64,000 bases of DNA from Pseudanabaena mucicola str. Chao 1806 (GTDB taxonomy: Bacteria; Cyanobacteriota; Cyanobacteriia; Pseudanabaenales; Pseudanabaenaceae). Position 1 is the first letter of the stretch. Each line of letters starts with the position of its first letter. The stretch covers positions 4,078,001 through 4,142,000 of the forward strand of contig NZ_CP097329.1 in assembly GCF_030323025.1 (NCBI RefSeq), read 5' to 3'. The position numbers and the translations under genes were made by a program. Shown piece after piece: positions 1 through 64,000 of this stretch. Below the pieces are notes generated by a model that worked only from the letters and a program-made list of their open reading frames with translations, made no database searches and was not told the DNA's origin.

Positions 1-407
1 CTAACATTCAAGCAGCGATCGGTTACGGTCAAATGCAGCGTATCAATGATTTAATTGATCGTAAGCGTGAAATTCTCAAATTTTATAAAGATCATCTTGA
101 GTCTATTGATGGAGTATCCATGAATCCTGAGCCAGAAGGAACTATTAATGGGGCATGGATGCCTACAATTGTTTTTGATAAAGAAACAGGAGTTACTCGT
201 GAAAAGTTGCAATCTCTTTTTAAATCAGAAAATATAGACGCAAGAGTTTTCTTTCATCCTCTATCGAGTTTATCGATGTTTGAAGATAAAGAAGTTAATG
301 TTAATTCATGGAATATTCCAACTAGATCGATTAACTTACCTAGCTATCATGATTTGAACGATGATATTGAGAGAGTTGTGGACGTTATTCGTAAAACAAT
401 CAGTTGA
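1..407 (+). CDS. DegT/DnrJ/EryC1/StrS aminotransferase, C-terminal part
   Basis: This is the C-terminal end of a PLP-dependent sugar aminotransferase. The open frame runs in from the left edge (codons start at position 3), so the start and the PLP-lysine domain lie outside the window. The visible part begins NIQAAIGYGQ, followed by a helix rich in Arg/Lys (INDLIDRKREIL) and ends with the HPLSSLSMF segment, both characteristic of the DegT fold. Family members transfer an amino group to a keto-sugar nucleotide to make amino-deoxy sugars for surface glycans. The next gene starts 12 bases downstream, suggesting an operon with the glycan genes that follow. The family is clear; the exact sugar product is unknown. 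Confidence 0.85.
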   Translation, partial: NIQAAIGYGQMQRINDLIDRKREILKFYKDHLESIDGVSMNPEPEGTINGAWMPTIVFDKETGVTREKLQSLFKSENIDARVFFHPLSSLSMFEDKEVNVNSWNIPTRSINLPSYHDLNDDIERVVDVIRKTIS

Positions 408-419
408 TTTAGAAGGTAA

Positions 420-1061
420 ATGTCAGACATGGAACAAGTAACTGCAACTTTGCATAATCACTATCGTGAAACATTTCTACTTCATGGAGCAACAAGTAAA
501 GGTGTAGATTGGGGAGAAAAAGAATGGGCATCTCTACTTCGTCAATCCAAAATGCTTGAAGTTATTAACAATACAGGAAAAAGCAATGTCTCACTTCTAG
601 ATGTTGGTTGTGGCTATGGAGCTTTAGCTGATATTATCAAGAAACAAGAGCTTTCCATCGACTACACAGGCATAGAAGTGGTTAAAGAAATGCTAGAAGT
701 AGCAAAAAAAAATCATCCGAATCACCAATTTATTCATGGTGATATTCTTGAGGTTGAAATTGGCAGATATGACTATGTAGTGTGCAACGGGATATTGACA
801 CAGAAGTTAGATACTTCCATATTAGAAATGAACCAATTTGCTCAAAGACTAATTAGGAAGCTATTTGAGATTTGTAATTGCGGCGTTGCTTTCAATTTAA
901 TGACTACCTTTGTTAATTTTCAAAGTGACAACCTTTACTATCGAAACCCAGCAGAGTTAATGGCATGGTGCATGTCTGAGCTAACACCACATATTCGGGT
1001 TGATTGTGCCTATCAGCTTTGGTATGAGTACACTGTATACCTCTACAAAAAGCCAAATTAA
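420..1061 (+). CDS. class I SAM-dependent methyltransferase
   Basis: A 213-residue methyltransferase. SAM-binding motif I is DVGCGYG at residues 61-67, followed by the acidic ribose-binding position in YTGIEVV (about residue 86) and a GDI motif near residue 107. The rest has no extra domain or membrane segment, so it should be cytoplasmic. An AGAAGG ribosome-binding sequence lies a few bases before the ATG. It sits 12 bases after the aminotransferase and 12 bases before the acyltransferase gene, so a role in modifying a sugar or small precursor of the surface glycan is likely. The substrate cannot be read from the sequence. Confidence 0.75.
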   Translation: MSDMEQVTATLHNHYRETFLLHGATSKGVDWGEKEWASLLRQSKMLEVINNTGKSNVSLLDVGCGYGALADIIKKQELSIDYTGIEVVKEMLEVAKKNHPNHQFIHGDILEVEIGRYDYVVCNGILTQKLDTSILEMNQFAQRLIRKLFEICNCGVAFNLMTTFVNFQSDNLYYRNPAELMAWCMSELTPHIRVDCAYQLWYEYTVYLYKKPN

Positions 1062-1073
1062 AAAAGGTGCATA

Positions 1074-1736
1074 ATGACTCAAAAAATGAAACTACTCATA
1101 TTTGGAACTGGAACACTGGGAGAAATCGCAGGATACTACTTCAGTAATGATTCTTCATATGATCTGATTGGATTTGTTGATAGTGCTGATTTTGTGAACG
1201 ATAAAACGCTACTGATGGGGCTTCCTGTGATGAACTGGGATGATGCCTGTAAAAATTTTTCTAGTAATGATGTTCACTTCTTTGTAGCAATAGGCTATAG
1301 AAAAACCAACTCTGTCAGACAAAATCGTTATGAGCAAATCAAGGCTGCTGGATACACCTGTGCTTCTTATATTAGTAGTCGGGCGACTGTTTTAACTCAG
1401 GATATCGGTGAGAACTGTTTTATATTAGAAAATAATGTTTTGCAACCATTTACAGTGGTTGGCAATAACGTGACCATGTGGTCTGGGAATCACTTGGGGC
1501 ATCACTCTATCATTGAAGATAACGTGTTCATTGCCTCTCATGCAGTAATTTCTGGAAAGTGCAGGATAGGAGCTAATTCTTTTTTAGGAGTGAATTGTTG
1601 CCTGCATGATGGAGTTTCAATTGGTGAAAAGTCTGTTGTGGGTGCAGGTGCAATTGTTACTAGATCATGCGAGCGAAGAAGCATATTTTCTCCTGTGGCT
1701 ACTCAATCTAAAGTTATTGATCGTGACTTAATATAA
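1074..1736 (+). CDS. NeuD/PglD-like sugar O- or N-acyltransferase
   Basis: A 220-residue protein with an N-terminal Rossmann-like segment (LLIFGTGTLGEIAGYYF, residues 7-23) followed from about residue 100 by imperfect hexapeptide repeats typical of a left-handed beta-helix. This two-part arrangement matches the NeuD/PglD/FdtC-like family, which acetylates amino sugars or sialic-acid-like sugars using acetyl-CoA. Position directly downstream of a DegT aminotransferase fits acylation of the new amino group. Family confidence is good. The substrate and the choice between N- and O-acylation are inference. Confidence 0.8.
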   Translation: MTQKMKLLIFGTGTLGEIAGYYFSNDSSYDLIGFVDSADFVNDKTLLMGLPVMNWDDACKNFSSNDVHFFVAIGYRKTNSVRQNRYEQIKAAGYTCASYISSRATVLTQDIGENCFILENNVLQPFTVVGNNVTMWSGNHLGHHSIIEDNVFIASHAVISGKCRIGANSFLGVNCCLHDGVSIGEKSVVGAGAIVTRSCERRSIFSPVATQSKVIDRDLI

Positions 1737-1743
1737 GAAATTT

Positions 1744-2715
1744 ATGCTAAAGCTACCAAAGTGGGAAAAACAGGGGAAAATTTTCAGCAGAGAAAATGGC
1801 GATTTTTTTAAATCGCACGCGATGCGAGTCATTCCCTATCTCCGAAAAAATGGTGTTCTAAGACTATTTTTCTCTTCGAGATGTATCAATGATATGATGC
1901 ACCCAACCTATATTGACGTAAATCCAGAAAACCCTAAGGAAATCATTGGGATTTGTGAACATTCATTATTAAAAATAGGAAAACCTGGATTGTTTGATGA
2001 CTCTGGAATTACACTTGCATCAATAGTCAGAAATAAAAATGCAAGTGATAAAGATTATATCTATTACACAGGCTGGAAGCGACGGAGGTACGGTATTCCA
2101 TTTGAACTTTCGATAGGAGTTGCTTCTATAAAAGAGGATGGAGACATTCTCGAAAAGGTATTTTCAGGACCTATATTAGCCCAAGACATAAGTCACCCTT
2201 TTTTAGTAGGCGGTCCGTTTGTCATGAAAAGTAACACAAATGATTATAGAATGTGGTACTGCTCTGGAACTGACTGGAAAGAGATGTCTCATGGTTGGGA
2301 ACCAATTTATACGGTTTTTCACTCTACTTCTAATGATGGAATTCACTGGACAAATCATTCGACAAAGCCTGTAATACCATACTGTTTTGCTAATGAAGTA
2401 GTATCTGCTCCTTGGGTTGTTAGCCTTCAAGGTTTATATTTGATGTACTATCCATATCGTGGTAGTGAATCCCCAATAAATAAGCATTACACTATAGGCG
2501 TTGCAACTTCAGAAGATGGTATTACTTGGGAAAGGAGAGATTCTGAAGTTGGAATTGAGAAGTCTGCAAATGGATGGGATTCAGAGATGATTTGCTATCC
2601 CGCTATTTATAATTATGGTGATAAAACTTATATGTTTTATTCTGGTAATGGAGTAGGCAGAGGCGGAATTGGTTATGCTGTAGCAGATCGAAAATTGGAT
2701 ATTATAGACTTTTAA
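1744..2715 (+). CDS. predicted beta-propeller protein, glycosidase-like (GH43/32-type fold)
   Basis: A 323-residue protein without signal peptide or membrane segment. It has repeated blade-like motifs of the form S-x-DG-I-x-W (SNDGIHWT near residue 196, SEDGITWER near 260) and FYSGNG near the C-terminus, a pattern common in five-bladed propellers of GH32/43/68-like enzymes. I do not recognise a characterised orthologue. Similar proteins are often found in glycan clusters next to WbqC and NeuD-like genes. It starts 8 bases after the acyltransferase and is followed 17 bases later by the WbqC gene, so it is almost certainly co-transcribed. Catalytic activity is unproven. Confidence 0.6.
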   Translation: MLKLPKWEKQGKIFSRENGDFFKSHAMRVIPYLRKNGVLRLFFSSRCINDMMHPTYIDVNPENPKEIIGICEHSLLKIGKPGLFDDSGITLASIVRNKNASDKDYIYYTGWKRRRYGIPFELSIGVASIKEDGDILEKVFSGPILAQDISHPFLVGGPFVMKSNTNDYRMWYCSGTDWKEMSHGWEPIYTVFHSTSNDGIHWTNHSTKPVIPYCFANEVVSAPWVVSLQGLYLMYYPYRGSESPINKHYTIGVATSEDGITWERRDSEVGIEKSANGWDSEMICYPAIYNYGDKTYMFYSGNGVGRGGIGYAVADRKLDIIDF

Positions 2716-2731
2716 ATGGTAAAAATGCGAT

Positions 2732-3469
2732 ATGCACAAGACTGTAGTTATTTCTCAGTCGATGTATTTCCCATGGTGCGGATTAATAGATCAAATACGT
2801 CTTGCTGATGTTTTTGTTCATTACAATGATGTCCAGTTGTCACGAGGATTTTATAACCGAGTTCAAGTGAAAACGCCACAAGGAACAACTTTAATCACTG
2901 TCCCATTACAAAAAAAACATCAAAACCAATTAATTAATGAGTCATATATTAGTTATGATTCAAACTGGATTGAAAATCATAGATCTATCCTGATAAGTTC
3001 TTACCGTAAAACCAAATTTATTGATGATGCCATCGCTATTTTTGACCAAGTTCATTCAGAAAAGTTTGAACTGCTTAGTGATTTAGGAAAAGCTTCAATA
3101 CAAGCATTGGCTTCTTATTTCCAAGTAGATAAATCTGTTAAATTTCTTGATTCCGCATCTTTAGGTATTAGTGGTTCTAGCTCCCAACGGCTACATGACA
3201 TTACCAAAAGCTTAGGAGGAACTATTTATTTAACTGGTCATGGTGCGCTTAAATATCTTGATCATGACCTCTTTGAGTCAAGTAGGATTGAGGTGCAATA
3301 TATGAAGTATTCTATATTAAACTACAACCAAGTTTTTGGTCAGTTTACACCTTATGTAACCGCGTTAGACGCAATTGCTCACTTAGGTCTAGAGTCTGTG
3401 AACATCCTAAATTCAACCTCAATAAATTGGAGAAAAGCGCATGAGCGACCTGAAGAACTTCGAGCTTGA
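2732..3469 (+). CDS. WbqC family protein
   Basis: A 245-residue member of the WbqC family. The N-terminal VVISQSMYFPWCGLIDQI and the following DVFVHYNDVQLSRGFYNRVQ segment are the family signature. WbqC proteins occur in O-antigen and capsule loci. Their biochemical role is unsettled, although the fold has been linked to amino-sugar or glycine-type modifications. The 3' end overlaps the next gene by 29 bases, indicating translational coupling with the cephalosporin-hydroxylase-like methyltransferase. Confidence 0.8.
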   Translation: MHKTVVISQSMYFPWCGLIDQIRLADVFVHYNDVQLSRGFYNRVQVKTPQGTTLITVPLQKKHQNQLINESYISYDSNWIENHRSILISSYRKTKFIDDAIAIFDQVHSEKFELLSDLGKASIQALASYFQVDKSVKFLDSASLGISGSSSQRLHDITKSLGGTIYLTGHGALKYLDHDLFESSRIEVQYMKYSILNYNQVFGQFTPYVTALDAIAHLGLESVNILNSTSINWRKAHERPEELRA

Positions 3470-4208
3470 ATCGATAGAAAATATTAAAAAATTATCATCC
3501 GATCCTGAAGTTAAAAATGTATCCCAAGAGTGGATTAATAAAACAGCCACTCACAAGTATGTTTACAACTGGCGTTGGATGGGACTGCCAATTATTCAGT
3601 TGCCTGCTGATGTTGTTGCAACTCAAGAAATTATTTGGATGGTAAAGCCTACAGTAATTATCGAAACTGGAGTTGCGCGAGGTGGATCGCTTATTTTTAA
3701 TGCTTCGCAATTAGCTTTGCTTGATTTGTGTGAAAATGGTAGAGCCACAATTACAGAGTCAAAACGTCGCTGTATCGGAATTGACATTGACATACGTCAA
3801 CACAATAGAGATGCAATTGTCTCACATCCTCTTTCAGCAATGATTCAACTGATTGAAGGTTCATCAATTAGCGATCAAACCCTTAATAAGGTTAAGCAAC
3901 TTCTCCATCCAGAGGATAAGGTGTTGGTAATTTTAGACTCGAATCATACCCACGATCACGTTAAAGCAGAGCTAGAGCAATACTCACCTCTTGTGTCGTG
4001 TGGTAGCTATATAATAGTTCATGATACGGGTATAGAATACGCTGTAGAAGGTCTTTTTCATAATAGAGACTGGGGCATTGGAAATAATCCATTGACTGCA
4101 TCCAAAGAATTTCTTTTATCTAATAAAAACTTTCAAGTTGATCAGGTTGTGTCTGGAAAGCTTCAAATTACATCAAGCCCCGATGGTTATCTAAAGCGAG
4201 TTCAATAA
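3441..4208 (+). CDS. cephalosporin hydroxylase (CmcI)-family methyltransferase
   Basis: A 255-residue CmcI-family protein. The SAM-binding loop is ETGVARGGS at residues 75-83. The VLVILDSNHTHDHV strand-turn (161-174) and the C-terminal GNNPLTASKEF and SPDGYLKRV motifs are family hallmarks. Despite the hydroxylase name, relatives such as the rhamnosyl O-methyltransferases methylate sugars. The start lies inside the WbqC gene (29-base overlap). A decayed second copy of the same family follows at 4237-4522, so this is the surviving member of a tandem pair. The sugar acted on is unknown. Confidence 0.8.
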   Translation: MSDLKNFELESIENIKKLSSDPEVKNVSQEWINKTATHKYVYNWRWMGLPIIQLPADVVATQEIIWMVKPTVIIETGVARGGSLIFNASQLALLDLCENGRATITESKRRCIGIDIDIRQHNRDAIVSHPLSAMIQLIEGSSISDQTLNKVKQLLHPEDKVLVILDSNHTHDHVKAELEQYSPLVSCGSYIIVHDTGIEYAVEGLFHNRDWGIGNNPLTASKEFLLSNKNFQVDQVVSGKLQITSSPDGYLKRVQ

Positions 4209-4236
4209 TAATTAAAATATTGTAAAAAACTCTATT

Positions 4237-4522
4237 ACAATTTTTGTATGTCTATGTCGCAATCAAACCCACGCTCATGTTCTTCCAAAACTGGAAGCTT
4301 ATACGCATCTAATGAATTTGGGTAATTATTACGTGGTATTTGATACGATGATCGAAAATGTGCATGATGATATGTTTGGCGATCGCCCTTGAGGATTAGG
4401 GAACAAGACTAAAACCGAGGTAGGAGCAATGCCTCAAAACTCATCCAGAATGTGAGATTGACAAGAGCGTTCAAAACAAGCTTCTTATTACTATTGCGCC
4501 AGATAAGCTGTTTTGTTTTTAA
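4237..4522 (+). pseudogene. decayed second CmcI-family methyltransferase
   Basis: The 403-base gap between the intact CmcI gene and the next glycosyltransferase is not empty. In one frame it reads THAHVLPKLEAYTHL, then GNYYVVFDTMIENVHDDMF and GDRP, then a TGA exactly where the family has Trp (DRPWGPGNNPKT). Reading on through the stop gives GLGNKTKTEVG, matching the next conserved block. After a frameshift near 4435 the frame reads THPECEIDKSVQNKLLITI and APD, the family's C-terminal block, ending at 4522. The copy therefore carries a TGG-to-TGA nonsense change, a frameshift and a missing 5' half. It resembles the family consensus more closely than a plain duplicate of the upstream gene would. 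Confidence 0.8.
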
Positions 4523-4611
4523 ATTGAGATTTTTGATCGCCAGCCCGTTGATACAAGGCATACGGGCAAAAAATGCAAAACAGATGAGATATTTAAAACA
4601 GGTAAAATAAC

Positions 4612-6222
4612 ATGGAAACAAAGACGGATTTAGTAAGTATAGGTATGCCTGTTTATAATGGTGCAAATTATATAAAAGAAGCTTTAGAGTCATTACTCTC
4701 TCAAGATTACGGTAATTTCGAATTGATTATTTCCGATAATGCCTCAACAGATAGTACTCAATCAATTTGTTTAGAATATCTTGAGAAGGATTCAAGAATA
4801 AAATATTTTCGTAATCAAGTTAATGAAGGAGGTCTTGCAAATTTTAATAAAGTCCTAGAGTTGTCATCAGGGAAATACTTTATGTGGGCTGCGCATGATG
4901 ATTTATGGGAGATAAACTATATTACTGAATTAGTAAAATTAATGGATTCTGACCCTAATAATGTACTAGCTTTTTCTTGTTTGAAAAGTATCGACATGAA
5001 TTCTTCTGTAATAAATAGCTATCCCCATATACAATTTTTAACCGACAGTAAGCATTGTGTTCAACTGAGTAAATACATTACAGCAGAAGAATATTTGGGT
5101 AAAGCCAATCTTATTTATGGATTAATGCGAAAAGATAAAATTCAAGAGATAGGTGGTCTCACAATATGGGGAAATACAGATTTTGGTTCTGACATGCTTT
5201 TTGTTTTCCGATTATTAGGAGAGGGGCGGTTAGTCATGTCTTCTGAGTTTCTTTTTTTTAAGCGTATTATCAATAATCATGTTCAGACAGCTTCCAATTC
5301 TAACATCTCTTTTATGTCACAAATAACTCAATCTTTACAAGAACTTAACTTGTGGATTGATTATTTTCAGGGATATTTAAAAATCATCACGATAATCAAT
5401 GTCCCTGATAAGCTTGAGTTATATCTAGTAACTGTTTTGAGGGCTTTACGAATAGTAAGTAGATTACTTTTTTCCGTGGCGAAAAAAATGATTGTGAATC
5501 TTCTTTCTCGAAAATTCAAATATTTTTTCAAGACAGTTTTTTATAAGATAAAATTATTGCCACAAATCAATCAAGAGACGAAATTGAGCTATTCTCAATG
5601 TGGCGAAGATTTAATTATTAAATATATTTTTGACGGATTAGGTATTGTTAATCCTTCTTACTTAGATATTGGTGCTTATCATCCTTATCGATTCAACAAT
5701 ACAGCTATATTTTATAGTAGTGGAGCAACTGGAATTAATATAGAACCAGATCCTGATCAATATCAAATATTTTTAAAAAAACGAAAATTTGACCTTAATT
5801 TAAATATCGGTGTCAGTGATATATCAGGCGAAATGACTCTCAATATAATGTCTGTACCTACGTTAACAACTTTTTCTCAAGAAACAGCAAATAACATGGA
5901 GAAAGAAGGATATTCGGTTTTAGAAAAAAAACAGATACGAGTTAAGACTATATCAGAAATCATAGAAACTTATTGTGACAATAGATTTCCAGATTTACTC
6001 TCTATTGATGTAGAAGGTTTAGATGAACGCATTATCAAATCTATTGATTTTTCAAAAAGTAAACCAATTGTTATTTGTGTTGAAACAATTTCTTTTTCAA
6101 ATACTGGTATGGGGATTAAAAATACAGAGATTATTGATTTTCTTGAACATCAAGATTATATAGTTTTTGCAGATACTAATATTAATACAATTTTTGTAAG
6201 AAAAGATCTTTGGCGACGCTAA
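4612..6222 (+). CDS. glycosyltransferase family 2 fused to FkbM-type methyltransferase
   Basis: A 536-residue two-domain protein. Residues about 8-230 are a GT-A glycosyltransferase family 2 domain: VSIGMPVYNGANYIKEALES at the start, SDNAST as the nucleotide-binding loop and the AAHDD metal-binding site. A linker with hydrophobic and basic stretches follows. Residues about 325-530 form an FkbM methyltransferase domain (SQCGEDLIIKYIF, YLDIGAYHPY, INIEPDPDQ, LLSIDVEGLDE). One polypeptide would thus add a sugar and O-methylate it or its neighbour. It is one of two FkbM domains in the cluster (the other is at 8462-9163). Donor and acceptor are unknown. Confidence 0.82.
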   Translation: METKTDLVSIGMPVYNGANYIKEALESLLSQDYGNFELIISDNASTDSTQSICLEYLEKDSRIKYFRNQVNEGGLANFNKVLELSSGKYFMWAAHDDLWEINYITELVKLMDSDPNNVLAFSCLKSIDMNSSVINSYPHIQFLTDSKHCVQLSKYITAEEYLGKANLIYGLMRKDKIQEIGGLTIWGNTDFGSDMLFVFRLLGEGRLVMSSEFLFFKRIINNHVQTASNSNISFMSQITQSLQELNLWIDYFQGYLKIITIINVPDKLELYLVTVLRALRIVSRLLFSVAKKMIVNLLSRKFKYFFKTVFYKIKLLPQINQETKLSYSQCGEDLIIKYIFDGLGIVNPSYLDIGAYHPYRFNNTAIFYSSGATGINIEPDPDQYQIFLKKRKFDLNLNIGVSDISGEMTLNIMSVPTLTTFSQETANNMEKEGYSVLEKKQIRVKTISEIIETYCDNRFPDLLSIDVEGLDERIIKSIDFSKSKPIVICVETISFSNTGMGIKNTEIIDFLEHQDYIVFADTNINTIFVRKDLWRR

Positions 6223-6280
6223 CTAAATATACAAATTTTCACTTGCCAGCACAGTAGTATTTATTTATAATTAATGATTT

Positions 6281-7273
6281 ATGCACAGTAAATTTTTAGA
6301 GATCTTGTGTTGCCCTAAAACAGGCCAATTATTAAATCTAACAACTACCTCCATCAATTCTAATGGTGTGGTGATAACAGGTAAACTTTTTACAGAAGAT
6401 GGTATTAGTTATCCGATAATTCGTGGTATACCTCGATTTGTTGATGAGGAATACTATGCATCAAGTTTTGGCTTTGAATGGAATCGTTGGCCCAAAGTAC
6501 AATTTGAATCTGAAAATATTGGTAGACCAATGGCTGGTCACACCAGTTCCATGTGGAAGAGGATAACCAGTGCAATACCAGAACAAATTGAGGGCAAACT
6601 CTTAGTTGAGTTTGGATGCGGTTCGGGAAGGTTTCTTGATGTTATCCGACAGCAGGGAGGGATAGCTATAGGTATTGATCTAAGTCAAGCTGTAGAAGCA
6701 GCTCGTCTTAATTTTGCCAATGATCCCAATGTTTTAATTGTCCAAGGTGACATTACAAATCCACCTTTTCGACAAGACGTTTTTGATGGTGGTTACACAA
6801 TTGGCGTATTACACCATACCCCTAAACCACTAGAGGGATTAAAGGCTTTAGTCAAAACTATTAAAAGTGATGGATGGGTTGCTTGTTGTGTTTACCCTAA
6901 GGGCGAGTTTTATGATTATGTTTCCGTACAACGCTTTCGCAAACTACACAACTTCTTGAAACCAGTTTTTCAATACTATCCTGCTCTTATTTATATTTAT
7001 CTTTCTGCATATGTTTTAACCCCGATTATCTCTCAGGGTAGTCGCATTCCCATCTTATCGATCTTGCTTAACTATCTTGCAAAAAATTGGATAGTAGTTT
7101 TAGATTTACCTGATGTTCGTTGGCGAATTTTGGATATTTTTGATGCCATTACACCATCAATTGCTACAACCCATGATTCGGATGAAGTTTTACAATGGAT
7201 GGAAGAATCTAATTGTAAAGATATCCATCAAACTGATTGGTGCAACACATCTTTTGCGGCGATTAAGAAATAA
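6281..7273 (+). CDS. SAM-dependent methyltransferase with Trm112-like N-terminus
   Basis: A 330-residue protein. The N-terminus (FLEILCCPKTGQLL ... YPIIRGIPRFV, residues 5-53) resembles the small Trm112-like domain found ahead of many bacterial methyltransferases, although only one Cys pair is obvious. The class I methyltransferase core follows with motif I EFGCGSGRF at 110-118, GIDLS for the SAM ribose contact and the IGVLHHTPKP post-motif typical of UbiE-like enzymes. The C-terminal third has two hydrophobic stretches (near PALIYIYLSAYVLTPI). It lies in the glycan cluster after the GT2-FkbM gene. The substrate is not predictable. Confidence 0.75.
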   Translation: MHSKFLEILCCPKTGQLLNLTTTSINSNGVVITGKLFTEDGISYPIIRGIPRFVDEEYYASSFGFEWNRWPKVQFESENIGRPMAGHTSSMWKRITSAIPEQIEGKLLVEFGCGSGRFLDVIRQQGGIAIGIDLSQAVEAARLNFANDPNVLIVQGDITNPPFRQDVFDGGYTIGVLHHTPKPLEGLKALVKTIKSDGWVACCVYPKGEFYDYVSVQRFRKLHNFLKPVFQYYPALIYIYLSAYVLTPIISQGSRIPILSILLNYLAKNWIVVLDLPDVRWRILDIFDAITPSIATTHDSDEVLQWMEESNCKDIHQTDWCNTSFAAIKK

Positions 7274-7324
7274 ATACATAAAGATATAGATAAGAAATTA
7301 AAGCCATTTACATACTCTTACATC

Positions 7325-8455
7325 ATGCAAAAACTATGTCTTTACAGTAGCCAAGCATTCTATCCTATGCACTGGGAATCATTCAAATATATATGTTCTC
7401 ATTATGAAGTTCAAGGCTATATTATTAGCGATACTCCACCTGAAATCCCAAATGTTCATAAGCAGTTAGGATGGGCTGATCCTACATTAGAGGCGGAAGA
7501 ATTAGGGATTACTATTTATCAAATACCAGATTGCGATCGCCATACAAAAGTCAAGTATTTATGCAAAACTCTAAAAACAATTAATCCAGATGTTATTTGG
7601 GTACAAGAAGAACCAACTAATTACTTTTTATTTCATATTTTAAAGCTATATTATTTTAATCAAAAGATAAGAATTGTAACTGCTGTATGCGAAAATATTT
7701 TTCCTAAGCAAACAGGTTTTAAGGAGTTAATTCGTCGCTCTTTATGGCTAAGGCTAAATGGGTTAATGGCAGTTGCAACTACATCTATTGAAGGAATTCA
7801 TTCAGTAGGATTTCCTAAAAAAGTGCCGACCAGTACTTTAGTTGCAGGTAATCAGTCACCACCAGATAACTTACAACCATTGCCTCTTCCTTTTGTAAAA
7901 TTACCAGATGACTTTATAGTTGGATTCGTGGGTAGGATTTGCGAGGAAAAAGGATGGAAAATTTTACTCCAAGCGATCGCTCAATTACCGAGCAACTATA
8001 AATGTATAATTGTTGGTGATGGCGAGCAAATCAATGAGTTAAAACTATGGATAGAAAAGCCTGAACTAAAATCTCGTGTCTTTTATATGGGATTGTTACC
8101 TAAGGTAGAACTTTGGGGCTTTTACTTAACAATACACTGCTTAGTAGTTCCCTCTTTAACAACTTCTACATGGAAAGAGCAGTTTGGAGGGGTTTTAACA
8201 GACGGTATGGTAATGGGGATTCCTGTTATTGGATCAAACAGTGGAGCAATTCCTGAAGTATTGGGCGAAGCAGGTCTAGTGACTAATGAAGGTAGCATTG
8301 AGGAACTTAAAAAGTCTTTAAAGGATCTTTATCAAAATGCTAACTTAAGAAGCAAATTATCAGAAATAGGTAAAGCCAGATTCAAAGAAGAATTTTCAAT
8401 TCAGACCTACGCGAAAAAAATTGCTATTAATTTAAATATAACAAAGTTGCTATAG
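7325..8455 (+). CDS. glycosyltransferase family 4 (GT-B)
   Basis: A 376-residue GT-B glycosyltransferase. The C-terminal domain has the group-1 signature: IVGFVGRICEEKGWKILLQA, then KCIIVGDGEQ, and the donor-binding GIPVIGSNSGAIPEVLGEAG stretch with the spaced acidic residues of the EX7E motif. The N-terminal domain is diverged, as expected for the acceptor side. It lies 6 bases upstream of the FkbM gene, so the two are probably translated from one message. It probably acts at the cytoplasmic membrane face on a lipid-linked glycan. Confidence 0.82.
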   Translation: MQKLCLYSSQAFYPMHWESFKYICSHYEVQGYIISDTPPEIPNVHKQLGWADPTLEAEELGITIYQIPDCDRHTKVKYLCKTLKTINPDVIWVQEEPTNYFLFHILKLYYFNQKIRIVTAVCENIFPKQTGFKELIRRSLWLRLNGLMAVATTSIEGIHSVGFPKKVPTSTLVAGNQSPPDNLQPLPLPFVKLPDDFIVGFVGRICEEKGWKILLQAIAQLPSNYKCIIVGDGEQINELKLWIEKPELKSRVFYMGLLPKVELWGFYLTIHCLVVPSLTTSTWKEQFGGVLTDGMVMGIPVIGSNSGAIPEVLGEAGLVTNEGSIEELKKSLKDLYQNANLRSKLSEIGKARFKEEFSIQTYAKKIAINLNITKLL

Positions 8456-8461
8456 ATAAGA

Positions 8462-9163
8462 ATGATAATAAGAAAAATACTCAATAAAATATACAAATTA
8501 GCCTATCCTCCACATAGGTATTCTAAAGAGTCTTTTTCTCAAGAAGGTGAAGATTTAATTGTTAGATCAATTTTCGCTTCTAAGCAGAATGTAGGGTTTT
8601 ATGTTGATATAGGGGCGCATCATCCATATCGACTTTCTAACACTTTTTGCTTCTATGAAATGGGGTGGTCTGGAATCAATATTGATCCAATTCCTAATAT
8701 GAAGCCCTTGTTTGATTCGCATCGTCCTAGGGATGTAAATTTAAATTTAGGAGTTAGCAATTACTCTGGAGAAATGAAATATTTTATATTTAATGAACCT
8801 GCTGTCAATACTTTTAATGAGCAATTAGCATTTGAATTGGCAAACGAGCCAAAGCATGGCTGTAAGCTTATCGAAACTAAGGTGGTTAAGGTCGATACTT
8901 TAGCTAACATATTAAACAGCCATCTTATTAATGGAAAATCCATTGATTTCATGAGTATTGATGTCGAAGGATATGAGTTGGAAGTTCTACAATCTAATGA
9001 CTGGTTAAAGTATAGACCTAAAGTTTTATTGGTAGAAATACATAGCCTAGATTTTGAAAATTTATATAACAACAAGGTATATAAGTACTTAAATGATATT
9101 GGTTATAAGATGATTGCAAAGACTCTTATAACCTCATTTTGGCAGGAGAGTTGTAAAGGATAG
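8462..9163 (+). CDS. FkbM family methyltransferase
   Basis: A 233-residue stand-alone FkbM methyltransferase. Characteristic blocks are FSQEGEDLIVRSIF, VDIGAHHPYRLSNTFCFYE, GWSGINIDPIPN and DFMSIDVEGYELEVL. FkbM enzymes are SAM-dependent O-methyltransferases often found in glycan loci. This protein aligns by eye with the C-terminal domain of the GT2-FkbM fusion upstream (shared GEDLI, DIGAHHPY and SIDVEG blocks), suggesting a common origin. It sits 6 bases after one glycosyltransferase and 3 bases before the next gene. Confidence 0.85.
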   Translation: MIIRKILNKIYKLAYPPHRYSKESFSQEGEDLIVRSIFASKQNVGFYVDIGAHHPYRLSNTFCFYEMGWSGINIDPIPNMKPLFDSHRPRDVNLNLGVSNYSGEMKYFIFNEPAVNTFNEQLAFELANEPKHGCKLIETKVVKVDTLANILNSHLINGKSIDFMSIDVEGYELEVLQSNDWLKYRPKVLLVEIHSLDFENLYNNKVYKYLNDIGYKMIAKTLITSFWQESCKG

Positions 9164-9166
9164 TTT

Positions 9167-10267
9167 ATGAAAATTTTTTATGCGGCTCCTAATACAGCGC
9201 ATCAGGATGATTTGCCAAATTCAAAGCTATGGAATTACAATCTTTATTCATCCTTAGTAAAGCTAGGTCATGAAGTAGTAACTTTTGAATTTGATTATTC
9301 AGAATTTAATTACAATCTTGATATCCTTAACCCTGTTCATTGTAAGTTTATCGATAAAAATCGACCTAAACTAGGGAACGAGCTAATCAAGCAAGTAGAA
9401 TTAGCTCATAGACAAAAATCAATTGATTTGTTTTTTAGTTATTTTTATTCTGCTTATGTGGAACCAGATGTAATTCAAAAAATAAAAGAAATGGGGATTC
9501 TAACCATCAATTGGTATTGCAATGCTTCATATCAGCTTCATCTTGTTGAAGAAATTGCCCCCGCATATGATTACTGCTTAGTTCCTGAGAAATTTCGTTT
9601 AGAAGACTACAAGCGCATTGGTGCTAATCCTATTTATTGCCAAGAAGCAGCTAATCCAGAAGTTTATAAACCCCATAGCTTGGCTCAAGAATATGATGTA
9701 ACTTTTGTTGGACAAAAGTATGGAGATCGCCCTTATTATATTCGTCACCTAATCAATGCCAAAATTGATGCACGAGCTTGGGGACCACTATGGGAAAAAA
9801 AACAGCCATCTTTGTGGCGTAGATGGGCGCGATCGCTAAAAAATATTGCTTTAAATCGTCCTTCTTGGGAAGTTCCTGCTAAATATTGTGGTGCACCATT
9901 GAGTGATGAAGAATACATAAAAATGTATAGTCGGAGCAAAATTAGTTTAGGTTTTACCACTGTAGCAGAGATGCCAAAGCAAGGTGAATCACCGATCAAA
10001 CAGGTGCGCTTAAGAGATTTTGAAGCAACTATGAGTGGGGCTTTTTATCTAGTTGAATATTTTGATGAACTTACTGACTTTTTTGAGCCAGACAAAGAAA
10101 TTGTGTGTTTTTCTAGTCCAGAAGAATTAATAGATAAGGCTAATTTCTATTTAAAACATGACGATGCAAGGGAAAAAATTCGTCAAGCGGGTATGCAACG
10201 AGCAAGAAATGAGCATACTTGGCAAAAGCGCTTTGAAATGGTATTCAAACAAATTGGACTTACTTAG
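9167..10267 (+). CDS. CgeB-like glycosyltransferase (GT-B)
   Basis: A 366-residue protein. The C-terminal part resembles the CgeB/Glyco_trans_1_2 family: FVGQKYGDRPYYIRHL, SRSKISLGFTTV, RLRDFEATMSGAFYLVEYF, DEIVCFSSPEELIDKANFYL and a final REKIRQAGMQRARNEHTW segment. The N-terminus (KIFYAAPNTAHQDDL) is a GT-B-type first strand. CgeB relatives include spore-coat maturation glycosyltransferases. Here the context is glycan assembly. The gene ends 23 bases before asnB. Confidence 0.72.
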   Translation: MKIFYAAPNTAHQDDLPNSKLWNYNLYSSLVKLGHEVVTFEFDYSEFNYNLDILNPVHCKFIDKNRPKLGNELIKQVELAHRQKSIDLFFSYFYSAYVEPDVIQKIKEMGILTINWYCNASYQLHLVEEIAPAYDYCLVPEKFRLEDYKRIGANPIYCQEAANPEVYKPHSLAQEYDVTFVGQKYGDRPYYIRHLINAKIDARAWGPLWEKKQPSLWRRWARSLKNIALNRPSWEVPAKYCGAPLSDEEYIKMYSRSKISLGFTTVAEMPKQGESPIKQVRLRDFEATMSGAFYLVEYFDELTDFFEPDKEIVCFSSPEELIDKANFYLKHDDAREKIRQAGMQRARNEHTWQKRFEMVFKQIGLT

Positions 10268-10290
10268 AAATTAAACCTGAAATTAAATTT

Positions 10291-12141
10291 ATGTGTGGTA
10301 TCGCGGCGATTATATCTATTGACAGAGAAATTCCTGATGATTCAATCAATAATATGATTGCTGCCCTAAAACATCGTGGACCTGACACACAAAAAGCAGT
10401 AAAACTCAATAATAACTGCCATTTAGGACATACCCGCCTTAGCATCATTGATCTATCTGGTGGGACTCAACCCATGTCTGATGACAATCAACGTTACTGG
10501 ATAGTTTTCAATGGCGAAATTTATAATTACCGAGAATTACGTCAACAGCTAGAAAAAAAAGGTGAACATTTTTATACTAAGTCGGATACAGAAGTTTTAT
10601 TGAAGGCTTACCAAGTTTATGGTGAATCAATCTTATCTCATCTAAATGGACAGTTTGCCTTTGCCATCTGGGATCAACAGGAACAAACACTTTTTGCGTC
10701 ACGCGATCGCCTTGGTGAAAAACCTTTTTACTACACCCAATCACCTCAAGGGCATCTCATCATTGCTTCAGAAATAAAGGCAATCCTTGCGTCAAAATTG
10801 ATCCAACCTCAACTCGATCCATTAGCTGTAGACGCTTATCTTGCGCTCCTTTACGTTCCACCAAAACAGACTATCTATCAAAACATCCATACTTTAGCCC
10901 CCGCCCATGCATTAATCTGGAAAAACGGACAAATAAGACAGTGGCGTTATTGGCAACCGAAATATTCGCAAAGTCCCATCAATACTCAAGATGCTATTGA
11001 GCAAGTAGAGTACTTGATTAAACAAGCTGTGAAGCGTCAGATGGTGGCTGATGTACCCATTGGCGCTTTTTTAAGTGGGGGCGCAGACTCTAGCACTATT
11101 GTTGCCTTGATGACTCAATATACATCCCATCCTATCCAAACTTTTTCTGTTGGCTTTGGAGGCCTAATCAATGAACTACCCTATGCACAGGCTGTTGCTC
11201 AAAAATATCAGACTGAGCATAATGAGTTACAGATGGATCTTTCGGTTGGCGAACTTCTTGAGACAATGGCAATGGTTTATGATGAACCCTTTGCAGACTC
11301 TTCTAATATACCCACATATAAGATTGCAGAATTTGCTAGTCATAAGGTAAAGGTAGTTCTTTCTGGAGATGGTGGAGATGAGCTATTTGGTGGATATGAA
11401 TGGTACAAACACCTATTAATGAAAGATGACTCTATCTCCCAACAATGGCTACAACAAATAATCTGGCGCATTCTTGGTAAATTGCACTTACCAGTACAAA
11501 AACAACGGCAAGAATCTGTTAGCGGATATAACTCAGCCCAACTCAAACAGCGTTACCCTGACTGGTGGGATCAGCATTTAGCAGTTGCTACTGAGTTAAA
11601 TTGCGATCGTCATGCCCTGTGGCAGAAAAATTTACAGACAAAGTATTCTATTCAGCAAACTTACTGTCCCCATGAAAATCTACAAGACATGGATCGAGTA
11701 ACCTCTTTTGACTTAGACTGTTATTTGTCAGGAGATATACTAGTTAAAGTAGATCGAGCAACGATGGCTCATGGTTTAGAATCACGCTCACCTTTCCTTG
11801 ATGTTGATTTAGTGGAGTTTGTTTTAAACTTGCCTTGGGCACTAAGATTTCAAGAAGCTAATCGTAAGTTTTTACTACGTCAATCTTGTGGGAAATTATG
11901 GCCATATCAACTTCACGAGCGTCATAAACAAGGCTTTGGTGCTCCAATTTGGAATTGGATAAAGCGTCCTGATGTTCAATCTCTTTTACGAAAAGCAACT
12001 GATCTAAATGGCCCCCTTAGTCATTTATTACCTGGATTAAGAGTTACTGTTAATAAATTGTCACCTCAACAGCAATGGACAATCTTATGTTTAGGATTAT
12101 GGATGGATAAACGATCAGAATGTATCAAAACCCCACCGTAA
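10291..12141 (+). CDS. asnB: glutamine-hydrolysing asparagine synthase
   Basis: A 616-residue class-II glutamine amidotransferase/asparagine synthase. It starts MCGIAAI, so Cys2 (the glutaminase nucleophile after Met removal) is present. The ammonia-transfer domain has DRLGEKPFYY and the synthetase domain has the ATP pyrophosphatase loop FLSGGADSSTIVAL and LSGDGGDELFGGYEWY. AsnB paralogues inside polysaccharide clusters commonly amidate uronic acids or other glycan carboxylates rather than make free asparagine. That is plausible here but unproved. The 3' end overlaps the next glycosyltransferase by 22 bases. Confidence 0.85.
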   Translation: MCGIAAIISIDREIPDDSINNMIAALKHRGPDTQKAVKLNNNCHLGHTRLSIIDLSGGTQPMSDDNQRYWIVFNGEIYNYRELRQQLEKKGEHFYTKSDTEVLLKAYQVYGESILSHLNGQFAFAIWDQQEQTLFASRDRLGEKPFYYTQSPQGHLIIASEIKAILASKLIQPQLDPLAVDAYLALLYVPPKQTIYQNIHTLAPAHALIWKNGQIRQWRYWQPKYSQSPINTQDAIEQVEYLIKQAVKRQMVADVPIGAFLSGGADSSTIVALMTQYTSHPIQTFSVGFGGLINELPYAQAVAQKYQTEHNELQMDLSVGELLETMAMVYDEPFADSSNIPTYKIAEFASHKVKVVLSGDGGDELFGGYEWYKHLLMKDDSISQQWLQQIIWRILGKLHLPVQKQRQESVSGYNSAQLKQRYPDWWDQHLAVATELNCDRHALWQKNLQTKYSIQQTYCPHENLQDMDRVTSFDLDCYLSGDILVKVDRATMAHGLESRSPFLDVDLVEFVLNLPWALRFQEANRKFLLRQSCGKLWPYQLHERHKQGFGAPIWNWIKRPDVQSLLRKATDLNGPLSHLLPGLRVTVNKLSPQQQWTILCLGLWMDKRSECIKTPP

Positions 12142-13160
12142 CAGTATTAATGTCTGCTCATAATAGTGCCTCTTTTATATTAGAAGCAGTAGAAAGTATT
12201 CTCAAGCAGACTTGGATAAATTTTGAATTTATCATCATAGATGATGGTTCGAGTGATAACTCTGTTGATCTCATTCGGTCATTTTCTGATAAACGCATTA
12301 AACTAATTTGTAATGATAAAAATATAGGATTAACGGCTTCTCTAAACAGAGGTATCAATATTGCCCAAGGCAAGTATATTGCCCGTATGGATTCTGATGA
12401 TATTGCAGAGCCAAATCGTTTATCTAGCCAAGTCAATTTTTTAGAAAAGCATCCAGAAATTGGAATTCTAGGAAGTCCCTGCCTTTTATTTGATAACACG
12501 TCAACTGATAGCTATTCAATATATTATGTTCCCAATAATGATCTTGAAATTCGATGGACTAGTCTTTTAAATAATCCATTTGCTCATCCAACCGTGATGC
12601 TGCGTCGAGATATTCTAAGCCAATACAGTTTAAATTATGATGAAACTTTTAAAACAGCACAAGACTATGAGTTCTGGACGCGCCTTTTAAATTATACTCA
12701 AGGAGCAAACCTTGATTTCCCAATCCTTAGATATAGAACTGGAGAAGGTATAACAAAGACAAAAAGAGAAAGCCAACTCAAGAACCATGACTTTATTGCC
12801 TATAGAACAATTCAAAATACCTTGCCTGAATTATCGATTTCTTTAGAAAATGTCACTCGAATTCGATCATTAATGATTACTAAAGATATTTATAATCAAA
12901 GCAATAGAAGCTCTAAATTAGAATCTTTAAAAGCACTTACGGAGTATTTGAGAATATTTAATCTTTTTATATCTAAATATGATAAGGATGACCTAAATAT
13001 AAAAAAACTTAAGAATAAAGAGTTTGTTAATATATTAAAAATGTTATTGAAAATAATCCGTTCATCGGACAGTTACAAGTTTTCTAAAGAGGTATTAAAA
13101 CAGTATATTAATTTATTATTTAAACTCTCTATTTTGATTTTGCAACAACATGATAAGTAG
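12120..13160 (+). CDS. glycosyltransferase family 2
   Basis: A 346-residue GT-A enzyme. The N-terminal domain shows VTVLMSAHNSASFILEAVES, the nucleotide-binding IIIDDGSSDNS and the metal-binding RMDSDDIAEPNR (DxD-type), then NPFAHPTVMLRRD and the ETFKTAQDYEFWTRLL acceptor-side motif. The C-terminal about 80 residues are Lys/Leu/Ile-rich and poorly conserved. The start codon lies inside asnB (22-base overlap), so translation is probably coupled. Confidence 0.85.
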   Translation: MYQNPTVTVLMSAHNSASFILEAVESILKQTWINFEFIIIDDGSSDNSVDLIRSFSDKRIKLICNDKNIGLTASLNRGINIAQGKYIARMDSDDIAEPNRLSSQVNFLEKHPEIGILGSPCLLFDNTSTDSYSIYYVPNNDLEIRWTSLLNNPFAHPTVMLRRDILSQYSLNYDETFKTAQDYEFWTRLLNYTQGANLDFPILRYRTGEGITKTKRESQLKNHDFIAYRTIQNTLPELSISLENVTRIRSLMITKDIYNQSNRSSKLESLKALTEYLRIFNLFISKYDKDDLNIKKLKNKEFVNILKMLLKIIRSSDSYKFSKEVLKQYINLLFKLSILILQQHDK

Positions 13161-13242
13161 TTCGTCAAATATATCTATAAAGATTTAATATTTAGTTATT
13201 TATAAAATTAATCACCTCACCAAATCCCAAAATAGTCTCAAG

Positions 13243-14604
13243 ATGCAAAAAATATTCACAAATATTCTTCAAGTAAGTACATCTGATATCAGTGGAGGTG
13301 CAGAAAAAATTGCTTATGATTTATATCGTAGCTATCAAATAAAAGGATATAAATCATTTCTATCTGTAGGAACAAAGATATCAGAAGAACCAAATATCGT
13401 TTTGATACCCAATGACAAGTATAGACCTTGGAAAAATTTTTGGTTTCAATTAGCTGATCAATTAACGCCACAAATGGAAGTTAGTAAACGAGAGAAATTC
13501 ATTCGTAGATTTTTTAAATATATATTAGGTCAACCTCAGCGCTTTATTAAACAACAATTAGGATATGAGTATTTTGACTTTAAAGGGACTCAGGATCTAT
13601 TAAATCTAACCCCAGTAAAGCCAGATATTTTACATTGTCATAACCTTCATGGCGATTATTTTGATCTGAGATTGCTACCAAAAATTAGTCAGGAAATACC
13701 TCTAGTTCTTACACTCCACGATGCTTGGTTACTTAGTGGACGTTGTGCTCATTCATTCGATTGCGATCGCTGGCAAACAGGCTGTGGTAATTGCCCAGAC
13801 TTAAAAATTCCCCCAGAATTTAAGTATGATAACACGGCTTACAATTGGAAAAGAAAACAAAAAATTTATCAAAATAGTAAGCTATACATAGCTACTCCTT
13901 CACAATGGTTAATGGATAAAGTAAAAAAATCAATTTTAAACGCAGCAATTTTAGAAAGTCGAGTTATTCCCAACGGAGTTGATTTGTCTATTTTTTATCC
14001 AAACAATAAAGTCAAAGTTAGAACAGAATTAGATATACCAATAAATGCTAAAGTTATTCTCTTTGCTGCTAATGGAATTCGTAAAAACTATTGGAAAGAC
14101 TATCAAACAATGCAAACTTCAGTTGCATTGTTAGCCGAAAGATTGCCAAATATTAATATATTATTCATTGCTCTAGGTGAAGAAAGTCCATCAACAAAAA
14201 TTGGGCAAGCAATAGTTAAGTTTGTTCCTTACACAAAAGATCCTAGTACAGTTGCTAAGTACTATCAAAGCGCTGATGTTTACATTCATGCTGCACGAGC
14301 TGATACGTTCCCTAATGTAGTTTTAGAGGCTCTTGCTTGTGGAACTCCAGTTGTTGCTACTAAAGTAGGAGGTATTTCTGAACAAATAGAAAATGGTAAA
14401 ACAGGATTTTTAGTCTCTGTAGGTGATGCATTAGGAATGGCTGATTCAGTCCAACGTTTAATAGAGAATGAGACACTATACAATCAAATAAGTGAGCAAG
14501 CAGCTAAAGTGGCAATTGAAAAATTTGATCTCGAAAGAATGGTTGACGATTATTTGGGATGGTATCAGCATATTCTCAATGCTATAAGTACAACAGGGCG
14601 ATGA
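13243..14604 (+). CDS. glycosyltransferase family 4 (GT-B)
   Basis: A 453-residue GT-B glycosyltransferase. It has the N-terminal DISGGAEKIAYDLYR acceptor loop, then a Cys-rich block around LTLHDAWLLSGRCAHSFDC and CGNCPDL that is typical of one GT4 subgroup. The C-terminal donor domain includes YYQSADVYIHAARADTFPNV, EALACGTPVVATKVGG and EQIENGKTGFLV (EX7E motif). It is the last gene of the long + strand glycosyltransferase series. An 82-base AT-rich gap precedes it. Confidence 0.85.
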   Translation: MQKIFTNILQVSTSDISGGAEKIAYDLYRSYQIKGYKSFLSVGTKISEEPNIVLIPNDKYRPWKNFWFQLADQLTPQMEVSKREKFIRRFFKYILGQPQRFIKQQLGYEYFDFKGTQDLLNLTPVKPDILHCHNLHGDYFDLRLLPKISQEIPLVLTLHDAWLLSGRCAHSFDCDRWQTGCGNCPDLKIPPEFKYDNTAYNWKRKQKIYQNSKLYIATPSQWLMDKVKKSILNAAILESRVIPNGVDLSIFYPNNKVKVRTELDIPINAKVILFAANGIRKNYWKDYQTMQTSVALLAERLPNINILFIALGEESPSTKIGQAIVKFVPYTKDPSTVAKYYQSADVYIHAARADTFPNVVLEALACGTPVVATKVGGISEQIENGKTGFLVSVGDALGMADSVQRLIENETLYNQISEQAAKVAIEKFDLERMVDDYLGWYQHILNAISTTGR

Positions 14605-14762
14605 ACTAATAATGTAGACTAATTTGATTAAACTTTGAAATAGCCATATTTGTGGATAAAAATCCTCAAATATGTTAACCACTAAACTTGAATGCCAGTG
14701 AAACAATTGCTTTGTAATACAACCAACTACTTACTTTTATAAAAAAATTTGAGATTTAGATA

Positions 14763-15692
14763 ATGCAATTTTTGATTACAGGCGGTGCTGGTTTTATTGG
14801 TTCTCATCTTACAGATAAGCTGCTATTAGACGGGCATCATGTAGTTGTTATTGATAATCTGAGTACAGGTAATAGAAGAAATCTACCAAATCATCCGAGA
14901 CTTAGATTTATTGAAAAAAATATTCTGGATTGTAAGCCAGAAGACTTCTCAGAAAAATTTGATGCTATTGCCCATTTAGCTGCTACAGCTTCAGTTCCAA
15001 GTTCTTGGCTTTATCCTTTAGATACTCATGAAAATAATCTGTCAGCAACAGTATGGGTAATAGAGTTATGCCAAAAGTTAAGCATTCCTAGACTGGTCTA
15101 CACCAGTTCTGCAGCTATCTATGGTGAGCAAACAGAGCTTCCAATCACTGAAAATCATCTTCCTAATCCAATAGCTCCCTATGGTTGGCAGAAACTATTT
15201 AGTGAACAATATGCTTATTTATTCTCCCAAAGATTTGGTTTCTCTTTTATTGGCTTGCGTCTATTTAATGTTTTTGGTCCAAGACAAATACCTGATTCTA
15301 GTTATTCTGGTGTTATCTCAATTTTTGTTAATGCAATGCAACAAAACCAATCTATTACGATTTATGGTGATGGAGAACAAACTCGAGACTTTGTTTATGT
15401 TCAAGATGTAGCAACTGCACTAAGTGATGCTCTTACTAAACCACTAAATTCTAATTTTTATTCAATATGTAACATTGGCACAGGAATTTCTACTTCTTTA
15501 GTAGAGCTAGTAGATATTGTTAGCAAATGTTTTCCTAATTGGAGTGGTAGCATTAAGCTAGAACCTGCTCGTTTTGGAGACATTCGTCGATCACAATCTG
15601 ATATAACTAGAGCATATGACATTCTGGGATTTGTTCCTAAAATATCAATTCAATCTGGAATAGAACATCTAGTTCGTTCTCTTAATGATTAA
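14763..15692 (+). CDS. NAD-dependent nucleotide-sugar epimerase/dehydratase
   Basis: A 309-residue extended short-chain dehydrogenase. The NAD loop is FLITGGAGFIGSHL at the N-terminus. The active-site YxxxK appears as YGWQK, with SSAAIYG before it and GDGEQTRDFVYVQDV after it, both typical of the GalE-like branch. Likely reactions are C4 epimerisation or dehydration of an NDP-sugar for the glycan cluster. The gene is convergent with the epimerase at 15837-16886. Confidence 0.8.
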   Translation: MQFLITGGAGFIGSHLTDKLLLDGHHVVVIDNLSTGNRRNLPNHPRLRFIEKNILDCKPEDFSEKFDAIAHLAATASVPSSWLYPLDTHENNLSATVWVIELCQKLSIPRLVYTSSAAIYGEQTELPITENHLPNPIAPYGWQKLFSEQYAYLFSQRFGFSFIGLRLFNVFGPRQIPDSSYSGVISIFVNAMQQNQSITIYGDGEQTRDFVYVQDVATALSDALTKPLNSNFYSICNIGTGISTSLVELVDIVSKCFPNWSGSIKLEPARFGDIRRSQSDITRAYDILGFVPKISIQSGIEHLVRSLND

Positions 15693-15836
15693 TATTCAAC
15701 TATTTCTTGATAGAGTTAACAAATTACACCGATATCTTACTGAATAAGTTCTTAAACATTGAGCATATGACGAAAATAAGCCGCAAATATTTTGACATAA
15801 ATTAGCTAAGTATAGACAAACTGATAACTAGATAAT

Positions 15837-16886
15837 TTAAACTTGATAATAAGATCTATACCATGAAACAAACTTGTCAATTCCAATTTCAAGTGAGGTA
15901 TTTGGCTTAAAACCCATATCTTTTTCTAAATCTTCTATATCAGCATAAGTTATAGGTAAATCACCAGATTGAATTGGAAGAAAAATTTTATTTGCTTTTA
16001 CACCTAAGCAATTTTCAAGTATTTCAATAAAATACATTAATTCAACAGGTTGATTATTACCAATGTTATAAACTCTGTAAGGAGTATTATTGTGACCTGA
16101 TTGAGAATCATTTTTAATTAAGCCTTGACTTAATTGAGGAACATTTTTTACGACTTGGATTAACCCAATTACAATATCATCAATATATGTAAAGTCTCGC
16201 TGCATTTTGCCATAATTAAAAATATTAATTGGCTCACCAGCTAAAATAGCTTTTGTAAAAAGCATTGGAGCCATATCTGGTCTTCCCCACGGACCATAAA
16301 CAGTAAAAAATCTTAGACATGTCACTGGTAAAGAATACAAGTGGCTATAGGAGTAAGCCATAAGTTCATTAGACTTTTTAGTCGCAGCATAAAGGCTTAT
16401 AGGATGATCAACATTATCATTTGTAGAAAATGGGATTTTCGTATTAGCTCCATATACAGAGCTAGAAGAAGCACATATCAAATGATTAACTTTCGATTGA
16501 CGACAGCTTTCTAAAATGTTGGCAAATCCAACTAAGTTACTGTCTACATAAGCATGGGGATTTTTAAGAGAATAGCGCACACCTGCTTGAGCCGCTAAGT
16601 TAATTACTGTATCAAAATTTTTTTCTAAAAATAGATCTTCTACTGCTAACCTGTCTGCGATATTTAACTTATAAAATATAAAATTAGAGTGATCCTCTAG
16701 TTGTTTTAGTCTATCTTGCTTGAGTGAAACGTCATAATAATCATTTAAATTATCTATTCCTATAACTTCGAAATCCGCCTTTAATAATTGTTGAGTAAGA
16801 TGAAAACCGATAAAACCAGCAACACCAGTCACTAATATTTTTTTACTATCATTTGATTTATGAGAAATTATCTGACTTGTATCCAT
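15837..16886 (-). CDS. UDP-glucuronate 4-epimerase-like NAD-dependent epimerase
   Basis: A 349-residue short-chain dehydrogenase of the UDP-glucuronate 4-epimerase type. Evidence: the VAGFIGFHL NAD loop, IDNLNDYYDVSLKQDRL, AAQAGVRYSLKNPHAYVDSN, the catalytic YAATKKSNE (YxxxK) and the FFTVYGPWGRPDMAPMLFT block that marks this subfamily. It would supply UDP-galacturonate for the surface polysaccharide. It is the only gene of the first block on the - strand and faces the GalE-like gene across a 144-base gap. Confidence 0.82.
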   Translation of the reverse strand: MDTSQIISHKSNDSKKILVTGVAGFIGFHLTQQLLKADFEVIGIDNLNDYYDVSLKQDRLKQLEDHSNFIFYKLNIADRLAVEDLFLEKNFDTVINLAAQAGVRYSLKNPHAYVDSNLVGFANILESCRQSKVNHLICASSSSVYGANTKIPFSTNDNVDHPISLYAATKKSNELMAYSYSHLYSLPVTCLRFFTVYGPWGRPDMAPMLFTKAILAGEPINIFNYGKMQRDFTYIDDIVIGLIQVVKNVPQLSQGLIKNDSQSGHNNTPYRVYNIGNNQPVELMYFIEILENCLGVKANKIFLPIQSGDLPITYADIEDLEKDMGFKPNTSLEIGIDKFVSWYRSYYQV

Positions 16887-17271
16887 TTTCTTAATTTGAT
16901 AAATTTTTAAGATTTTTATTGATTTGTAAATATAGCAATCCTAGAGAGTTTGTGTAAGCAAATACCTTCGGGAAGCGCTTACACAGGTCATTTAGGTATA
17001 TATTCACTATAAATTTATTTGTATATTTTTTACACTGATCATTTAAGACAAGAGTTTACAAAATCTGTGTGTGATGATAGCACTGTCAGTGCAAAAAGCA
17101 TTCAATGAAATAGACATTAGATAATTAAAGCTCGATAAATATTGTTACATCTTTTTTGTTGTCGTTAAGTCGTTACGAAATAGTTATTTCAGCACATGTC
17201 ACCGATTCGATTGCTAATGTCATTTCAGTTCGGTAAACCACACTATAGCCATTGCAACCCTTTCGGTTAAA
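16887..17271. other. intergenic region upstream of groES and the epimerase
   Basis: No gene is seen in this AT-rich divergent spacer, which must hold the promoters of the epimerase (leftward) and groESL (rightward). The 13-mer TATAGCAATCCTA at 16931-16943 recurs at 25955-25967 beside another repeat element. An imperfect dyad (TGTGTAAGC at 16951-16959 with its complement at 16977-16985) follows it. No convincing -35/-10 pair could be fixed. Confidence 0.5.
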
Positions 17272-17298
17272 TTAGCACTCAGTCACCTAGAGTGCTAA
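17272..17298 (+). promoter_or_regulatory. CIRCE operator (HrcA site)
   Basis: TTAGCACTC (17272-17280), nine spacer bases, then GAGTGCTAA (17290-17298): a perfect match to the CIRCE consensus, 48 bases before the groES start codon. In bacteria CIRCE is the binding site of the HrcA repressor, so groESL here should be induced by heat through loss of HrcA binding. Confidence 0.95.
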
Positions 17299-17346
17299 AA
17301 CACTCTAGACAAAGCCAAAAAATGCTAGTCAAATGAGTGAATACCT

Positions 17347-17658
17347 ATGGCAACAACGACATTAAACGTAACAACTGTAAAGCCTTTAGCCGATCGCGTA
17401 TTTATCAAAGTAAGCGCTAAAGAAGAAAAAACCGCAGGTGGTATTTTCTTGCCTGAGACCGCAAAAGAAAAGCCCCAAGTTGGCGAAATTGCCGCAGTAG
17501 GTCCTGGCAAACTTGATGACAAAGGAGTTCGCCAAGCCCTCGAAGTTAAAGTTGGAGACAAAGTTCTCTACTCCAAATATGCTGGCACTGATATCAAACT
17601 CGGCGCTGATGAGTATGTATTGCTTGCCGAAAAAGATATTTTAGCGATCGTTTCATAG
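17347..17658 (+). CDS. groES: co-chaperonin GroES
   Basis: A 103-residue GroES of normal length. It has the mobile-loop region [15 protein letters not shown], the [10 protein letters not shown] turn and the C-terminal [25 protein letters not shown]. The heptameric lid caps GroEL during ATP-dependent folding of cytosolic proteins. It lies 48 bases downstream of a perfect CIRCE element and is followed 119 bases later by groEL, the standard heat-shock operon. Confidence 0.97.
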
Positions 17659-19412
<1,754 letters not shown>

Positions 19413-19439
19413 TCATCAATCCTTTATATCTTAAAAAAA

Positions 19440-19522
19440 GGGTATTACTGCAAAGTAATTTTTCTAGTAAATGTGTTGCGGGCGCGAAGCGCCCGCAACA
19501 CATTTACATTGCATGACTACCC
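19440..19522. repeat. short element carrying a perfect 19-bp hairpin
   Basis: A perfect hairpin (arms 19467-19485 and 19489-19507, loop GAA, arm end GGGCGC) is flanked by related ends: GGGTATTACTGCAAAGT on the left and the complement of GGGTAGTCATGCAATGT on the right. Ends starting GGGTAKT also flank the hairpin at 30532-30611. This looks like a small non-autonomous element rather than a plain terminator. Confidence 0.6.
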
Positions 19523-19563
19523 AAAAAAGTAAAGGGAGCGCATTGCGCTCCCTTTACTTTTTT
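19523..19563 (+). terminator. bidirectional intrinsic terminator after groEL
   Basis: A perfect 19-bp stem (19523-19541 with 19545-19563, loop ATT) begins with an A tract and ends with a T tract, the form of a Rho-independent terminator working on both strands. It separates groESL from the next + strand gene. Confidence 0.8.
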
Positions 19564-19601
19564 AAGGTAATATTTCATAGCGATATATAGGGGACAAATA
19601 A

Positions 19602-20909
19602 ATGCTCTGGCAACCGACTGCAGAAAAAGAATTACAGTTGGAGTGGAAATGGTTACAAATTATTGCAATTTTGTTACCAATCAGTAATGTATTTATGCCA
19701 TTTTTAGCATCTTTACTAATTTTATGGATCTTTTTTCGTCATGACTGGAAAGCGATCACTACACCTATTAATCGTGCATATTTCTGTTTATCAGTATGGA
19801 TGATCTTAACAACAATTATTGCTTTTAATATTGGTACGGCTGCGGGGGGACTAGCTAACTTTTTACCTTATTTTCTATTAGCAGCTATTACTAGTTTTGT
19901 CATTCGTACACCTGCTCAATTGATTCATCTTTTGTGGCTGTTAGTATTTAGCTCTCTTTATGTCAGTGGGTTTGGAATTTTACAAGCAATGATCAATCGA
20001 CCAGATTGGATCTTTCCTAAAGTAATTTTTGATAGCTATCCGATCCCCATGGGTTTTAGTTCAGATCGACGTATTCAGTCAATTTTTGGACATTTTAATG
20101 AAACAGCCGTTTATTTACTAACAATCATTCCGATTGCTTTTCATTTTGCGATTGGTAAGGTCAAAAGTATTACTAAATCGCAAAAGTGGATTACCTTAAT
20201 TGCGCTTGCATTAGGAATATGTATCCTCATTCTCACCAGTTCCCGCAATGCTTGGGGATTAGCCATCTTAGGATTTGTAGCGATCGCTCTGTATTACCGC
20301 CAGTGGAAACTAGTGGGGGGATTTGGTCTAATGATGTTGTTAATTGCTTGGGCAGTATTTGGACAGAAATTTGGGTTAGGAGGAGAAGCATTGCGATCAC
20401 TATTACCAGAAGGATTTGTCAATCGTTTGTCTAGTACCGTTGATCCGAAATTTAGCGACTACGCATCGACAGCCAATCGCGTGAATGCGTGGCAATTTGC
20501 GCTTTCATTAATTTCTCAGCATCCCATTCAAGGTTGGGGTTTACGAAATTTTCCCTTAATCGCACAGTCGATGGGCTATGATTTACGCGGTTTGCCCCAT
20601 GAGCATAATTTCTTCATGGCGATCGCCGTAGGTTCGGGGATTCCCGCATTACTAGGATTCGTTACCATTATTATTTGGACAATCTGGACATCGCTGAGAT
20701 CAGTATTTGCTCAACAAACTGAAGGAACGATGGTCATTGTTGCCATCAGTATTATTTTATGTTTACTATCGGGCTGGTTAGACATAGTATTTTATGAACC
20801 TCGCATTAGTATATTGCTGTGGTTATTGCTCGGTAGCATATACGGATTAGCAAAATCATCACAATCTATTCAAACAGATGAAATTTCAAGGTCAAATCCC
20901 CAATCATGA
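19602..20909 (+). CDS. O-antigen ligase/polymerase-like (Wzy_C) membrane protein
   Basis: A 435-residue polytopic protein with about ten hydrophobic segments. The C-terminal half holds the family's periplasmic loop: STANRVNAWQFALSLISQHP, then QGWGLRNFP and GLPHEHNFFMAIAVGSG. This resembles the Wzy_C domain of O-antigen ligases/polymerases, which includes the cyanobacterial IctB-like proteins. It probably joins or polymerises lipid-linked glycans at the outer face of the plasma membrane. The stop codon overlaps the next gene by 32 bases. Confidence 0.75.
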   Translation: MLWQPTAEKELQLEWKWLQIIAILLPISNVFMPFLASLLILWIFFRHDWKAITTPINRAYFCLSVWMILTTIIAFNIGTAAGGLANFLPYFLLAAITSFVIRTPAQLIHLLWLLVFSSLYVSGFGILQAMINRPDWIFPKVIFDSYPIPMGFSSDRRIQSIFGHFNETAVYLLTIIPIAFHFAIGKVKSITKSQKWITLIALALGICILILTSSRNAWGLAILGFVAIALYYRQWKLVGGFGLMMLLIAWAVFGQKFGLGGEALRSLLPEGFVNRLSSTVDPKFSDYASTANRVNAWQFALSLISQHPIQGWGLRNFPLIAQSMGYDLRGLPHEHNFFMAIAVGSGIPALLGFVTIIIWTIWTSLRSVFAQQTEGTMVIVAISIILCLLSGWLDIVFYEPRISILLWLLLGSIYGLAKSSQSIQTDEISRSNPQS

Positions 20910-22167
20910 AGAAGCCTTTTATACTCACTTGCTTTTGCCTATTGTGTGGTTAAAAAGGGGATTAGAATCTATTCAAAAATATATAAATAATGTAATTTGG
21001 TCAGAACTAATTGCGGGGGAATCATTAGATAATGACTTTTTCAATTTAATTCTTTTTACTGTATTTTGCCTCTTGTCTATTGCAACTTATCGATTTCAGA
21101 ATTACCAAGTTCAAATTATTTTGATCTGTAGCATTATCTGGTATCTCGATAAGATTTTCACCCAAAATAAATATTTTAATTCCCAAAAGAAAACGATTAC
21201 TTCGCTTGTTCATACCAAGGATGGCAACGTATCTTGGACTATGATATCACCACAAGGTGAAACTAGACAGCTAAGATTTCATGAGAACAATATTAATTAC
21301 ATTCAGATTAAATATATTGTGATTGTGGGTGGCGCTTTCAAAGAAGCGATCGCTAACGCATGGCAAGTTGCAGTTTGTTTGAATGACGAACAAAGGCTAT
21401 TAATGTATGAAGATTTAAATTCTAGTGATGCAATTAATCATGCGATCGCTCTTGCTGATTACTTTCATATTCAGATAGGATTTGCCAACAGTGATGGTTA
21501 TACTAATTATGCAAGCCAAGACATTAATTCTATTATCAATAGACATGATAAATTATCAAGAAAAATCATAGGTAATAATAGTATTAAATTAACGAAGACG
21601 GTGCAGAATTGGCATATATATTTCTATTGGACGATTAATAATTCATGGAAATTTTTTGGCAAAGTCCTCCACGATTCTGGTTTTTTATTATTTGTGCTGA
21701 TCATCTCTAGATTTATGTCGCGTTTTGGGGAAATGATCGATCAGATGATTGCTTATTACAAAGCAGAGCAAGTAATTTATTTGAATTTTAATGGCATTTT
21801 AGGTGTTTTTACAAATCTCCAATTATCGATGAACGACTGGCTGGGAATTATTAGTGCGATCGCCTTAATTATTATTCGAGGCGCTCAAATTAGCCAATCT
21901 AAACACATTTATATTGATAAGCACCACCTCAAGGGAGTGATCAATAAATTAAGAATGCCGATCATGACTACGGTTAATGTTAGAGAAGTCCATCAATTTA
22001 ATCTCAACGACATCCAAGGAGTCATCTTTATTAAGAAGCCAGAGCCATTATTTATGATCTACGATCGCCAACAAGCCTTAGAAATCAGCGATTTATTCCA
22101 AGAAAAAGATTATAAAAGTCTACTAAATAATTCGGAAGATGCGATCGCTTACTTTAAAAACAAATAG
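20878..22167 (+). CDS. unknown membrane protein
   Basis: A 429-residue protein that I do not recognise. It has a pair of hydrophobic segments near residues 57-90 (FFNLILFTVFCLLSIATY, VQIILICSIIWYL), a soluble middle domain of about 150 residues, and further hydrophobic stretches near 265-285 and 315-335, then a soluble tail. HIP1 octamers within the gene indicate long residence in this genome. Its start lies 32 bases inside the ligase-like gene and the EAL gene starts 5 bases after its end, so the three are likely one operon. No function is proposed. Confidence 0.6.
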   Translation: MKFQGQIPNHEEAFYTHLLLPIVWLKRGLESIQKYINNVIWSELIAGESLDNDFFNLILFTVFCLLSIATYRFQNYQVQIILICSIIWYLDKIFTQNKYFNSQKKTITSLVHTKDGNVSWTMISPQGETRQLRFHENNINYIQIKYIVIVGGAFKEAIANAWQVAVCLNDEQRLLMYEDLNSSDAINHAIALADYFHIQIGFANSDGYTNYASQDINSIINRHDKLSRKIIGNNSIKLTKTVQNWHIYFYWTINNSWKFFGKVLHDSGFLLFVLIISRFMSRFGEMIDQMIAYYKAEQVIYLNFNGILGVFTNLQLSMNDWLGIISAIALIIIRGAQISQSKHIYIDKHHLKGVINKLRMPIMTTVNVREVHQFNLNDIQGVIFIKKPEPLFMIYDRQQALEISDLFQEKDYKSLLNNSEDAIAYFKNK

Positions 22168-22172
22168 GGATT

Positions 22173-23108
22173 ATGACTATGGAAAATGAATTTGATCCCT
22201 CAGCAACTGCTCATGTCGATCTTCAGTTTGAAGAAGTATTTCCAGAGATCCGTCTGGAAGCCGATAAGTTTGAATTATGGTTTCAGCCTGTCTATGAGCT
22301 GGCAACGGGGAAGGTTTTACATAATGAGGTGCTAGTACGTTGGCGGGACGCTCAAGGAAATCTCCGTCAACCGCAAGAATTGTTAATGGTGCTTCAAAAT
22401 ACCCAATTGCTCTATCAGTTAGATCGGATTGTGGTTGAAAAATCTATTCAAGTCTTAGCCCAACAGCCTAAAGTAATGGTTTCGATCAATTTATCCGACG
22501 AAATTTTTGCCGATCAGCAATTTCCGCATCAACTCCACCAATGGCTGAGTAAATACAATGTTACCGCTAAACGCATTAGTTTTGAAATTAGCGAATCAAT
22601 ACTTTGTCAAATGCAATCACAGGCGATCGCCTTTATCACAGAATTAAAAATGATTGGCTGCTCGATTGTGATTGATGACTTTACTGGCAAATATTTTTCC
22701 CTATCACAACTCCAAGAGCTACCGATCTCAATGATTAAGCTAGACCGTAGCTTTGCCCGACAGCCTTTAGCTCTAGATCAGAAGAAATTAGCGATCGCGA
22801 TCGCTTATACCAGCAAAGTATTTCAAAAACATTGCATCGTCAAAGGTATTGATGATAAATCCTCTTTACAATTTGCCAATGAACTAGGGGTAAAAGGGGT
22901 ACAGGGTTATTCCCTCAGTCAACCCCAAGATAATCCCAAAACCTTTGGCTTGATTAGCTTGCTGATCTCTAGAATCATCGCTAGTACAATTGCGATCTTA
23001 ATTTTGTTATACATTTTCAAAAGTTTGATGGGGATTGACCTTTTTAAAGATCGTCATGCATGGGAAGTAATCTCAGATTTTTTTGAATCCATCTTTGGCG
23101 GTAAGTAA
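22173..23108 (+). CDS. degenerate EAL-domain protein with C-terminal membrane anchor
   Basis: A 311-residue protein with an EAL-type fold. The signature is EVL (E52-V-L54 in [11 protein letters not shown]). Metal-site INLS, FEISES, the DD pair in IDDFTGK and the IKLDRSF lysine are present, and [10 protein letters not shown] matches the end of the domain. The usual AEGVE block reads VKGID, so one catalytic glutamate is replaced by Lys. A hydrophobic segment ([17 protein letters not shown]) near residue 270-287 anchors the C-terminus. It may bind c-di-GMP or act as a scaffold rather than hydrolyse it. The last 36 bases overlap the 3' end of mutS on the other strand. Confidence 0.78.
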
Positions 23109-25781
23109 ATCATCAATGGTCATTTGAGACTCTTGAGTGGAATCTCTTCTTGTTTTTGATGATGCCTTGGAGGATTTGTCACCAGATTTATTGGATATTT
23201 TCTCAGACCCCCCCGATCGCAAACCTGTGGCAATATGACTATTTTTAGCGATTTGTTCTAACACCTGTTTAGCACGACTAATCACACTGGGCGGCAAACC
23301 TGCTAAGCGCCCCACCTCGATACCATAGGAACGATCTGCCCCACCTGCTTGGACTTGATGCAAGAATATTATTTCATCTTCTAATTCCTTAACTGTGACT
23401 TGGAAATTCGCCACATTAGGCAGTAAACTGGCGAGTTCGTTCAGTTCGTGATAATGGGTCGCAAATATGCCTCTCGACTTAATTTTATTAGCGATATATT
23501 CGGCGACTGACCAAGCGATCGCCATACCATCGAAGGTAGAAGTACCACGCCCAATTTCATCGAGCAGGACGAGGGAATTCTCTTTAGCATGGTTGAGAAT
23601 ATTCGCCGTTTCATTCATTTCCACCATAAAAGTGGATTGTCCCGTAGCGAGATCATCAACCGCACCGACGCGGGTAAAAATGCGATCGCAGATTCCCAAA
23701 GTTGCTGACTCCGCAGGCACAAAACTCCCCACCTGTGCCATTAATTGAATCAGCCCCACTTGGCGCAAATAGATACTTTTGCCACTCATATTCGGACCTG
23801 TTAGCACGATCAGATCAGGGTAATTGGGAGATTTTTGATCATGACCTAGATAGGTGGAGTTGGGAACGAAAAAGCCTGCGGGTAAGGACTGCTCCACGAC
23901 GGGATGACGACCGTTATGAATGAAAATAGAACGATCACTCTTGATCTCAGGACGGCAATAGTTATAGGTGACAGCAACTTCCGCGAGGCTACATAACACA
24001 TCGGCAGCAGCAAGTGCAGTCGCCAGAGTTCGCATCGGTTCAATATGTTTGGCGGCAAGCGATCGCAGTTCCACAAAAATATCATATTCCAGTTGCTTCA
24101 ATTCATTATCCGCATTGAGAATTCGCGTTTCTCGTTCCTTTAATTCAGGAGTAATGTAGCGCTCCTCATTGGTGAGAGTTTGCTTGCGGATATAGTCGGC
24201 GGGAGCCTGTTCGCTTTTGCCGCGAGAAATACTGATGTAATAGCCAAAAGCTTTATTAAAGCCAACTTTCAGCGTATTGATGCCTGTACGTTCCTTTTCC
24301 TGTTTCTCAAAGGATGCCAACCATTCCACATCATCACGACTCTGTTGACGCAGATGATCTAACTGTTTATTCACTCCCGACCGTATGATATTTCCTTCCG
24401 TAATATAAATCGGCGGCTCTTCCACTAACGTTTTTTGCAACTGTGCGCCTAATTGGAGAAGTTCCGATGGCACGGATTGCAGAGCCTTTAGATAGCGAGA
24501 GTTGGACTTGGCTACGACATCGGCAACATCACGCATCCGATCTAAGGATACGGCTACAGCGATGAGATCACGTCCATTTGCCGTGCCTGCACCAATACGA
24601 CTGCACAGCCTCTCAATGTCGTAAATTTGGCTCAAACAACTTCTGAGGTTCTTACGCAAAGAATGCTGTTTATATAATTCGGAAATAGTGTCAAGACGTT
24701 CGTTAATCGCAGCAATATCCTTCAGAGGTTGCAAAAGCCAACGACGCAAAGCCCGACTACCCATGCCCGTCGTCGTTTTGTCCAAAGACCAAAGGAGCGA
24801 ACTATAAAAAGAGCCATCACGCACGGTTTGGGTAATTTCCAAATTGCGGCGGGTCTGGTTATCGAGAATCAAATAATCAGCGATCGCATAGGTGGAAATC
24901 CCTTGCAATGGCATCTTCACACTTTTTTGTGTGGATTCCAAATATTCTAAAATCCCGCCTGCGGCACGGATGGCTAAGGGCAGAGACTGACAACCAAAAC
25001 CCTCTAGAGATAGCACTCTGAATTTATCGAGAATCCGTTGTTTGGCTTCGATAAGTGCAAAAGATGACTGCGATCGCGGGGTATAGCAAAAGCTTTCAGG
25101 TAAGGTCTTAAAGGGTTCAGGAAGAGAAGATTGCTTTTTCTGACCAATTCCTTCCCAAAAATCGGCGGCTTTTTCAGCATTTGAGCCTCGAAATAATTGC
25201 GGATTCGGCACATCAACGGGAATTAGAACTTCCGCAGGTTGTAATCGCAATAATTCTTGAATTAAATGCTCCGTACTATTTAGCTGTGTTACCGCAAATT
25301 CACCTGTGGAAATATCGGTATAGGCTAAGCCCCAGTTATCGCCACCGTTAGCGATCGCTACCAAAAAATTATTTTTCTTAGCTGCCAGCATACCCTCCTC
25401 GATCACAGTTCCAGGGGTAATTACTCGCGTGACTTCGCGGCGGACTAGTCCCTGTGCTTCGGCAGCCGATTCTACTTGATCACAAACTGCGATCGAGTAG
25501 CCCTTTTCGACTAACTGATTAGCATAGCGATCGAGAGCATGGTGCGGAATTCCAGCCATTGCAATCCGACCAATTGCCTTACCACCATCACGCCCCGTGA
25601 GAACTAATTCTAATTCCCTTGCAATTAGTTCTGCATCCTCAAAAAACGCCTCAAAAAAATCTCCCAATCGGTACAGCATCACTGCATAGGGATACTGTTC
25701 CTTAATTTCGATGTAGTGCAACATCATCGGTGTAAGGGCATTGCGATTAATTTGAGTCGAGGACAGAACTAATTCAGCCAT
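23073..25781 (-). CDS. mutS: DNA mismatch repair protein MutS
   Basis: A 902-residue MutS. The mismatch-reading motif GDFFEAFF holds Phe42 and Glu44 in the N-terminal domain. The ATPase has Walker A GPNMSGKS, the [14 protein letters not shown] segment and Walker [18 protein letters not shown] Lys/Ser-rich linker ([19 protein letters not shown]) precedes the final [16 protein letters not shown], a longer tail than in E. coli. The protein recognises replication mispairs. The gene converges on the EAL gene with a 36-base tail-to-tail overlap. Confidence 0.96.
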
Positions 25782-25807
25782 TAAATTTCAGATATAAAAC
25801 AACATGG

Positions 25808-25910
25808 TAAGTAGCTCAACTTAATTAAAACCCAAACCATAGTTTTGTTCCGCCCGCTACGCGGGCGGAACAAAACTATGGTTTTTAGTTTACTTATATC
25901 TAGCTACTTA
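25808..25910. repeat. TIR-bounded element with a perfect 24-bp hairpin
   Basis: Left end TAAGTAGCT (25808-25816) is repeated in inverted form as AGCTACTTA (25902-25910). Inside is a perfect hairpin with 24-bp arms (25834-25857 and 25861-25884, loop TAC). It lies just upstream of the mutS start on the - strand. Confidence 0.6.
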
Positions 25911-25975
25911 AAAATCATTGTAAACTCCAGACTGTCGAAATGTAATTGCATAACTATAGCAATCCTAAATTATCT

Positions 25976-26065
25976 AGGACTTACGAAAAGTTGTTTTACT
26001 GTAGTGGCAATTCATGAATTGCCACTACAGTAAAATGAAAGCCTCAAATCTTTTGCGTAAGTCCA
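25976..26065. repeat. MITE-like element, family with AGGACTTACGCA ends (copy 1)
   Basis: Left terminus AGGACTTACGAAAAG (25976-25990) is matched by the inverted CTTTTGCGTAAGTCC (26050-26064), differing by one base insertion. The interior holds a 42-base loop-free perfect palindrome at 25994-26035. The same termini bound the element at 33782-33874 around an unrelated palindrome. It ends 8 bases before the DUF790 start codon. Confidence 0.65.
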
Positions 26066-26072
26066 AATATAT

Positions 26073-27290
26073 ATGCTACCTAACGATCTCTTGATGCACC
26101 GACTGAAAGGGGAAACGGTTATTCCTAAAAGATTGAAATTGGATGATCAGCATCAAGCGATCGCTACAGAATTAATCGCTGTTTTTGAAAGTTGTAAAGG
26201 GATGTCTCAAAGCGAACTTGATCGCCAATTGCAAGAACTAGAAGGTGACACGCCCGACTATCGCGTCAAGCGGGGATTAGCGCATATTCTCAAATCTAGC
26301 TTTAGCACCTTTGAAATTATTAGTCCATTAGAACCACAGGAATTGCGCCGCCGCATCTTTGAACTTTCGGCACAAGTCATTCCCAGTCACCAAGCTACTA
26401 ACGAAACCTTAGAAAAACTTGCGGATAAGCTCACGCAAGAACTCAATCGTGAAGTGCTGCCTTCCCAAATTAGCCAAGGTCTGTATGCCGATCTGATGGA
26501 AAATCGGATTCTGACGCAATTTGATACGCCCACACCTGAAGACCTGATCCATCGCTATAACCTCTCACAGGTACAAGGTGTTTTCTATCGCGCTAGTCAC
26601 ATGACTTTAAATGTGCTTCGTAATGACCCAGGGGAATATAAGCTGCTCTTTCGCTATCTCAAGCTATTTCAAATAATGTCCTATATTGAAGGGGATGTGG
26701 ATTATGGCTTTACGATTACCGTTGATGGGGCAACTAGTTTATTTGGGACAAGTACCCGCTATGGTCTAGCGATCGCCAAGCTTCTGCCTGCATTAATCCA
26801 TGTGACAAAATGGAGTCTTCAAGCTACTCTTATTGAAAAAGACCCTTATTCTAAACAAAAGCGCAAAAGTCTATTTACCCTTGATTCTAACTGTGGATTG
26901 GTTAGCCATTATCCTGCAGGCAAAATGTATGACAGTGCACTTGAAGCCTCGTTTGCTGAGAAATGGGCGGATTTAAAAACGGAATGGAAACTGGAAAGAG
27001 AAGTAGATTTGATTCCGATTCCCGGCAGTGTGATGATTCCTGATTTTCGGTTAGTGCATCCTGACGGACGTAGTTATCTATTAGAGATCGTTGGCTATTG
27101 GCGACCTGAATATTTACGCAAAAAGTTTTCGCAGGTAAAACAGGCTAATTACGAAAATTTGATTTTAGCGATTTCTGAACGACTCAATCTCGAAAAAGCA
27201 GGCGTAAAGATGAGCGACACCCCAACATTAACAGTTTGGTTCAAAGATAAGCTTCTACCGAAGTCAATTTTGCAAGTAATTTCATCATAA
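26073..27290 (+). CDS. DUF790 (Bax1-like) predicted nuclease
   Basis: A 405-residue DUF790 protein. The start MLPNDLLMHRLKGETVIPK and the middle ILTQFDTPTPEDLIHRYNL are typical of the family. The C-terminal domain has a PD-(D/E)xK-like core: FAEKWADLKTEWKLEREVDLIPI, then MIPDFRLVHPDG and YLLEIVGYWRPEYLRKK. In archaea Bax1 is the nuclease partner of the XPB helicase. No xpb-like helicase gene lies beside it in this window, so here it stands alone. A palindromic element ends immediately upstream and may supply or disturb its leader. Confidence 0.8.
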   Translation: MLPNDLLMHRLKGETVIPKRLKLDDQHQAIATELIAVFESCKGMSQSELDRQLQELEGDTPDYRVKRGLAHILKSSFSTFEIISPLEPQELRRRIFELSAQVIPSHQATNETLEKLADKLTQELNREVLPSQISQGLYADLMENRILTQFDTPTPEDLIHRYNLSQVQGVFYRASHMTLNVLRNDPGEYKLLFRYLKLFQIMSYIEGDVDYGFTITVDGATSLFGTSTRYGLAIAKLLPALIHVTKWSLQATLIEKDPYSKQKRKSLFTLDSNCGLVSHYPAGKMYDSALEASFAEKWADLKTEWKLEREVDLIPIPGSVMIPDFRLVHPDGRSYLLEIVGYWRPEYLRKKFSQVKQANYENLILAISERLNLEKAGVKMSDTPTLTVWFKDKLLPKSILQVISS

Positions 27291-27411
27291 ATCTAGATTT
27301 AATCAAAAGAAGCAATTTTTTGAGAGATTTTGTTTATTTTTAGCTATAAATAACAGGTGACATATCTCTTTGATAAATGTACAGTATTCAAAGAGTTTTT
27401 TGGTTTTGACT

Positions 27412-27984
27412 ATGACTCATGTTTCTGATGCCTCCGATCCCATTTTGTTGCTGTCAGCATCTAAGGCTCGCTCATTTGGTATTGCCACCCACAGCGAAGG
27501 CGATCGCCAAAATTATTCTGAATTTTTTACCGTTTGGTTGATGCTCTGCTCAAGGCTTGATGCACTGAGCCATGATTGGAATGTGAGTTTTTCCGATCCT
27601 GTGGCAGTGTCGGACTACATCACGATGCGTTGTTCATTGACGATTGATCGCGTTACCCGTGAGGCGACGGGCAGTGATAAAGGCTGTTTGATTCAAGTGG
27701 GACAGAAAACCATAGGAGTCCATGCCCCCGAACGAGCAATGCTAAACTCGTTTTGTAATGCAGCAGCCCAATTTGGAGTGTTGTTTCCCTTTGCAAGGCT
27801 CCGCACCAAGAAACCTCCAGACAACCACGAAGATTTGATGGAAGTGGTCAAGATCCTGCGTCAGATGCAACGCAAGCACAAAAGCTTTATGGTGTTTGGC
27901 TGGAATTTGCAACCCTTTGCAAATAATTCTACTAACACCTCGGCGAAAGGCTCTGCAAAGTCTCAACGCGATCGCCAAGCATAG
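27412..27984 (+). CDS. conserved-looking protein of unknown function
   Basis: A 190-residue soluble protein if read from the ATG at 27412 (MTHVSDASDP). An upstream TTG at 27370 would add 14 residues but is less likely. There is no signal peptide or membrane segment. It is rich in short charged segments (DRVTREATGSDKG, RLRTKKPPDNHEDLMEVV, RQMQRKHK) and ends with a low-complexity Asn/Ser/Ala tail. I do not recognise the family. GCGATCGC octamers near both ends and regular codon use suggest a real gene. Confidence 0.6.
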   Translation: MTHVSDASDPILLLSASKARSFGIATHSEGDRQNYSEFFTVWLMLCSRLDALSHDWNVSFSDPVAVSDYITMRCSLTIDRVTREATGSDKGCLIQVGQKTIGVHAPERAMLNSFCNAAAQFGVLFPFARLRTKKPPDNHEDLMEVVKILRQMQRKHKSFMVFGWNLQPFANNSTNTSAKGSAKSQRDRQA

Positions 27985-28079
27985 TTTGTTGTAATGTCTT
28001 TGGCGGTATAACAATAAAATTAGTCTGAAAGATGCTATGGCTATAATTATTGTTATTACTCTTCCCAGATTAAAAATAG

Positions 28080-28126
28080 CCAAGAATTAGTAGTGCGGCG
28101 ATTTGCGCCGCACTACTAATTCTTGG
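28080..28126. repeat. perfect 21-bp hairpin
   Basis: Arms 28080-28100 and 28106-28126 pair perfectly across the loop ATTTG; the inner stem is TGCGGCG. No T tract follows, so termination is not obvious. It belongs to the population of long variable-stem hairpins. Confidence 0.7.
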
Positions 28127-28188
28127 GGTAAGAGAGTATATTGCGATATTACGCAAGCCTCATATAAATAAAAATATGGGATAAAAAT

Positions 28189-28623
28189 ATGGAAGAACTT
28201 TTAGCATTGAAAGAATTTCTGCTTAAAGGCGATATAGATGGAGCTTTGGGAATTGTTGATGAATTAGAAGAAATGAGCCGAGATGACAAAATCAACAATA
28301 TTCGCAGCTATGCCGTAATTCTGCTCATGCATCTAATCAAGCAAAAAGTTGAAAATCGCACCACCAGATCTTGGGAGCTATCAATTCGTAATTCTATACG
28401 TGGTATCCAAACGAAAAATCAACGTCGTAAAGCTGGCGGCACATACCTTAATACTGAGGAATTACGCCTAGCAATTGCCGAGGCTTATCCCGAAGCCGTT
28501 GATCGTGCATCCGTTGAGGTTGAGGAAGGACGCTATGAGCCTAAAGAGTTAGCGCAATTAGTCAACCGTCAGGAAATATGCGATCGCGCCATGATCCTCA
28601 TCTCCACAAATCTAGAAATTTAG
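28189..28623 (+). CDS. DUF29 domain protein
   Basis: A 144-residue DUF29 protein. The recognisable core is YAVILLMHLIKQKVENRTTRSWELSIRNS, followed by ELRLAIAEAYPEAVDRASVE. DUF29 proteins are small, alpha-helical and very numerous in cyanobacteria; no function is established. It is a single gene flanked on both sides by long palindromes. Confidence 0.8.
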   Translation: MEELLALKEFLLKGDIDGALGIVDELEEMSRDDKINNIRSYAVILLMHLIKQKVENRTTRSWELSIRNSIRGIQTKNQRRKAGGTYLNTEELRLAIAEAYPEAVDRASVEVEEGRYEPKELAQLVNRQEICDRAMILISTNLEI

Positions 28624-28655
28624 GTATTACAACATCACATCACTAACTGCTTATC

Positions 28656-28701
28656 AAAAACTGATTGTGAAGGCGTAGCTACGCCTTCACAATCAGTTTT
28701 T
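28656..28701. repeat. 46-base loop-free perfect palindrome
   Basis: Both 23-base arms are exact complements without a spacer, centred on GGCGTAGCTACGCC. It follows the DUF29 gene, and the outermost A5/T5 runs could make it a terminator. Confidence 0.75.
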
Positions 28702-28921
28702 ATAGTGTAATGACTATTATTTTTAAAAAAATCATAGTATAAAGTCTATAATATAGCTTGTATATACTAATAACAAACTCAATAACTCATTGAGAGCTTC
28801 TTAGAAGCTGTAGAACCCTGATTCTAGTTCGATTTCTTTGCTACAGAGAGAGAAAACAAGAAATTAGAGGGGCTTCAAGTTTTGCTATACAATTGCCATA
28901 GAAACAACACATAAATTAAGT

Positions 28922-30469
28922 ATGGATACAGCAAGTCTCAATGCTCTACTCAATAGTGGCGCGATCTTGCCAGAACTCATTGTCATTGGGACATTGGTAC
29001 TCGTGCTACTCGTCGATCTGATTGCATCGGGTCGCAAGTCGGCAAATGTTCTACCTAATATTGCGATCGCTGGTTTAGCCGCATCCACTGCTGCCCTTGT
29101 GTGGCAGTGGACGGGATTAGAAAATCCGATCGCCTTTTTGGGCAGTTTTAATAGTGACAAACTCAGCATTATTTTTCGCGCCATTATTGCTCTATCGGCT
29201 CTATTGACAATCCTCGTTTCGGTACGTTATCTAGAGCAGTCAGGGGTTGTAGTTGGCGAATATTTAGTAATTTTACTCAGTGCTACCCTCGGCGGCATGT
29301 TCCTCACTGGCTCCGATGAAATGGTGATGGTCTTTGTCTCCCTTGAAACCCTGAGTATTTCGTCTTACTTGCTGTCTGGTTACACCAAACGCGATCCGCG
29401 ATCCAATGAGGCGGCGCTCAAATATTTATTAGTTGGGGCGGCTAGCTCGGCAATTTTCCTTTATGGGATGTCTTTGCTCTATGGACTTTCGGGCGGTGAA
29501 ACCTCTCTTTCGGCGATCGCCTCCAAGATTAGTACTAGCAACACAGCCTTGATCATTGCCATGGTATTTGTGATTGCGGGTATTTCCTTTAAGCTCTCAG
29601 CAGTACCTTTCCATCAATGGACACCTGACGTTTATGAAGGTTCACCTACACCTGTAGTTGCCTTTTTATCGATTGGCTCTAAGGTGGCAGGTTTTGGATT
29701 AGCGCTCAGATTTTTAATTACCGCATTCCCTCTGGCTTCTTTACAATGGCATTACGTCTTTGTCGTATTGACCGTTTTGAGCATGGTCTTAGGTAACGTA
29801 GTGGCGATCGCGCAAACCAGTATGAAGCGGATGTTGGCTTATTCCTCCATTGGTCAGGCTGGTTTTGTAATGCTTGGCATGGCGATCAACTCTGAAGCAG
29901 GTTACGCCAGCATGGTGTTTTACTTAATCCTGTATCTGTTCATGAACATGGGTGCTTTTGCTTGCGTGATCCTGTTTGCTTCCCGCACAGGAACCGATCA
30001 AATCAGTGAATACAGTGGTCTCTACCAAAAAGATCCTTTGCTAACCCTTGCCTTGAGTGTTTGCCTGCTGTCCCTTGGTGGGATTCCCCCTCTCGCTGGT
30101 TTCTTTGGTAAGCTCTATATTTTCTGGGCAGGTTGGCAAGCTCAAGCTTACGGTTTGGTACTACTAGCGCTAGTTATGAGTGTGGTTTCTCTCTACTACT
30201 ACATCCGTGTCATCAAGATGATGGTAGTTAAGGAGCCTCAAGAAATGTCTGCGTCAGTCAAGGATTATCCAGCCATCACTTGGACTCAAACTGGTTTAAA
30301 ACCTCTCCAAGCGGCGATCGTCTTTACACTGATCTTTACAGCGATCGCTGGTATTGCTTCTAACCCTATCTTCTCCCTCTCCAATCAAGCCGTAAAAGAA
30401 ACCCAGTTTCTCCAAGCTAAAGCTCCGAATGCAAAATCAGTAGCAGTCTTACCAATAACTGCACAATAA
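28922..30469 (+). CDS. ndhB: NAD(P)H-quinone oxidoreductase subunit 2
   Basis: A 515-residue polytopic NdhB. Conserved proton-channel blocks include [59 protein letters not shown] (with the TM Lys upstream) and [15 protein letters not shown]. NdhB is a core antiporter-like subunit of cyanobacterial NDH-1 in the thylakoid, serving respiration, cyclic electron flow and CO2 uptake. An AT-rich leader of about 220 bases precedes it and an imperfect hairpin with a T run follows the stop. Confidence 0.96.
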
Positions 30470-30473
30470 AACA

Positions 30474-30499
30474 AAGGGGGCGCAATGCGTCCCTTTTTT
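30474..30499 (+). terminator. probable ndhB terminator
   Basis: An imperfect stem AAAGGGGGCGC / GCGTCCCTTT followed by a T run begins five bases after the ndhB stop codon, the form of a Rho-independent terminator. Confidence 0.65.
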
Positions 30500-30531
30500 G
30501 GCGTTGCACATATTCATAATGGTTCATAATG

Positions 30532-30611
30532 GGTATTCCTAAGAAGGAAAGGATTGATTGTGGTAAGGATGGGCGGCGCGAAGCACCGCCCATCCTTACC
30601 TATTTAGCACT
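30532..30611. repeat. element with near-perfect 18-bp hairpin
   Basis: Stem 30562-30579 / 30583-30600 (loop GAA) has a single mismatch. Flanking GGGTATTCCTAA and the inverted TTAGCACTACCC resemble the ends of the element at 19440-19522. Confidence 0.5.
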
Positions 30612-30711
30612 ACCCAAATTATTTCTAATGAAGTTTTGAAGCAATCGGATTGTTGAGCTAAGAGTTCATTACAGATCTAAAAATAACGTGAGTTCGAGAT
30701 AATTTGAAACA

Positions 30712-30799
30712 GGCTTTGAGAGAGGGTTTGCTACGCAAACCCTCTCTCAAAGCCCAAAAGTAAAAGCCTTGCTTAGCAAGGCTTTTACTTTTGGGCTTT
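30712..30799. repeat. two overlapping long hairpins
   Basis: Hairpin one has 20-bp perfect arms (30712-30731 / 30735-30754, loop TAC). Hairpin two has 24-bp perfect arms (30749-30772 / 30776-30799, loop TTA). They share the six bases AAAGCC at 30749-30754, so both full stems cannot form at once. No gene lies in the 30470-30930 gap, only these hairpins, the element at 30532 and two terminators. Confidence 0.75.
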
Positions 30800-30897
30800 T
30801 AAAATTTGCCAGCTTAACCCGAACTGACGTTAAAAATATTCTTATGGCTGTTACACTACCTATTTCTAAAATAATATTATTTCTGTCGGGTAATGGC

Positions 30898-30930
30898 ACA
30901 AAAAAGCGGCGGTAAACGCCGCTTTTTTGT
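30898..30930 (-). terminator. ppsA terminator
   Basis: A perfect 14-bp stem (30898-30911 / 30917-30930, loop GTAAA) with A6 and T6 runs abuts the ppsA stop codon, typical of an intrinsic terminator for the leftward gene. Confidence 0.85.
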
Positions 30931-33366
30931 CTACATTTTGGCAAGTTCGAGCATTGTCTTCAAGACAGAATCGGGATTGAGACTGATCGAATCAATGCCT
31001 TGCTCGACAAGGAACTTGGCAAATTCGGGATAGTCGCTGGGAGCTTGACCACAGATACCGATCTTACGATGGTTTGCCTTAGCCTTTTGAATGACTGTAC
31101 GAACCATTGACTTGACTGCTTCATTGCGTTCATCAAAGATATGGGCAACAAGGGAAGAGTCACGATCCAAGCCGAGAGTCAACTGCGTGAGGTCATTGGA
31201 GCCAATGGAAAAGCCGTCAAAGACTTGGGAAAACTCATCCGCCAAGATCACATTACTGGGGATTTCGCACATCACATAGACTTCTAATCCATTTTCGCCA
31301 CGTTTCAAGCCGTGTTTTTCCATTTCTGCGAGTACCTTGCGACCTTCTTCAGGAGTGCGACAGAAAGGAATCATTGGAATTACATTGGTTAAGCCCATGT
31401 CATCACGGACGCGCTTCAGAGCCTTACATTCCAAGCCATAGGCTTCGCGATATTTAGGATCGTAGTAGCGGGATGCACCACGCCAGCCGATCATCGGATT
31501 TTCTTCCTCTGGTTCAAAAGCACGACCACCAAGCAGATTGGCGTACTCATTGCTCTTGAAGTCGGACATTCTGACTACAACAGGTTTGGGATAAAATGCG
31601 GCGGCGATCGTGCCAATACCATGAGCTAATTTGTCTACGAAGAAATCAGCCTTGTTTTCATAGCGTGCTGTCAGTTGCAAGATTTCCCATTTGGCCGCCT
31701 TGTCTTCGAGAGTGTCATAATTCATCAGCGCCAGAGGATGAGCTTTGATATGGTTAGCGATGATGAATTCCATGCGAGCTAAACCGACACCATCGCAGGG
31801 AATGGAAGATAAGCCAAAGGCTTCTTCGGGATTGCCCACGTTCATCAAGATCTTGGTAGAGAGTCTGGGTAAATTATCAAGGGAAGTTTCGACAACATCA
31901 AAGGGAACTAGCCCTTCATAAACCTTTCCTTCTTCCCCTTCAGCACAGGAGATCGTAACTTCCTGACCAGTTGTAAGAACGCCTGTAGCATTACCGCAAC
32001 CAACGATCGCAGGAATACCCATTTCTCGCGCAATAATGGCAGCGTGGCAGGTGCGTCCACCTTGATTAGTGACGATCGCACTAGCCTTTTTCATGATTGG
32101 CTCCCAGTCAGGGTCAGTTTTGTTGGTTACTAGTACTTGCCCTGCTTGGAAATCTTCAATATTATGAACTTCCAAAATTACATTTGCTTTACCTTGACCG
32201 ATCATCTCGCCCACAGCACGACCAGTAATCAAAACATTACTAGAGCCATTCAGTTTGAAATTTCTGAGAATGTTACCTGACTTTTGTGACTGTACGGTTT
32301 CAGGTCTTGCTTGAACGATAAACAATTCTCCAGTCTTGCCATCTTTTGCCCATTCAATATCCATCGGCGACAGTTTACCGCGTACTTCTGAATAGTGCTC
32401 TTCAATGATGCAAGCCCATTCTGCAAGTTTGAGAATCTCTTCATCGGTAATTGCGAACTTGACTCGTTCAGAAACTGAGACAGGAATATTCTTGGTCAGC
32501 TTACCGCCACCAATGTCATAGACCATCTTGATTTCTTTTGTACCGAGGCGTTTTTCGAGAATGGGACGAAAGCCTTGCTTGAGAGTGGGTTTGAAAACGA
32601 AATATTCATCGGGATTGACTGCACCTTGCACCACGTTCTCACCTAAGCCATAGGCAGCAGTGATTAACGCTGCATTTTTAAAGCCTGTCTCGGTGTCGAT
32701 GGAAAACATCACGCCAGAGGATGCAAGATCAGACCTTACCATCTTCTGCACGCCTACGGAGAGCGCAATATCAAAATGATCGAAGCCATTAATCGTGCGA
32801 TAGGAAATGGCACGATCAGTGAAGAGTGAGGCAAAACAGCGATGGCAAGCTTCAACTACTTCATTCGCACCATAGACATTGAGATAGGTCTCTTGTTGTC
32901 CTGCAAAACTGGCATCGGGCAGGTCTTCAGCCGTGGCGCTAGAACGAACCGCAACATCAGATTCCTTACCACATTCATAGCAATCACATAGCTTTTGGTA
33001 GGACATAGCGATCGCCATTTGCAGATCGTCTGGGAATGGTGTACTGAGCACTAAAGCCCTTGCCATGCGACCGCGATCGCGCAGGTTATTCATGTCCTCA
33101 ATGTCAAGATCGGCAAAGAGTTCACGCAGTTTTGCTTCTAGTCCAGCTCTCTCAATGAAATGACGAAAAGCATAGGCTGTAGTTGCAAATCCATTGGGAA
33201 CATTTACTCCCTTCGGCTGAAGTTGGCGAATCATTTCACCAAGAGAAGCATTTTTTCCACCCACAAGCGGAATATCAGCAATCCCTACCTCTTCAAACCA
33301 AAGGACTAATGCTTGTTCTTTGGGAACATTTCTAGATGTTTCTGAGGCTAGAGTTGAGCTAGTCAT
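30931..33366 (-). CDS. ppsA: phosphoenolpyruvate synthase
   Basis: An 811-residue PEP synthase. Domains in order are the ATP-binding pyruvate-phosphate dikinase domain (VGGKNASLGEMIRQL, VRSSATAEDLPDASFAGQQETYLN), the mobile phosphohistidine domain (GGRTCHAAIIAREMGIPAIV) and the PEP-binding barrel (RMEFIIANHIKAHPLAL, SIGSNDLTQLTLGLDRDS, GICGQAPSDYPEFAKFL with the catalytic Cys). It converts pyruvate, ATP and water to PEP, AMP and phosphate. It is a single-gene unit with a strong terminator and a 500-base AT-rich upstream region. Confidence 0.96.
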   Translation of the reverse strand: MTSSTLASETSRNVPKEQALVLWFEEVGIADIPLVGGKNASLGEMIRQLQPKGVNVPNGFATTAYAFRHFIERAGLEAKLRELFADLDIEDMNNLRDRGRMARALVLSTPFPDDLQMAIAMSYQKLCDCYECGKESDVAVRSSATAEDLPDASFAGQQETYLNVYGANEVVEACHRCFASLFTDRAISYRTINGFDHFDIALSVGVQKMVRSDLASSGVMFSIDTETGFKNAALITAAYGLGENVVQGAVNPDEYFVFKPTLKQGFRPILEKRLGTKEIKMVYDIGGGKLTKNIPVSVSERVKFAITDEEILKLAEWACIIEEHYSEVRGKLSPMDIEWAKDGKTGELFIVQARPETVQSQKSGNILRNFKLNGSSNVLITGRAVGEMIGQGKANVILEVHNIEDFQAGQVLVTNKTDPDWEPIMKKASAIVTNQGGRTCHAAIIAREMGIPAIVGCGNATGVLTTGQEVTISCAEGEEGKVYEGLVPFDVVETSLDNLPRLSTKILMNVGNPEEAFGLSSIPCDGVGLARMEFIIANHIKAHPLALMNYDTLEDKAAKWEILQLTARYENKADFFVDKLAHGIGTIAAAFYPKPVVVRMSDFKSNEYANLLGGRAFEPEEENPMIGWRGASRYYDPKYREAYGLECKALKRVRDDMGLTNVIPMIPFCRTPEEGRKVLAEMEKHGLKRGENGLEVYVMCEIPSNVILADEFSQVFDGFSIGSNDLTQLTLGLDRDSSLVAHIFDERNEAVKSMVRTVIQKAKANHRKIGICGQAPSDYPEFAKFLVEQGIDSISLNPDSVLKTMLELAKM

Positions 33367-33781
33367 AATGATTTAACTCCCTAACCAAATTAATGATTAG
33401 ATTAATTCAAGGATTGAGTTTGAAGCCTTTAATCCCACATAGGAGTTTTCGATAACTTAATGCTTTAGAACGCATTAGAACCTATTTTCTAAGTCCTACA
33501 AATTCGGGATTTTAAGGTATAGATAGCCTATAGAGAACCTTTTTATTTTCTAATTATATCTACTGTAAAAGCATCAAATTTGTGAGCCATTACATTTATT
33601 AACTAAGCTTCGCAAAGGTTGACATTCTCTCTTGGTTGATGGTTGTGAAGATTAATTAACAGTTGGAGAGGGAGTTGTTTTTTGTGGGAATTTGCATTTG
33701 ACAGAGATCTCGAAGTTGCTTTCAGATGAGGCTTTAGTGAGAATAGGAACACCGACTTCTCCGCTAATTTTTAAACCAAAT
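33367..33781. other. gene-free region upstream of ppsA
   Basis: No coding sequence, RNA gene or strong repeat was recognised. The base content is AT-rich, and the ppsA promoter must lie here. The only notable word is AAGTCCTA near 33500, resembling the AGGACTTACGCA element ends. Confidence 0.4.
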
Positions 33782-33874
33782 TAGGAATTACGCATTGGGT
33801 AGATGTAGTGCGGGCTTTGCCCGCACTACATCTACCTCAATCCTAATAAATTCGTTCGGTTTGCGTAAGTCCTA
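33782..33874. repeat. MITE-like element, family with AGGACTTACGCA ends (copy 2)
   Basis: Left end TAGGAATTACGCA (33782-33794) and inverted right end TGCGTAAGTCCTA (33862-33874) match with one substitution. The interior has a perfect 18-bp hairpin (33798-33815 / 33819-33836, loop TTT). The termini match copy 1 at 25976-26065, whereas the interior palindromes do not match in sequence. Confidence 0.65.
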
Positions 33875-33880
33875 AATTAA

Positions 33881-34243
33881 TTAGTTGCGAAATCCATATT
33901 CGAGGACAAAAAACTGAGCATTGAAAAGAGCTAATGGTTCTCGGAGCTTGGCTAGTTCTGATTCACATCCATGAATTTCTAAACGAATAAGTTCGGCAAC
34001 TTGAAGGGCTTCCTGCAAAATGCTATCTACATTTTGCAGATGAAACAACAGAGCCTCAGCATCTTCGTAGGCTTCGCGGCAATGGGCAATATTTTCAAAA
34101 AAGCTAAAACCGTAATACAGGCATTTGGGTTCGGTTTTAGTTTGAGTTGTAAAGCGATCGCAGATCGACTTAAACTCGTCTAGCTTACCTTCAGGAATTT
34201 TGAAATAGGGCGCAATGGAGCAACCTGTATCTTGAGTTGACAT
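33881..34243 (-). CDS. small conserved protein, likely dimeric alpha/beta-barrel (ABM-like)
   Basis: A 120-residue soluble protein beginning MSTQDTGCSIAPYFKIPEGKLDEF, with YYGFSFFENIAHCREAYEDAEALL in the middle and FNAQFFVLEYGFRN at the end. The strand-helix pattern and the REAYEDAEA helix resemble small antibiotic-biosynthesis-monooxygenase-like ferredoxin folds. I recall close homologues in proteobacteria and cyanobacteria, but not a characterised function. It stands alone, immediately 3' of a MITE-like element. Confidence 0.65.
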   Translation of the reverse strand: MSTQDTGCSIAPYFKIPEGKLDEFKSICDRFTTQTKTEPKCLYYGFSFFENIAHCREAYEDAEALLFHLQNVDSILQEALQVAELIRLEIHGCESELAKLREPLALFNAQFFVLEYGFRN

Positions 34244-34456
34244 GGTTGATTTTTCCTAATCAGTTTTGAGAGATTTTAGAAATAGATCTTGCCTGATCTG
34301 GCGACCAAAGACTGTAACGATTTATGGCAAGGACTTGTATCAGCAGATGCTACATATCAATAAGGTTTATTAATGCAATCGGCTTTTGTAATGGTCGGTA
34401 GTTCCCAACTGTCAGTAAACTAGAAACAATAGTCTAGAATTTTGGAGACCGCGATC

Positions 34457-36169
34457 GTGACTACAACTAAACCCCGCGATGTACAGGTAATTTACATTGC
34501 TGATGAAACCTATGCCCTGCGATCGCGCAGTTGGAATCGCCTGAGATTTGAAATCGAATATGCATTAGAAAAAGGAACGACAGCCAATTCATTCTTAATT
34601 CAAGGGAACTTGCAAGCGCTAATCGATCCCCCTGGAGGAACATTTACGGAGATTTATCTAGATGAGTTACGCAAGCGAATTAATATTCTCGATATTAGTT
34701 ATGTGGTTCTGGGGCACGTTAACAAAAACCGCATCGACACTCTCAAAGCTTTACTAGAAATTAATAACCGTCTCACCTTTATCTGTACGAATCCAGGGGC
34801 GATCGCTTTACGTCAGAGTTTAGAGGAAACCTACGGCGATAAGCTCAAAATTCAAGTGGTACGCGGTGAAGAGATCCTTGATCTTGGTAAAGGTCATATT
34901 CTCAAATTTATTCCTACATCTACCCCACGCCATCCCGATGAGCTTTGCACCTACGACACCAAAACGCAGATTTTATATACTGACAAGTTTTTTGGCGCTC
35001 ATGTCTGTGGCGATCAGGTTTTTGATGAAGGCTGGAGTCAACTCTTAGGTGATCGCCGCTATTACTTTGATAGCACGATGGCAAACCAAGTCCGCCAGGT
35101 GGAAGCTGCCCTCGATAAGTTCTATGGTGTACCTGTAAATTTTTATGCACCAGGTCATGGACCGATGCTGCGTCACGGATTGCATGAGCTGATCAATCTC
35201 TATCGTCAATGGAGCGAAAATCAAAGGCAACAAAATATTTCCGTAGCCCTGCTCTTTGCCTCCGCCTATGGCAACACCACAACGATCGCTAATGCTCTAG
35301 CAAGGGGCATTACTAAGGCAGGGGTTGCCGTTGAGTTAATTAACTGCGAAAGTGCAGAACCAGAAGAGATTAAAGCAGCGATCGAAAAATCATCGGGATT
35401 CTTGATTGGTTCACCGACTTTAGGCGGACATTTACCCACCCAAGTCCAAACTGCTCTCGGTATCGTTCTATCGACAGCCACGAAAAGCTATCAAGCAGGG
35501 GTATTTGGTTCCTATGGCTGGAGTGGTGAAGCAGTAGATATTATTGCTGGCAAACTTAAGGACGCAGGCTATACCCTTGCTTTCGAGCCAATTCGGATCA
35601 AGTTCACCCCTACCGAAGCTACTTTGCAAATTTGTGAAGAAACAGGTACAGATTTTGCTCAAACCCTCAAGAGAGCAAAAAAAGTTCGCACTACCTTAAA
35701 CCCAGGCAGTACTGTTGAGCAAGCCGTTGGTCGCATTGTCGGTTCCCTCTGTGTCTTGACGGTTAAACGCGGAGAAATTTCTACGGCTATGCTTGCTTCA
35801 TGGGTATCTCAGGCGACCTTTAATCCGCCTGGAATTACCGTTGCAGTGGCGAAGGATCGGGCGATCGAGTCCTATATGCACGAAGGCGATCACTTTGTTT
35901 TGAATATCCTTGAGCAGGGTAAACAACTGCGGAAACACTTCATGAAAAAATTTGCTCCTGGAGAAGATCGCTTTGTGGATGTGCCAGTAGAAGCAACCGA
36001 AGGCGGCTTGATTTTGCCCGATGGCTTGGCATATTTAGAATGCCGTGTTGCCCAAAGAATGGAATGTGGCGATCACTGGCTAATCTATGCGATCGTCGAA
36101 AATGGCAAGCTGTTGCAATCTAACGGTTTAACCGCAATCCATCACCGCAAGACAGCTAGTAATTACTAA
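34457..36169 (+). CDS. diflavin flavodiiron protein, Flv1/Flv2 type
   Basis: A 570-residue three-domain flavodiiron protein: N-terminal metallo-beta-lactamase-like domain (to about 250), flavodoxin domain (SVALLFASAYGNTTTIANAL ... FGSYGWSGEAVD) and the C-terminal flavin reductase domain typical of cyanobacteria (GRIVGSLCVLTVKRGE ... SQATFNPPGITVAV). The usual diiron ligand stretch HxExDH reads H87-V-N89-K-N91-R92, so three ligands are replaced, as in the Flv1/Flv2 branch that pairs with Flv3/Flv4 in O2 photoreduction or PSII protection. The GTG start at 34457 follows the family's N-terminus better than the TTG 15 bases upstream. Confidence 0.88.
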   Translation: MTTTKPRDVQVIYIADETYALRSRSWNRLRFEIEYALEKGTTANSFLIQGNLQALIDPPGGTFTEIYLDELRKRINILDISYVVLGHVNKNRIDTLKALLEINNRLTFICTNPGAIALRQSLEETYGDKLKIQVVRGEEILDLGKGHILKFIPTSTPRHPDELCTYDTKTQILYTDKFFGAHVCGDQVFDEGWSQLLGDRRYYFDSTMANQVRQVEAALDKFYGVPVNFYAPGHGPMLRHGLHELINLYRQWSENQRQQNISVALLFASAYGNTTTIANALARGITKAGVAVELINCESAEPEEIKAAIEKSSGFLIGSPTLGGHLPTQVQTALGIVLSTATKSYQAGVFGSYGWSGEAVDIIAGKLKDAGYTLAFEPIRIKFTPTEATLQICEETGTDFAQTLKRAKKVRTTLNPGSTVEQAVGRIVGSLCVLTVKRGEISTAMLASWVSQATFNPPGITVAVAKDRAIESYMHEGDHFVLNILEQGKQLRKHFMKKFAPGEDRFVDVPVEATEGGLILPDGLAYLECRVAQRMECGDHWLIYAIVENGKLLQSNGLTAIHHRKTASNY

Positions 36170-36207
36170 AAAAAGAGCCGCACAAAGTGCGGCTCTTTTT
36201 TTAGTAA
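36163..36207. terminator. bidirectional terminator between flavodiiron gene and mutM
   Basis: A perfect 21-bp stem (36163-36183 / 36187-36207, loop AAA) with A7/T7 tracts lies between convergent genes and includes the flavodiiron stop codon. Confidence 0.88.
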
Positions 36208-36227
36208 AAGAAGCATGAAACGTCTAT

Positions 36228-37091
36228 CTATAAGCTCTGGCATTGAGCACAAAAATGCGTCGCTCTTCCACCAAGCTTAATTCGAGAAATGACCGTTCCA
36301 CAAACATTACATGGCTGTCCAGTGCGCCGAAATACCCAAGCCGTATCAATGTAATTGCCCTTTAGTCCCGCCACATTCTGGAACGAGCTAAAAGTTGTCC
36401 CCCCCTTAGCAATCCCATCACTAAGCGATCTAATAATTCCTTGATGCAAAGCCTTAACTTGTTCTGAACTAAGAGAATTTGCGGCTTTTTGAGGATGAAT
36501 TTTGCCAAGAAATAGTGACTCATCCGCATAAATATTGCCAATCCCTGCCACAGTCTCTTGATCGAGCAGTACCGTTTTAATTGGGCGACTACTACGTCTC
36601 AGTTTGGTCGCTAAATGCTCAGGCGTAAATTCTTGATCAAAAGGTTCTAAACCTAACTTCTGTAACCCCGTAATAATTGATTCGGTCGCATGATCAGGTG
36701 GAACCCACCACACTTTTCCAAATGTACGCTGATCATCAAACCGCAATTCCTTCTGACCTGAAATTTTTTCCTTTTTCCCTTTTTCCTTTAAAAACAGTCT
36801 TACTCGCGTATGTTTCCCTAGGGTAGTATCGCGATCGCACCAGAGCAAACTCCCCGTCATTCGTAAATGGACACCGAGTTGATTACCCTGAGATAATTTT
36901 GCAATTAAATATTTTCCCCGTCGCTTCCATTCAATAAATTCTGCACCTGTCAGCGCATCTAAAAAAGCTTGTGGACTATCAGGATAGGCGATCGCACGGG
37001 GCAGCAACACGTCACCACCTTCTATCTGCCAACCCAGCGTACTTTCATTTAAACCAATTAGAACTGTCTCAACTTCTGGTAACTCAGGCAT
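36228..37091 (-). CDS. mutM: formamidopyrimidine-DNA glycosylase
   Basis: A 287-residue Fpg/MutM. It begins MPELPEVE with the catalytic Pro2 and Glu3, has GRRGKYLI-like WKRRGKYLIAKL, VAGIGNIYADESLF (helix-two-turn-helix) and a C-terminal zinc finger with CNVC near residue 262 and CAQC at 281-284. It removes 8-oxoguanine and other oxidised purines and cleaves the strand, a useful function in a phototroph. It is the last gene before psaE on the same strand, separated by a hairpin. Confidence 0.95.
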   Translation of the reverse strand: MPELPEVETVLIGLNESTLGWQIEGGDVLLPRAIAYPDSPQAFLDALTGAEFIEWKRRGKYLIAKLSQGNQLGVHLRMTGSLLWCDRDTTLGKHTRVRLFLKEKGKKEKISGQKELRFDDQRTFGKVWWVPPDHATESIITGLQKLGLEPFDQEFTPEHLATKLRRSSRPIKTVLLDQETVAGIGNIYADESLFLGKIHPQKAANSLSSEQVKALHQGIIRSLSDGIAKGGTTFSSFQNVAGLKGNYIDTAWVFRRTGQPCNVCGTVISRIKLGGRATHFCAQCQSL

Positions 37092-37098
37092 TACTTAC

Positions 37099-37143
37099 TA
37101 AAAAAGGTAAAATTTCTGCGTAGCAGAAATTTTACCTTTTTTA
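37099..37143 (-). terminator. psaE terminator hairpin
   Basis: A perfect 21-bp stem (37099-37119 / 37123-37143, loop GTA) with A6/T6 tracts follows the psaE stop and precedes mutM, so psaE is probably transcribed alone. Confidence 0.8.
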
Positions 37144-37150
37144 GAAGAAT

Positions 37151-37342
37151 CTAAGCGACTTCTTCAACTTCATCGATCGCAAAGTTGTTGGTTGCGACAT
37201 TGGAGTAATTGACGCTATCGAAACGAACGATCACTGGGTAAATGATGCCGCTCTTATCAACAGAAGCTACAGTACCGACTTCACGATACCAGTAGGACTC
37301 TTTACGCAAAATGCGAACCTTAGAACCGCGTTGAACTGCCAT
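37151..37342 (-). CDS. psaE: photosystem I reaction centre subunit IV
   Basis: A 63-residue PsaE. The SH3-like fold is recognisable from [39 protein letters not shown] and [16 protein letters not shown]. PsaE sits on the stromal (cytoplasmic) side of photosystem I, helping ferredoxin docking and cyclic electron flow. The length is slightly below the 70-75 residues usual in other cyanobacteria but complete. It is an independent gene with its own terminator. Confidence 0.95.
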
Positions 37343-37489
37343 AGGTTTATCCTTATTCCTAAAGACTGTAATTTGAAAATAAAATGATTACAGATATCGT
37401 TTCTAGGTTACTGTGATGCGATCTCCTCTGTCTATTTCTAATGCGTTAAGTTTTATTTAGCAAGAGGAGATGCTTAGCATCCCCTTTTG

Positions 37490-37999
37490 CTAACGTACAA
37501 CCACAGTTGTCCCTACAGAAGCCCAACTATAGAGCCATGCAGCATGATCTGGGGCAACATTGGTGCAGCCGTGACTGATCGGGATACCAAAGCTGCGATG
37601 CCAATATGCCCCATGAATGGCGTAGTTGCCACTGTAGTACATCACATGAGGCACATCAGGAACGTTGTAATCTTCCCCTTGCATTCTGGCGGTGGGATAC
37701 TTTGCCTGAATTTTAAAAACACCCGCAGGTGTAGGTGTCGCAGCTTTACCCGTAGAGACAATCACCGAATATACGGCTCTGTTTCCTTGCCATGCAATCA
37801 GAGTCTGACTCCGCCGATTAATCTCAATCCAACGTTTGCCCGATCGCTTTAAAATTTGAATATCGCGATTGCTGACGTAATTACTACGGGACTGGGACTT
37901 TACATCTAGATTAATCCATTCGCCTATGCCCAACAGCAATAATGCTGTGATAAAAATTTTGGGTATAGCTTGCCAATAACTAATCATTTTGAGCATCAA
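37490..37999 (-). CDS. L,D-transpeptidase (YkuD family)
   Basis: A 169-residue protein with an N-terminal hydrophobic segment (PKIFITALLLLGIGEWI, about residues 13-29) acting as signal or anchor. The YkuD catalytic block is HGAYWHRSFGIPISHGCTN with Cys145 as nucleophile, preceded by IEINRRSQTLIAWQG and VSTGKAATPTPAGVF. Such enzymes form 3-3 peptidoglycan cross-links or attach proteins to the wall in the periplasm. The SHGC motif is complete, so activity is expected. Confidence 0.9.
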   Translation of the reverse strand: MMLKMISYWQAIPKIFITALLLLGIGEWINLDVKSQSRSNYVSNRDIQILKRSGKRWIEINRRSQTLIAWQGNRAVYSVIVSTGKAATPTPAGVFKIQAKYPTARMQGEDYNVPDVPHVMYYSGNYAIHGAYWHRSFGIPISHGCTNVAPDHAAWLYSWASVGTTVVVR

Positions 38000-38068
38000 G
38001 TTTGCGTGTTAACAATTATGCCCAAAATCTGATTAGATATGCCAAAAACTTGCATTGCTATAGTTTTA

Positions 38069-38097
38069 CAAGTTACAGGGCATTGCGCTGTAACTTG
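38069..38097 (-). terminator. hairpin downstream of the DUF4090-like gene
   Basis: CAAGTTACAG and CTGTAACTTG pair over an inner GC/GC with one G-G mismatch (13 positions, loop ATT). The position just 3' of the leftward gene suggests a terminator, though the T run is weak. Confidence 0.45.
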
Positions 38098-38113
38098 CGC
38101 TGTAATTTTATAC

Positions 38114-38401
38114 TTACTTGTTGTAGTAGTAAGCAATATCTTTATCTTTGAGTGGGGCAAAGCCTGCATCCAACAATTTTTGATTTAGCTCATCTTGAGG
38201 AATATGCTTTGCGCCAATACGAACAATGCGCGATCGCATTGTATTAGTTACACCACTGCGTTGACGACCAGCTTCTAGGGACATCACACTGTTGTAAAGA
38301 TCCAACTTTTTGGGATCGATGGGTGTGCCATCAAAGTCAATACCTTTGGCGATCGCCACATCAATCGCATCAGCACCCGTTGTTGAAGAATTATCAGACA
38401 T
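38114..38401 (-). CDS. small cyanobacterial conserved protein (DUF4090-like)
   Basis: A 95-residue soluble protein with the segments TTGADAIDVAIAKGIDFDGTP, RQRSGVTNTMRSRIVRIGA and LLDAGFAPLKDKDIAYYYNK. I recall this as the DUF4090 family, restricted to cyanobacteria, with no known function. A GCGATCGC octamer lies within the gene. It is 49 bases downstream of the methyltransferase on the same strand. Confidence 0.7.
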   Translation of the reverse strand: MSDNSSTTGADAIDVAIAKGIDFDGTPIDPKKLDLYNSVMSLEAGRQRSGVTNTMRSRIVRIGAKHIPQDELNQKLLDAGFAPLKDKDIAYYYNK

Positions 38402-38450
38402 AATCTAACCTGTAAAATTTGCAGTGACTTGCTACGCAAGTTTCACCAAA

Positions 38451-39146
38451 CTACCACTGAACGCGATACATCGAAAATAGCAACCCATCTTTTTTCGCAG
38501 TAATTTTGCCACCCATCGACTGCACTAGCTCGGTAAATTCGCTAAGCGGAGTGAGAAATACTTCTGCGCCTAAATAGGTTTCTAAAATCGCCCAATTTTC
38601 AGCAAACTCCAAATCGGGGGCGATCGCATCAAAAATCAATACCCCGTTGGGCTTTAATACCCGTTTCACTTCCTGTAATACTAATTTCCAATATTTCAGA
38701 GGGTAATAGCAACTAAACCCCGTCGCAATTACGCGATCAAAAGTAGCATTTTCATAATTTAACTTGTGGGCGGCTCCATGCTGCACGCCTTTAAATAATT
38801 TTGAGTTAAGTTGTGACCCCCTAGAATTGAGGGCATCCTTTGCCACAAAACTCACTTCTTGTCCATAAAAATACACTTCCCAATCCCGCCAAGGATAAAT
38901 TAAAAAGCTCACCCCACAGCCAATATCTAAACAACGTTGATTTTTTTGAAATTGCGCTAATTCCCAAAAAGGCGAGGCAATTTTACCCGCTAGTGTATGA
39001 CTCACCCATTCTCGAAATAGTGGCATCGACTCCACCTCTGCGGGTAAATCAAACGCTTCATTGCGATATTCGCGATCATAGCGCTGCTGTACAGGGGCGA
39101 TCGCCTCTGTCCATTCATCCGTTTGAGAAGTAAAAGCTTTATTCAT
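38451..39146 (-). CDS. class I SAM-dependent methyltransferase
   Basis: A 231-residue methyltransferase. Motif I is CLDIGCGVSFLIYP (about residue 73), then VIATGFSCYYPLKYWKLVL and the post-motif EVKRVLKPNGVLIFDAI. The N-terminus EWTEAIAPVQQRYDREYRNEAFDLP is distinctive of a cyanobacterial group. Substrate unknown. No neighbour gives a pathway hint. Confidence 0.75.
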   Translation of the reverse strand: MNKAFTSQTDEWTEAIAPVQQRYDREYRNEAFDLPAEVESMPLFREWVSHTLAGKIASPFWELAQFQKNQRCLDIGCGVSFLIYPWRDWEVYFYGQEVSFVAKDALNSRGSQLNSKLFKGVQHGAAHKLNYENATFDRVIATGFSCYYPLKYWKLVLQEVKRVLKPNGVLIFDAIAPDLEFAENWAILETYLGAEVFLTPLSEFTELVQSMGGKITAKKDGLLFSMYRVQW

Positions 39147-39206
39147 TTAAGTATCTATGAATAAGTATCTATGAAAAATTAATACCAGACTGCTTCTCGA
39201 TTGCCT

Positions 39207-39375
39207 TTAATGATCTGGCAAAGGCTCTAGCATTAGCGAAATGGCTTCTTTTAGGTTAGATATAGCATCCTCTCGACTATCACCATAAGAAGAAACAAAA
39301 TTTAACTCTGGACAGGTCGCAGAATAATCTCAACACCAATCGATAACAGCATAAATCTTGTATCTAAGTTGTCAT
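39207..39375 (-). pseudogene. HicB-like antitoxin remnant
   Basis: On the - strand the frame ending at a TAA (39207-39209) reads ATCPELNFVSSYGDSREDAI, then SNLKEAISLMLEPLPDH, an unmistakable HicB-type segment. Upstream in the same frame lies KIYAVIDWC, then a TGA, then DYS, matching a HicB start (KIYAVIEW) with an internal stop, though no ATG is left. No hicA partner is intact next to it. Confidence 0.6.
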
Positions 39376-39471
39376 ACCCTATAAACAACCACTGGTGTTC
39401 CGATTACTGAATATATTGCTCTACATGGGGTTTAGCTTGAACGATTAACCAATGAAAACTCAAAATCGATA
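39302..39471 (-). pseudogene. Uma2-family endonuclease C-terminal remnant
   Basis: In another frame the gap between the methyltransferase and DUF2301 genes reads WLIVQAKPHVEQYIQ, stop, SEHQWLFIGYDNLDTRFMLL then SIGVEI, resembling the Uma2 C-terminus with an in-frame TAA. It partly overlaps the HicB remnant, so the exact junction between the two decayed genes is uncertain. Confidence 0.5.
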
Positions 39472-40134
39472 TTAAACTGTTTGTTGATTTTGGGATTTTA
39501 GATAAGCAAATACCGATTTATCGCCAATGTCTGAGGGGATTTCTTGACCGAATTTACGAATAGCAAAAATTATAAATAAAACAGCCCAAGTACCTAATAA
39601 ACTTTGCTCGATCGCTACGGGCAAAAGACTCACCAAATGTCCAAGAATCAATACTGGTAATAATGGGACTAAAAATTTAGTTTCAAAGCGATTAAAACAA
39701 AAAGATTCTTTAAAAAAAATTCCTGTCAAGGCAGCAAACATAAAACCTACACCAATTAAAGCCAATGGATGATCATAAATTGCGATCGCCAAAGGTTCTG
39801 GAAAATAGAAAGAGATCCCGACCGAAGCGATCCCCCCAATCGCCCAAAATAGCTGCAATAACCGATGGAGTGACTCTAGATAAATATGAATCGTCCAAAG
39901 TGCGATACCTAAACCTAGCGCAAATCCCCAATATAGCCAAGTTAACCAATTTAAGATTTGAGGATTACTCGGCTGTAATAACACTAACAGCACTCCTACG
40001 CTAAAACATACCGACGCGATCGCCAAAGCACTACGATAGACAATTACACCAAAACGATCTCTCTCAGTAATCGTAAACTCACCAAACTGACCTTGATAAA
40101 CTTCAGATGTAGTATCCACAACTTTCTCCATCAA
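39472..40134 (-). CDS. DUF2301-type integral membrane protein
   Basis: A 220-residue membrane protein with about six to seven hydrophobic segments (e.g. SALAIASVCFSVGVLLVLL, LYWGFALGLGIALWTIHIYL, GGIASVGISFYF, LVPLLPVLILGHLVSLLPV, LLGTWAVLFIIFAI). The N-terminus VYQGQFGEFTITERDRFGVI is the conserved start of what I recall as DUF2301. Function unknown. The second Met (40131) is an equally good start. Confidence 0.7.
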   Translation of the reverse strand: MMEKVVDTTSEVYQGQFGEFTITERDRFGVIVYRSALAIASVCFSVGVLLVLLQPSNPQILNWLTWLYWGFALGLGIALWTIHIYLESLHRLLQLFWAIGGIASVGISFYFPEPLAIAIYDHPLALIGVGFMFAALTGIFFKESFCFNRFETKFLVPLLPVLILGHLVSLLPVAIEQSLLGTWAVLFIIFAIRKFGQEIPSDIGDKSVFAYLKSQNQQTV

Positions 40135-40210
40135 TGGCTATCACCAAAAGTATAAAGGATATCAAATATCTGAGTATTTATATAGAATTCCTAAATCATT
40201 TGTTTTTTTT

Positions 40211-40253
40211 GTTTTGTGGAAGCGCACCCCTTCGGGGTGCGCTTCCACAAAAC
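40211..40253. repeat. perfect 20-bp hairpin
   Basis: Arms 40211-40230 and 40234-40253 pair exactly across the loop TTC, with innermost CCCC/GGGG. It lies in the divergent spacer between the DUF2301 gene and the lipoprotein gene. The remainder of that spacer (40254-40462) shows no gene, only the presumed promoter and an AGAGGA ribosome-binding site before the lipoprotein ATG. Confidence 0.7.
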
Positions 40254-40462
40254 CTCAACGAATATGCACTCATTTGAAAACTGCGACAAGTTTACGTCTT
40301 TCAGATCTATTTTTTGAGATGCGGCAAAATAGCGCTACAAAAAATAGGTTCCATTTAATGATTGCCAAAATGACCATAATGCTTTACTATCTTGCAGTCA
40401 AAATCGACAATATCGGATGACGCTTTACCGAACAAACAGGTAGGCAGCAGAGGAACTTTTTT

Positions 40463-41257
40463 ATGCGTATCTATTACCTAGCTGGCGTGATTCTTAGCAT
40501 TACTACAATCCTTAGTGCTTGCGGTGAGGGCACACCAACCGAATGCACGATCAGCACAGCAAGAGAGCTAAAGCAAGGTATTACCAAAACTGGTAAATTT
40601 GCCCCAGGAACTGATTGCGAAGCCATGAGAAAGCTTGCTGAAGAAGGTAAGCCTTTACCCACAATTGCTGATGCAACCACCACAAATACTGCGCCAAAGG
40701 CGGCGGTAACTCCTGCCCAAGAAGCTTTTAAAACACCATTCATCGCTGGTCAAAAGAATCAAGACCTCATCCCCACTACGGATAAAAAATCTCGAATTCA
40801 AGAACTCGAGAAGAAAATTGGTACAGACTCTAAGCAAGTCCGCGATCCTTTCACCAGTACAGTGATCAATCCAGTACCCAAGTTGGAAGCACTTTTAGCT
40901 AAATTGCCTAAAGAGCCACCAAATTTGAAAAAGGCGATCGTGGTGAAAACATCCCAACTCAAAAAAATAGTACCACCTGACACCAAAGCAGCCGAAGGTA
41001 CTGTCGTCACAGGTACTGTTGAGATTGGAGGGACTATCTATGCAATCATTCAAGCAACTGATGAGCCAACTCCTCGCAATGTCAGAGCTGGTCAATTGAT
41101 TTCTAATGGTAGGGTTTTAGTCAAGAGAATTGACACAAATTCTGAACCACCAATTGTAGTTCTTCAGCAAAATGGTGTTGAGGTTTTACGTGCGGTTGGA
41201 GCACCTATAGTTGCATCCTCAACCGATACAACTACAAATCAGTCTCCAAGTCCTTAA
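40463..41257 (+). CDS. predicted lipoprotein of unknown function
   Basis: A 264-residue exported protein. The N-terminus MRIYYLAGVILSITTILSAC is a lipoprotein signal peptide with lipobox L-S-A-C20. A low-complexity Ala/Thr/Pro-rich linker follows. The C-terminal part (GTVEIGGTIYAIIQATDEP, VRAGQLISNGRVLVKRID) resembles the small beta-barrel of PilP-like periplasmic proteins, but this is only a resemblance. A clear AGAGGA ribosome-binding site lies 8 bases before the ATG. It is convergent with infC across a bidirectional terminator. Confidence 0.65.
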   Translation: MRIYYLAGVILSITTILSACGEGTPTECTISTARELKQGITKTGKFAPGTDCEAMRKLAEEGKPLPTIADATTTNTAPKAAVTPAQEAFKTPFIAGQKNQDLIPTTDKKSRIQELEKKIGTDSKQVRDPFTSTVINPVPKLEALLAKLPKEPPNLKKAIVVKTSQLKKIVPPDTKAAEGTVVTGTVEIGGTIYAIIQATDEPTPRNVRAGQLISNGRVLVKRIDTNSEPPIVVLQQNGVEVLRAVGAPIVASSTDTTTNQSPSP

Positions 41258-41297
41258 CCTCAACCTACACCAACTGCACAATAGACTTAAGCAATAA

Positions 41298-41324
41298 AAA
41301 AGACCTTGCAACTTAAGGTCTTTT
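41298..41324. terminator. bidirectional terminator
   Basis: AAAAGACCTT (41298-41307) pairs with AAGGTCTTTT (41315-41324) between the lipoprotein gene and convergent infC, with A and T runs outside. Confidence 0.8.
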
Positions 41325-41331
41325 CTGTTAA

Positions 41332-41856
41332 CTACTTTTTGGGAGCCATCAACATCGTGATGTTTCGACCCTCACGCTTTGGGTATTGTTGAATTTCAGC
41401 AACAGATTCAAGGTCGCTAGCCATGCGGTTGAGTAGGACTTCAGCAAGATCGACATGTTGAATCTCACGTCCACGGAACATTACAGTTGCCTTAACCTTG
41501 TCTCCTTCTTTTAAAAAACGTTCCGCATGATTGATTCTTACTTTATAGTCATGCTCTTCAATTTTGTACCGCATCTTGACTTCCTTGACATCTGAAGTAT
41601 GTTGCTTTTTGCGAGCTTCCCTTGCCTTCTTTTCTTGCTCAAACTTGAATTTGCCATAGTCCATGATTCGACAAACAGGAGGATCGGCTTTGTCGCTGAC
41701 TAATACAAGGTCTAGCTCTTTTTCTTCAGCCATTTTCAAGGCTTCTTTTGGGGTCAGGATGCCGAGTTGCTCACCCTCCATATCAATGACTCGAATTTTT
41801 GGATATCTGATACGTTCGTTGATTTGGGGGAGGTCTTTAATTGGCTTTTTAGTCAT
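41332..41856 (-). CDS. infC: translation initiation factor IF-3
   Basis: A 174-residue IF-3. It has the N-terminal domain ([38 protein letters not shown]), the linker with [18 protein letters not shown] and the C-terminal domain ([24 protein letters not shown]). IF-3 prevents premature 30S-50S joining and proofreads the start codon. It begins at an ordinary ATG rather than the rare AUU of E. coli infC, so that autoregulation mechanism is not evident here. Confidence 0.95.
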
Positions 41857-41996
41857 GAAATCTCTGTTGTCTAGACTCTTTGGGGTATGGGGTTAAATTA
41901 CTAAAGGTTTACAAACGTATGCCTAAGCTTAGCAATCTTTTTGCTTGACATAAACGTTTAAGTATAGTACGAACTAGCCATGGATGTGTCAAGTGA

Positions 41997-43127
41997 TTAT
42001 GTCAAAATTTGACGTAAATTTTGTTTAACCAGATCACTTGTCACTTGATCGCTGAGTGTGACATGTCCGATCGCTGTGGGTAAAATGAACCGCACTTTAC
42101 CAGCTTCAACCTTTTTATCAGTAGAAAGAGACTCAATGATCGCGTCTTGATCAATATCCGCAGGTAGGGTCTGCGGTAAACGAGTTTTAGTAATGAGGGC
42201 AACTTGTTGGGCTTGATCTTCCGCAGACCAGAGACCAAGATCAACAGCGATCGCCCCAGCGATCAGCATTCCTAAACCAACAGCTTCACCATGATTGTAT
42301 AGACGATAATTGGTAACTGACTCGATCGCATGACCAACGGTGTGACCATAGTTGAGAATGGCGCGAAGATTTCCTTCTTTCTCATCCTTGGATACCACTT
42401 CAGCCTTGGCTTTGGCACAACGGTAGAGGATGGTTTGCAAAAGTTCGTCGGAAATGTAGCGCAACTGATCGAGGCGATCGCATTGCGTTAATAAATCAAA
42501 TAATTCCCGATCCCAGATGACTCCGTACTTAATTACCTCCGCCATTGCTGAGCGAAACTCACGGGCTGGTAGTGTTTTTAAAACCTTAGGATCAATCCAA
42601 ACTAAGCGAGGTTGGTAGAAAGCACCAATCAGGTTTTTGCCCTGTGGATGATTGATCCCCGTCTTGCCGCCGATCGCCGAATCCACCATTGCCAAAAGTG
42701 TAGTCGGTACTTGCACTAGATCAATCCCACGTAGCCAAGTTGCCGCCGCATAGCCTGACATATCCCCAATAACACCACCACCGAGGGCAACAATCGCCGA
42801 TGAACGTTCGAGGCGATGCTTAAGGGCGGCATCATAGATTTTCTGGAGCGAGTTGGCAGTTTTAAAGCGTTCACCTGCGGGAAGAATCAGATGAGCAACA
42901 TCAAAACCTGCATTAGTTAAAGAGTTATGTACAGTCTCGCCATAATGCTTATAAATGACAGGGTTGGAGACGATTAGCATCTTTTTGCTTTTTTTGCCTA
43001 AGCCAACTTCTCCTAATTTCGTACCCAAATTTTTGAGGCTATGGGCAGCGATCGCAATGTCATAACTGCGATTTGGTTGATTATCGTTACTAAGTGCAAC
43101 TGTAACTGTTGCAAAATTTTCGGACAT
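41997..43127 (-). CDS. aroB: 3-dehydroquinate synthase
   Basis: A 376-residue AroB. NAD- and substrate-binding blocks are visible: [55 protein letters not shown] and the zinc-binding [13 protein letters not shown]. It converts DAHP to 3-dehydroquinate in the shikimate pathway. It is transcribed in the same direction as holA upstream, separated by about 90 bases with a hairpin. Confidence 0.95.
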
Positions 43128-43190
43128 ATTTCTAGGTAAAAGATCTAGTTTTCATCGTAGCAGCGATCATGTTTTCCCATCATAAACAAC

Positions 43191-43221
43191 AGCAAAAGCA
43201 TCACGAAGTGATGCTTTTGCT
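43191..43221 (-). terminator. holA terminator hairpin
   Basis: A perfect 14-bp stem (43191-43204 / 43208-43221, loop GAA) overlaps the holA stop codon. It has the same loop and GC-flank form as the longer hairpins. Confidence 0.6.
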
Positions 43222-44203
43222 ACTTAGCCATTGCTTGACATAACTCGATGATCGCAGTTTGCAGAGTGGCGGTTTCATCCTTGCCATGTTTGAGATCGGC
43301 TTCTAGTCGTAACAAAATGCTTAGTGATCGTATCAATTTTTGGCTATTTACCCCCTGCACCTCTTGCTTGAGAAAATAAACTCGTTTGGGATTACTAATC
43401 TCGGCAGCCTCCGCGATCACCTTGTCATCGCGCTCTCCAGATTCCTGCATGAGCTTAATCCAAAGCCATGTGCGAAACTGTCCCACCAAGGTTGCACAAA
43501 TTCGTAAACCCACTTCATTGTTTCTCAGTAATTCGGCGACTAAAGTAAGTGCCTGGCTCACATTAGATATCCGAATAGCGCTAGCTAATTGGAGACTATT
43601 ATGAGCCGATGCTTGGACTAGTGAAGCAACTTCTTTGGCAGTCAAAGGTTTGTTTTGACCATAATGTGACAAGTGCAACTTTTGCATTTCCATTGTCAAG
43701 CGACGGGTATCATTACCAATCGCATCAACTAGTAAATCAACGGCATCTGTAGACAATTTTAGGTCAATTTCTGTTGCCGCCTGTTTAACTAATTGGGAGA
43801 TCGCGTCAGTTTTCCAAGGCGGTATTAAAGAAAACTCTAAGATTTGGGCATGCTTCTGCAATAATTTGGTAGATTTGGCTCTCCCGTCAGGTTTGTTGGA
43901 TGCGGTAAATAAGATACATGAGTCTTCAGGTAAATGATTGATAGTTCTCTCTAGCTCTGCTAGCAATGATTCCGAACATCTTTGGGTGATCGCTGTATCC
44001 GCTAGCCAAGTCAATCTATGCCCCATCCCAAAGGGTGAAGTTACAGCTTGGTTAAGCCCATCCATCACCTCAAGATCGGTAGTAGCATGGATTTTTATAT
44101 AGTTAAAATCACGCCACATCGGATCGACATGGGTATCAATCAACTTTTTGACTGCTTGAGAAATTTGGTAGTCGTCGTCGCCCCAATAAAAGTAGACAGG
44201 CAT
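43220..44203 (-). CDS. holA: DNA polymerase III subunit delta
   Basis: A 327-residue clamp-loader delta subunit. Conserved pieces include MPVYFYWGDDDYQISQAV, LEVMDGLNQAVTSPFGMGHR, CILFTASNKPDGRAKSTKLL and the C-terminal QKLIRSLSILLRLEADLKHGKDE. It opens the beta clamp in the tau/delta/delta' complex. It diverges from the sugar transferase gene across a 41-base gap. Confidence 0.9.
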   Translation of the reverse strand: MPVYFYWGDDDYQISQAVKKLIDTHVDPMWRDFNYIKIHATTDLEVMDGLNQAVTSPFGMGHRLTWLADTAITQRCSESLLAELERTINHLPEDSCILFTASNKPDGRAKSTKLLQKHAQILEFSLIPPWKTDAISQLVKQAATEIDLKLSTDAVDLLVDAIGNDTRRLTMEMQKLHLSHYGQNKPLTAKEVASLVQASAHNSLQLASAIRISNVSQALTLVAELLRNNEVGLRICATLVGQFRTWLWIKLMQESGERDDKVIAEAAEISNPKRVYFLKQEVQGVNSQKLIRSLSILLRLEADLKHGKDETATLQTAIIELCQAMAK

Positions 44204-44244
44204 TGTATGATTAGTTCAACTATGTGGTGTGGTGTAGAGATTTG

Positions 44245-44940
44245 ATGATTACTAAAAGCAAAGAAAATAGTCAAGCGAGCCTCCGTACAAAGAAATTAGT
44301 TGCGAAATCAGTTACAAATCATTATGCAATTTGGGGAAAAAGAATCTTTGATATTGTATTTGCATCAATTGTTCTAACTGTATTTTCGCCACTTTATCTA
44401 GTGATTGCAATCCTAGTTTTCATGAGTTCTCGTGGCTCTGTGTTGTATATTCATCCTCGTGTTGGTTTGCATGGTCAAGAGTTTAAGTGCATTAAATTTA
44501 GAACCATGATTAATGGCGCTGACCAAGTTCTAGAAAATTACTTGAATTCCTGTCCAATTAGTCGCGCTGAGTATGAGGCGTCCTTTAAGCTCAAGCATGA
44601 TCCGCGCATCACCAAGATTGGCAAATTTTTGAGAACAACTAGTTTAGATGAGTTGCCCCAATTTTGGAATGTACTTATGGGTGATATGAGTGTCGTTGGT
44701 CCTAGACCATTGGTAAAAGCAGAATTAATTAAATATGGTTCAGTGATCGAGAAAGTCCTCAGTGTTCGTCCTGGGATTGCAGGACTATGGCAAGTTTCAG
44801 GACGCAATGATATTCCTTACTCTAGAAGAGTGCAGATTGATGCTAGCTATGTCCGCCTGATGAGTTTTTGGCTAGATGTCAAGTTGATTTTTAAAACGAT
44901 TTTGGTTGTGATTTTCCCGAAAGGAAATGGTGCATATTAA
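44245..44940 (+). CDS. sugar transferase (undecaprenyl-phosphate phosphoglycosyltransferase)
   Basis: A 231-residue WbaP/WcaJ-type initiating sugar transferase catalytic domain. After a basic start, KRIFDIVFASIVLTVFSPLYLVIAIL is the membrane re-entrant segment. FKCIKFRTM, LRTTSLDELPQFWNVLMGDMS and VVGPRPL are family signatures. It transfers a sugar-1-phosphate to undecaprenyl phosphate, the first step of glycan assembly, and could start the polymer built by the cluster at 1-17 kb, although it lies 27 kb away. ATG at 44245 is preferred to the upstream GTG codons. Confidence 0.88.
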   Translation: MITKSKENSQASLRTKKLVAKSVTNHYAIWGKRIFDIVFASIVLTVFSPLYLVIAILVFMSSRGSVLYIHPRVGLHGQEFKCIKFRTMINGADQVLENYLNSCPISRAEYEASFKLKHDPRITKIGKFLRTTSLDELPQFWNVLMGDMSVVGPRPLVKAELIKYGSVIEKVLSVRPGIAGLWQVSGRNDIPYSRRVQIDASYVRLMSFWLDVKLIFKTILVVIFPKGNGAY

Positions 44941-44942
44941 TC

Positions 44943-44978
44943 AAAAAAAACAGGGTCGCTAGCGACCCTGTTTTTTTT
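44943..44978. terminator. bidirectional terminator, loop-free palindrome
   Basis: A perfect 36-base palindrome (18-bp arms, centre TCGCTAGCGA) with A8/T8 tracts lies between two convergent genes. Confidence 0.88.
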
Positions 44979-44989
44979 TGATTTTAGGT

Positions 44990-45925
44990 TTAGCTGCGGC
45001 GACTACGAGTCGTTGGGCGTAAAGATAAATCAAATTCTAAAGCTGCTGCCATTCCCCAGAGGATAAAAGCTAGAATCCAGAAGAATTCCGCAGGTTCGCC
45101 ACTTTGATAAGGCTTAGCCTTGCAAATATCACTGATGTTACTGCTGTAGTTGAACCACAAATCACTAAAGAACATGGAAATCCCCGCGCTACCAAGTAAA
45201 CGCCAAGACTGAGCTGCTTTACCACCCCAAAAAGCAAGTAGGAGAATCGTTGCTACAATCAATAACCAAATATCTCCTAAGGCATAAACAATATTCAGAA
45301 TTTTACCTGTGTCTAGGGTGAAGCTATCAACTGCACCAAAGGTCACATAAGCTGTAAGTCCGATCCCAGCAATGCCAACAGCTCCAACAATTCCCCACTG
45401 TTTGGGATATAGATTGAGCCTGCGCCCAATCACAGACATTGCCATGCCCCACGATAAAAATACATATGTTGCAGTAAAGAAAATATCGGCGATCGAGGGA
45501 AATGTTTTAACAAGATTGGTAGCACCCTTAGCTCCACCTGCTATTAGTCCGCTTTGATATTGAAAATCTAAGTATCCAAAAATTAAGTTCCCAATACCCC
45601 ACGACAGGATACCTAGTCCTAGTCCTAGCCAAACGTTACGACCGCTAATAATTTTTGGGCTACGCCAATTACGCAGACATAATATTGCCGAAAAAGCGAT
45701 CGCTACCGTTTGAAAGACATATGTTCCAAATCGATACCAATTTGGTCTTACGGTTAATTCTATAACTGTTTTGTTACATTCTTCGGGCTTAATGATGTGC
45801 GGTCCATCGGTAGGTGCGCTGAGAAACAGATAAAAAATTAAGGCTAAGGTTGCCCATCCGATCGCTGCCCAAATAATAGATTGTGTGGGTATCCCTGTTG
45901 GGGAAGGAGATTTGGCTCTACTCAT
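44990..45925 (-). CDS. polytopic membrane protein of unknown function
   Basis: A 311-residue protein with about eight hydrophobic segments, starting at residue 13 (PTQSIIWAAIGWATLALIFYL) and ending near residue 301 (FWILAFILWGMAAALEF). A short periplasmic-type loop follows the first segment (HIIKPEECNKTVIELTV). No catalytic motif is evident and I do not recognise the family. It is a single gene convergent with the sugar transferase. A Ser/Arg-rich tail (RPTTRSRRS) ends the protein. Confidence 0.6.
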   Translation of the reverse strand: MSRAKSPSPTGIPTQSIIWAAIGWATLALIFYLFLSAPTDGPHIIKPEECNKTVIELTVRPNWYRFGTYVFQTVAIAFSAILCLRNWRSPKIISGRNVWLGLGLGILSWGIGNLIFGYLDFQYQSGLIAGGAKGATNLVKTFPSIADIFFTATYVFLSWGMAMSVIGRRLNLYPKQWGIVGAVGIAGIGLTAYVTFGAVDSFTLDTGKILNIVYALGDIWLLIVATILLLAFWGGKAAQSWRLLGSAGISMFFSDLWFNYSSNISDICKAKPYQSGEPAEFFWILAFILWGMAAALEFDLSLRPTTRSRRS

Positions 45926-46054
45926 GTATCTTGAACCTTGGCTACAACCATAAGAAATGCAGTGTTAAAGAATTAAAGATAAAAAATACGATAGAAGCGA
46001 TAACTTCTCAAAGTAAACCTAAAAATTAGACAATTGTTTATTAATTATTAATAA

Positions 46055-46711
46055 TTACTGCCAAAGCTTACCTTTAGGAGTTTTTTGCAACCAAGCAATC
46101 ACTGAAGCTGATTCAGGTAAATCATTTAGAGCATCGATCGCAGTATTGACAAAGCTATCATTGTTCAAGTAGGAGGAGGCGAGTTGGTGCAGCTCGCCTA
46201 AAAGCAATTGCAATCTGCTTTCATCCCAGTTAGGTATTTGCACACTATGTAGGGGGTTAATTGATAAAACGTTTTCCAGAGCCTCAATGGATTCACTCTG
46301 GGCAAACTTACCCTGTTGCATGAACTTGAGTAAGTCTTGCTTAAATGAGACTGCTTGTCTAGCGCCAAGGACATCTTCAATTTCAAGGTATACAACTTGT
46401 AATATGAGTAGACAACCTTGGACTAAATAATTGCTCGTAGCATAATTATCTGTAGATGCCATATGGAGATGGTCTAGTTTAACCCGCCCCCAAACACTAA
46501 AACGTTGAGGCTCTTCTAATAACACACAAGCTTTGCCTTTGTTATCAGTCAAATCCCGCCAAAGCGCTAAAGCTTCATCTCGATTATCACCAAACATGTT
46601 GAGTAACCGAAATGTCTGCCCCTGATACTGCAAAATCGGTATTTGTTGATCTTTATTTTGTGGGTTTGGGACGTTGATGATTTCAACGTCATGGCGCTTC
46701 AGGATGAACAT
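46055..46711 (-). CDS. cyanobacterial conserved protein (Npun_F0813-like)
   Basis: A 218-residue soluble protein. MFILKRHDVEI, ILQYQGQTFRLLNMF, ALALWRDLTDNKGKACVLLEEPQRFSVWG are strongly conserved-looking segments that I recall from a cyanobacterium-specific family typified by Npun_F0813. No function is known. The second half is helical and ends ASVIAWLQKTPKGKLWQ. It is 143 bases upstream (in genome order) of the pseudo-protease gene on the same strand. Confidence 0.65.
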   Translation of the reverse strand: MFILKRHDVEIINVPNPQNKDQQIPILQYQGQTFRLLNMFGDNRDEALALWRDLTDNKGKACVLLEEPQRFSVWGRVKLDHLHMASTDNYATSNYLVQGCLLILQVVYLEIEDVLGARQAVSFKQDLLKFMQQGKFAQSESIEALENVLSINPLHSVQIPNWDESRLQLLLGELHQLASSYLNNDSFVNTAIDALNDLPESASVIAWLQKTPKGKLWQ

Positions 46712-46854
46712 GTGTCTACTGTTGACTTAACTGATGTTACCAGTAGCAACAAAGCGTGGCTACCTAATGCCAAAGTTAATAATAATCCCAAAATTACATT
46801 TAGTCCTTGAAATTTAGTGAAATCTAATTAATTACTCTATTGCCATAGCAATTT

Positions 46855-48321
46855 CTATAACAAAGGCTTAGTCATTGGCAAGATAATTATTAAGGCGATC
46901 GCCATTAGCCCAATACCGATGAAATCACGAGTTTTGTCAATTTCTATACTTTCATTAACCACTAATGGTTGTGGCATAGGCAATAGAAATAATAACAAGC
47001 TGTAAATTCTCAACCAAGGCTGAGCAAGCAGGGCGATCGCTAGCAGGATAATTCGGACTATACGAGCTATCTGTATAGTCTGACGATAACCAAACATCGC
47101 GATCGCTAAATTACTACCATCAAGAAATTGAAAGGGGAGTAATTGTAAGGCTGTCATAGCTATACCTGTCCAACCTGACAAAGTCAAAGGTGATAGGGGG
47201 GAGATCGCTTCGGATGAGGAAGTAGCAACCGATCTACCGACAGCCAAAACAGGATGTAATAAAGTTACAAAAATTGAATTTTTAACGTCGAATTCATGAA
47301 GATTTGGCATCAGTAAAGAGGTTGGCAGTGTAGCAATGGCACTCTCTATAGGGACTAACAGCCAATTGCCCAAAACGAATAGAATCACAGACATAGCTAA
47401 ACCAGCGACATTTGGGATTACAGCTATATCAAATAGAATGCGGCGTTGATTGTATGAATGCAGAGATATTTGAGGATTGAGATGTCCTAGCATCCCAAAT
47501 CCACCTAAGCATGGTAATAGAATCGGGGGATCAATTCTCAGCTTATATTTGGAGGCGATCACATATTGGGCGATCGTCCTTGTGATCAATATGCTAGCGA
47601 TACCGATTAAGTATGGGAGTCCTGCTTGGAAATTGTTAAAGTTTAAATCTTTAAGAGGATGGATGTTTGCTCCAACTAATAGGACTGTACAGGATGTCAA
47701 GAGAATGCTCATTATGCTCACGTTCCAATTGAAGCGATGCAATTGCTTACCAAGTCTTGATTGATCAAATTGAGCAATGTTTTGAGGCGGAATTAGATAA
47801 AAGCAATAGTTAGCAGATTGCTGCTCGTTTAGTACTGTCCCAAAACCTCTACCGAGATTTTCAATAGGACTTTCCTGTAAATAGCAAAGAAATCGATCAC
47901 CAAATATTTTGTGGATATTTTGGCTAATGATCTCATAGGCATATTTGTAATTTTGCGATCGCAGACTGCCGCGACAGTAAATCTCGTTAGGGCGATATTC
48001 TAAATCTTTGAGGTGATAGATCGTTGGCAAGAAACATTCTTTGAGTTGTTTTTCTTCACTTGGGGTGAGGCTTGATATTTCAGAAGCATTAATGGGTTGC
48101 CAGTAGTGATAAACCCATACTCCCAGCAAGTATCCAGTTATTGCCAAAGTCACAGACAAGGATGTTTGTGTAAATGTGATCCATACAATTGCTAGACATG
48201 GCAAAGCAATTGCCCATATCCACAAAGATATTATTTGTCTAAAAGATTGCCCTCGCAATTGCTGATAATAGCTCGCAACACAACCTACTACAACAAAAAC
48301 AAAGACTTCCTCAAATCCCAT
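46855..48321 (-). CDS. site-2 protease homologue lacking the HExxH motif
   Basis: A 488-residue membrane protein with the layout of cyanobacterial/plastid S2P (EGY-type) proteins: N-terminal membrane segments, a soluble domain (FLPTIYHLKDLEYRPNEIY), then the protease-like membrane core. The second motif is present as LQLLPFQFLDGS (Asp401). However, where HExxH is expected before ASKYKLRIDPPILLP the sequence reads R248-T-I-A-Q252, so both His and the Glu are gone. It is probably a proteolytically inactive pseudo-protease, like plant EGY3. The alignment of the first motif is by eye. Confidence 0.7.
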   Translation of the reverse strand: MGFEEVFVFVVVGCVASYYQQLRGQSFRQIISLWIWAIALPCLAIVWITFTQTSLSVTLAITGYLLGVWVYHYWQPINASEISSLTPSEEKQLKECFLPTIYHLKDLEYRPNEIYCRGSLRSQNYKYAYEIISQNIHKIFGDRFLCYLQESPIENLGRGFGTVLNEQQSANYCFYLIPPQNIAQFDQSRLGKQLHRFNWNVSIMSILLTSCTVLLVGANIHPLKDLNFNNFQAGLPYLIGIASILITRTIAQYVIASKYKLRIDPPILLPCLGGFGMLGHLNPQISLHSYNQRRILFDIAVIPNVAGLAMSVILFVLGNWLLVPIESAIATLPTSLLMPNLHEFDVKNSIFVTLLHPVLAVGRSVATSSSEAISPLSPLTLSGWTGIAMTALQLLPFQFLDGSNLAIAMFGYRQTIQIARIVRIILLAIALLAQPWLRIYSLLLFLLPMPQPLVVNESIEIDKTRDFIGIGLMAIALIIILPMTKPLL

Positions 48322-48496
48322 ATAAAGCTACTCATGACTATCTAATATCTAGAAACCCGGAAAAATTTTTGAAAGCCGCGTTTCGCAGTGCTGACAAAAA
48401 TTACTTTAAAGGTTTTATGTGGCTATAGCTTATAGAATTATGGATGCACTCGAACCCAGACTCTAAAATTTCTGGTTTCCCTAGCCTAAAGTTAGT

Positions 48497-51400
48497 ATGA
48501 GCAAAGAATTTGAATCCATCAGTGATCGCTTACCGCCCCAGAATATTGAAGCTGAGGAGGCGGTCTTAGGTGGAATCTTGATCGATCCAGAAGCAGTTTC
48601 GCGAGTGTTAGATACTTTACGACCTGAGATGTTTTATGTGGCTGCCCATCAGGAAATTTTTCGGGCATGCTTGATGCTGCACAATCAGTCGAATCCAACT
48701 GACATGATGAGTTTGACCACATGGCTCAGTGATCGCGATCTACTAGAAAAAATTGGTGGACAATCAAAAATCGCTCAACTTTGCGATCGTACTGTTAGCG
48801 CGGTCAATATTGACTTTTATGCTCAACTGGTTGCAGATAAGTATGCCCGTCGGAAATTGGCAGAGGCGGCAAGAGGTGTGGTTGAGATTAGTTACAACAA
48901 TGAACTGGAACTAGCGCAACTCCTTGATCAATCTGAGCAGAAAATTTTTGCTGTCACCCAATCCCGCGCTCAGCAAGGGCTAGTTCCTGCTGCGGACATT
49001 CTCACCAAGACTTTTTATGAACTAGAAAATCGTTTTAATTCCCTTGGTACAGGCAATTCGGCTGCTACAGGTTTAATTACTGGATTTTACGATTTTGATG
49101 CGATGACCAATGGTCTACAGCGATCAGATCTGATTATCCTCGCAGGTCGTCCCTCAATGGGTAAATGCTTGGCTTTTGATAGTGAACTGGTATTAGCCGA
49201 TGGCAGCATCAGAAGTATTGAAACCATTTATCAGCAATATCAACAAAATCAAACTAAACCCAATCTTTTAACCTTGAGAGAGAGTTGGCGATTTGATTGG
49301 ACGGAACCATCAGCATTTATCGATGATGGCATCAAGCCTGTATTTAGCGTTACTACGGCGTTAGGACGACAAATTGAAACTACTTTAACCCATCCATTTC
49401 TCACGATTACAGGTTGGCAGCAACTAGGGAAATTATGTGTGGGTGATAAAATTGCGCTCCCACGGAAGATTGCAGTTTTTGGAAAAGAAGTATGTCCTGC
49501 CTGTGAAATAAAACTTTTAGCCTATCTATTAGGCGATGGTAGTTTAACTGAAACTAGTCCCCGATTTACGAATACAAACCCCAAAATTCAAGATGATTTT
49601 ATTAGAGCCGTAGAACAATTTTCTCCTAGTTTAAAGGTAACGATTGACAATTACGGCGATCGCATATCAGCACTTCATATTACAGCAATAAAAAGAGGTG
49701 CATGTGATCCCCTAATTACTTGGTTAAGGGACTTAGGAATTTGGGATAAAAATGTCCATCAAAAAACAATTCCAGATTTTGTTTTTCGATTAGAAAAATC
49801 TTTAGTTGCTTTATTCTTAAATCGATTATTAGCTACTGAAGGCTGGATATCTGTTTTAAGTATTGGGCAAGTCCAATTAGGCTATGCCACTGTCAGCAAA
49901 AAGCTAGCTCGTCAAGTCCAGCATTTACTATTAAGATTCGGCATTATTGCAAAACTTAAATACAAGTCTGTTAAATACAACCAAGAAATTCATCACCTCT
50001 GGCAATTAGATATTACTGATGCTTTATCATTGCAAATCCTCATCAACGAAATTGGTGTTTTTGGTAAAGAAGATACTCTTCAAAAAGTAAAACCAGTCTT
50101 AAATACTATGCGATATCAAGCTAATACGGATTTAATACCTATTGAATTTGGGCACGATTTAACAACTGATAAAGATAATCAATCTTGGAAAAATCTAACA
50201 CAAGCTGCAGGTATGAATAGCTCGAATATCCATGCGGGTAGCCGCACTCCTACTAGAGAAAGATTACTCAAACTAGCTACAGCCATTGATTGCCAATCAT
50301 TACAAAATCTTGCCACAAACGATATTTATTGGGACAAAATTACAGCGATTGAATTTGTTGGCAAAAAGCAAGTTTATGACTTGACAATTCCTGAAACTCA
50401 TAATTTTGTTGCCAATGATATTTGTGTCCATAACACAGCTTTTGGTTTGGAACTAGCTCGTAAAATGGCAGAAATCCATCGATTACCTGTGGCGATCTTT
50501 AGTTTAGAAATGTCTAAGGAGCAATTGGTTTACCGACTTCTAGCCAGTCAGTCCAAAGTTCGCTCTAGTGATATGGGTATCGATAGTAATCGTCTCCGCA
50601 CTGGGCAGATTAGCGAAAATGAATGGGGAACCGTAGCAATGGCAATTAGCGGACTTTCCGAACTTCCTCTATTTATAGACGATACTCCTAATCCTCCAAT
50701 TACAGAATTGCGCTCTAAAGCTCGGCGTTTGCAATCTGAGAAGGGAGGTGTACTTGGGCTAATTCTGATTGATTATTTGCAGTTAATGGAAGGATCGGGT
50801 TCTGATAATCGCGTGCAGGAGATTTCCAAAATTACGCGATCGCTAAAAGCACTAGCCCGTGAATTAAATGTCCCTATAATTGCGCTATCCCAGTTAAGCC
50901 GAGGTGTAGAAGCGAGAACTAATAAACGTCCAATGCTTTCAGACTTGAGAGAATCTGGATGTCTAAGTGGTGATTCTTTAATCACAATGGCGGATACAGG
51001 ATCGGAAATCCCCATTCGTGATCTAGTTGGCAAATCTAATTTTGCAATCTGGGCAGTCAATGCCCAAACCTTCAAAATGGAACGAGCAATCGTGAGTAAT
51101 GCTTTTTGTAATGGGTCTAAACCTGTATATCAATTAAAAACGCAGCTAGGGCGATCGCTCAAAGCAACAGCCAATCATAAATTCTTGACCATTCAGGGCT
51201 GGGAAAGGCTTGATGAGATCCAAATAGGTGATCGCATTGCGATACCGCTTCAAATTCATTGCCAAGAATTACAAACAGTTTGTGATGATATTGCAAATTT
51301 TGTAACCAAAGATATCTATTGGGATAAAGTAGAAGCCATCAATTTACTAGCAGAGGAAATGGTATATGACTTAACTGTGCCAAGCTTATCTAACTTTGTG

Positions 51401-51613
51401 GCAAATGGATTTTATGTCCATAACAGCATTGAACAAGACGCAGACTTGGTAATTAACTTATATCGTGATGAGTATTACAATCCCGATACACCTGATCGCG
51501 GAGTTGCCGAGATCATTATTTCAAAACATCGTAATGGTCCAGTTGGTACTGTTAAATTGCTCTTTGAACCACGCTTAACTAAATTTGAGAATATGGCTTC
51601 TAGTCGAAGCTAA
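48497..51613 (+). CDS. dnaB: replicative DNA helicase DnaB with two inteins
   Basis: A 1038-residue precursor. Removal of two inteins (residues 224-646 and 822-976) leaves a 460-residue DnaB, the family's normal size: N-terminal DnaG-interacting domain (PPQNIEAEEAVLGGIL), Walker A GRPSMGK-T split by intein 1, Walker B LGLILIDYLQLME, and RESG-SIEQDADL split by intein 2. The hexameric helicase unwinds DNA at the fork. Both splice sites have intact Cys1 and C-terminal His-Asn, with Thr and Ser as +1 residues, so both inteins should splice. Because intein 1 interrupts the P-loop, the helicase is inactive until splicing. Confidence 0.95.
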   Translation: MSKEFESISDRLPPQNIEAEEAVLGGILIDPEAVSRVLDTLRPEMFYVAAHQEIFRACLMLHNQSNPTDMMSLTTWLSDRDLLEKIGGQSKIAQLCDRTVSAVNIDFYAQLVADKYARRKLAEAARGVVEISYNNELELAQLLDQSEQKIFAVTQSRAQQGLVPAADILTKTFYELENRFNSLGTGNSAATGLITGFYDFDAMTNGLQRSDLIILAGRPSMGKCLAFDSELVLADGSIRSIETIYQQYQQNQTKPNLLTLRESWRFDWTEPSAFIDDGIKPVFSVTTALGRQIETTLTHPFLTITGWQQLGKLCVGDKIALPRKIAVFGKEVCPACEIKLLAYLLGDGSLTETSPRFTNTNPKIQDDFIRAVEQFSPSLKVTIDNYGDRISALHITAIKRGACDPLITWLRDLGIWDKNVHQKTIPDFVFRLEKSLVALFLNRLLATEGWISVLSIGQVQLGYATVSKKLARQVQHLLLRFGIIAKLKYKSVKYNQEIHHLWQLDITDALSLQILINEIGVFGKEDTLQKVKPVLNTMRYQANTDLIPIEFGHDLTTDKDNQSWKNLTQAAGMNSSNIHAGSRTPTRERLLKLATAIDCQSLQNLATNDIYWDKITAIEFVGKKQVYDLTIPETHNFVANDICVHNTAFGLELARKMAEIHRLPVAIFSLEMSKEQLVYRLLASQSKVRSSDMGIDSNRLRTGQISENEWGTVAMAISGLSELPLFIDDTPNPPITELRSKARRLQSEKGGVLGLILIDYLQLMEGSGSDNRVQEISKITRSLKALARELNVPIIALSQLSRGVEARTNKRPMLSDLRESGCLSGDSLITMADTGSEIPIRDLVGKSNFAIWAVNAQTFKMERAIVSNAFCNGSKPVYQLKTQLGRSLKATANHKFLTIQGWERLDEIQIGDRIAIPLQIHCQELQTVCDDIANFVTKDIYWDKVEAINLLAEEMVYDLTVPSLSNFVANGFYVHNSIEQDADLVINLYRDEYYNPDTPDRGVAEIIISKHRNGPVGTVKLLFEPRLTKFENMASSRS
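49166..50434 (+). mobile_element. DnaB intein 1 (P-loop site) with LAGLIDADG endonuclease
   Basis: A 423-residue in-frame intein from Cys224 (CLAFDSELVLADGSI) to His-Asn646 (FVANDICVHN). The N-terminal splicing block includes TTLTHPFLTI. The middle holds a LAGLIDADG-type homing endonuclease: LLAYLLGDGSL and, about 100 residues later, FLNRLLATEGWIS. Insertion is between GRPSMGK and TAFGLEL. The acidic residues of both endonuclease motifs (GD and TE) are retained, so it may still home. Confidence 0.92.
50960..51424 (+). mobile_element. DnaB intein 2 (RESG site), mini-intein
   Basis: A 155-residue intein from Cys822 (CLSGDSLITMADTG) to His-Asn976 (FVANGFYVHN), inserted between RESG and SIEQDADL, the same site as the well-known Synechocystis DnaB intein. 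It contains the splicing blocks (ATANHKFLTIQGW, MVYDLTVPSLSNFVANG) but no endonuclease domain. It is therefore a natural mini-intein, unable to home by itself. Confidence 0.92.
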
Positions 51614-51692
51614 AGATTAGAACGAACAATCTTCTTTAAAAACTGAAGTATAATTACTGGCTATTTGTATCACTTTGCACTTACTTAAAATT

Positions 51693-51743
51693 CAGAAATA
51701 TTTTTGCAAGTGTTGATTAGCAACACTTGCAAAAATATTTCTG
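51693..51743. repeat. 23-bp perfect hairpin, outer arms shared with 52669-52719
   Basis: Arms 51693-51715 and 51721-51743 pair exactly over the loop ATTAG. The outer 14 bases CAGAAATATTTTTG are identical to those of the hairpin at 52669-52719, but the inner stem (CAAGTGTTG) differs. It lies just before the ABM-domain gene and an upstream TTG could read through it. Confidence 0.8.
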
Positions 51744-51767
51744 TACTACTCAAAGCCTCAATAGGCT
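51730..51767 (+). repeat. 38-bp inverted repeat, left copy
   Basis: This 38-base segment (CAAAAATATTTCTG followed by TACTACTCAAAGCCTCAATA and GGCT) occurs in exact inverted form at 52645-52682. It includes the right outer arm of the hairpin plus 24 bases of flank. The two copies bracket the ABM gene and the transposase remnant. Confidence 0.85.
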
Positions 51768-51781
51768 TTATTGGTGAATCT

Positions 51782-52369
51782 ATGCAGACATTTGGACAAC
51801 AATCAGACCCGATTACATTAGTTATCTCCGAAGTTGTGGAACCAAATCGCATAGACGAATATGAAGCTTGGACAAAAGGTCTCAATCATGCCGCGCGACA
51901 ATTTGCAGGCTTTATCGGAGTTGACGTTATCCGACCACGCGATCATCAATATCCCGAATATGTATTAATCGTTAAATTTGATAACTATGAGCATTGCAAA
52001 AATTGGCTAACCTCATCGGTTTATCACAATTGGATGCTCAAATCTAAAGAATTCATCGCTAAGCGATCACAACAACATCTTCCAAATGGACTAGAGTTAT
52101 GGTTTACCTTGCCTAAAAGTTCATCTCTAACCATTCCGCCCCAACCTGCATATTACAAACAAGTGATCGTTGGTGTGATTACTGTATATCCTCTAATTCT
52201 GTTAGCAAAATTAGTTCTCAATCCATTTCTAAATGGGCTTCCTGATCTATTAAGCTTATTTATATCAGTTATCTTTGTTTCTGCCTTGCTAAATTATCCC
52301 GTTATGCCATACCTCACCCGAATACTTAGTTTCTGGCTTTATCCGTCTGCATCTAAACAACATAAGTAA
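51782..52369 (+). CDS. ABM-domain protein with C-terminal membrane segments
   Basis: A 195-residue protein from the ATG at 51782. Residues about 10-105 form an antibiotic-biosynthesis-monooxygenase-like domain (ITLVISEVVEPNRIDEYEAW, FAGFIGVDVIRP, YVLIVKFDNYEHCKNWLTS). Residues about 130-190 contain two hydrophobic segments (VGVITVYPLILLAKLVL, LLSLFISVIFVSALLNYPVM) ending in a cytoplasmic tail. Proteins with this ABM plus two-TM layout occur in many bacteria; no substrate is known. Upstream in-frame codons fall inside the 51693 hairpin and the 38-bp repeat, so the later ATG is chosen. Confidence 0.72.
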   Translation: MQTFGQQSDPITLVISEVVEPNRIDEYEAWTKGLNHAARQFAGFIGVDVIRPRDHQYPEYVLIVKFDNYEHCKNWLTSSVYHNWMLKSKEFIAKRSQQHLPNGLELWFTLPKSSSLTIPPQPAYYKQVIVGVITVYPLILLAKLVLNPFLNGLPDLLSLFISVIFVSALLNYPVMPYLTRILSFWLYPSASKQHK

Positions 52370-52393
52370 CTAATAGCTATTGGTACTGATCAG

Positions 52394-52627
52394 TTAACCC
52401 GTGAGAGAAGTAAAACCGCGTAATGACAGCAACTCTAACATCGAAATCGGTCGATGATACAGCCCAATCGCCATAGCAGGAGTCTTGTTCTTGCCTAAGC
52501 TCACATGAGGTCTTATCCAGTTCTGATTTCCATCCCCTCTGTCCTCATTTTCAGGGCATAGGACACGATACTTGCTGGGGCTCTTAGCCTTGACATGGCT
52601 GTGCCTGTGCGTTCGTTGAATCTTTTG
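52394..52627 (-). pseudogene. IS transposase C-terminal remnant
   Basis: On the - strand an open stretch with no usable start ends NQNWIRPHVSLGKNKTPAMA then IGLYHRPISMLELL. The RPHxSLG..KTPAMAxGL block is the standard C-terminus of a DDE transposase. The catalytic part is missing, with stop codons at once upstream. No other gene is present in the 52370-53101 gap. Confidence 0.7.
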
Positions 52628-52644
52628 TCACATCCTTTACATAC

Positions 52645-52682
52645 AGCCTATTGAGGCTTTGAGTAGTACAGAAATATTTTTG
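52645..52682 (-). repeat. 38-bp inverted repeat, right copy
   Basis: Exact inverted counterpart of 51730-51767; identity stops at both outer edges. It forms the left flank and outer arm of the hairpin at 52669-52719. Confidence 0.85.
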
Positions 52683-52719
52683 AAAGTGGCGCTTTGCGCC
52701 ACTTTCAAAAATATTTCTG
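52669..52719. repeat. 24-bp perfect hairpin, outer arms shared with 51693-51743
   Basis: Arms 52669-52692 and 52696-52719 pair exactly with loop TTT and inner stem AAAGTGGCGC. Outer arms CAGAAATATTTTTG match the 51693 hairpin. Confidence 0.8.
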
Positions 52720-52881
52720 GGTTTTGAGTAAGCGCAAAGCGCTGTAAGTAATTATGGATTTCTTTGCCGTCTTGGTGGTCATCAAAGAAATCAAGTGCTT
52801 GCCTATAGCTAATAGATTTTAGTTCTGAGGCGATCGCATTTGTTAAAATAAAAATTAGATCCTATGCCCCAAAAATTAGAG

Positions 52882-52994
52882 GTAGTGTTTCAAAGTTGTT
52901 GGAGCAAAAAATTGGATAAAAACTGAAAAACAAGTTAGCTAATGCTCCTAATTTCCAAGTTTTATTTGTTCCCCAACAAGTTTGAAACATTACC
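52882..52994. mobile_element. candidate 113-bp MITE
   Basis: GGTAGTGTTTCAAAGTTGTTGG-like left end (52883-52904) and an inverted right end (52973-52994) match at most positions with two to three substitutions. The interior is AT-rich and non-coding. No clear target-site duplication is visible. It lies in the scar region upstream of the GH94 gene. Confidence 0.55.
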
Positions 52995-53101
52995 GTTTGG
53001 AACTAAAAATTGATCCTGAAATAACTGAAACTAAAATTTAAGTTGCTAGCGTCTATGGTTCAATGAATACTCATCATCAACTATAAGGAAGATTTCTAAC
53101 T

Positions 53102-55510
53102 GTGGCGATCGCAAACCAATATGGCTATTACACCGAAGATTATCGGGAATTTGTGATTACAAATCCGCGCACCCCGCGCCCTTGGTTTAACTATATGTGG
53201 AATAGCCAATATGCAGGGCTAATTTCCCATACAGGGGGCGGCTTTAGCTTTTTGGAATCACCACGGGATAATCGCATTAGTAGAATGCGCTACAACTGTC
53301 TACCTTGGGATCGCCCCGGACGTTATGTGTTGGTCAAAGATGTTGCTAAGGGGAAATATTGGTCACTGAGTTGGGCTCCCACGATTGACTTAAACTATGA
53401 CTTCTACGAATGTCGTCATGGTCAGGGATATACAAAAATTACGACTGAGATTAATGGAATTCGAGGGGAAATTATCTACTTCGTGCCAACAAATACGAAT
53501 GCTGAAGTTTGGCGCGTGAAGTTAACGGAAGTTTCGGGACAAGACCGCAATTTAGAGATCTATTCATTCTTGGAATTGTTGATGGGCAATGCTCTCAATG
53601 ATCAAATCAATCAGCCTAATGATAAGCATTTTACAGATATTCATTTTGAACAAAATCTGCAAGCTCTAGTCGCCACACGTCGCTATTGGGTCTTGAATAA
53701 GGGAGTTTCCGTGAAGCAACCAAATATTGATTGGAAGTATCAGATTTATTTTTCACAAAGTTTACCAATTACAGGTTTTGATAGCAGTCTTGATACCTTT
53801 ATCGGCAGATGGCGATCAGAAGCAAATCCTGAGGCGGTAGAAACAGGGGTAATGCAAAATACCGAGATTACGGCGGGTGATCCTGTGGTAGCTTTGCAGT
53901 CGAAGATTAGCTTGGCGGCTAATAGTTCCGTTGATTTTGCGGTTGTTCTGGAGATAGCGCCGAAAGGAGTAAATCCTGCTCTTACTCCCCTCTCCCCTAC
54001 TGGGAGAGGGGCTGGGGGTGAGGGGCTTGATCGCCATTTCGAGCAGCTTAAACAAAAATGGGATACTCATTTGTCATGCGTACAGGTACAAACACCCGAT
54101 GAAGCATTTAATGCGATGATCAATGTCTGGAATCAGTATCAGGCGGCTGTTACGTTCGATATGGCGAGAAATTCGGGCTATTATCATGGCGGATTACTGT
54201 TTGGTACGGGAATGCGCGATCGCTTCCAAGATATTCTTGGTGTAGTCATGGTTGATCCTGCGCGAGTTAGAGAAAGATTGATTAAAGCCTTGAATTTCCA
54301 ATTTAAGGATGGTTCCACTTTACATAATTATTTTGTCTTGACTAATACAGGCGAGCGCACTAACCATTCTGATACGCCTTTATGGATTCCCTTTGGCATT
54401 GTTGAATATCTCAAGGAAACGGGTGATTTCTCAATTCTTGAAGAAGTGGTTCCTTACCATGATGAGACTTCAGGCACTGTCTATGAGCATTTGGTGAGGG
54501 CGCTGGACTTTGCGATCGCTAATACTGGTGAAAGAGGAATGCCGCGCATCTTCACAGGTGATTGGAATGATACCCTCGACCATGTGGGTTCACAGGGTAG
54601 GGGTGAAACCACTTGGGGCGCTTTCTTTTTGGGTTATGTGTTGAAGAAATCCTTACCAGTTTGTGAGTATCAGCAAGATTCGCAAGCCGTTACCAAATTC
54701 CAGAACTTTTATGAACATCTTCGTAAAGTCACCAATGATGTCTGTTGGGATGGTGAATGGTATTTACGCGCCTTCCGTGACAATGGCGAACCGATCGGCA
54801 TATCGAGAGCAACTCAAGGCAAAATCTTCCTCAACGCGCAATCATGGGCGGTGATTTCCGAACTTGCTCCCAGCGATCGCGCTAAGCGTTGCCTAGCCAG
54901 CAGTCGGGAATATCTCGCTACACCTTTCGGGATGCAGATTGTCGCGCCATCCTTTACAGAAATCGATGACACCGTTGGGCTAATCAGCCGTTGTGTCCCT
55001 GGGAAAAAAGAAAATGGTGCAGTGTTTAACCATGCCTCCTCATGGTTTGTGCTAGCTTCCATTCTCAACGGAGATACAGAATTTGCTTGGGAAATCTATC
55101 GCCGCATGATGCCGATTAATTCCTCACAGGCAACTGAGTTAAAATGCGATCGCTTTGAAACTGAGCCATACGTCTATCCTGAATATGTTACCAGTCCCGA
55201 TCATGAGACCCAAGGTCAGGCAAGCCATTCATGGCTCACAGGTACAGCCGTCTGGATGCTTCGTATTGGTATCGATTACATCTTAGGATTCCAGCCCACA
55301 TTTACAGGAATGATCATCGACCCCAAAATTCCCAATGAATGGTCTGGTTTTAACGCCAAGCGCAAATTTCGTGGTAAGACTCTCTCGCTCACAGTGACTA
55401 ATCATAGTGAGGCTAAGCAGATGCTGGTTAATGGTCAAGTTGTGGCAGGAAAGTTTATTGATCTTGCGAAGTATACCGATGAGGAGATTGAGATCACCGT
55501 AAATCTCTAA
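53102..55510 (+). CDS. GH94-type glycoside phosphorylase (cellobiose/chitobiose phosphorylase-like)
   Basis: An 802-residue protein of the GH94 family. N-terminal domain: QYGYYTEDYREFVITNPRTP, WFNYMWNSQYAGLISHTGGG. Catalytic (alpha/alpha)6 domain: GTGMRDRFQDILGVV, then MPRIFTGDWNDTLDHVG with the general-acid Asp in GDWND, and the C-terminal PYVYPEYVTSPDHETQGQAS. Such enzymes split beta-linked disaccharides with phosphate. The specificity cannot be told. A 14-residue TPLSPTGRGAGGEG insertion at 295-308 comes from a dispersed DNA repeat. The start codon is GTG. Confidence 0.85.
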   Translation: MAIANQYGYYTEDYREFVITNPRTPRPWFNYMWNSQYAGLISHTGGGFSFLESPRDNRISRMRYNCLPWDRPGRYVLVKDVAKGKYWSLSWAPTIDLNYDFYECRHGQGYTKITTEINGIRGEIIYFVPTNTNAEVWRVKLTEVSGQDRNLEIYSFLELLMGNALNDQINQPNDKHFTDIHFEQNLQALVATRRYWVLNKGVSVKQPNIDWKYQIYFSQSLPITGFDSSLDTFIGRWRSEANPEAVETGVMQNTEITAGDPVVALQSKISLAANSSVDFAVVLEIAPKGVNPALTPLSPTGRGAGGEGLDRHFEQLKQKWDTHLSCVQVQTPDEAFNAMINVWNQYQAAVTFDMARNSGYYHGGLLFGTGMRDRFQDILGVVMVDPARVRERLIKALNFQFKDGSTLHNYFVLTNTGERTNHSDTPLWIPFGIVEYLKETGDFSILEEVVPYHDETSGTVYEHLVRALDFAIANTGERGMPRIFTGDWNDTLDHVGSQGRGETTWGAFFLGYVLKKSLPVCEYQQDSQAVTKFQNFYEHLRKVTNDVCWDGEWYLRAFRDNGEPIGISRATQGKIFLNAQSWAVISELAPSDRAKRCLASSREYLATPFGMQIVAPSFTEIDDTVGLISRCVPGKKENGAVFNHASSWFVLASILNGDTEFAWEIYRRMMPINSSQATELKCDRFETEPYVYPEYVTSPDHETQGQASHSWLTGTAVWMLRIGIDYILGFQPTFTGMIIDPKIPNEWSGFNAKRKFRGKTLSLTVTNHSEAKQMLVNGQVVAGKFIDLAKYTDEEIEITVNL
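53984..54025 (+). repeat. in-frame repeat insertion within the GH94 gene
   Basis: These 42 bases encode TPLSPTGRGAGGEG. They contain the dyad CCCCTCTCCC / GGGAGAGGGG (53987-53996 and 54002-54011, loop CTACT) followed by GCTGGGGGTGAGGGG. This GC-rich wording is unlike the AT-moderate surroundings and is a known type of dispersed bacterial palindromic repeat. Confidence 0.8.
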
Positions 55511-55534
55511 GTTCTGTTAATAATTTGGCGATCA

Positions 55535-57679
55535 CTAAATCTTAGCTAAAGCGATCGCTACTGCACAAGCCTTTAACTCTGGTTGCTTGGAGTCAGGACA
55601 GGATTCAGGATGGGTGAGAGCATTAGCTTCAGAATTATCTGCCCAGAGTGCACCCCAGTGCATGGGGACAAATAGCACACCTCTAGCGATCGCCTCGGTA
55701 ACTAGTGCAGGAAATTTGGAAACACCACGTCGCGATTTTACTTCTACAAGATCACCATTATGAATATCGAATTTTGCGGCATCTTTAGGATGGATTTCGA
55801 TAAAGGGATGGGGATACATTTGCCGAATCTTATCGATGCGTCCAGTGCGAGTTTGAGTATGCCAATGTCCATATAATCTACCAGTGGTGAGAATGAATGG
55901 ATATAGCTCATCGGGGACTTCAAAGACACCTTGGGAATGATGGCTACCAAATCTGGCACGGCGATCGCTAGTATGAAATTGAAGCTCGGTATAAAGGCGC
56001 TTGTTATGTTTGCGATCTAGTTCAGGTTGATGGTCAGGATTTGGCCATTGGATTACGCCAAGTTCAGCAAGCTTGCTGTGGCTAATACCTGTGATATCGC
56101 AGGGGCGATCGCGAGTAATCCGAGCAAATTCTTCATAGACCTCGGCAGAATTTTGGAATGGGAATTGATCGGTGAAACCTAATCTCCGACCAACTTCTGC
56201 AAATATTTCCCAATCAGCACGGGATTCCCCAAGGGGAGTTTGAAAAGCTTGACAGAGAGTAACACAGCGTTCAGAATTGGTCATCGTGCCAGTCTTCTCA
56301 CTCCATTGGGTAGCAGGGAGAAGAATATGGGCAAAGGCAGAAGTTTCTGTAGGGTAATAGGCATCTTGATAGACGGTGAAAGGCGATCGATTCAAAGCTG
56401 CTTTGGTTCGCACTAGATCGGGAAAGCTTACCGCAGGATTTGTCGCCGCAATCCAGAGGAAATCCACTTCATCATTTTCTAAGCCACAAATCATATCCCA
56501 TGCTGTACGTCCAACCTGAGGCGAAATACGTCCAGATGGCAATTTCCACAATGATTCTAATTCGGCGCGATGGTTAGGGTTAGTAACGGAGCGATAGGCA
56601 GGGAGTAGATGTGCTAAACCACCTGCTTCTCTGCCGCCCATAGCATTGGGTTGACCCGTCAGTGAAAATGGTCCTGCACCTTCTTTACCAATCTGTGCAG
56701 TTAATAAATGCAGATTGATAATTGATTGAACTTTAGCAGTGCCTTGAGTAGATTGATTGACACCCATTGACCAAATGGAGAGAACTCGCTGTGATTCTGC
56801 CCAATATTTGGCGGCAAGTTCCAAATCTTCGATGCTAATTCCACAACGTCTGGCGACAAATGCAGGCGTATAGAGTTGTGTAATTTCAGCAAATTCGGCA
56901 AAACCTGTAGTGTGATTTTCGATAAATTGGCGATCGCATTTGTCCCAAAGTAATAGCAAATAGGCGATGCCATTTAATAAATCGATATCCGTTGCTGGTT
57001 GAATCGCTAAATGTAAGTCGGCAACTTCAGCGGTTTGGGTACGGCGCGGATCGACGACAACTAGCTTAACATGGGGATTTTTTTTATGATGGCGGCGAAA
57101 ACGATTGAAGATAATCGGATGGCATTCGGCGGTATTTGTACCGATCGCAAATAAACAATCCGTTAAATCAAAATCTTCGTAGCAGCAAGGAGGTCCATCG
57201 GAACCAAAACTTTTGACATATCCTGAAACTGCCGAAGACATACAGAGCCTAGAGTTGGCATCAAAATTATTGGTTCCTAAACAGCCTTTAAATAATTTTT
57301 GGGCAATGTAATAGTCTTCTGTCTGGAATTGTCCTGATCCATACATACAGAGAGCATCTGCGCCTTTGGTCGCTAGCACTTGCTGAATCTGATTCGTAAT
57401 CGCATTAAGGGCTTCATCCCAACTGACTTGGCGAAATTCTTGATCAAGGTGATCGCGCATCATTGGGTGCAACAGTCGATCCTTTTGGATGGATTCCGTG
57501 ATCGTTGCACCCTTAACGCAGACCATACCTTGACTAGAAGGATGACTGCGATCGCCGCGAACTTTGAAGCGATCGGGAAATTTGAGTGTGGGTTCTTTGC
57601 CAGTCTCCAAGACTTCTAAACCGCAACCGACACCACAGTAGGGGCATAGAGTTTTATTAGTTTGAGTGGTTACAGACAT
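55535..57679 (-). CDS. narB: ferredoxin-nitrate reductase
   Basis: A 714-residue molybdopterin oxidoreductase. The 4Fe-4S site is C12-x2-C15-x3-C19 with the fourth Cys at 54 ([10 protein letters not shown]). Further blocks are [35 protein letters not shown] (the NasA/NarB type), [17 protein letters not shown] and the C-terminal dinucleotide-binding domain ([19 protein letters not shown]). It reduces nitrate to nitrite with electrons from ferredoxin in the cytoplasm. It is last in the nitrate operon, 129 bases after a small AT-rich orf. Confidence 0.95.
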
Positions 57680-57808
57680 AGATTTAGCGAAACTGGACTG
57701 GTAATTTTAGACGAGGCTGAAACAACAATTCTATACTGGTAAAAATAAAGCAAATACTTAATTAGTAATTTAAAGAACAGTATCCGATTAAAAACTCCAA
57801 CCATTAGA

Positions 57809-58258
57809 TTAATTAATCAGATATTGAATATATCTAAAAGAATAATATCCTCCGCTAAAACTACAGAAATAGATCAAAGCAAAAATTGGAATTTTAAAGA
57901 AACTATTTCTAGGTTTAGTAATTTGATTCAATGCTTTAATTGTCAGGTAAAGCAAAAGAATACTGGATATAATTAAAACAATCAATAGTGGAAAATACGA
58001 AAAAATATCTACAAACAACATCAGTAAGTCAAGTAATATAGTCACAAATAATATTCCAGCAAATAATATGATATTTATGATAGTGATGCTAAATGTACTA
58101 TTTATAAACCATGAGCTAATCGCAAAAAAGCGAATATGTAAATGTGAATAAATCAAATTCAAAAATAAACTTAGGCTAAAACAATATATAGAGAGAAAAA
58201 TCCAATATGGGAAGTTGTATTGATGATTAAAAGCTGACCTTAAGTTGGATATTCTCAT
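57809..58258 (-). CDS. small AT-rich membrane protein of unknown function
   Basis: A 149-residue protein, mostly hydrophobic, with about four membrane segments (FPYWIFLSIYCFSLSLFLNLIY, FSITIINIILFAGILFVTILL, LIVLIISSILLLYLTIKAL, PIFALIYFCSFSGGYY). No motif is recognised. Base composition is clearly more AT-rich than narB and nrtC on either side, and it has no HIP1 octamer, suggesting later arrival. It interrupts the usual nrt-narB junction. Confidence 0.5.
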   Translation of the reverse strand: MRISNLRSAFNHQYNFPYWIFLSIYCFSLSLFLNLIYSHLHIRFFAISSWFINSTFSITIINIILFAGILFVTILLDLLMLFVDIFSYFPLLIVLIISSILLLYLTIKALNQITKPRNSFFKIPIFALIYFCSFSGGYYSFRYIQYLIN

Positions 58259-58300
58259 GATATTAGAACCTGTTTAAAAGGCTCTCTTGGAGTCTTATAC

Positions 58301-58335
58301 CAAAACTAAAAATGGCTACACCATTTTTAGTTTTG
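58301..58335. repeat. 15-bp perfect hairpin between nrtC and the small orf
   Basis: CAAAACTAAAAATGG (58301-58315) pairs with its exact complement at 58321-58335 across CTACA. It could attenuate transcription from nrtC into the orf and narB. Confidence 0.55.
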
Positions 58336-58410
58336 AAAACCCATACTAGGTTTGGTTTTTAATAAATAGGCGTTTCAGCACCCATCCCGCATTACCTGAC
58401 CAGTACCGAT

Positions 58411-60432
58411 TTAGGTACGAACAGCTACTTTTTTAGAAGCGAAACCTTTAATGGGATCAAAGTAGCTAGTTTCAGTAAATCGTGAATATGGCATGGATTG
58501 CAATGCTGCGATCGGATCATTGGGATCAAATACTGAGCCATCGGCTAAAGCAATGGGTGAGCGATCCTCATCAGCGATCGCTATTTCTAATTCCTTGGCA
58601 GCCTGTTGATAAATATTAGTTGCTAGCAAGTTATAAATAACTTCCGCATAGTTCTCTGGAAAATTAACCAAGCCCCAACGCGACATTTGCGTTAATACCC
58701 AGAGATGTTCTTTGCGAGAAGGCATATTGCCCATACCAAACTGGCAGAAGTCCTGATCATACTTTGCTGTCATTGTACTAACCCGATAGGGTCCTGCAAA
58801 TCCAGGGCGAATATAGGTCGGATCAAGATTGAGATACTGCGGCTGGGCTAACGTCAGTACCACTTCATCGCGATTTTCCAAGGGTTCACAGAACTGGGAT
58901 GCTTCTAATAGCGCCTTGACTATAGCAAGATGCGTATTGGGATATTGCTCCGCCCAATCTTTGCGAACTCCTAATACTTTTTCGGGATGTCCACGCCAGA
59001 TATCAAGGTCAGTTGCCACGACAAAACCGACGTTATCATTCACAGCCCGCACGTTCCAAGGTTCGCCGACGCAATAGCCAATGATGTTGTTTGCCATCAG
59101 GTTAGAAACCATCTGCGGCGGTGGAATGACGATGACATCTACATCTTTATCGGGTTCCATGCCACCACTGGCTAGCCAATGTCTGAGCAATAGATTGTGC
59201 ATGGATGCATGATGTACCATGCCCATCGCAGGTTTATAGGCTTCATTTTGAAATTTATTGATATAAGCCTTAAGGGAAGCAAGATCTTGTACCCCTTCAT
59301 CTTGTAATCGCTTGCTGAGGGTGATGGCATTACCATTTCGACTCATGGTTAAGGAAGTTACGACTGGCACAGGAATCTTATTACCCATACCCAGAGTAAT
59401 CGCAAGTGGCATTCCCGTTACCATTTGGGCGGCATCAAGGCGACCTTCACGAATTCCTTCCGCGAGATCATTCCAGCTTGTTTCTTTGGAAAGAGTGACA
59501 TCTAGACCATGTTTAGCAAATAGCCCTTTCTCTTGAGCGATCGCAAAAGGAGCGCAGTCGGTGAGAGGGATGTAGCCAATGGTGAGATTTGTTTTCTCGA
59601 TATTGCCCAGACTGATCGCTGCATTGCTTTTGTTCTTAGCACGTTCAATTTTGATTTGTTTCTGGCGATCGAGGAAACTGACAACTTCACTTCTGAGGCG
59701 ATAATAGTTGGGATGGTTAGCCGCATCTAGTTTTTTGCGGGGATGAGGCAGATCAACAGTGAGGACTTGACCAATTTTCGCTTCGGGACCGTTAGTCATC
59801 ATCACAATGCGATCGCTCAGCAGTAAAGCTTCATCAACATCATGGGTAATCATTACCGCCGAGATTTTATGCTCATCGCAAATATGCATTAATTTTTCTT
59901 GTAATCGACCTCTAGTTAAGGCATCTAATGCCCCAAAAGGCTCATCTAACAGTAGAATTTTTGGCTTAATTGACAAGGCACGAGCAATCCCAACCCTTTG
60001 CTTCATCCCTCCTGAAATTTCCCTGGGATACTTATCCGCAGCATGACTTAATCCCACCAAGTCAATATTTTCTTGAATAATGCGGCGGCGTTCCTCTTTA
60101 GGTAAATCCCTTAATACCCGATTTACCGCTAAGCCAATATTCTGACGTACCGTTAGCCAAGGTAACAACGAGTGGTTTTGAAATACCAACATACGATCAG
60201 GTCCTGGTTCACGCACCTCACGCCCTTCGAGGACAATCCCCCCTGCACTAGCTCGATCTAACCCAGAAAGAATATTCAAAACTGTCGATTTACCACAGCC
60301 TGAATGCCCAATTATTGAGACAAATTCTCCTTCCTTCATCTCAAAGTAAACATCTTTTACTGCAACATAGGGTTGCCCTTTATTGGTTTTAAAAACACGA
60401 CTAATGTGATCAATTTCTAGGAATTTGGACAT
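58411..60432 (-). CDS. nrtC: nitrate ABC transporter ATPase with NrtA-like domain, NrtC
   Basis: A 673-residue fusion. Residues 1-255 are an ABC ATPase: Walker A GHSGCGKS at 42-49, signature ISGGMKQRVGIARALS, Walker B ILLLDEPFGALDAL. Residues about 270-673 resemble the solute-binding NrtA (IGYIPLTDCAPFAIAQEKGLF, GEPWNVRAVND) but have no signal peptide, so this domain is cytoplasmic. In NrtC it is the nitrite/nitrate- or N-status-responsive regulatory domain. The gene lies after nrtD, the reverse of the usual C-then-D order. The short spacer carries TTAGCTTTTAGC-type repeats. Confidence 0.95.
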   Translation of the reverse strand: MSKFLEIDHISRVFKTNKGQPYVAVKDVYFEMKEGEFVSIIGHSGCGKSTVLNILSGLDRASAGGIVLEGREVREPGPDRMLVFQNHSLLPWLTVRQNIGLAVNRVLRDLPKEERRRIIQENIDLVGLSHAADKYPREISGGMKQRVGIARALSIKPKILLLDEPFGALDALTRGRLQEKLMHICDEHKISAVMITHDVDEALLLSDRIVMMTNGPEAKIGQVLTVDLPHPRKKLDAANHPNYYRLRSEVVSFLDRQKQIKIERAKNKSNAAISLGNIEKTNLTIGYIPLTDCAPFAIAQEKGLFAKHGLDVTLSKETSWNDLAEGIREGRLDAAQMVTGMPLAITLGMGNKIPVPVVTSLTMSRNGNAITLSKRLQDEGVQDLASLKAYINKFQNEAYKPAMGMVHHASMHNLLLRHWLASGGMEPDKDVDVIVIPPPQMVSNLMANNIIGYCVGEPWNVRAVNDNVGFVVATDLDIWRGHPEKVLGVRKDWAEQYPNTHLAIVKALLEASQFCEPLENRDEVVLTLAQPQYLNLDPTYIRPGFAGPYRVSTMTAKYDQDFCQFGMGNMPSRKEHLWVLTQMSRWGLVNFPENYAEVIYNLLATNIYQQAAKELEIAIADEDRSPIALADGSVFDPNDPIAALQSMPYSRFTETSYFDPIKGFASKKVAVRT

Positions 60433-60439
60433 GGTTGGG

Positions 60440-60490
60440 ATTTGGTGATTGGTAGTTATTAGCTTTTAGCGATTAGCTTTTAGCTTTTTG
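60440..60490 (-). repeat. short tandem AGCTTTTAGC-type repeats
   Basis: Between nrtD and nrtC the words TTTGGTGATTGGTAG and then TTAGCTTTTAGC, GATTAGCTTTTAGC follow one another, a degenerate tandem run. The first part resembles the groES-groEL spacer. No function is evident. Confidence 0.45.
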
Positions 60491-60573
60491 GATAAGATAT
60501 TTTTTGGTGAATTGTCTTGACCTTTTTAGCATTTGAAATTCATTAAGTTGAGCTAACAGTTAATAGCTAACGA

Positions 60574-61410
60574 CTATTCCGCATCATCAGCCAAGGCAAA
60601 TCGACTATAGAGAAATTCAAGGATGTAGTTACGGAGGCTGTAGTAACGAGGATCATCGGCGATCGCTTTACGATCACGGGGACGGGCAAATGGCACATCG
60701 ATAATTTCAGCGATATGGGCGGCGGGACCATTGCTCATCATCACAATGCGATCTGCAAGAAATAGGGCTTCATCGATTTCATGGGTGATCATTAATGCTG
60801 TAACCCGATTTTTGCGCCAAATTGCGAGTAATTCTTCCTGAAGCTCTTCGCGGGTCATTACGTCTAACGCGCCGAAGGGTTCATCAAGAATCAATACTTC
60901 AGGACGAATTGATAATGCACGGGCGATCGATACACGTTGGCGCATACCGCCAGACAGTTCCTTAGGCTTCTTGTGCATTGCTTCGGTTAGCCCCACTAGC
61001 TCCAGCGATTCCTTAGCAATTTTGGTCTTTTCTTCTTTAGATTTCTCTTTATAAACCTGCTTAACCGCAAGATAGACATTTTCAAAGGCTGTCATCCAAG
61101 GTAGGAGCGAGTAGTTTTGGAACACCACCATGCGATCGGGACCAGGGCGAACAATTGGCTTCGATCGCAAACAAATTTCGCCAGAAGTCGGTTTATTAAA
61201 CCCAGCTACCATGTTTAGCAGTGTGGACTTACCACAGCCGGAGTGACCAATCACACAGATAAACTCACCTTCATAGACTGTCAAATTAACATCTTCGAGA
61301 ACTGTATATAGTCCTCTAGGTGTGGGATAAACCTTAGAGACTCCATCCATTACGAGAAATGGATCTCTATTTATTTGCGGATTATTATCTGTAAGATCAA
61401 GAGTCTGCAT
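60574..61410 (-). CDS. nrtD: nitrate ABC transporter ATPase, NrtD
   Basis: A 278-residue single-domain ABC ATPase: Walker A GHSGCGKS at 55-62, Q-loop VVFQNYSLLPWMTAFENV, signature LSGGMRQRVSIARALS, Walker B VLILDEPFGALDVM and the switch His in ITHEIDEAL. It pairs with the ATPase half of NrtC to drive nitrate/nitrite import through NrtB. It lacks the NrtA-like domain, so it is NrtD rather than a second NrtC. It follows nrtB by 47 bases. Confidence 0.93.
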   Translation of the reverse strand: MQTLDLTDNNPQINRDPFLVMDGVSKVYPTPRGLYTVLEDVNLTVYEGEFICVIGHSGCGKSTLLNMVAGFNKPTSGEICLRSKPIVRPGPDRMVVFQNYSLLPWMTAFENVYLAVKQVYKEKSKEEKTKIAKESLELVGLTEAMHKKPKELSGGMRQRVSIARALSIRPEVLILDEPFGALDVMTREELQEELLAIWRKNRVTALMITHEIDEALFLADRIVMMSNGPAAHIAEIIDVPFARPRDRKAIADDPRYYSLRNYILEFLYSRFALADDAE

Positions 61411-61457
61411 AGGAGAAGCTTAAGGGAAATAGTGAAGTGGGGGAGGAATAATCAAAA

Positions 61458-62387
61458 CTAAGCATCTGACTGAGCAACTAATTTGCTGGCGTAGTAAACG
61501 AGTTTATCGAGTAGGAATCCGACTAAACCGATGTAAATCAGAGCTAGAATCAGTTCGCTGCTCTTTTGGCTGTTGTAGCTATCCCAGATAAAAAAGCCAA
61601 TACCGACACCACCAGTCAACATTTCTGCTGCCACGATCGCTAACCACGATAAACCAACAGCAATCCGTAATCCTGTGAAAATATATGGTGCTGCCGATGG
61701 CATAAGAATTGTGATGAAGTAATCAAACTTGCTGAGGCGTAATACTCTCGATACGTTTCGATAGTCTTGAGGAACCTGTTGTACTCCCACAGCTGTATTC
61801 ATCAAGATTGGCCAGATCGAAGTAATGAAGATAACGAATAAAGCTGCGGCTTCGGTAACGTCTAGACCAACCGCTTTCAGAGATTCATTGACACCTTGGA
61901 ATGCGGACATGGCGATCGGTAGCCATGCAAGGGGTGGAATTGTCCGTAAAACCTGAAAGATTGGATCAAAGGCGCGATAGAGAAATACATTTGTCCCGAT
62001 CGCAATGCCAAAGGAAATGCCAATAATTGCGGAAGCGGTATAGCCGATCGCCACACGGCGCAAACTGACCATCGTTTTGACACCTAAACCTTGCTCAATG
62101 GTGAGCTTTTCCTTCAGCGCTTGACGTGCGGGGCTATCGGTCTTTTCGGATGCACTAACATCAAAATAGTTGCGGTCAAAGAAAGGATTCCAAATATATT
62201 CTTGAGTTTCTTGCCAAACTTTGCTTGGGGGTGGTAGGGGTGGTGTCTTACCTGAGCAAAGTATTTGCCAAGTTCCTAAAATAAGTATCAATGCAATTAT
62301 AGGTGGGATGACAAAACGCGCCTGTTTCTGAAACCATTCACCTATGTTATTAACTGAAAATCGTGACTTTAAACTTCCTGCCGCCAT
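61458..62387 (-). CDS. nrtB: nitrate ABC transporter permease, NrtB
   Basis: A 309-residue inner-membrane permease with about six membrane segments. A long N-terminal loop (TPPLPPPSKVWQETQEYIWN ... LTIEQGLGVKTMVSLRRV) follows the first segment. The permease signature is PSAAPYIFTGLRIAVGLSWLAIVAAEML. It forms the homodimeric channel for nitrate and nitrite. It is 81 bases after nrtA, with a 24-base palindrome in the gap. Confidence 0.94.
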   Translation of the reverse strand: MAAGSLKSRFSVNNIGEWFQKQARFVIPPIIALILILGTWQILCSGKTPPLPPPSKVWQETQEYIWNPFFDRNYFDVSASEKTDSPARQALKEKLTIEQGLGVKTMVSLRRVAIGYTASAIIGISFGIAIGTNVFLYRAFDPIFQVLRTIPPLAWLPIAMSAFQGVNESLKAVGLDVTEAAALFVIFITSIWPILMNTAVGVQQVPQDYRNVSRVLRLSKFDYFITILMPSAAPYIFTGLRIAVGLSWLAIVAAEMLTGGVGIGFFIWDSYNSQKSSELILALIYIGLVGFLLDKLVYYASKLVAQSDA

Positions 62388-62421
62388 TTTTATATCTCCT
62401 ATTTGCTATAGAAAAGATGAT

Positions 62422-62445
62422 AACAAGGGGCTTAAGCCCCTTGTT
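62422..62445. repeat. 24-base loop-free palindrome between nrtA and nrtB
   Basis: AACAAGGGGCTT and AAGCCCCTTGTT are exact complements with no spacer. Its place after nrtA could partly end or stabilise the nrtA message, giving more binding protein than permease. Confidence 0.6.
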
Positions 62446-62468
62446 CGAGAATTAGATTCAGTTAATAA

Positions 62469-63800
62469 TTAAGCCTTCTTAATCTTCAATCCTTTGAGGT
62501 ATTCACTGGGATTCTCTGGGTCGAATTTGACTCCATCAAAGAAAGTTTCGATGCCGCGAGAAGTACTCTTAGGAATAGCAGCTTCTTCCCCAATTGCCTT
62601 AGCAGCTTCTTTCCAGAGATCCTCACGATTGACCTTATCTACCAACTTCTTCGCATCGGTATCTGCATCAAAATAGCCCCAACGCATATCTTCGGTTACA
62701 AACCAGAGATCGTGGCTCTTGAATGGGTAGGAAGCGGCATCTTTCCAGAATTTCATGGAGATGTCTGGATTATCAACAGTGCGACCATCGCCATAATCGA
62801 TCTTGCCTTGTTGTCTACCCAAAATTTCAGGAGCAGGAACTTTAAACCATTTGTCAGCGCCAACAATCTTGCACATTTCTTCTTTATTCTCTGGCTTTTC
62901 ACACCAAATCTGAGCTTCTAGTACAGCCATTAATAGAGCTTTGGCTGCTTTAGGATTTTTATCCACCCAATCTGCACGTAAAGAGAAAGCTTTTTCAGGA
63001 TGATCTTTCCATAGTTCTCCTGTGACTAGAGCACTGTATCCAGAGTTTTGCGCTACTAGGCGAGCATTCCAAGGTTCGCCCACACAGAATGCTTGCATAT
63101 TGCCAGCCTTCATATTCGCAACCATTTGTGGTGGTGGAACAACGATCGTGCTTACATCCTTGTCTGGATCAACACCATTAGCCGCTAGCCAATAGCGCAT
63201 CCACAGATCATGGGTTCCCCCGGGGAAAGTGACCGCACATTTTACATCCTTGCCACCAGATTTAATTTTGGCGAAACTTTCTTTGAGCGAATCACTCTTG
63301 AGGGCAATTTTGAGTTCTTTAAACTCATTAGCAATCGAAATGCCTTGTCCATTGGTATTCAATCTTGCCAAAATATACATTGGCACTTTTTTGCCGTTGG
63401 TGATTTTACCTTCGGTCAGTAAATACGGCATTGGTGTCAAAATGTGAGCGCCATCAATACCACCAGCATCAGAGCCAAGGGCGATATTGTCGCGAGTCGT
63501 TCCCCAAGAAGCTTGTTTGAGAACTTCAACATCCTTCATGCCATATTTCGCGAACAGTCCTTTCTCCTTAGCAATAATCAGAGGCGAAGCATCAGTAAGT
63601 GCAATAAAACCAAGTTTTGCCTTAGTGACTTCAGGGGCATCGGCAGCACTGACTTTTGCCTCTGGGGACTTGCTGGCGGCGGTTGTAGCTTTAGTATCGG
63701 TTTTCGGTGCTTCGCCGCCTGTACAGGCATTTAAAGCGATCGCGCTAGCAGTAGATAGTCCTGCGGTGGCTAAGAACTTGCGACGAGAAAATTTACTCAT
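62469..63800 (-). CDS. nrtA: nitrate/nitrite-binding lipoprotein NrtA
   Basis: A 443-residue periplasmic binding protein. The N-terminus has twin arginines (SRRKFLAT, Arg6-Arg7) and a lipobox L-N-A-C26, so a Tat-exported lipoprotein is predicted. An Ala/Lys/Thr linker follows. The binding domain has LGFIALTDASPLIIAKEKGLF, GIDGAHILTPMPYLLTEG, FPGGTHDLWMRYWLAANGV and GEPWNARLVAQNSGY, all typical of NrtA. It captures nitrate for NrtB. Confidence 0.95.
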   Translation of the reverse strand: MSKFSRRKFLATAGLSTASAIALNACTGGEAPKTDTKATTAASKSPEAKVSAADAPEVTKAKLGFIALTDASPLIIAKEKGLFAKYGMKDVEVLKQASWGTTRDNIALGSDAGGIDGAHILTPMPYLLTEGKITNGKKVPMYILARLNTNGQGISIANEFKELKIALKSDSLKESFAKIKSGGKDVKCAVTFPGGTHDLWMRYWLAANGVDPDKDVSTIVVPPPQMVANMKAGNMQAFCVGEPWNARLVAQNSGYSALVTGELWKDHPEKAFSLRADWVDKNPKAAKALLMAVLEAQIWCEKPENKEEMCKIVGADKWFKVPAPEILGRQQGKIDYGDGRTVDNPDISMKFWKDAASYPFKSHDLWFVTEDMRWGYFDADTDAKKLVDKVNREDLWKEAAKAIGEEAAIPKSTSRGIETFFDGVKFDPENPSEYLKGLKIKKA

Positions 63801-63856
63801 GAGTTTCCTTGATTTTAATAACTAATTGAGGTTTGAGAATCTAATTTTGAGGATTT

Positions 63857-64000
63857 TTAGCCAACTGCGACTAACTTTGCTGAGGGTTCAGCGATCACCT
63901 GATGTTTGGGAACTGCGCCAAAATGTTCGATTAAAAGCTTGCCGATTACTTCATGCAAATCTTCACAGGGAACTTTTTCCATAACACATTTGCCAAGATG
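63857..64000 (-). CDS. nirA: C-terminal end of probable ferredoxin-nitrite reductase
   Basis: Only the last 47 residues are in the window. They read HLGKCVMEKVPCEDLHEVIG, KLLIEHFGA, then VPKHQVIAEPSAKLVAVG and a TAA. The pattern E-K-V-P-x-x-D-L followed by LLIEHFGA resembles the end of sulphite/nitrite-reductase-type NirA. The position directly upstream of nrtA on the same strand fits the common cyanobacterial nirA-nrt-narB operon. The remainder, including the siroheme and Fe-S Cys residues, lies beyond the edge. Confidence 0.6.
   Translation of the reverse strand, partial: HLGKCVMEKVPCEDLHEVIGKLLIEHFGAVPKHQVIAEPSAKLVAVG

Follow-up and report, generated by a model that had tools for sequence, protein, structure and literature searches.

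Minute inversions associated with hairpins were reportedly described by Kelchner and Wendel in 1996 from the intergenic chloroplast DNA of closely related lineages, and the small dispersed repeats of Nostoc are said to have been described by Elhai in 2008. Dispersed elements of the REP/REPIN type have as hallmarks a GTAG/CGTC-type tag at the foot of the stem and a linked RAYT. In Saccharomyces, ten inversions in coding sequence have been ascribed to template switching at short inverted repeats, a process described as reversible (Abraham and Hazkani-Covo 2021, PMC8604942, in its available text). Template switching has also been described as maintaining RNA hairpins, and as the source of loop inversions in bacterial rRNA genes (Monttinen and Loytynoja 2022, PMC8794818, available portion). 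In E. coli, quasipalindrome mutation makes an imperfect inverted repeat perfect by hairpin-templated copying (PMC7202029, in excerpt).

The two hairpins considered here lie in a window of 64,000 nucleotides (the whole stretch of DNA that was analysed) from the chromosome of Pseudanabaena mucicola str. Chao 1806; the genome to which the window belongs (one contig, 4.53 Mb) is referred to as G000, and a second genome of the same species as G006. Like the chloroplast inversions, the changes observed are small intergenic loop inversions, but those occurred in plastids, whereas these occur in a cyanobacterial chromosome and involve a repeat family. As in the available text on Saccharomyces, arms are homogenised and spacers completely inverted between strains; in contrast to its ten coding inversions, there are 29 inversions among 105 mostly intergenic hairpins of one bacterial genome pair. 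As in the accessible part of PMC8794818, one copying event would explain both compensatory changes and loop inversions; however, that work concerned genes for rRNA and microRNA, the structure of which is under selection and in which loop inversions are rare, whereas here the hairpins are intergenic repeats and loop inversion is frequent. The likeness to E. coli is that an imperfect inverted repeat becomes perfect, but the excerpt of PMC7202029 deals with a laboratory reporter assay and gives no genome-wide natural rate. With REPIN/REP elements (PMC3116915, in part) and the Nostoc repeats, the family shares dispersed intergenic hairpins that show compensatory changes between copies; unlike them, it is 105 bp in length and has TACAGC...GCTGTA ends around one long stem. 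Among the titles and opening lines of abstracts listed, few of them from subscription papers, none described hairpin tips that invert frequently in cyanobacteria, or a genome-wide rate of such inversion for a bacterium. As far as could be seen, a known process is met here in a natural instance that is new and dense.

Two hairpins within a 105-bp element

Both hairpins are real and lie where the original prediction had placed them: a palindrome search of the window returned one stem of 23 bp with a loop of 5 and one of 24 bp with a loop of 3 (Table 1). The window (positions 1-64000) contains 19 palindromes with arms of at least 12 bp, i.e., 17 beside the two hairpins, these having other outer arms; three first-order Markov controls, each as long as the window, contained 1 in total. 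Many of the 19 have similar GC-rich tips (such as GCGC-GAA-GCGC) and differing outer arms. Matches to CAGAAATATTTTTG with at most 2 mismatches number 10 in the window, compared with 1.86 expected, and none of 100 shuffles reached 10; eight of the ten come from the four hairpin arms, each of which is counted once per strand. DNA folding gave z values of -11.5 and -12.4 for the two hairpins. No Rfam family matched in the window at gathering thresholds, and a known RNA family as an identity for the hairpins was rejected on that basis.

Table 1. Positions, within the window, of the two element copies, their hairpins and other features
Feature	Position	Strand	Remarks
Copy 1 of 105-bp MITE-like element	51666..51770	-	right end 51666, left end 51770; matched ends, 105-bp spacing
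Hairpin of copy 1	51693..51743	.	23 perfect pairs, loop ATTAG; unchanged in same-species G006
Copy 2 of 105-bp MITE-like element	52642..52746	+	both ends with 0 mismatches to the searched consensus
Hairpin of copy 2	52669..52719	.	24 perfect pairs, loop TTT; exact tip inversion (AAA) in G006
Replicative helicase DnaB, 1038 aa	48497-51613	+	Pfam: two Intein_splicing stretches, one LAGLIDADG domain
IS1-like element remnant	52380-52643		interior missing; two parts about 658 bp apart in fuller copy L262
Dispersed repeat, about 113 bp	52882-52994		copies 94-96% identical elsewhere in G000 and G006
Unrelated hairpin, like behaviour	28080..28126	.	tip inverted in G006, and one T inserted in one arm
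Unrelated hairpin	30898..30930	.	arms just 14 bp; in G006 the tip is exactly inverted

The likeness of the two hairpins extends beyond their stems, as both sit inside a 105-bp element, in opposite orientations. The element consists of TACAGCCTATTGAGGCTTTGAGTAGTAC, a stem of at most 24 pairs starting with CAGAAATATTTTTG (the C is shared), and GGTTTTRAGTAAGCGCAAAGCGCTGTA after the last G of the stem. Its ends (TACAGC...GCTGTA, TACAGCGCTTTGCGCTTAC) have TACAGC in common and are otherwise only partly alike; the left end of copy 1 (G000:4129743-4129770) has 1 mismatch to the searched consensus. In the consensus, each outer end carries TA, beyond which the bases vary. The element is thus short, dispersed and non-coding with inverted ends, which are traits of a MITE. 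Hairpin arms of this type occur at 51 places in G000, and searches for the ends with up to 3 mismatches gave 70 left-end and 73 right-end matches there. Of 26 Pseudanabaena genomes, 20 contain such arms (51 in G000, 54 in G006, 0-16 in the others), and a pattern scan of reference genomes matched 18 stretches, 14 of which are Pseudanabaena by title.

A scan limited to ends and long ORFs, in 20 stretches near ends that were unpaired or diverged, found no parent insertion sequence or transposase with the same ends. One of the loci, L238, is a 1.18-kb stretch in which two right-type ends face each other around an ORF; by eye this is not a transposase, and we take it to resemble an SPFH/prohibitin-type protein. 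As far as seen, the family could not be matched to a named one. At L228, L233 and L237, copies of the element are broken inside the hairpin by other hairpin-bearing insertions, i.e., the repeats are nested, and at L238 a copy is interrupted beside its hairpin in the same manner. At 48497-51613, DnaB looks, from its domain matches, to be interrupted by two inteins. The zinc-finger protein of L262, the fuller copy of the IS1-like remnant, matches the IS1/IS1595 N-terminal domain above the cut-off and the IS1 transposase model below it.

The original prediction took the difference between the two window hairpins as direct evidence that stem cores are replaced in a concerted way that keeps them paired. 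As evidence of replacement at one site this cannot be sustained, as the two are paralogous insertions. It can then be asked whether any process acting within a site is needed, since the hairpins might differ only by descent from different source copies. They are separate insertions of one element; at the orthologous place of copy 1, the element is absent from three other genomes (G022, G014 and G025), the spacers of which have diverged too far to show a clean empty site; and stem pair 14 is G-C in 32 and A-T in 13 of 46 copies. Different source copies are likely to be part of the history of these two hairpins. As the whole account, descent is improbable and already insufficient in general, as it cannot explain the inversions and both-sided changes found at orthologous sites (see below).

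Variation among copies of the element

Forty-six copies of exact length were gathered by their ends, 39 of them from loci fetched by arms and 7 from loci fetched by ends. As 32 of the 46 match a two-arm pattern, which fixes stem pairs 2-11, counts were made on pairs 12-24, with shuffle controls that ignore the relatedness of paralogous copies. Over these pairs, both-sided changes were found in 49 of 598 pair-by-copy cells (mean 14.9 and maximum 25 in 500 shuffles), and mismatches in 83 of 598 (shuffle mean 148, minimum 132). Stems are perfect in 14 of the 46 copies, and at least one unpaired pair in the core (pairs 15-24) is present in 28. Unpaired core substitutions in many copies, which the original prediction itself had named as speaking against replacement that preserves pairing, are therefore found in part.

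Mismatches crowd at the tip, with 65 in 230 cells (pairs 20-24) compared with 18 in 368 in mid-stem (pairs 12-19), and the tip pairs show more changes of every kind. The same can be seen in the 14 copies off the two-arm pattern, with mismatches in 4/112 cells for pairs 4-11, 9/112 for pairs 12-19 and 31/70 for pairs 20-24. The foot of the stem is frayed too: mismatches affect the outermost pair of 11 of the 46 copies and, for pairs 2-3, 7 of the 92 cells, and in the 14 copies off the pattern, these values are 5/14 for pair 1 and 7/28 for pairs 2-3. Loops, oriented by the ends of the element, are TTC in 11, GAA in 10, TTT in 12 and AAA in 4 of the 46 copies in G000, so that both orientations are present. 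At L042, around position 600 (G000 1103763), the left arm has been replaced by the element's own right flank (TTTTGAGTAAGCGTAAAGCG), with which it shares TTTTGA; this resembles a misdirected template switch.

Orthologous hairpins between genomes

The clearest view of change at a single site comes from G000 and G006, the alignment of which covers 322,997 bases with 1,783 mismatches (0.55%). Strong hairpins number 138 over 358 kb of G000; of these, 130 are outside ORFs of at least 150 residues. Removal of 6 that were unmapped, 3 classed as "other" and 7 that were symmetric left 122; removal of a further 8 with flanks below 96% identity and 9 whose tips would change by just one base on inversion (5 of the 9 had counted as inverted) left 105 informative hairpins. 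Tips are inverted in 29 of the 105: 17 exactly, and 12 with one further change, the calling of which involves judgement. This corresponds to about 0.40 events per hairpin, i.e., 73 times the per-site substitution rate, or 36 times if the 17 exact cases alone are taken. Inverted tips occur across many unrelated arm sequences and depend on arm length: by alignment, for loops of 3-8 with unchanged arms, exact loop inversion was found in 0 of 6437 cases at arms of 4-7 bp, in 4 of 56 at arms of 8-11 bp (2 of them at 8 bp) and in 13 of 88 at arms of at least 12 bp (17 of 144 at 8 bp or more).

The main weakness of this comparison is that G006 is a metagenome assembly in 160 contigs, and perfect palindromes are hard to assemble from short reads; some of the inversions could therefore be assembly errors. 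That they are errors as a class is very doubtful, for several reasons. Inversions are seen at arms of 8-16 bp, and usual assembly words are longer than this; both loop orientations occur among the copies within the single contig of G000; inverted tips likewise distinguish two other genomes, G022 (1 contig) and G014 (8 contigs), at several sites; and both-sided changes of arms are not an expected assembly error.

The tips might also be flipped physically, without copying by a polymerase, through cruciform extrusion and resolution or other recombination. Such a flip would give exact inversions, as in 17 of the 105, including those in which the tip carries its mismatches along (S4 12566, S6 765). 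It cannot create paired changes of base or length (S1 69715, S6 7411, S2 27125) or remove mismatches, and as the general process it is rather unlikely.

Changes in the stems can be followed in 121 hairpins with good flanks. Here 2408 pairs are unchanged and 14 mismatched pairs are still mismatched; 18 changes are one-sided, 13 from paired to mismatched and 5 from mismatched to paired. Both-sided changes were found in 2 of 2423 initially paired stem pairs, together with one paired insertion, compared with an expectation of 0.02-0.04 pairs, which assumes that half of double changes are complementary. The two base-pair changes lie near genome positions 4147716 and 3758911 and the paired insertion near 1252125, with flanks 98-100% identical; the insertion consists of an A and a T in opposite arms, accompanies an inverted tip and has flanks 99-100% identical. 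A single one-sided change may be a new mutation or a repair, which would be indistinguishable in these data.

The idea that arms change in a way that preserves pairing thus stands insofar as both-sided changes and tip inversions at orthologous sites go beyond independent mutation. The stronger form, in which changes always come in complementary pairs, does not agree with 18 one-sided changes against 2 both-sided pairs between strains. Nor do the strains differ by replacement of whole cores: clean differences are base pairs, single bases and inversions of the whole tip, and the two whole-core differences (S1 66501, 71453) occur where the surrounding sequence has itself diverged, the flanks being 78-93% identical. 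Swapping of core cassettes between copies was rejected as a general account by these clean orthologous differences. Separately, G000 at about 381950-388100 has 96.1% identity to G006 amid 99.1-99.7%, which suggests a patch of imported DNA.

Perfect pairing in intergenic hairpins also invites an explanation by function, namely that the RNA forms act as terminators or RNA stabilisers and that selection keeps them paired via ordinary compensatory mutations. The location of 130 of the 138 hairpins outside ORFs of at least 150 residues agrees with this, as does a loose terminator consensus, which found 6 terminator-like sites compared with 1.1 expected, both window hairpins being among them; compensatory changes in REPIN hairpins have been described along with selection on the element (PMC3116915, available part). 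However, the T tails of the terminator-like sites were judged weak, selection on RNA would not invert tips, and the GC-rich pairs of the tip are mismatched more often than those of mid-stem. Moreover, stem sites differ by about 0.45% (22 changed of about 4880), near the 0.55% background, with the limitation that hairpins broken in the G000 lineage would be missed. Maintenance by selection on RNA is, on balance, unlikely.

Comparisons over greater distances show more paired change. The alignment of G022 with G014 covers 88,432 bases, of which 5.9% differ. In the 18 hairpins that could be compared (105 of the 127 in G022 being unmappable), both-sided change affected 11 pairs, while 13 had gone from paired to mismatched and 3 in reverse, with 15 further pairs gapped; inverted tips are seen at several sites, e.g. 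G022b 46011 and 59430. Between G025 and G022, four paired differences occur within one stem, with flanks 94-98% identical. Thus, one-sided changes dominate at short times and paired changes gain ground over longer ones, as expected if one-sided mutations are later copied to the other arm.

In 50 kb of E. coli K-12 there is one hairpin of comparable strength, unchanged in three strains; at a looser threshold, none of 31 informative E. coli comparisons (three strains) and 4 of 50 Pseudanabaena hairpins of score 10-13 are inverted, numbers too few for a difference to be claimed. ExoI suppresses template switching. Its C-terminal domain was found in 0 of 25 Pseudanabaena genomes but in just 1 of 14 control genomes as well, so its absence is not special and loss of a hairpin nuclease was rejected as the cause; models of SbcD and XseA match in 25 of the 25 Pseudanabaena genomes searched. 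In the available part of PMC7202029 no mention of a role of ExoI in template switching was found.

Probable template switching between hairpin arms

Template switching between arms, comprising quasipalindrome correction and spacer inversion, is probably the best explanation of these observations, and would act on many unrelated intergenic hairpins. What such switching should leave behind was found: inverted spacers at orthologous sites, joint change of arms beyond chance, and dependence on the length of the arms rather than on their sequence. In this scheme, the hairpins belong to dispersed repeats, here the 105-bp MITE-like element, and DNA polymerase would now and then switch template between the two arms of a hairpin during replication, which would keep the arms largely matched and make the tips flip. 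Where the growing strand folds onto itself and its first arm serves as template, an outer mismatch would be overwritten and the stem would be perfect again; where synthesis moves to the other parental strand and then returns, the tip would be inverted, and mismatches between the two switch points may be removed in the same event. We infer the polymerase step, the strand used and the enzymes.

Judged from the pattern, template switching would jointly cover inversion, both-sided change, dependence on arm length, the lack of any dependence on sequence and the crowding of mismatches at the tip. That mismatches are fewer in mid-stem than at the tip would follow if copying could proceed outward only once the inner stem had formed. 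The frayed foot of the stem is not predicted by outward correction, unless this stops short of the foot, and template switching alone does not explain it. Each of the alternatives considered above may account for part of the data.

Long perfect stems that covary are usually taken as RNA structure under selection. Here, covariation and perfect pairing are found together with near-background divergence and inverted tips, and so could arise from mutation alone; tests of covariation on intergenic hairpins should allow for such a mutational origin. It can be proposed, tentatively and with somewhat less than even confidence, that the long perfect intergenic hairpins of Pseudanabaena are kept perfect mainly by mutation and not by selection, through copying of one arm from the other, and that their tips switch rapidly between two states, which may coexist in one population, with tip orientation among the quickest-changing sites of the genome.

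Within bacterial species, variants are described as being in excess in the spacers of inverted repeats and short in the arms, a pattern that was linked to regulatory roles (PMC13155455, in its available text, which does not contain the words "template switch"). Inversion of tips would yield such a pattern of spacer excess and arm shortage. If the proposal made for Pseudanabaena is true, it could also account for the surplus of single-base variants that has recently been reported from inverted-repeat spacers across bacterial species.
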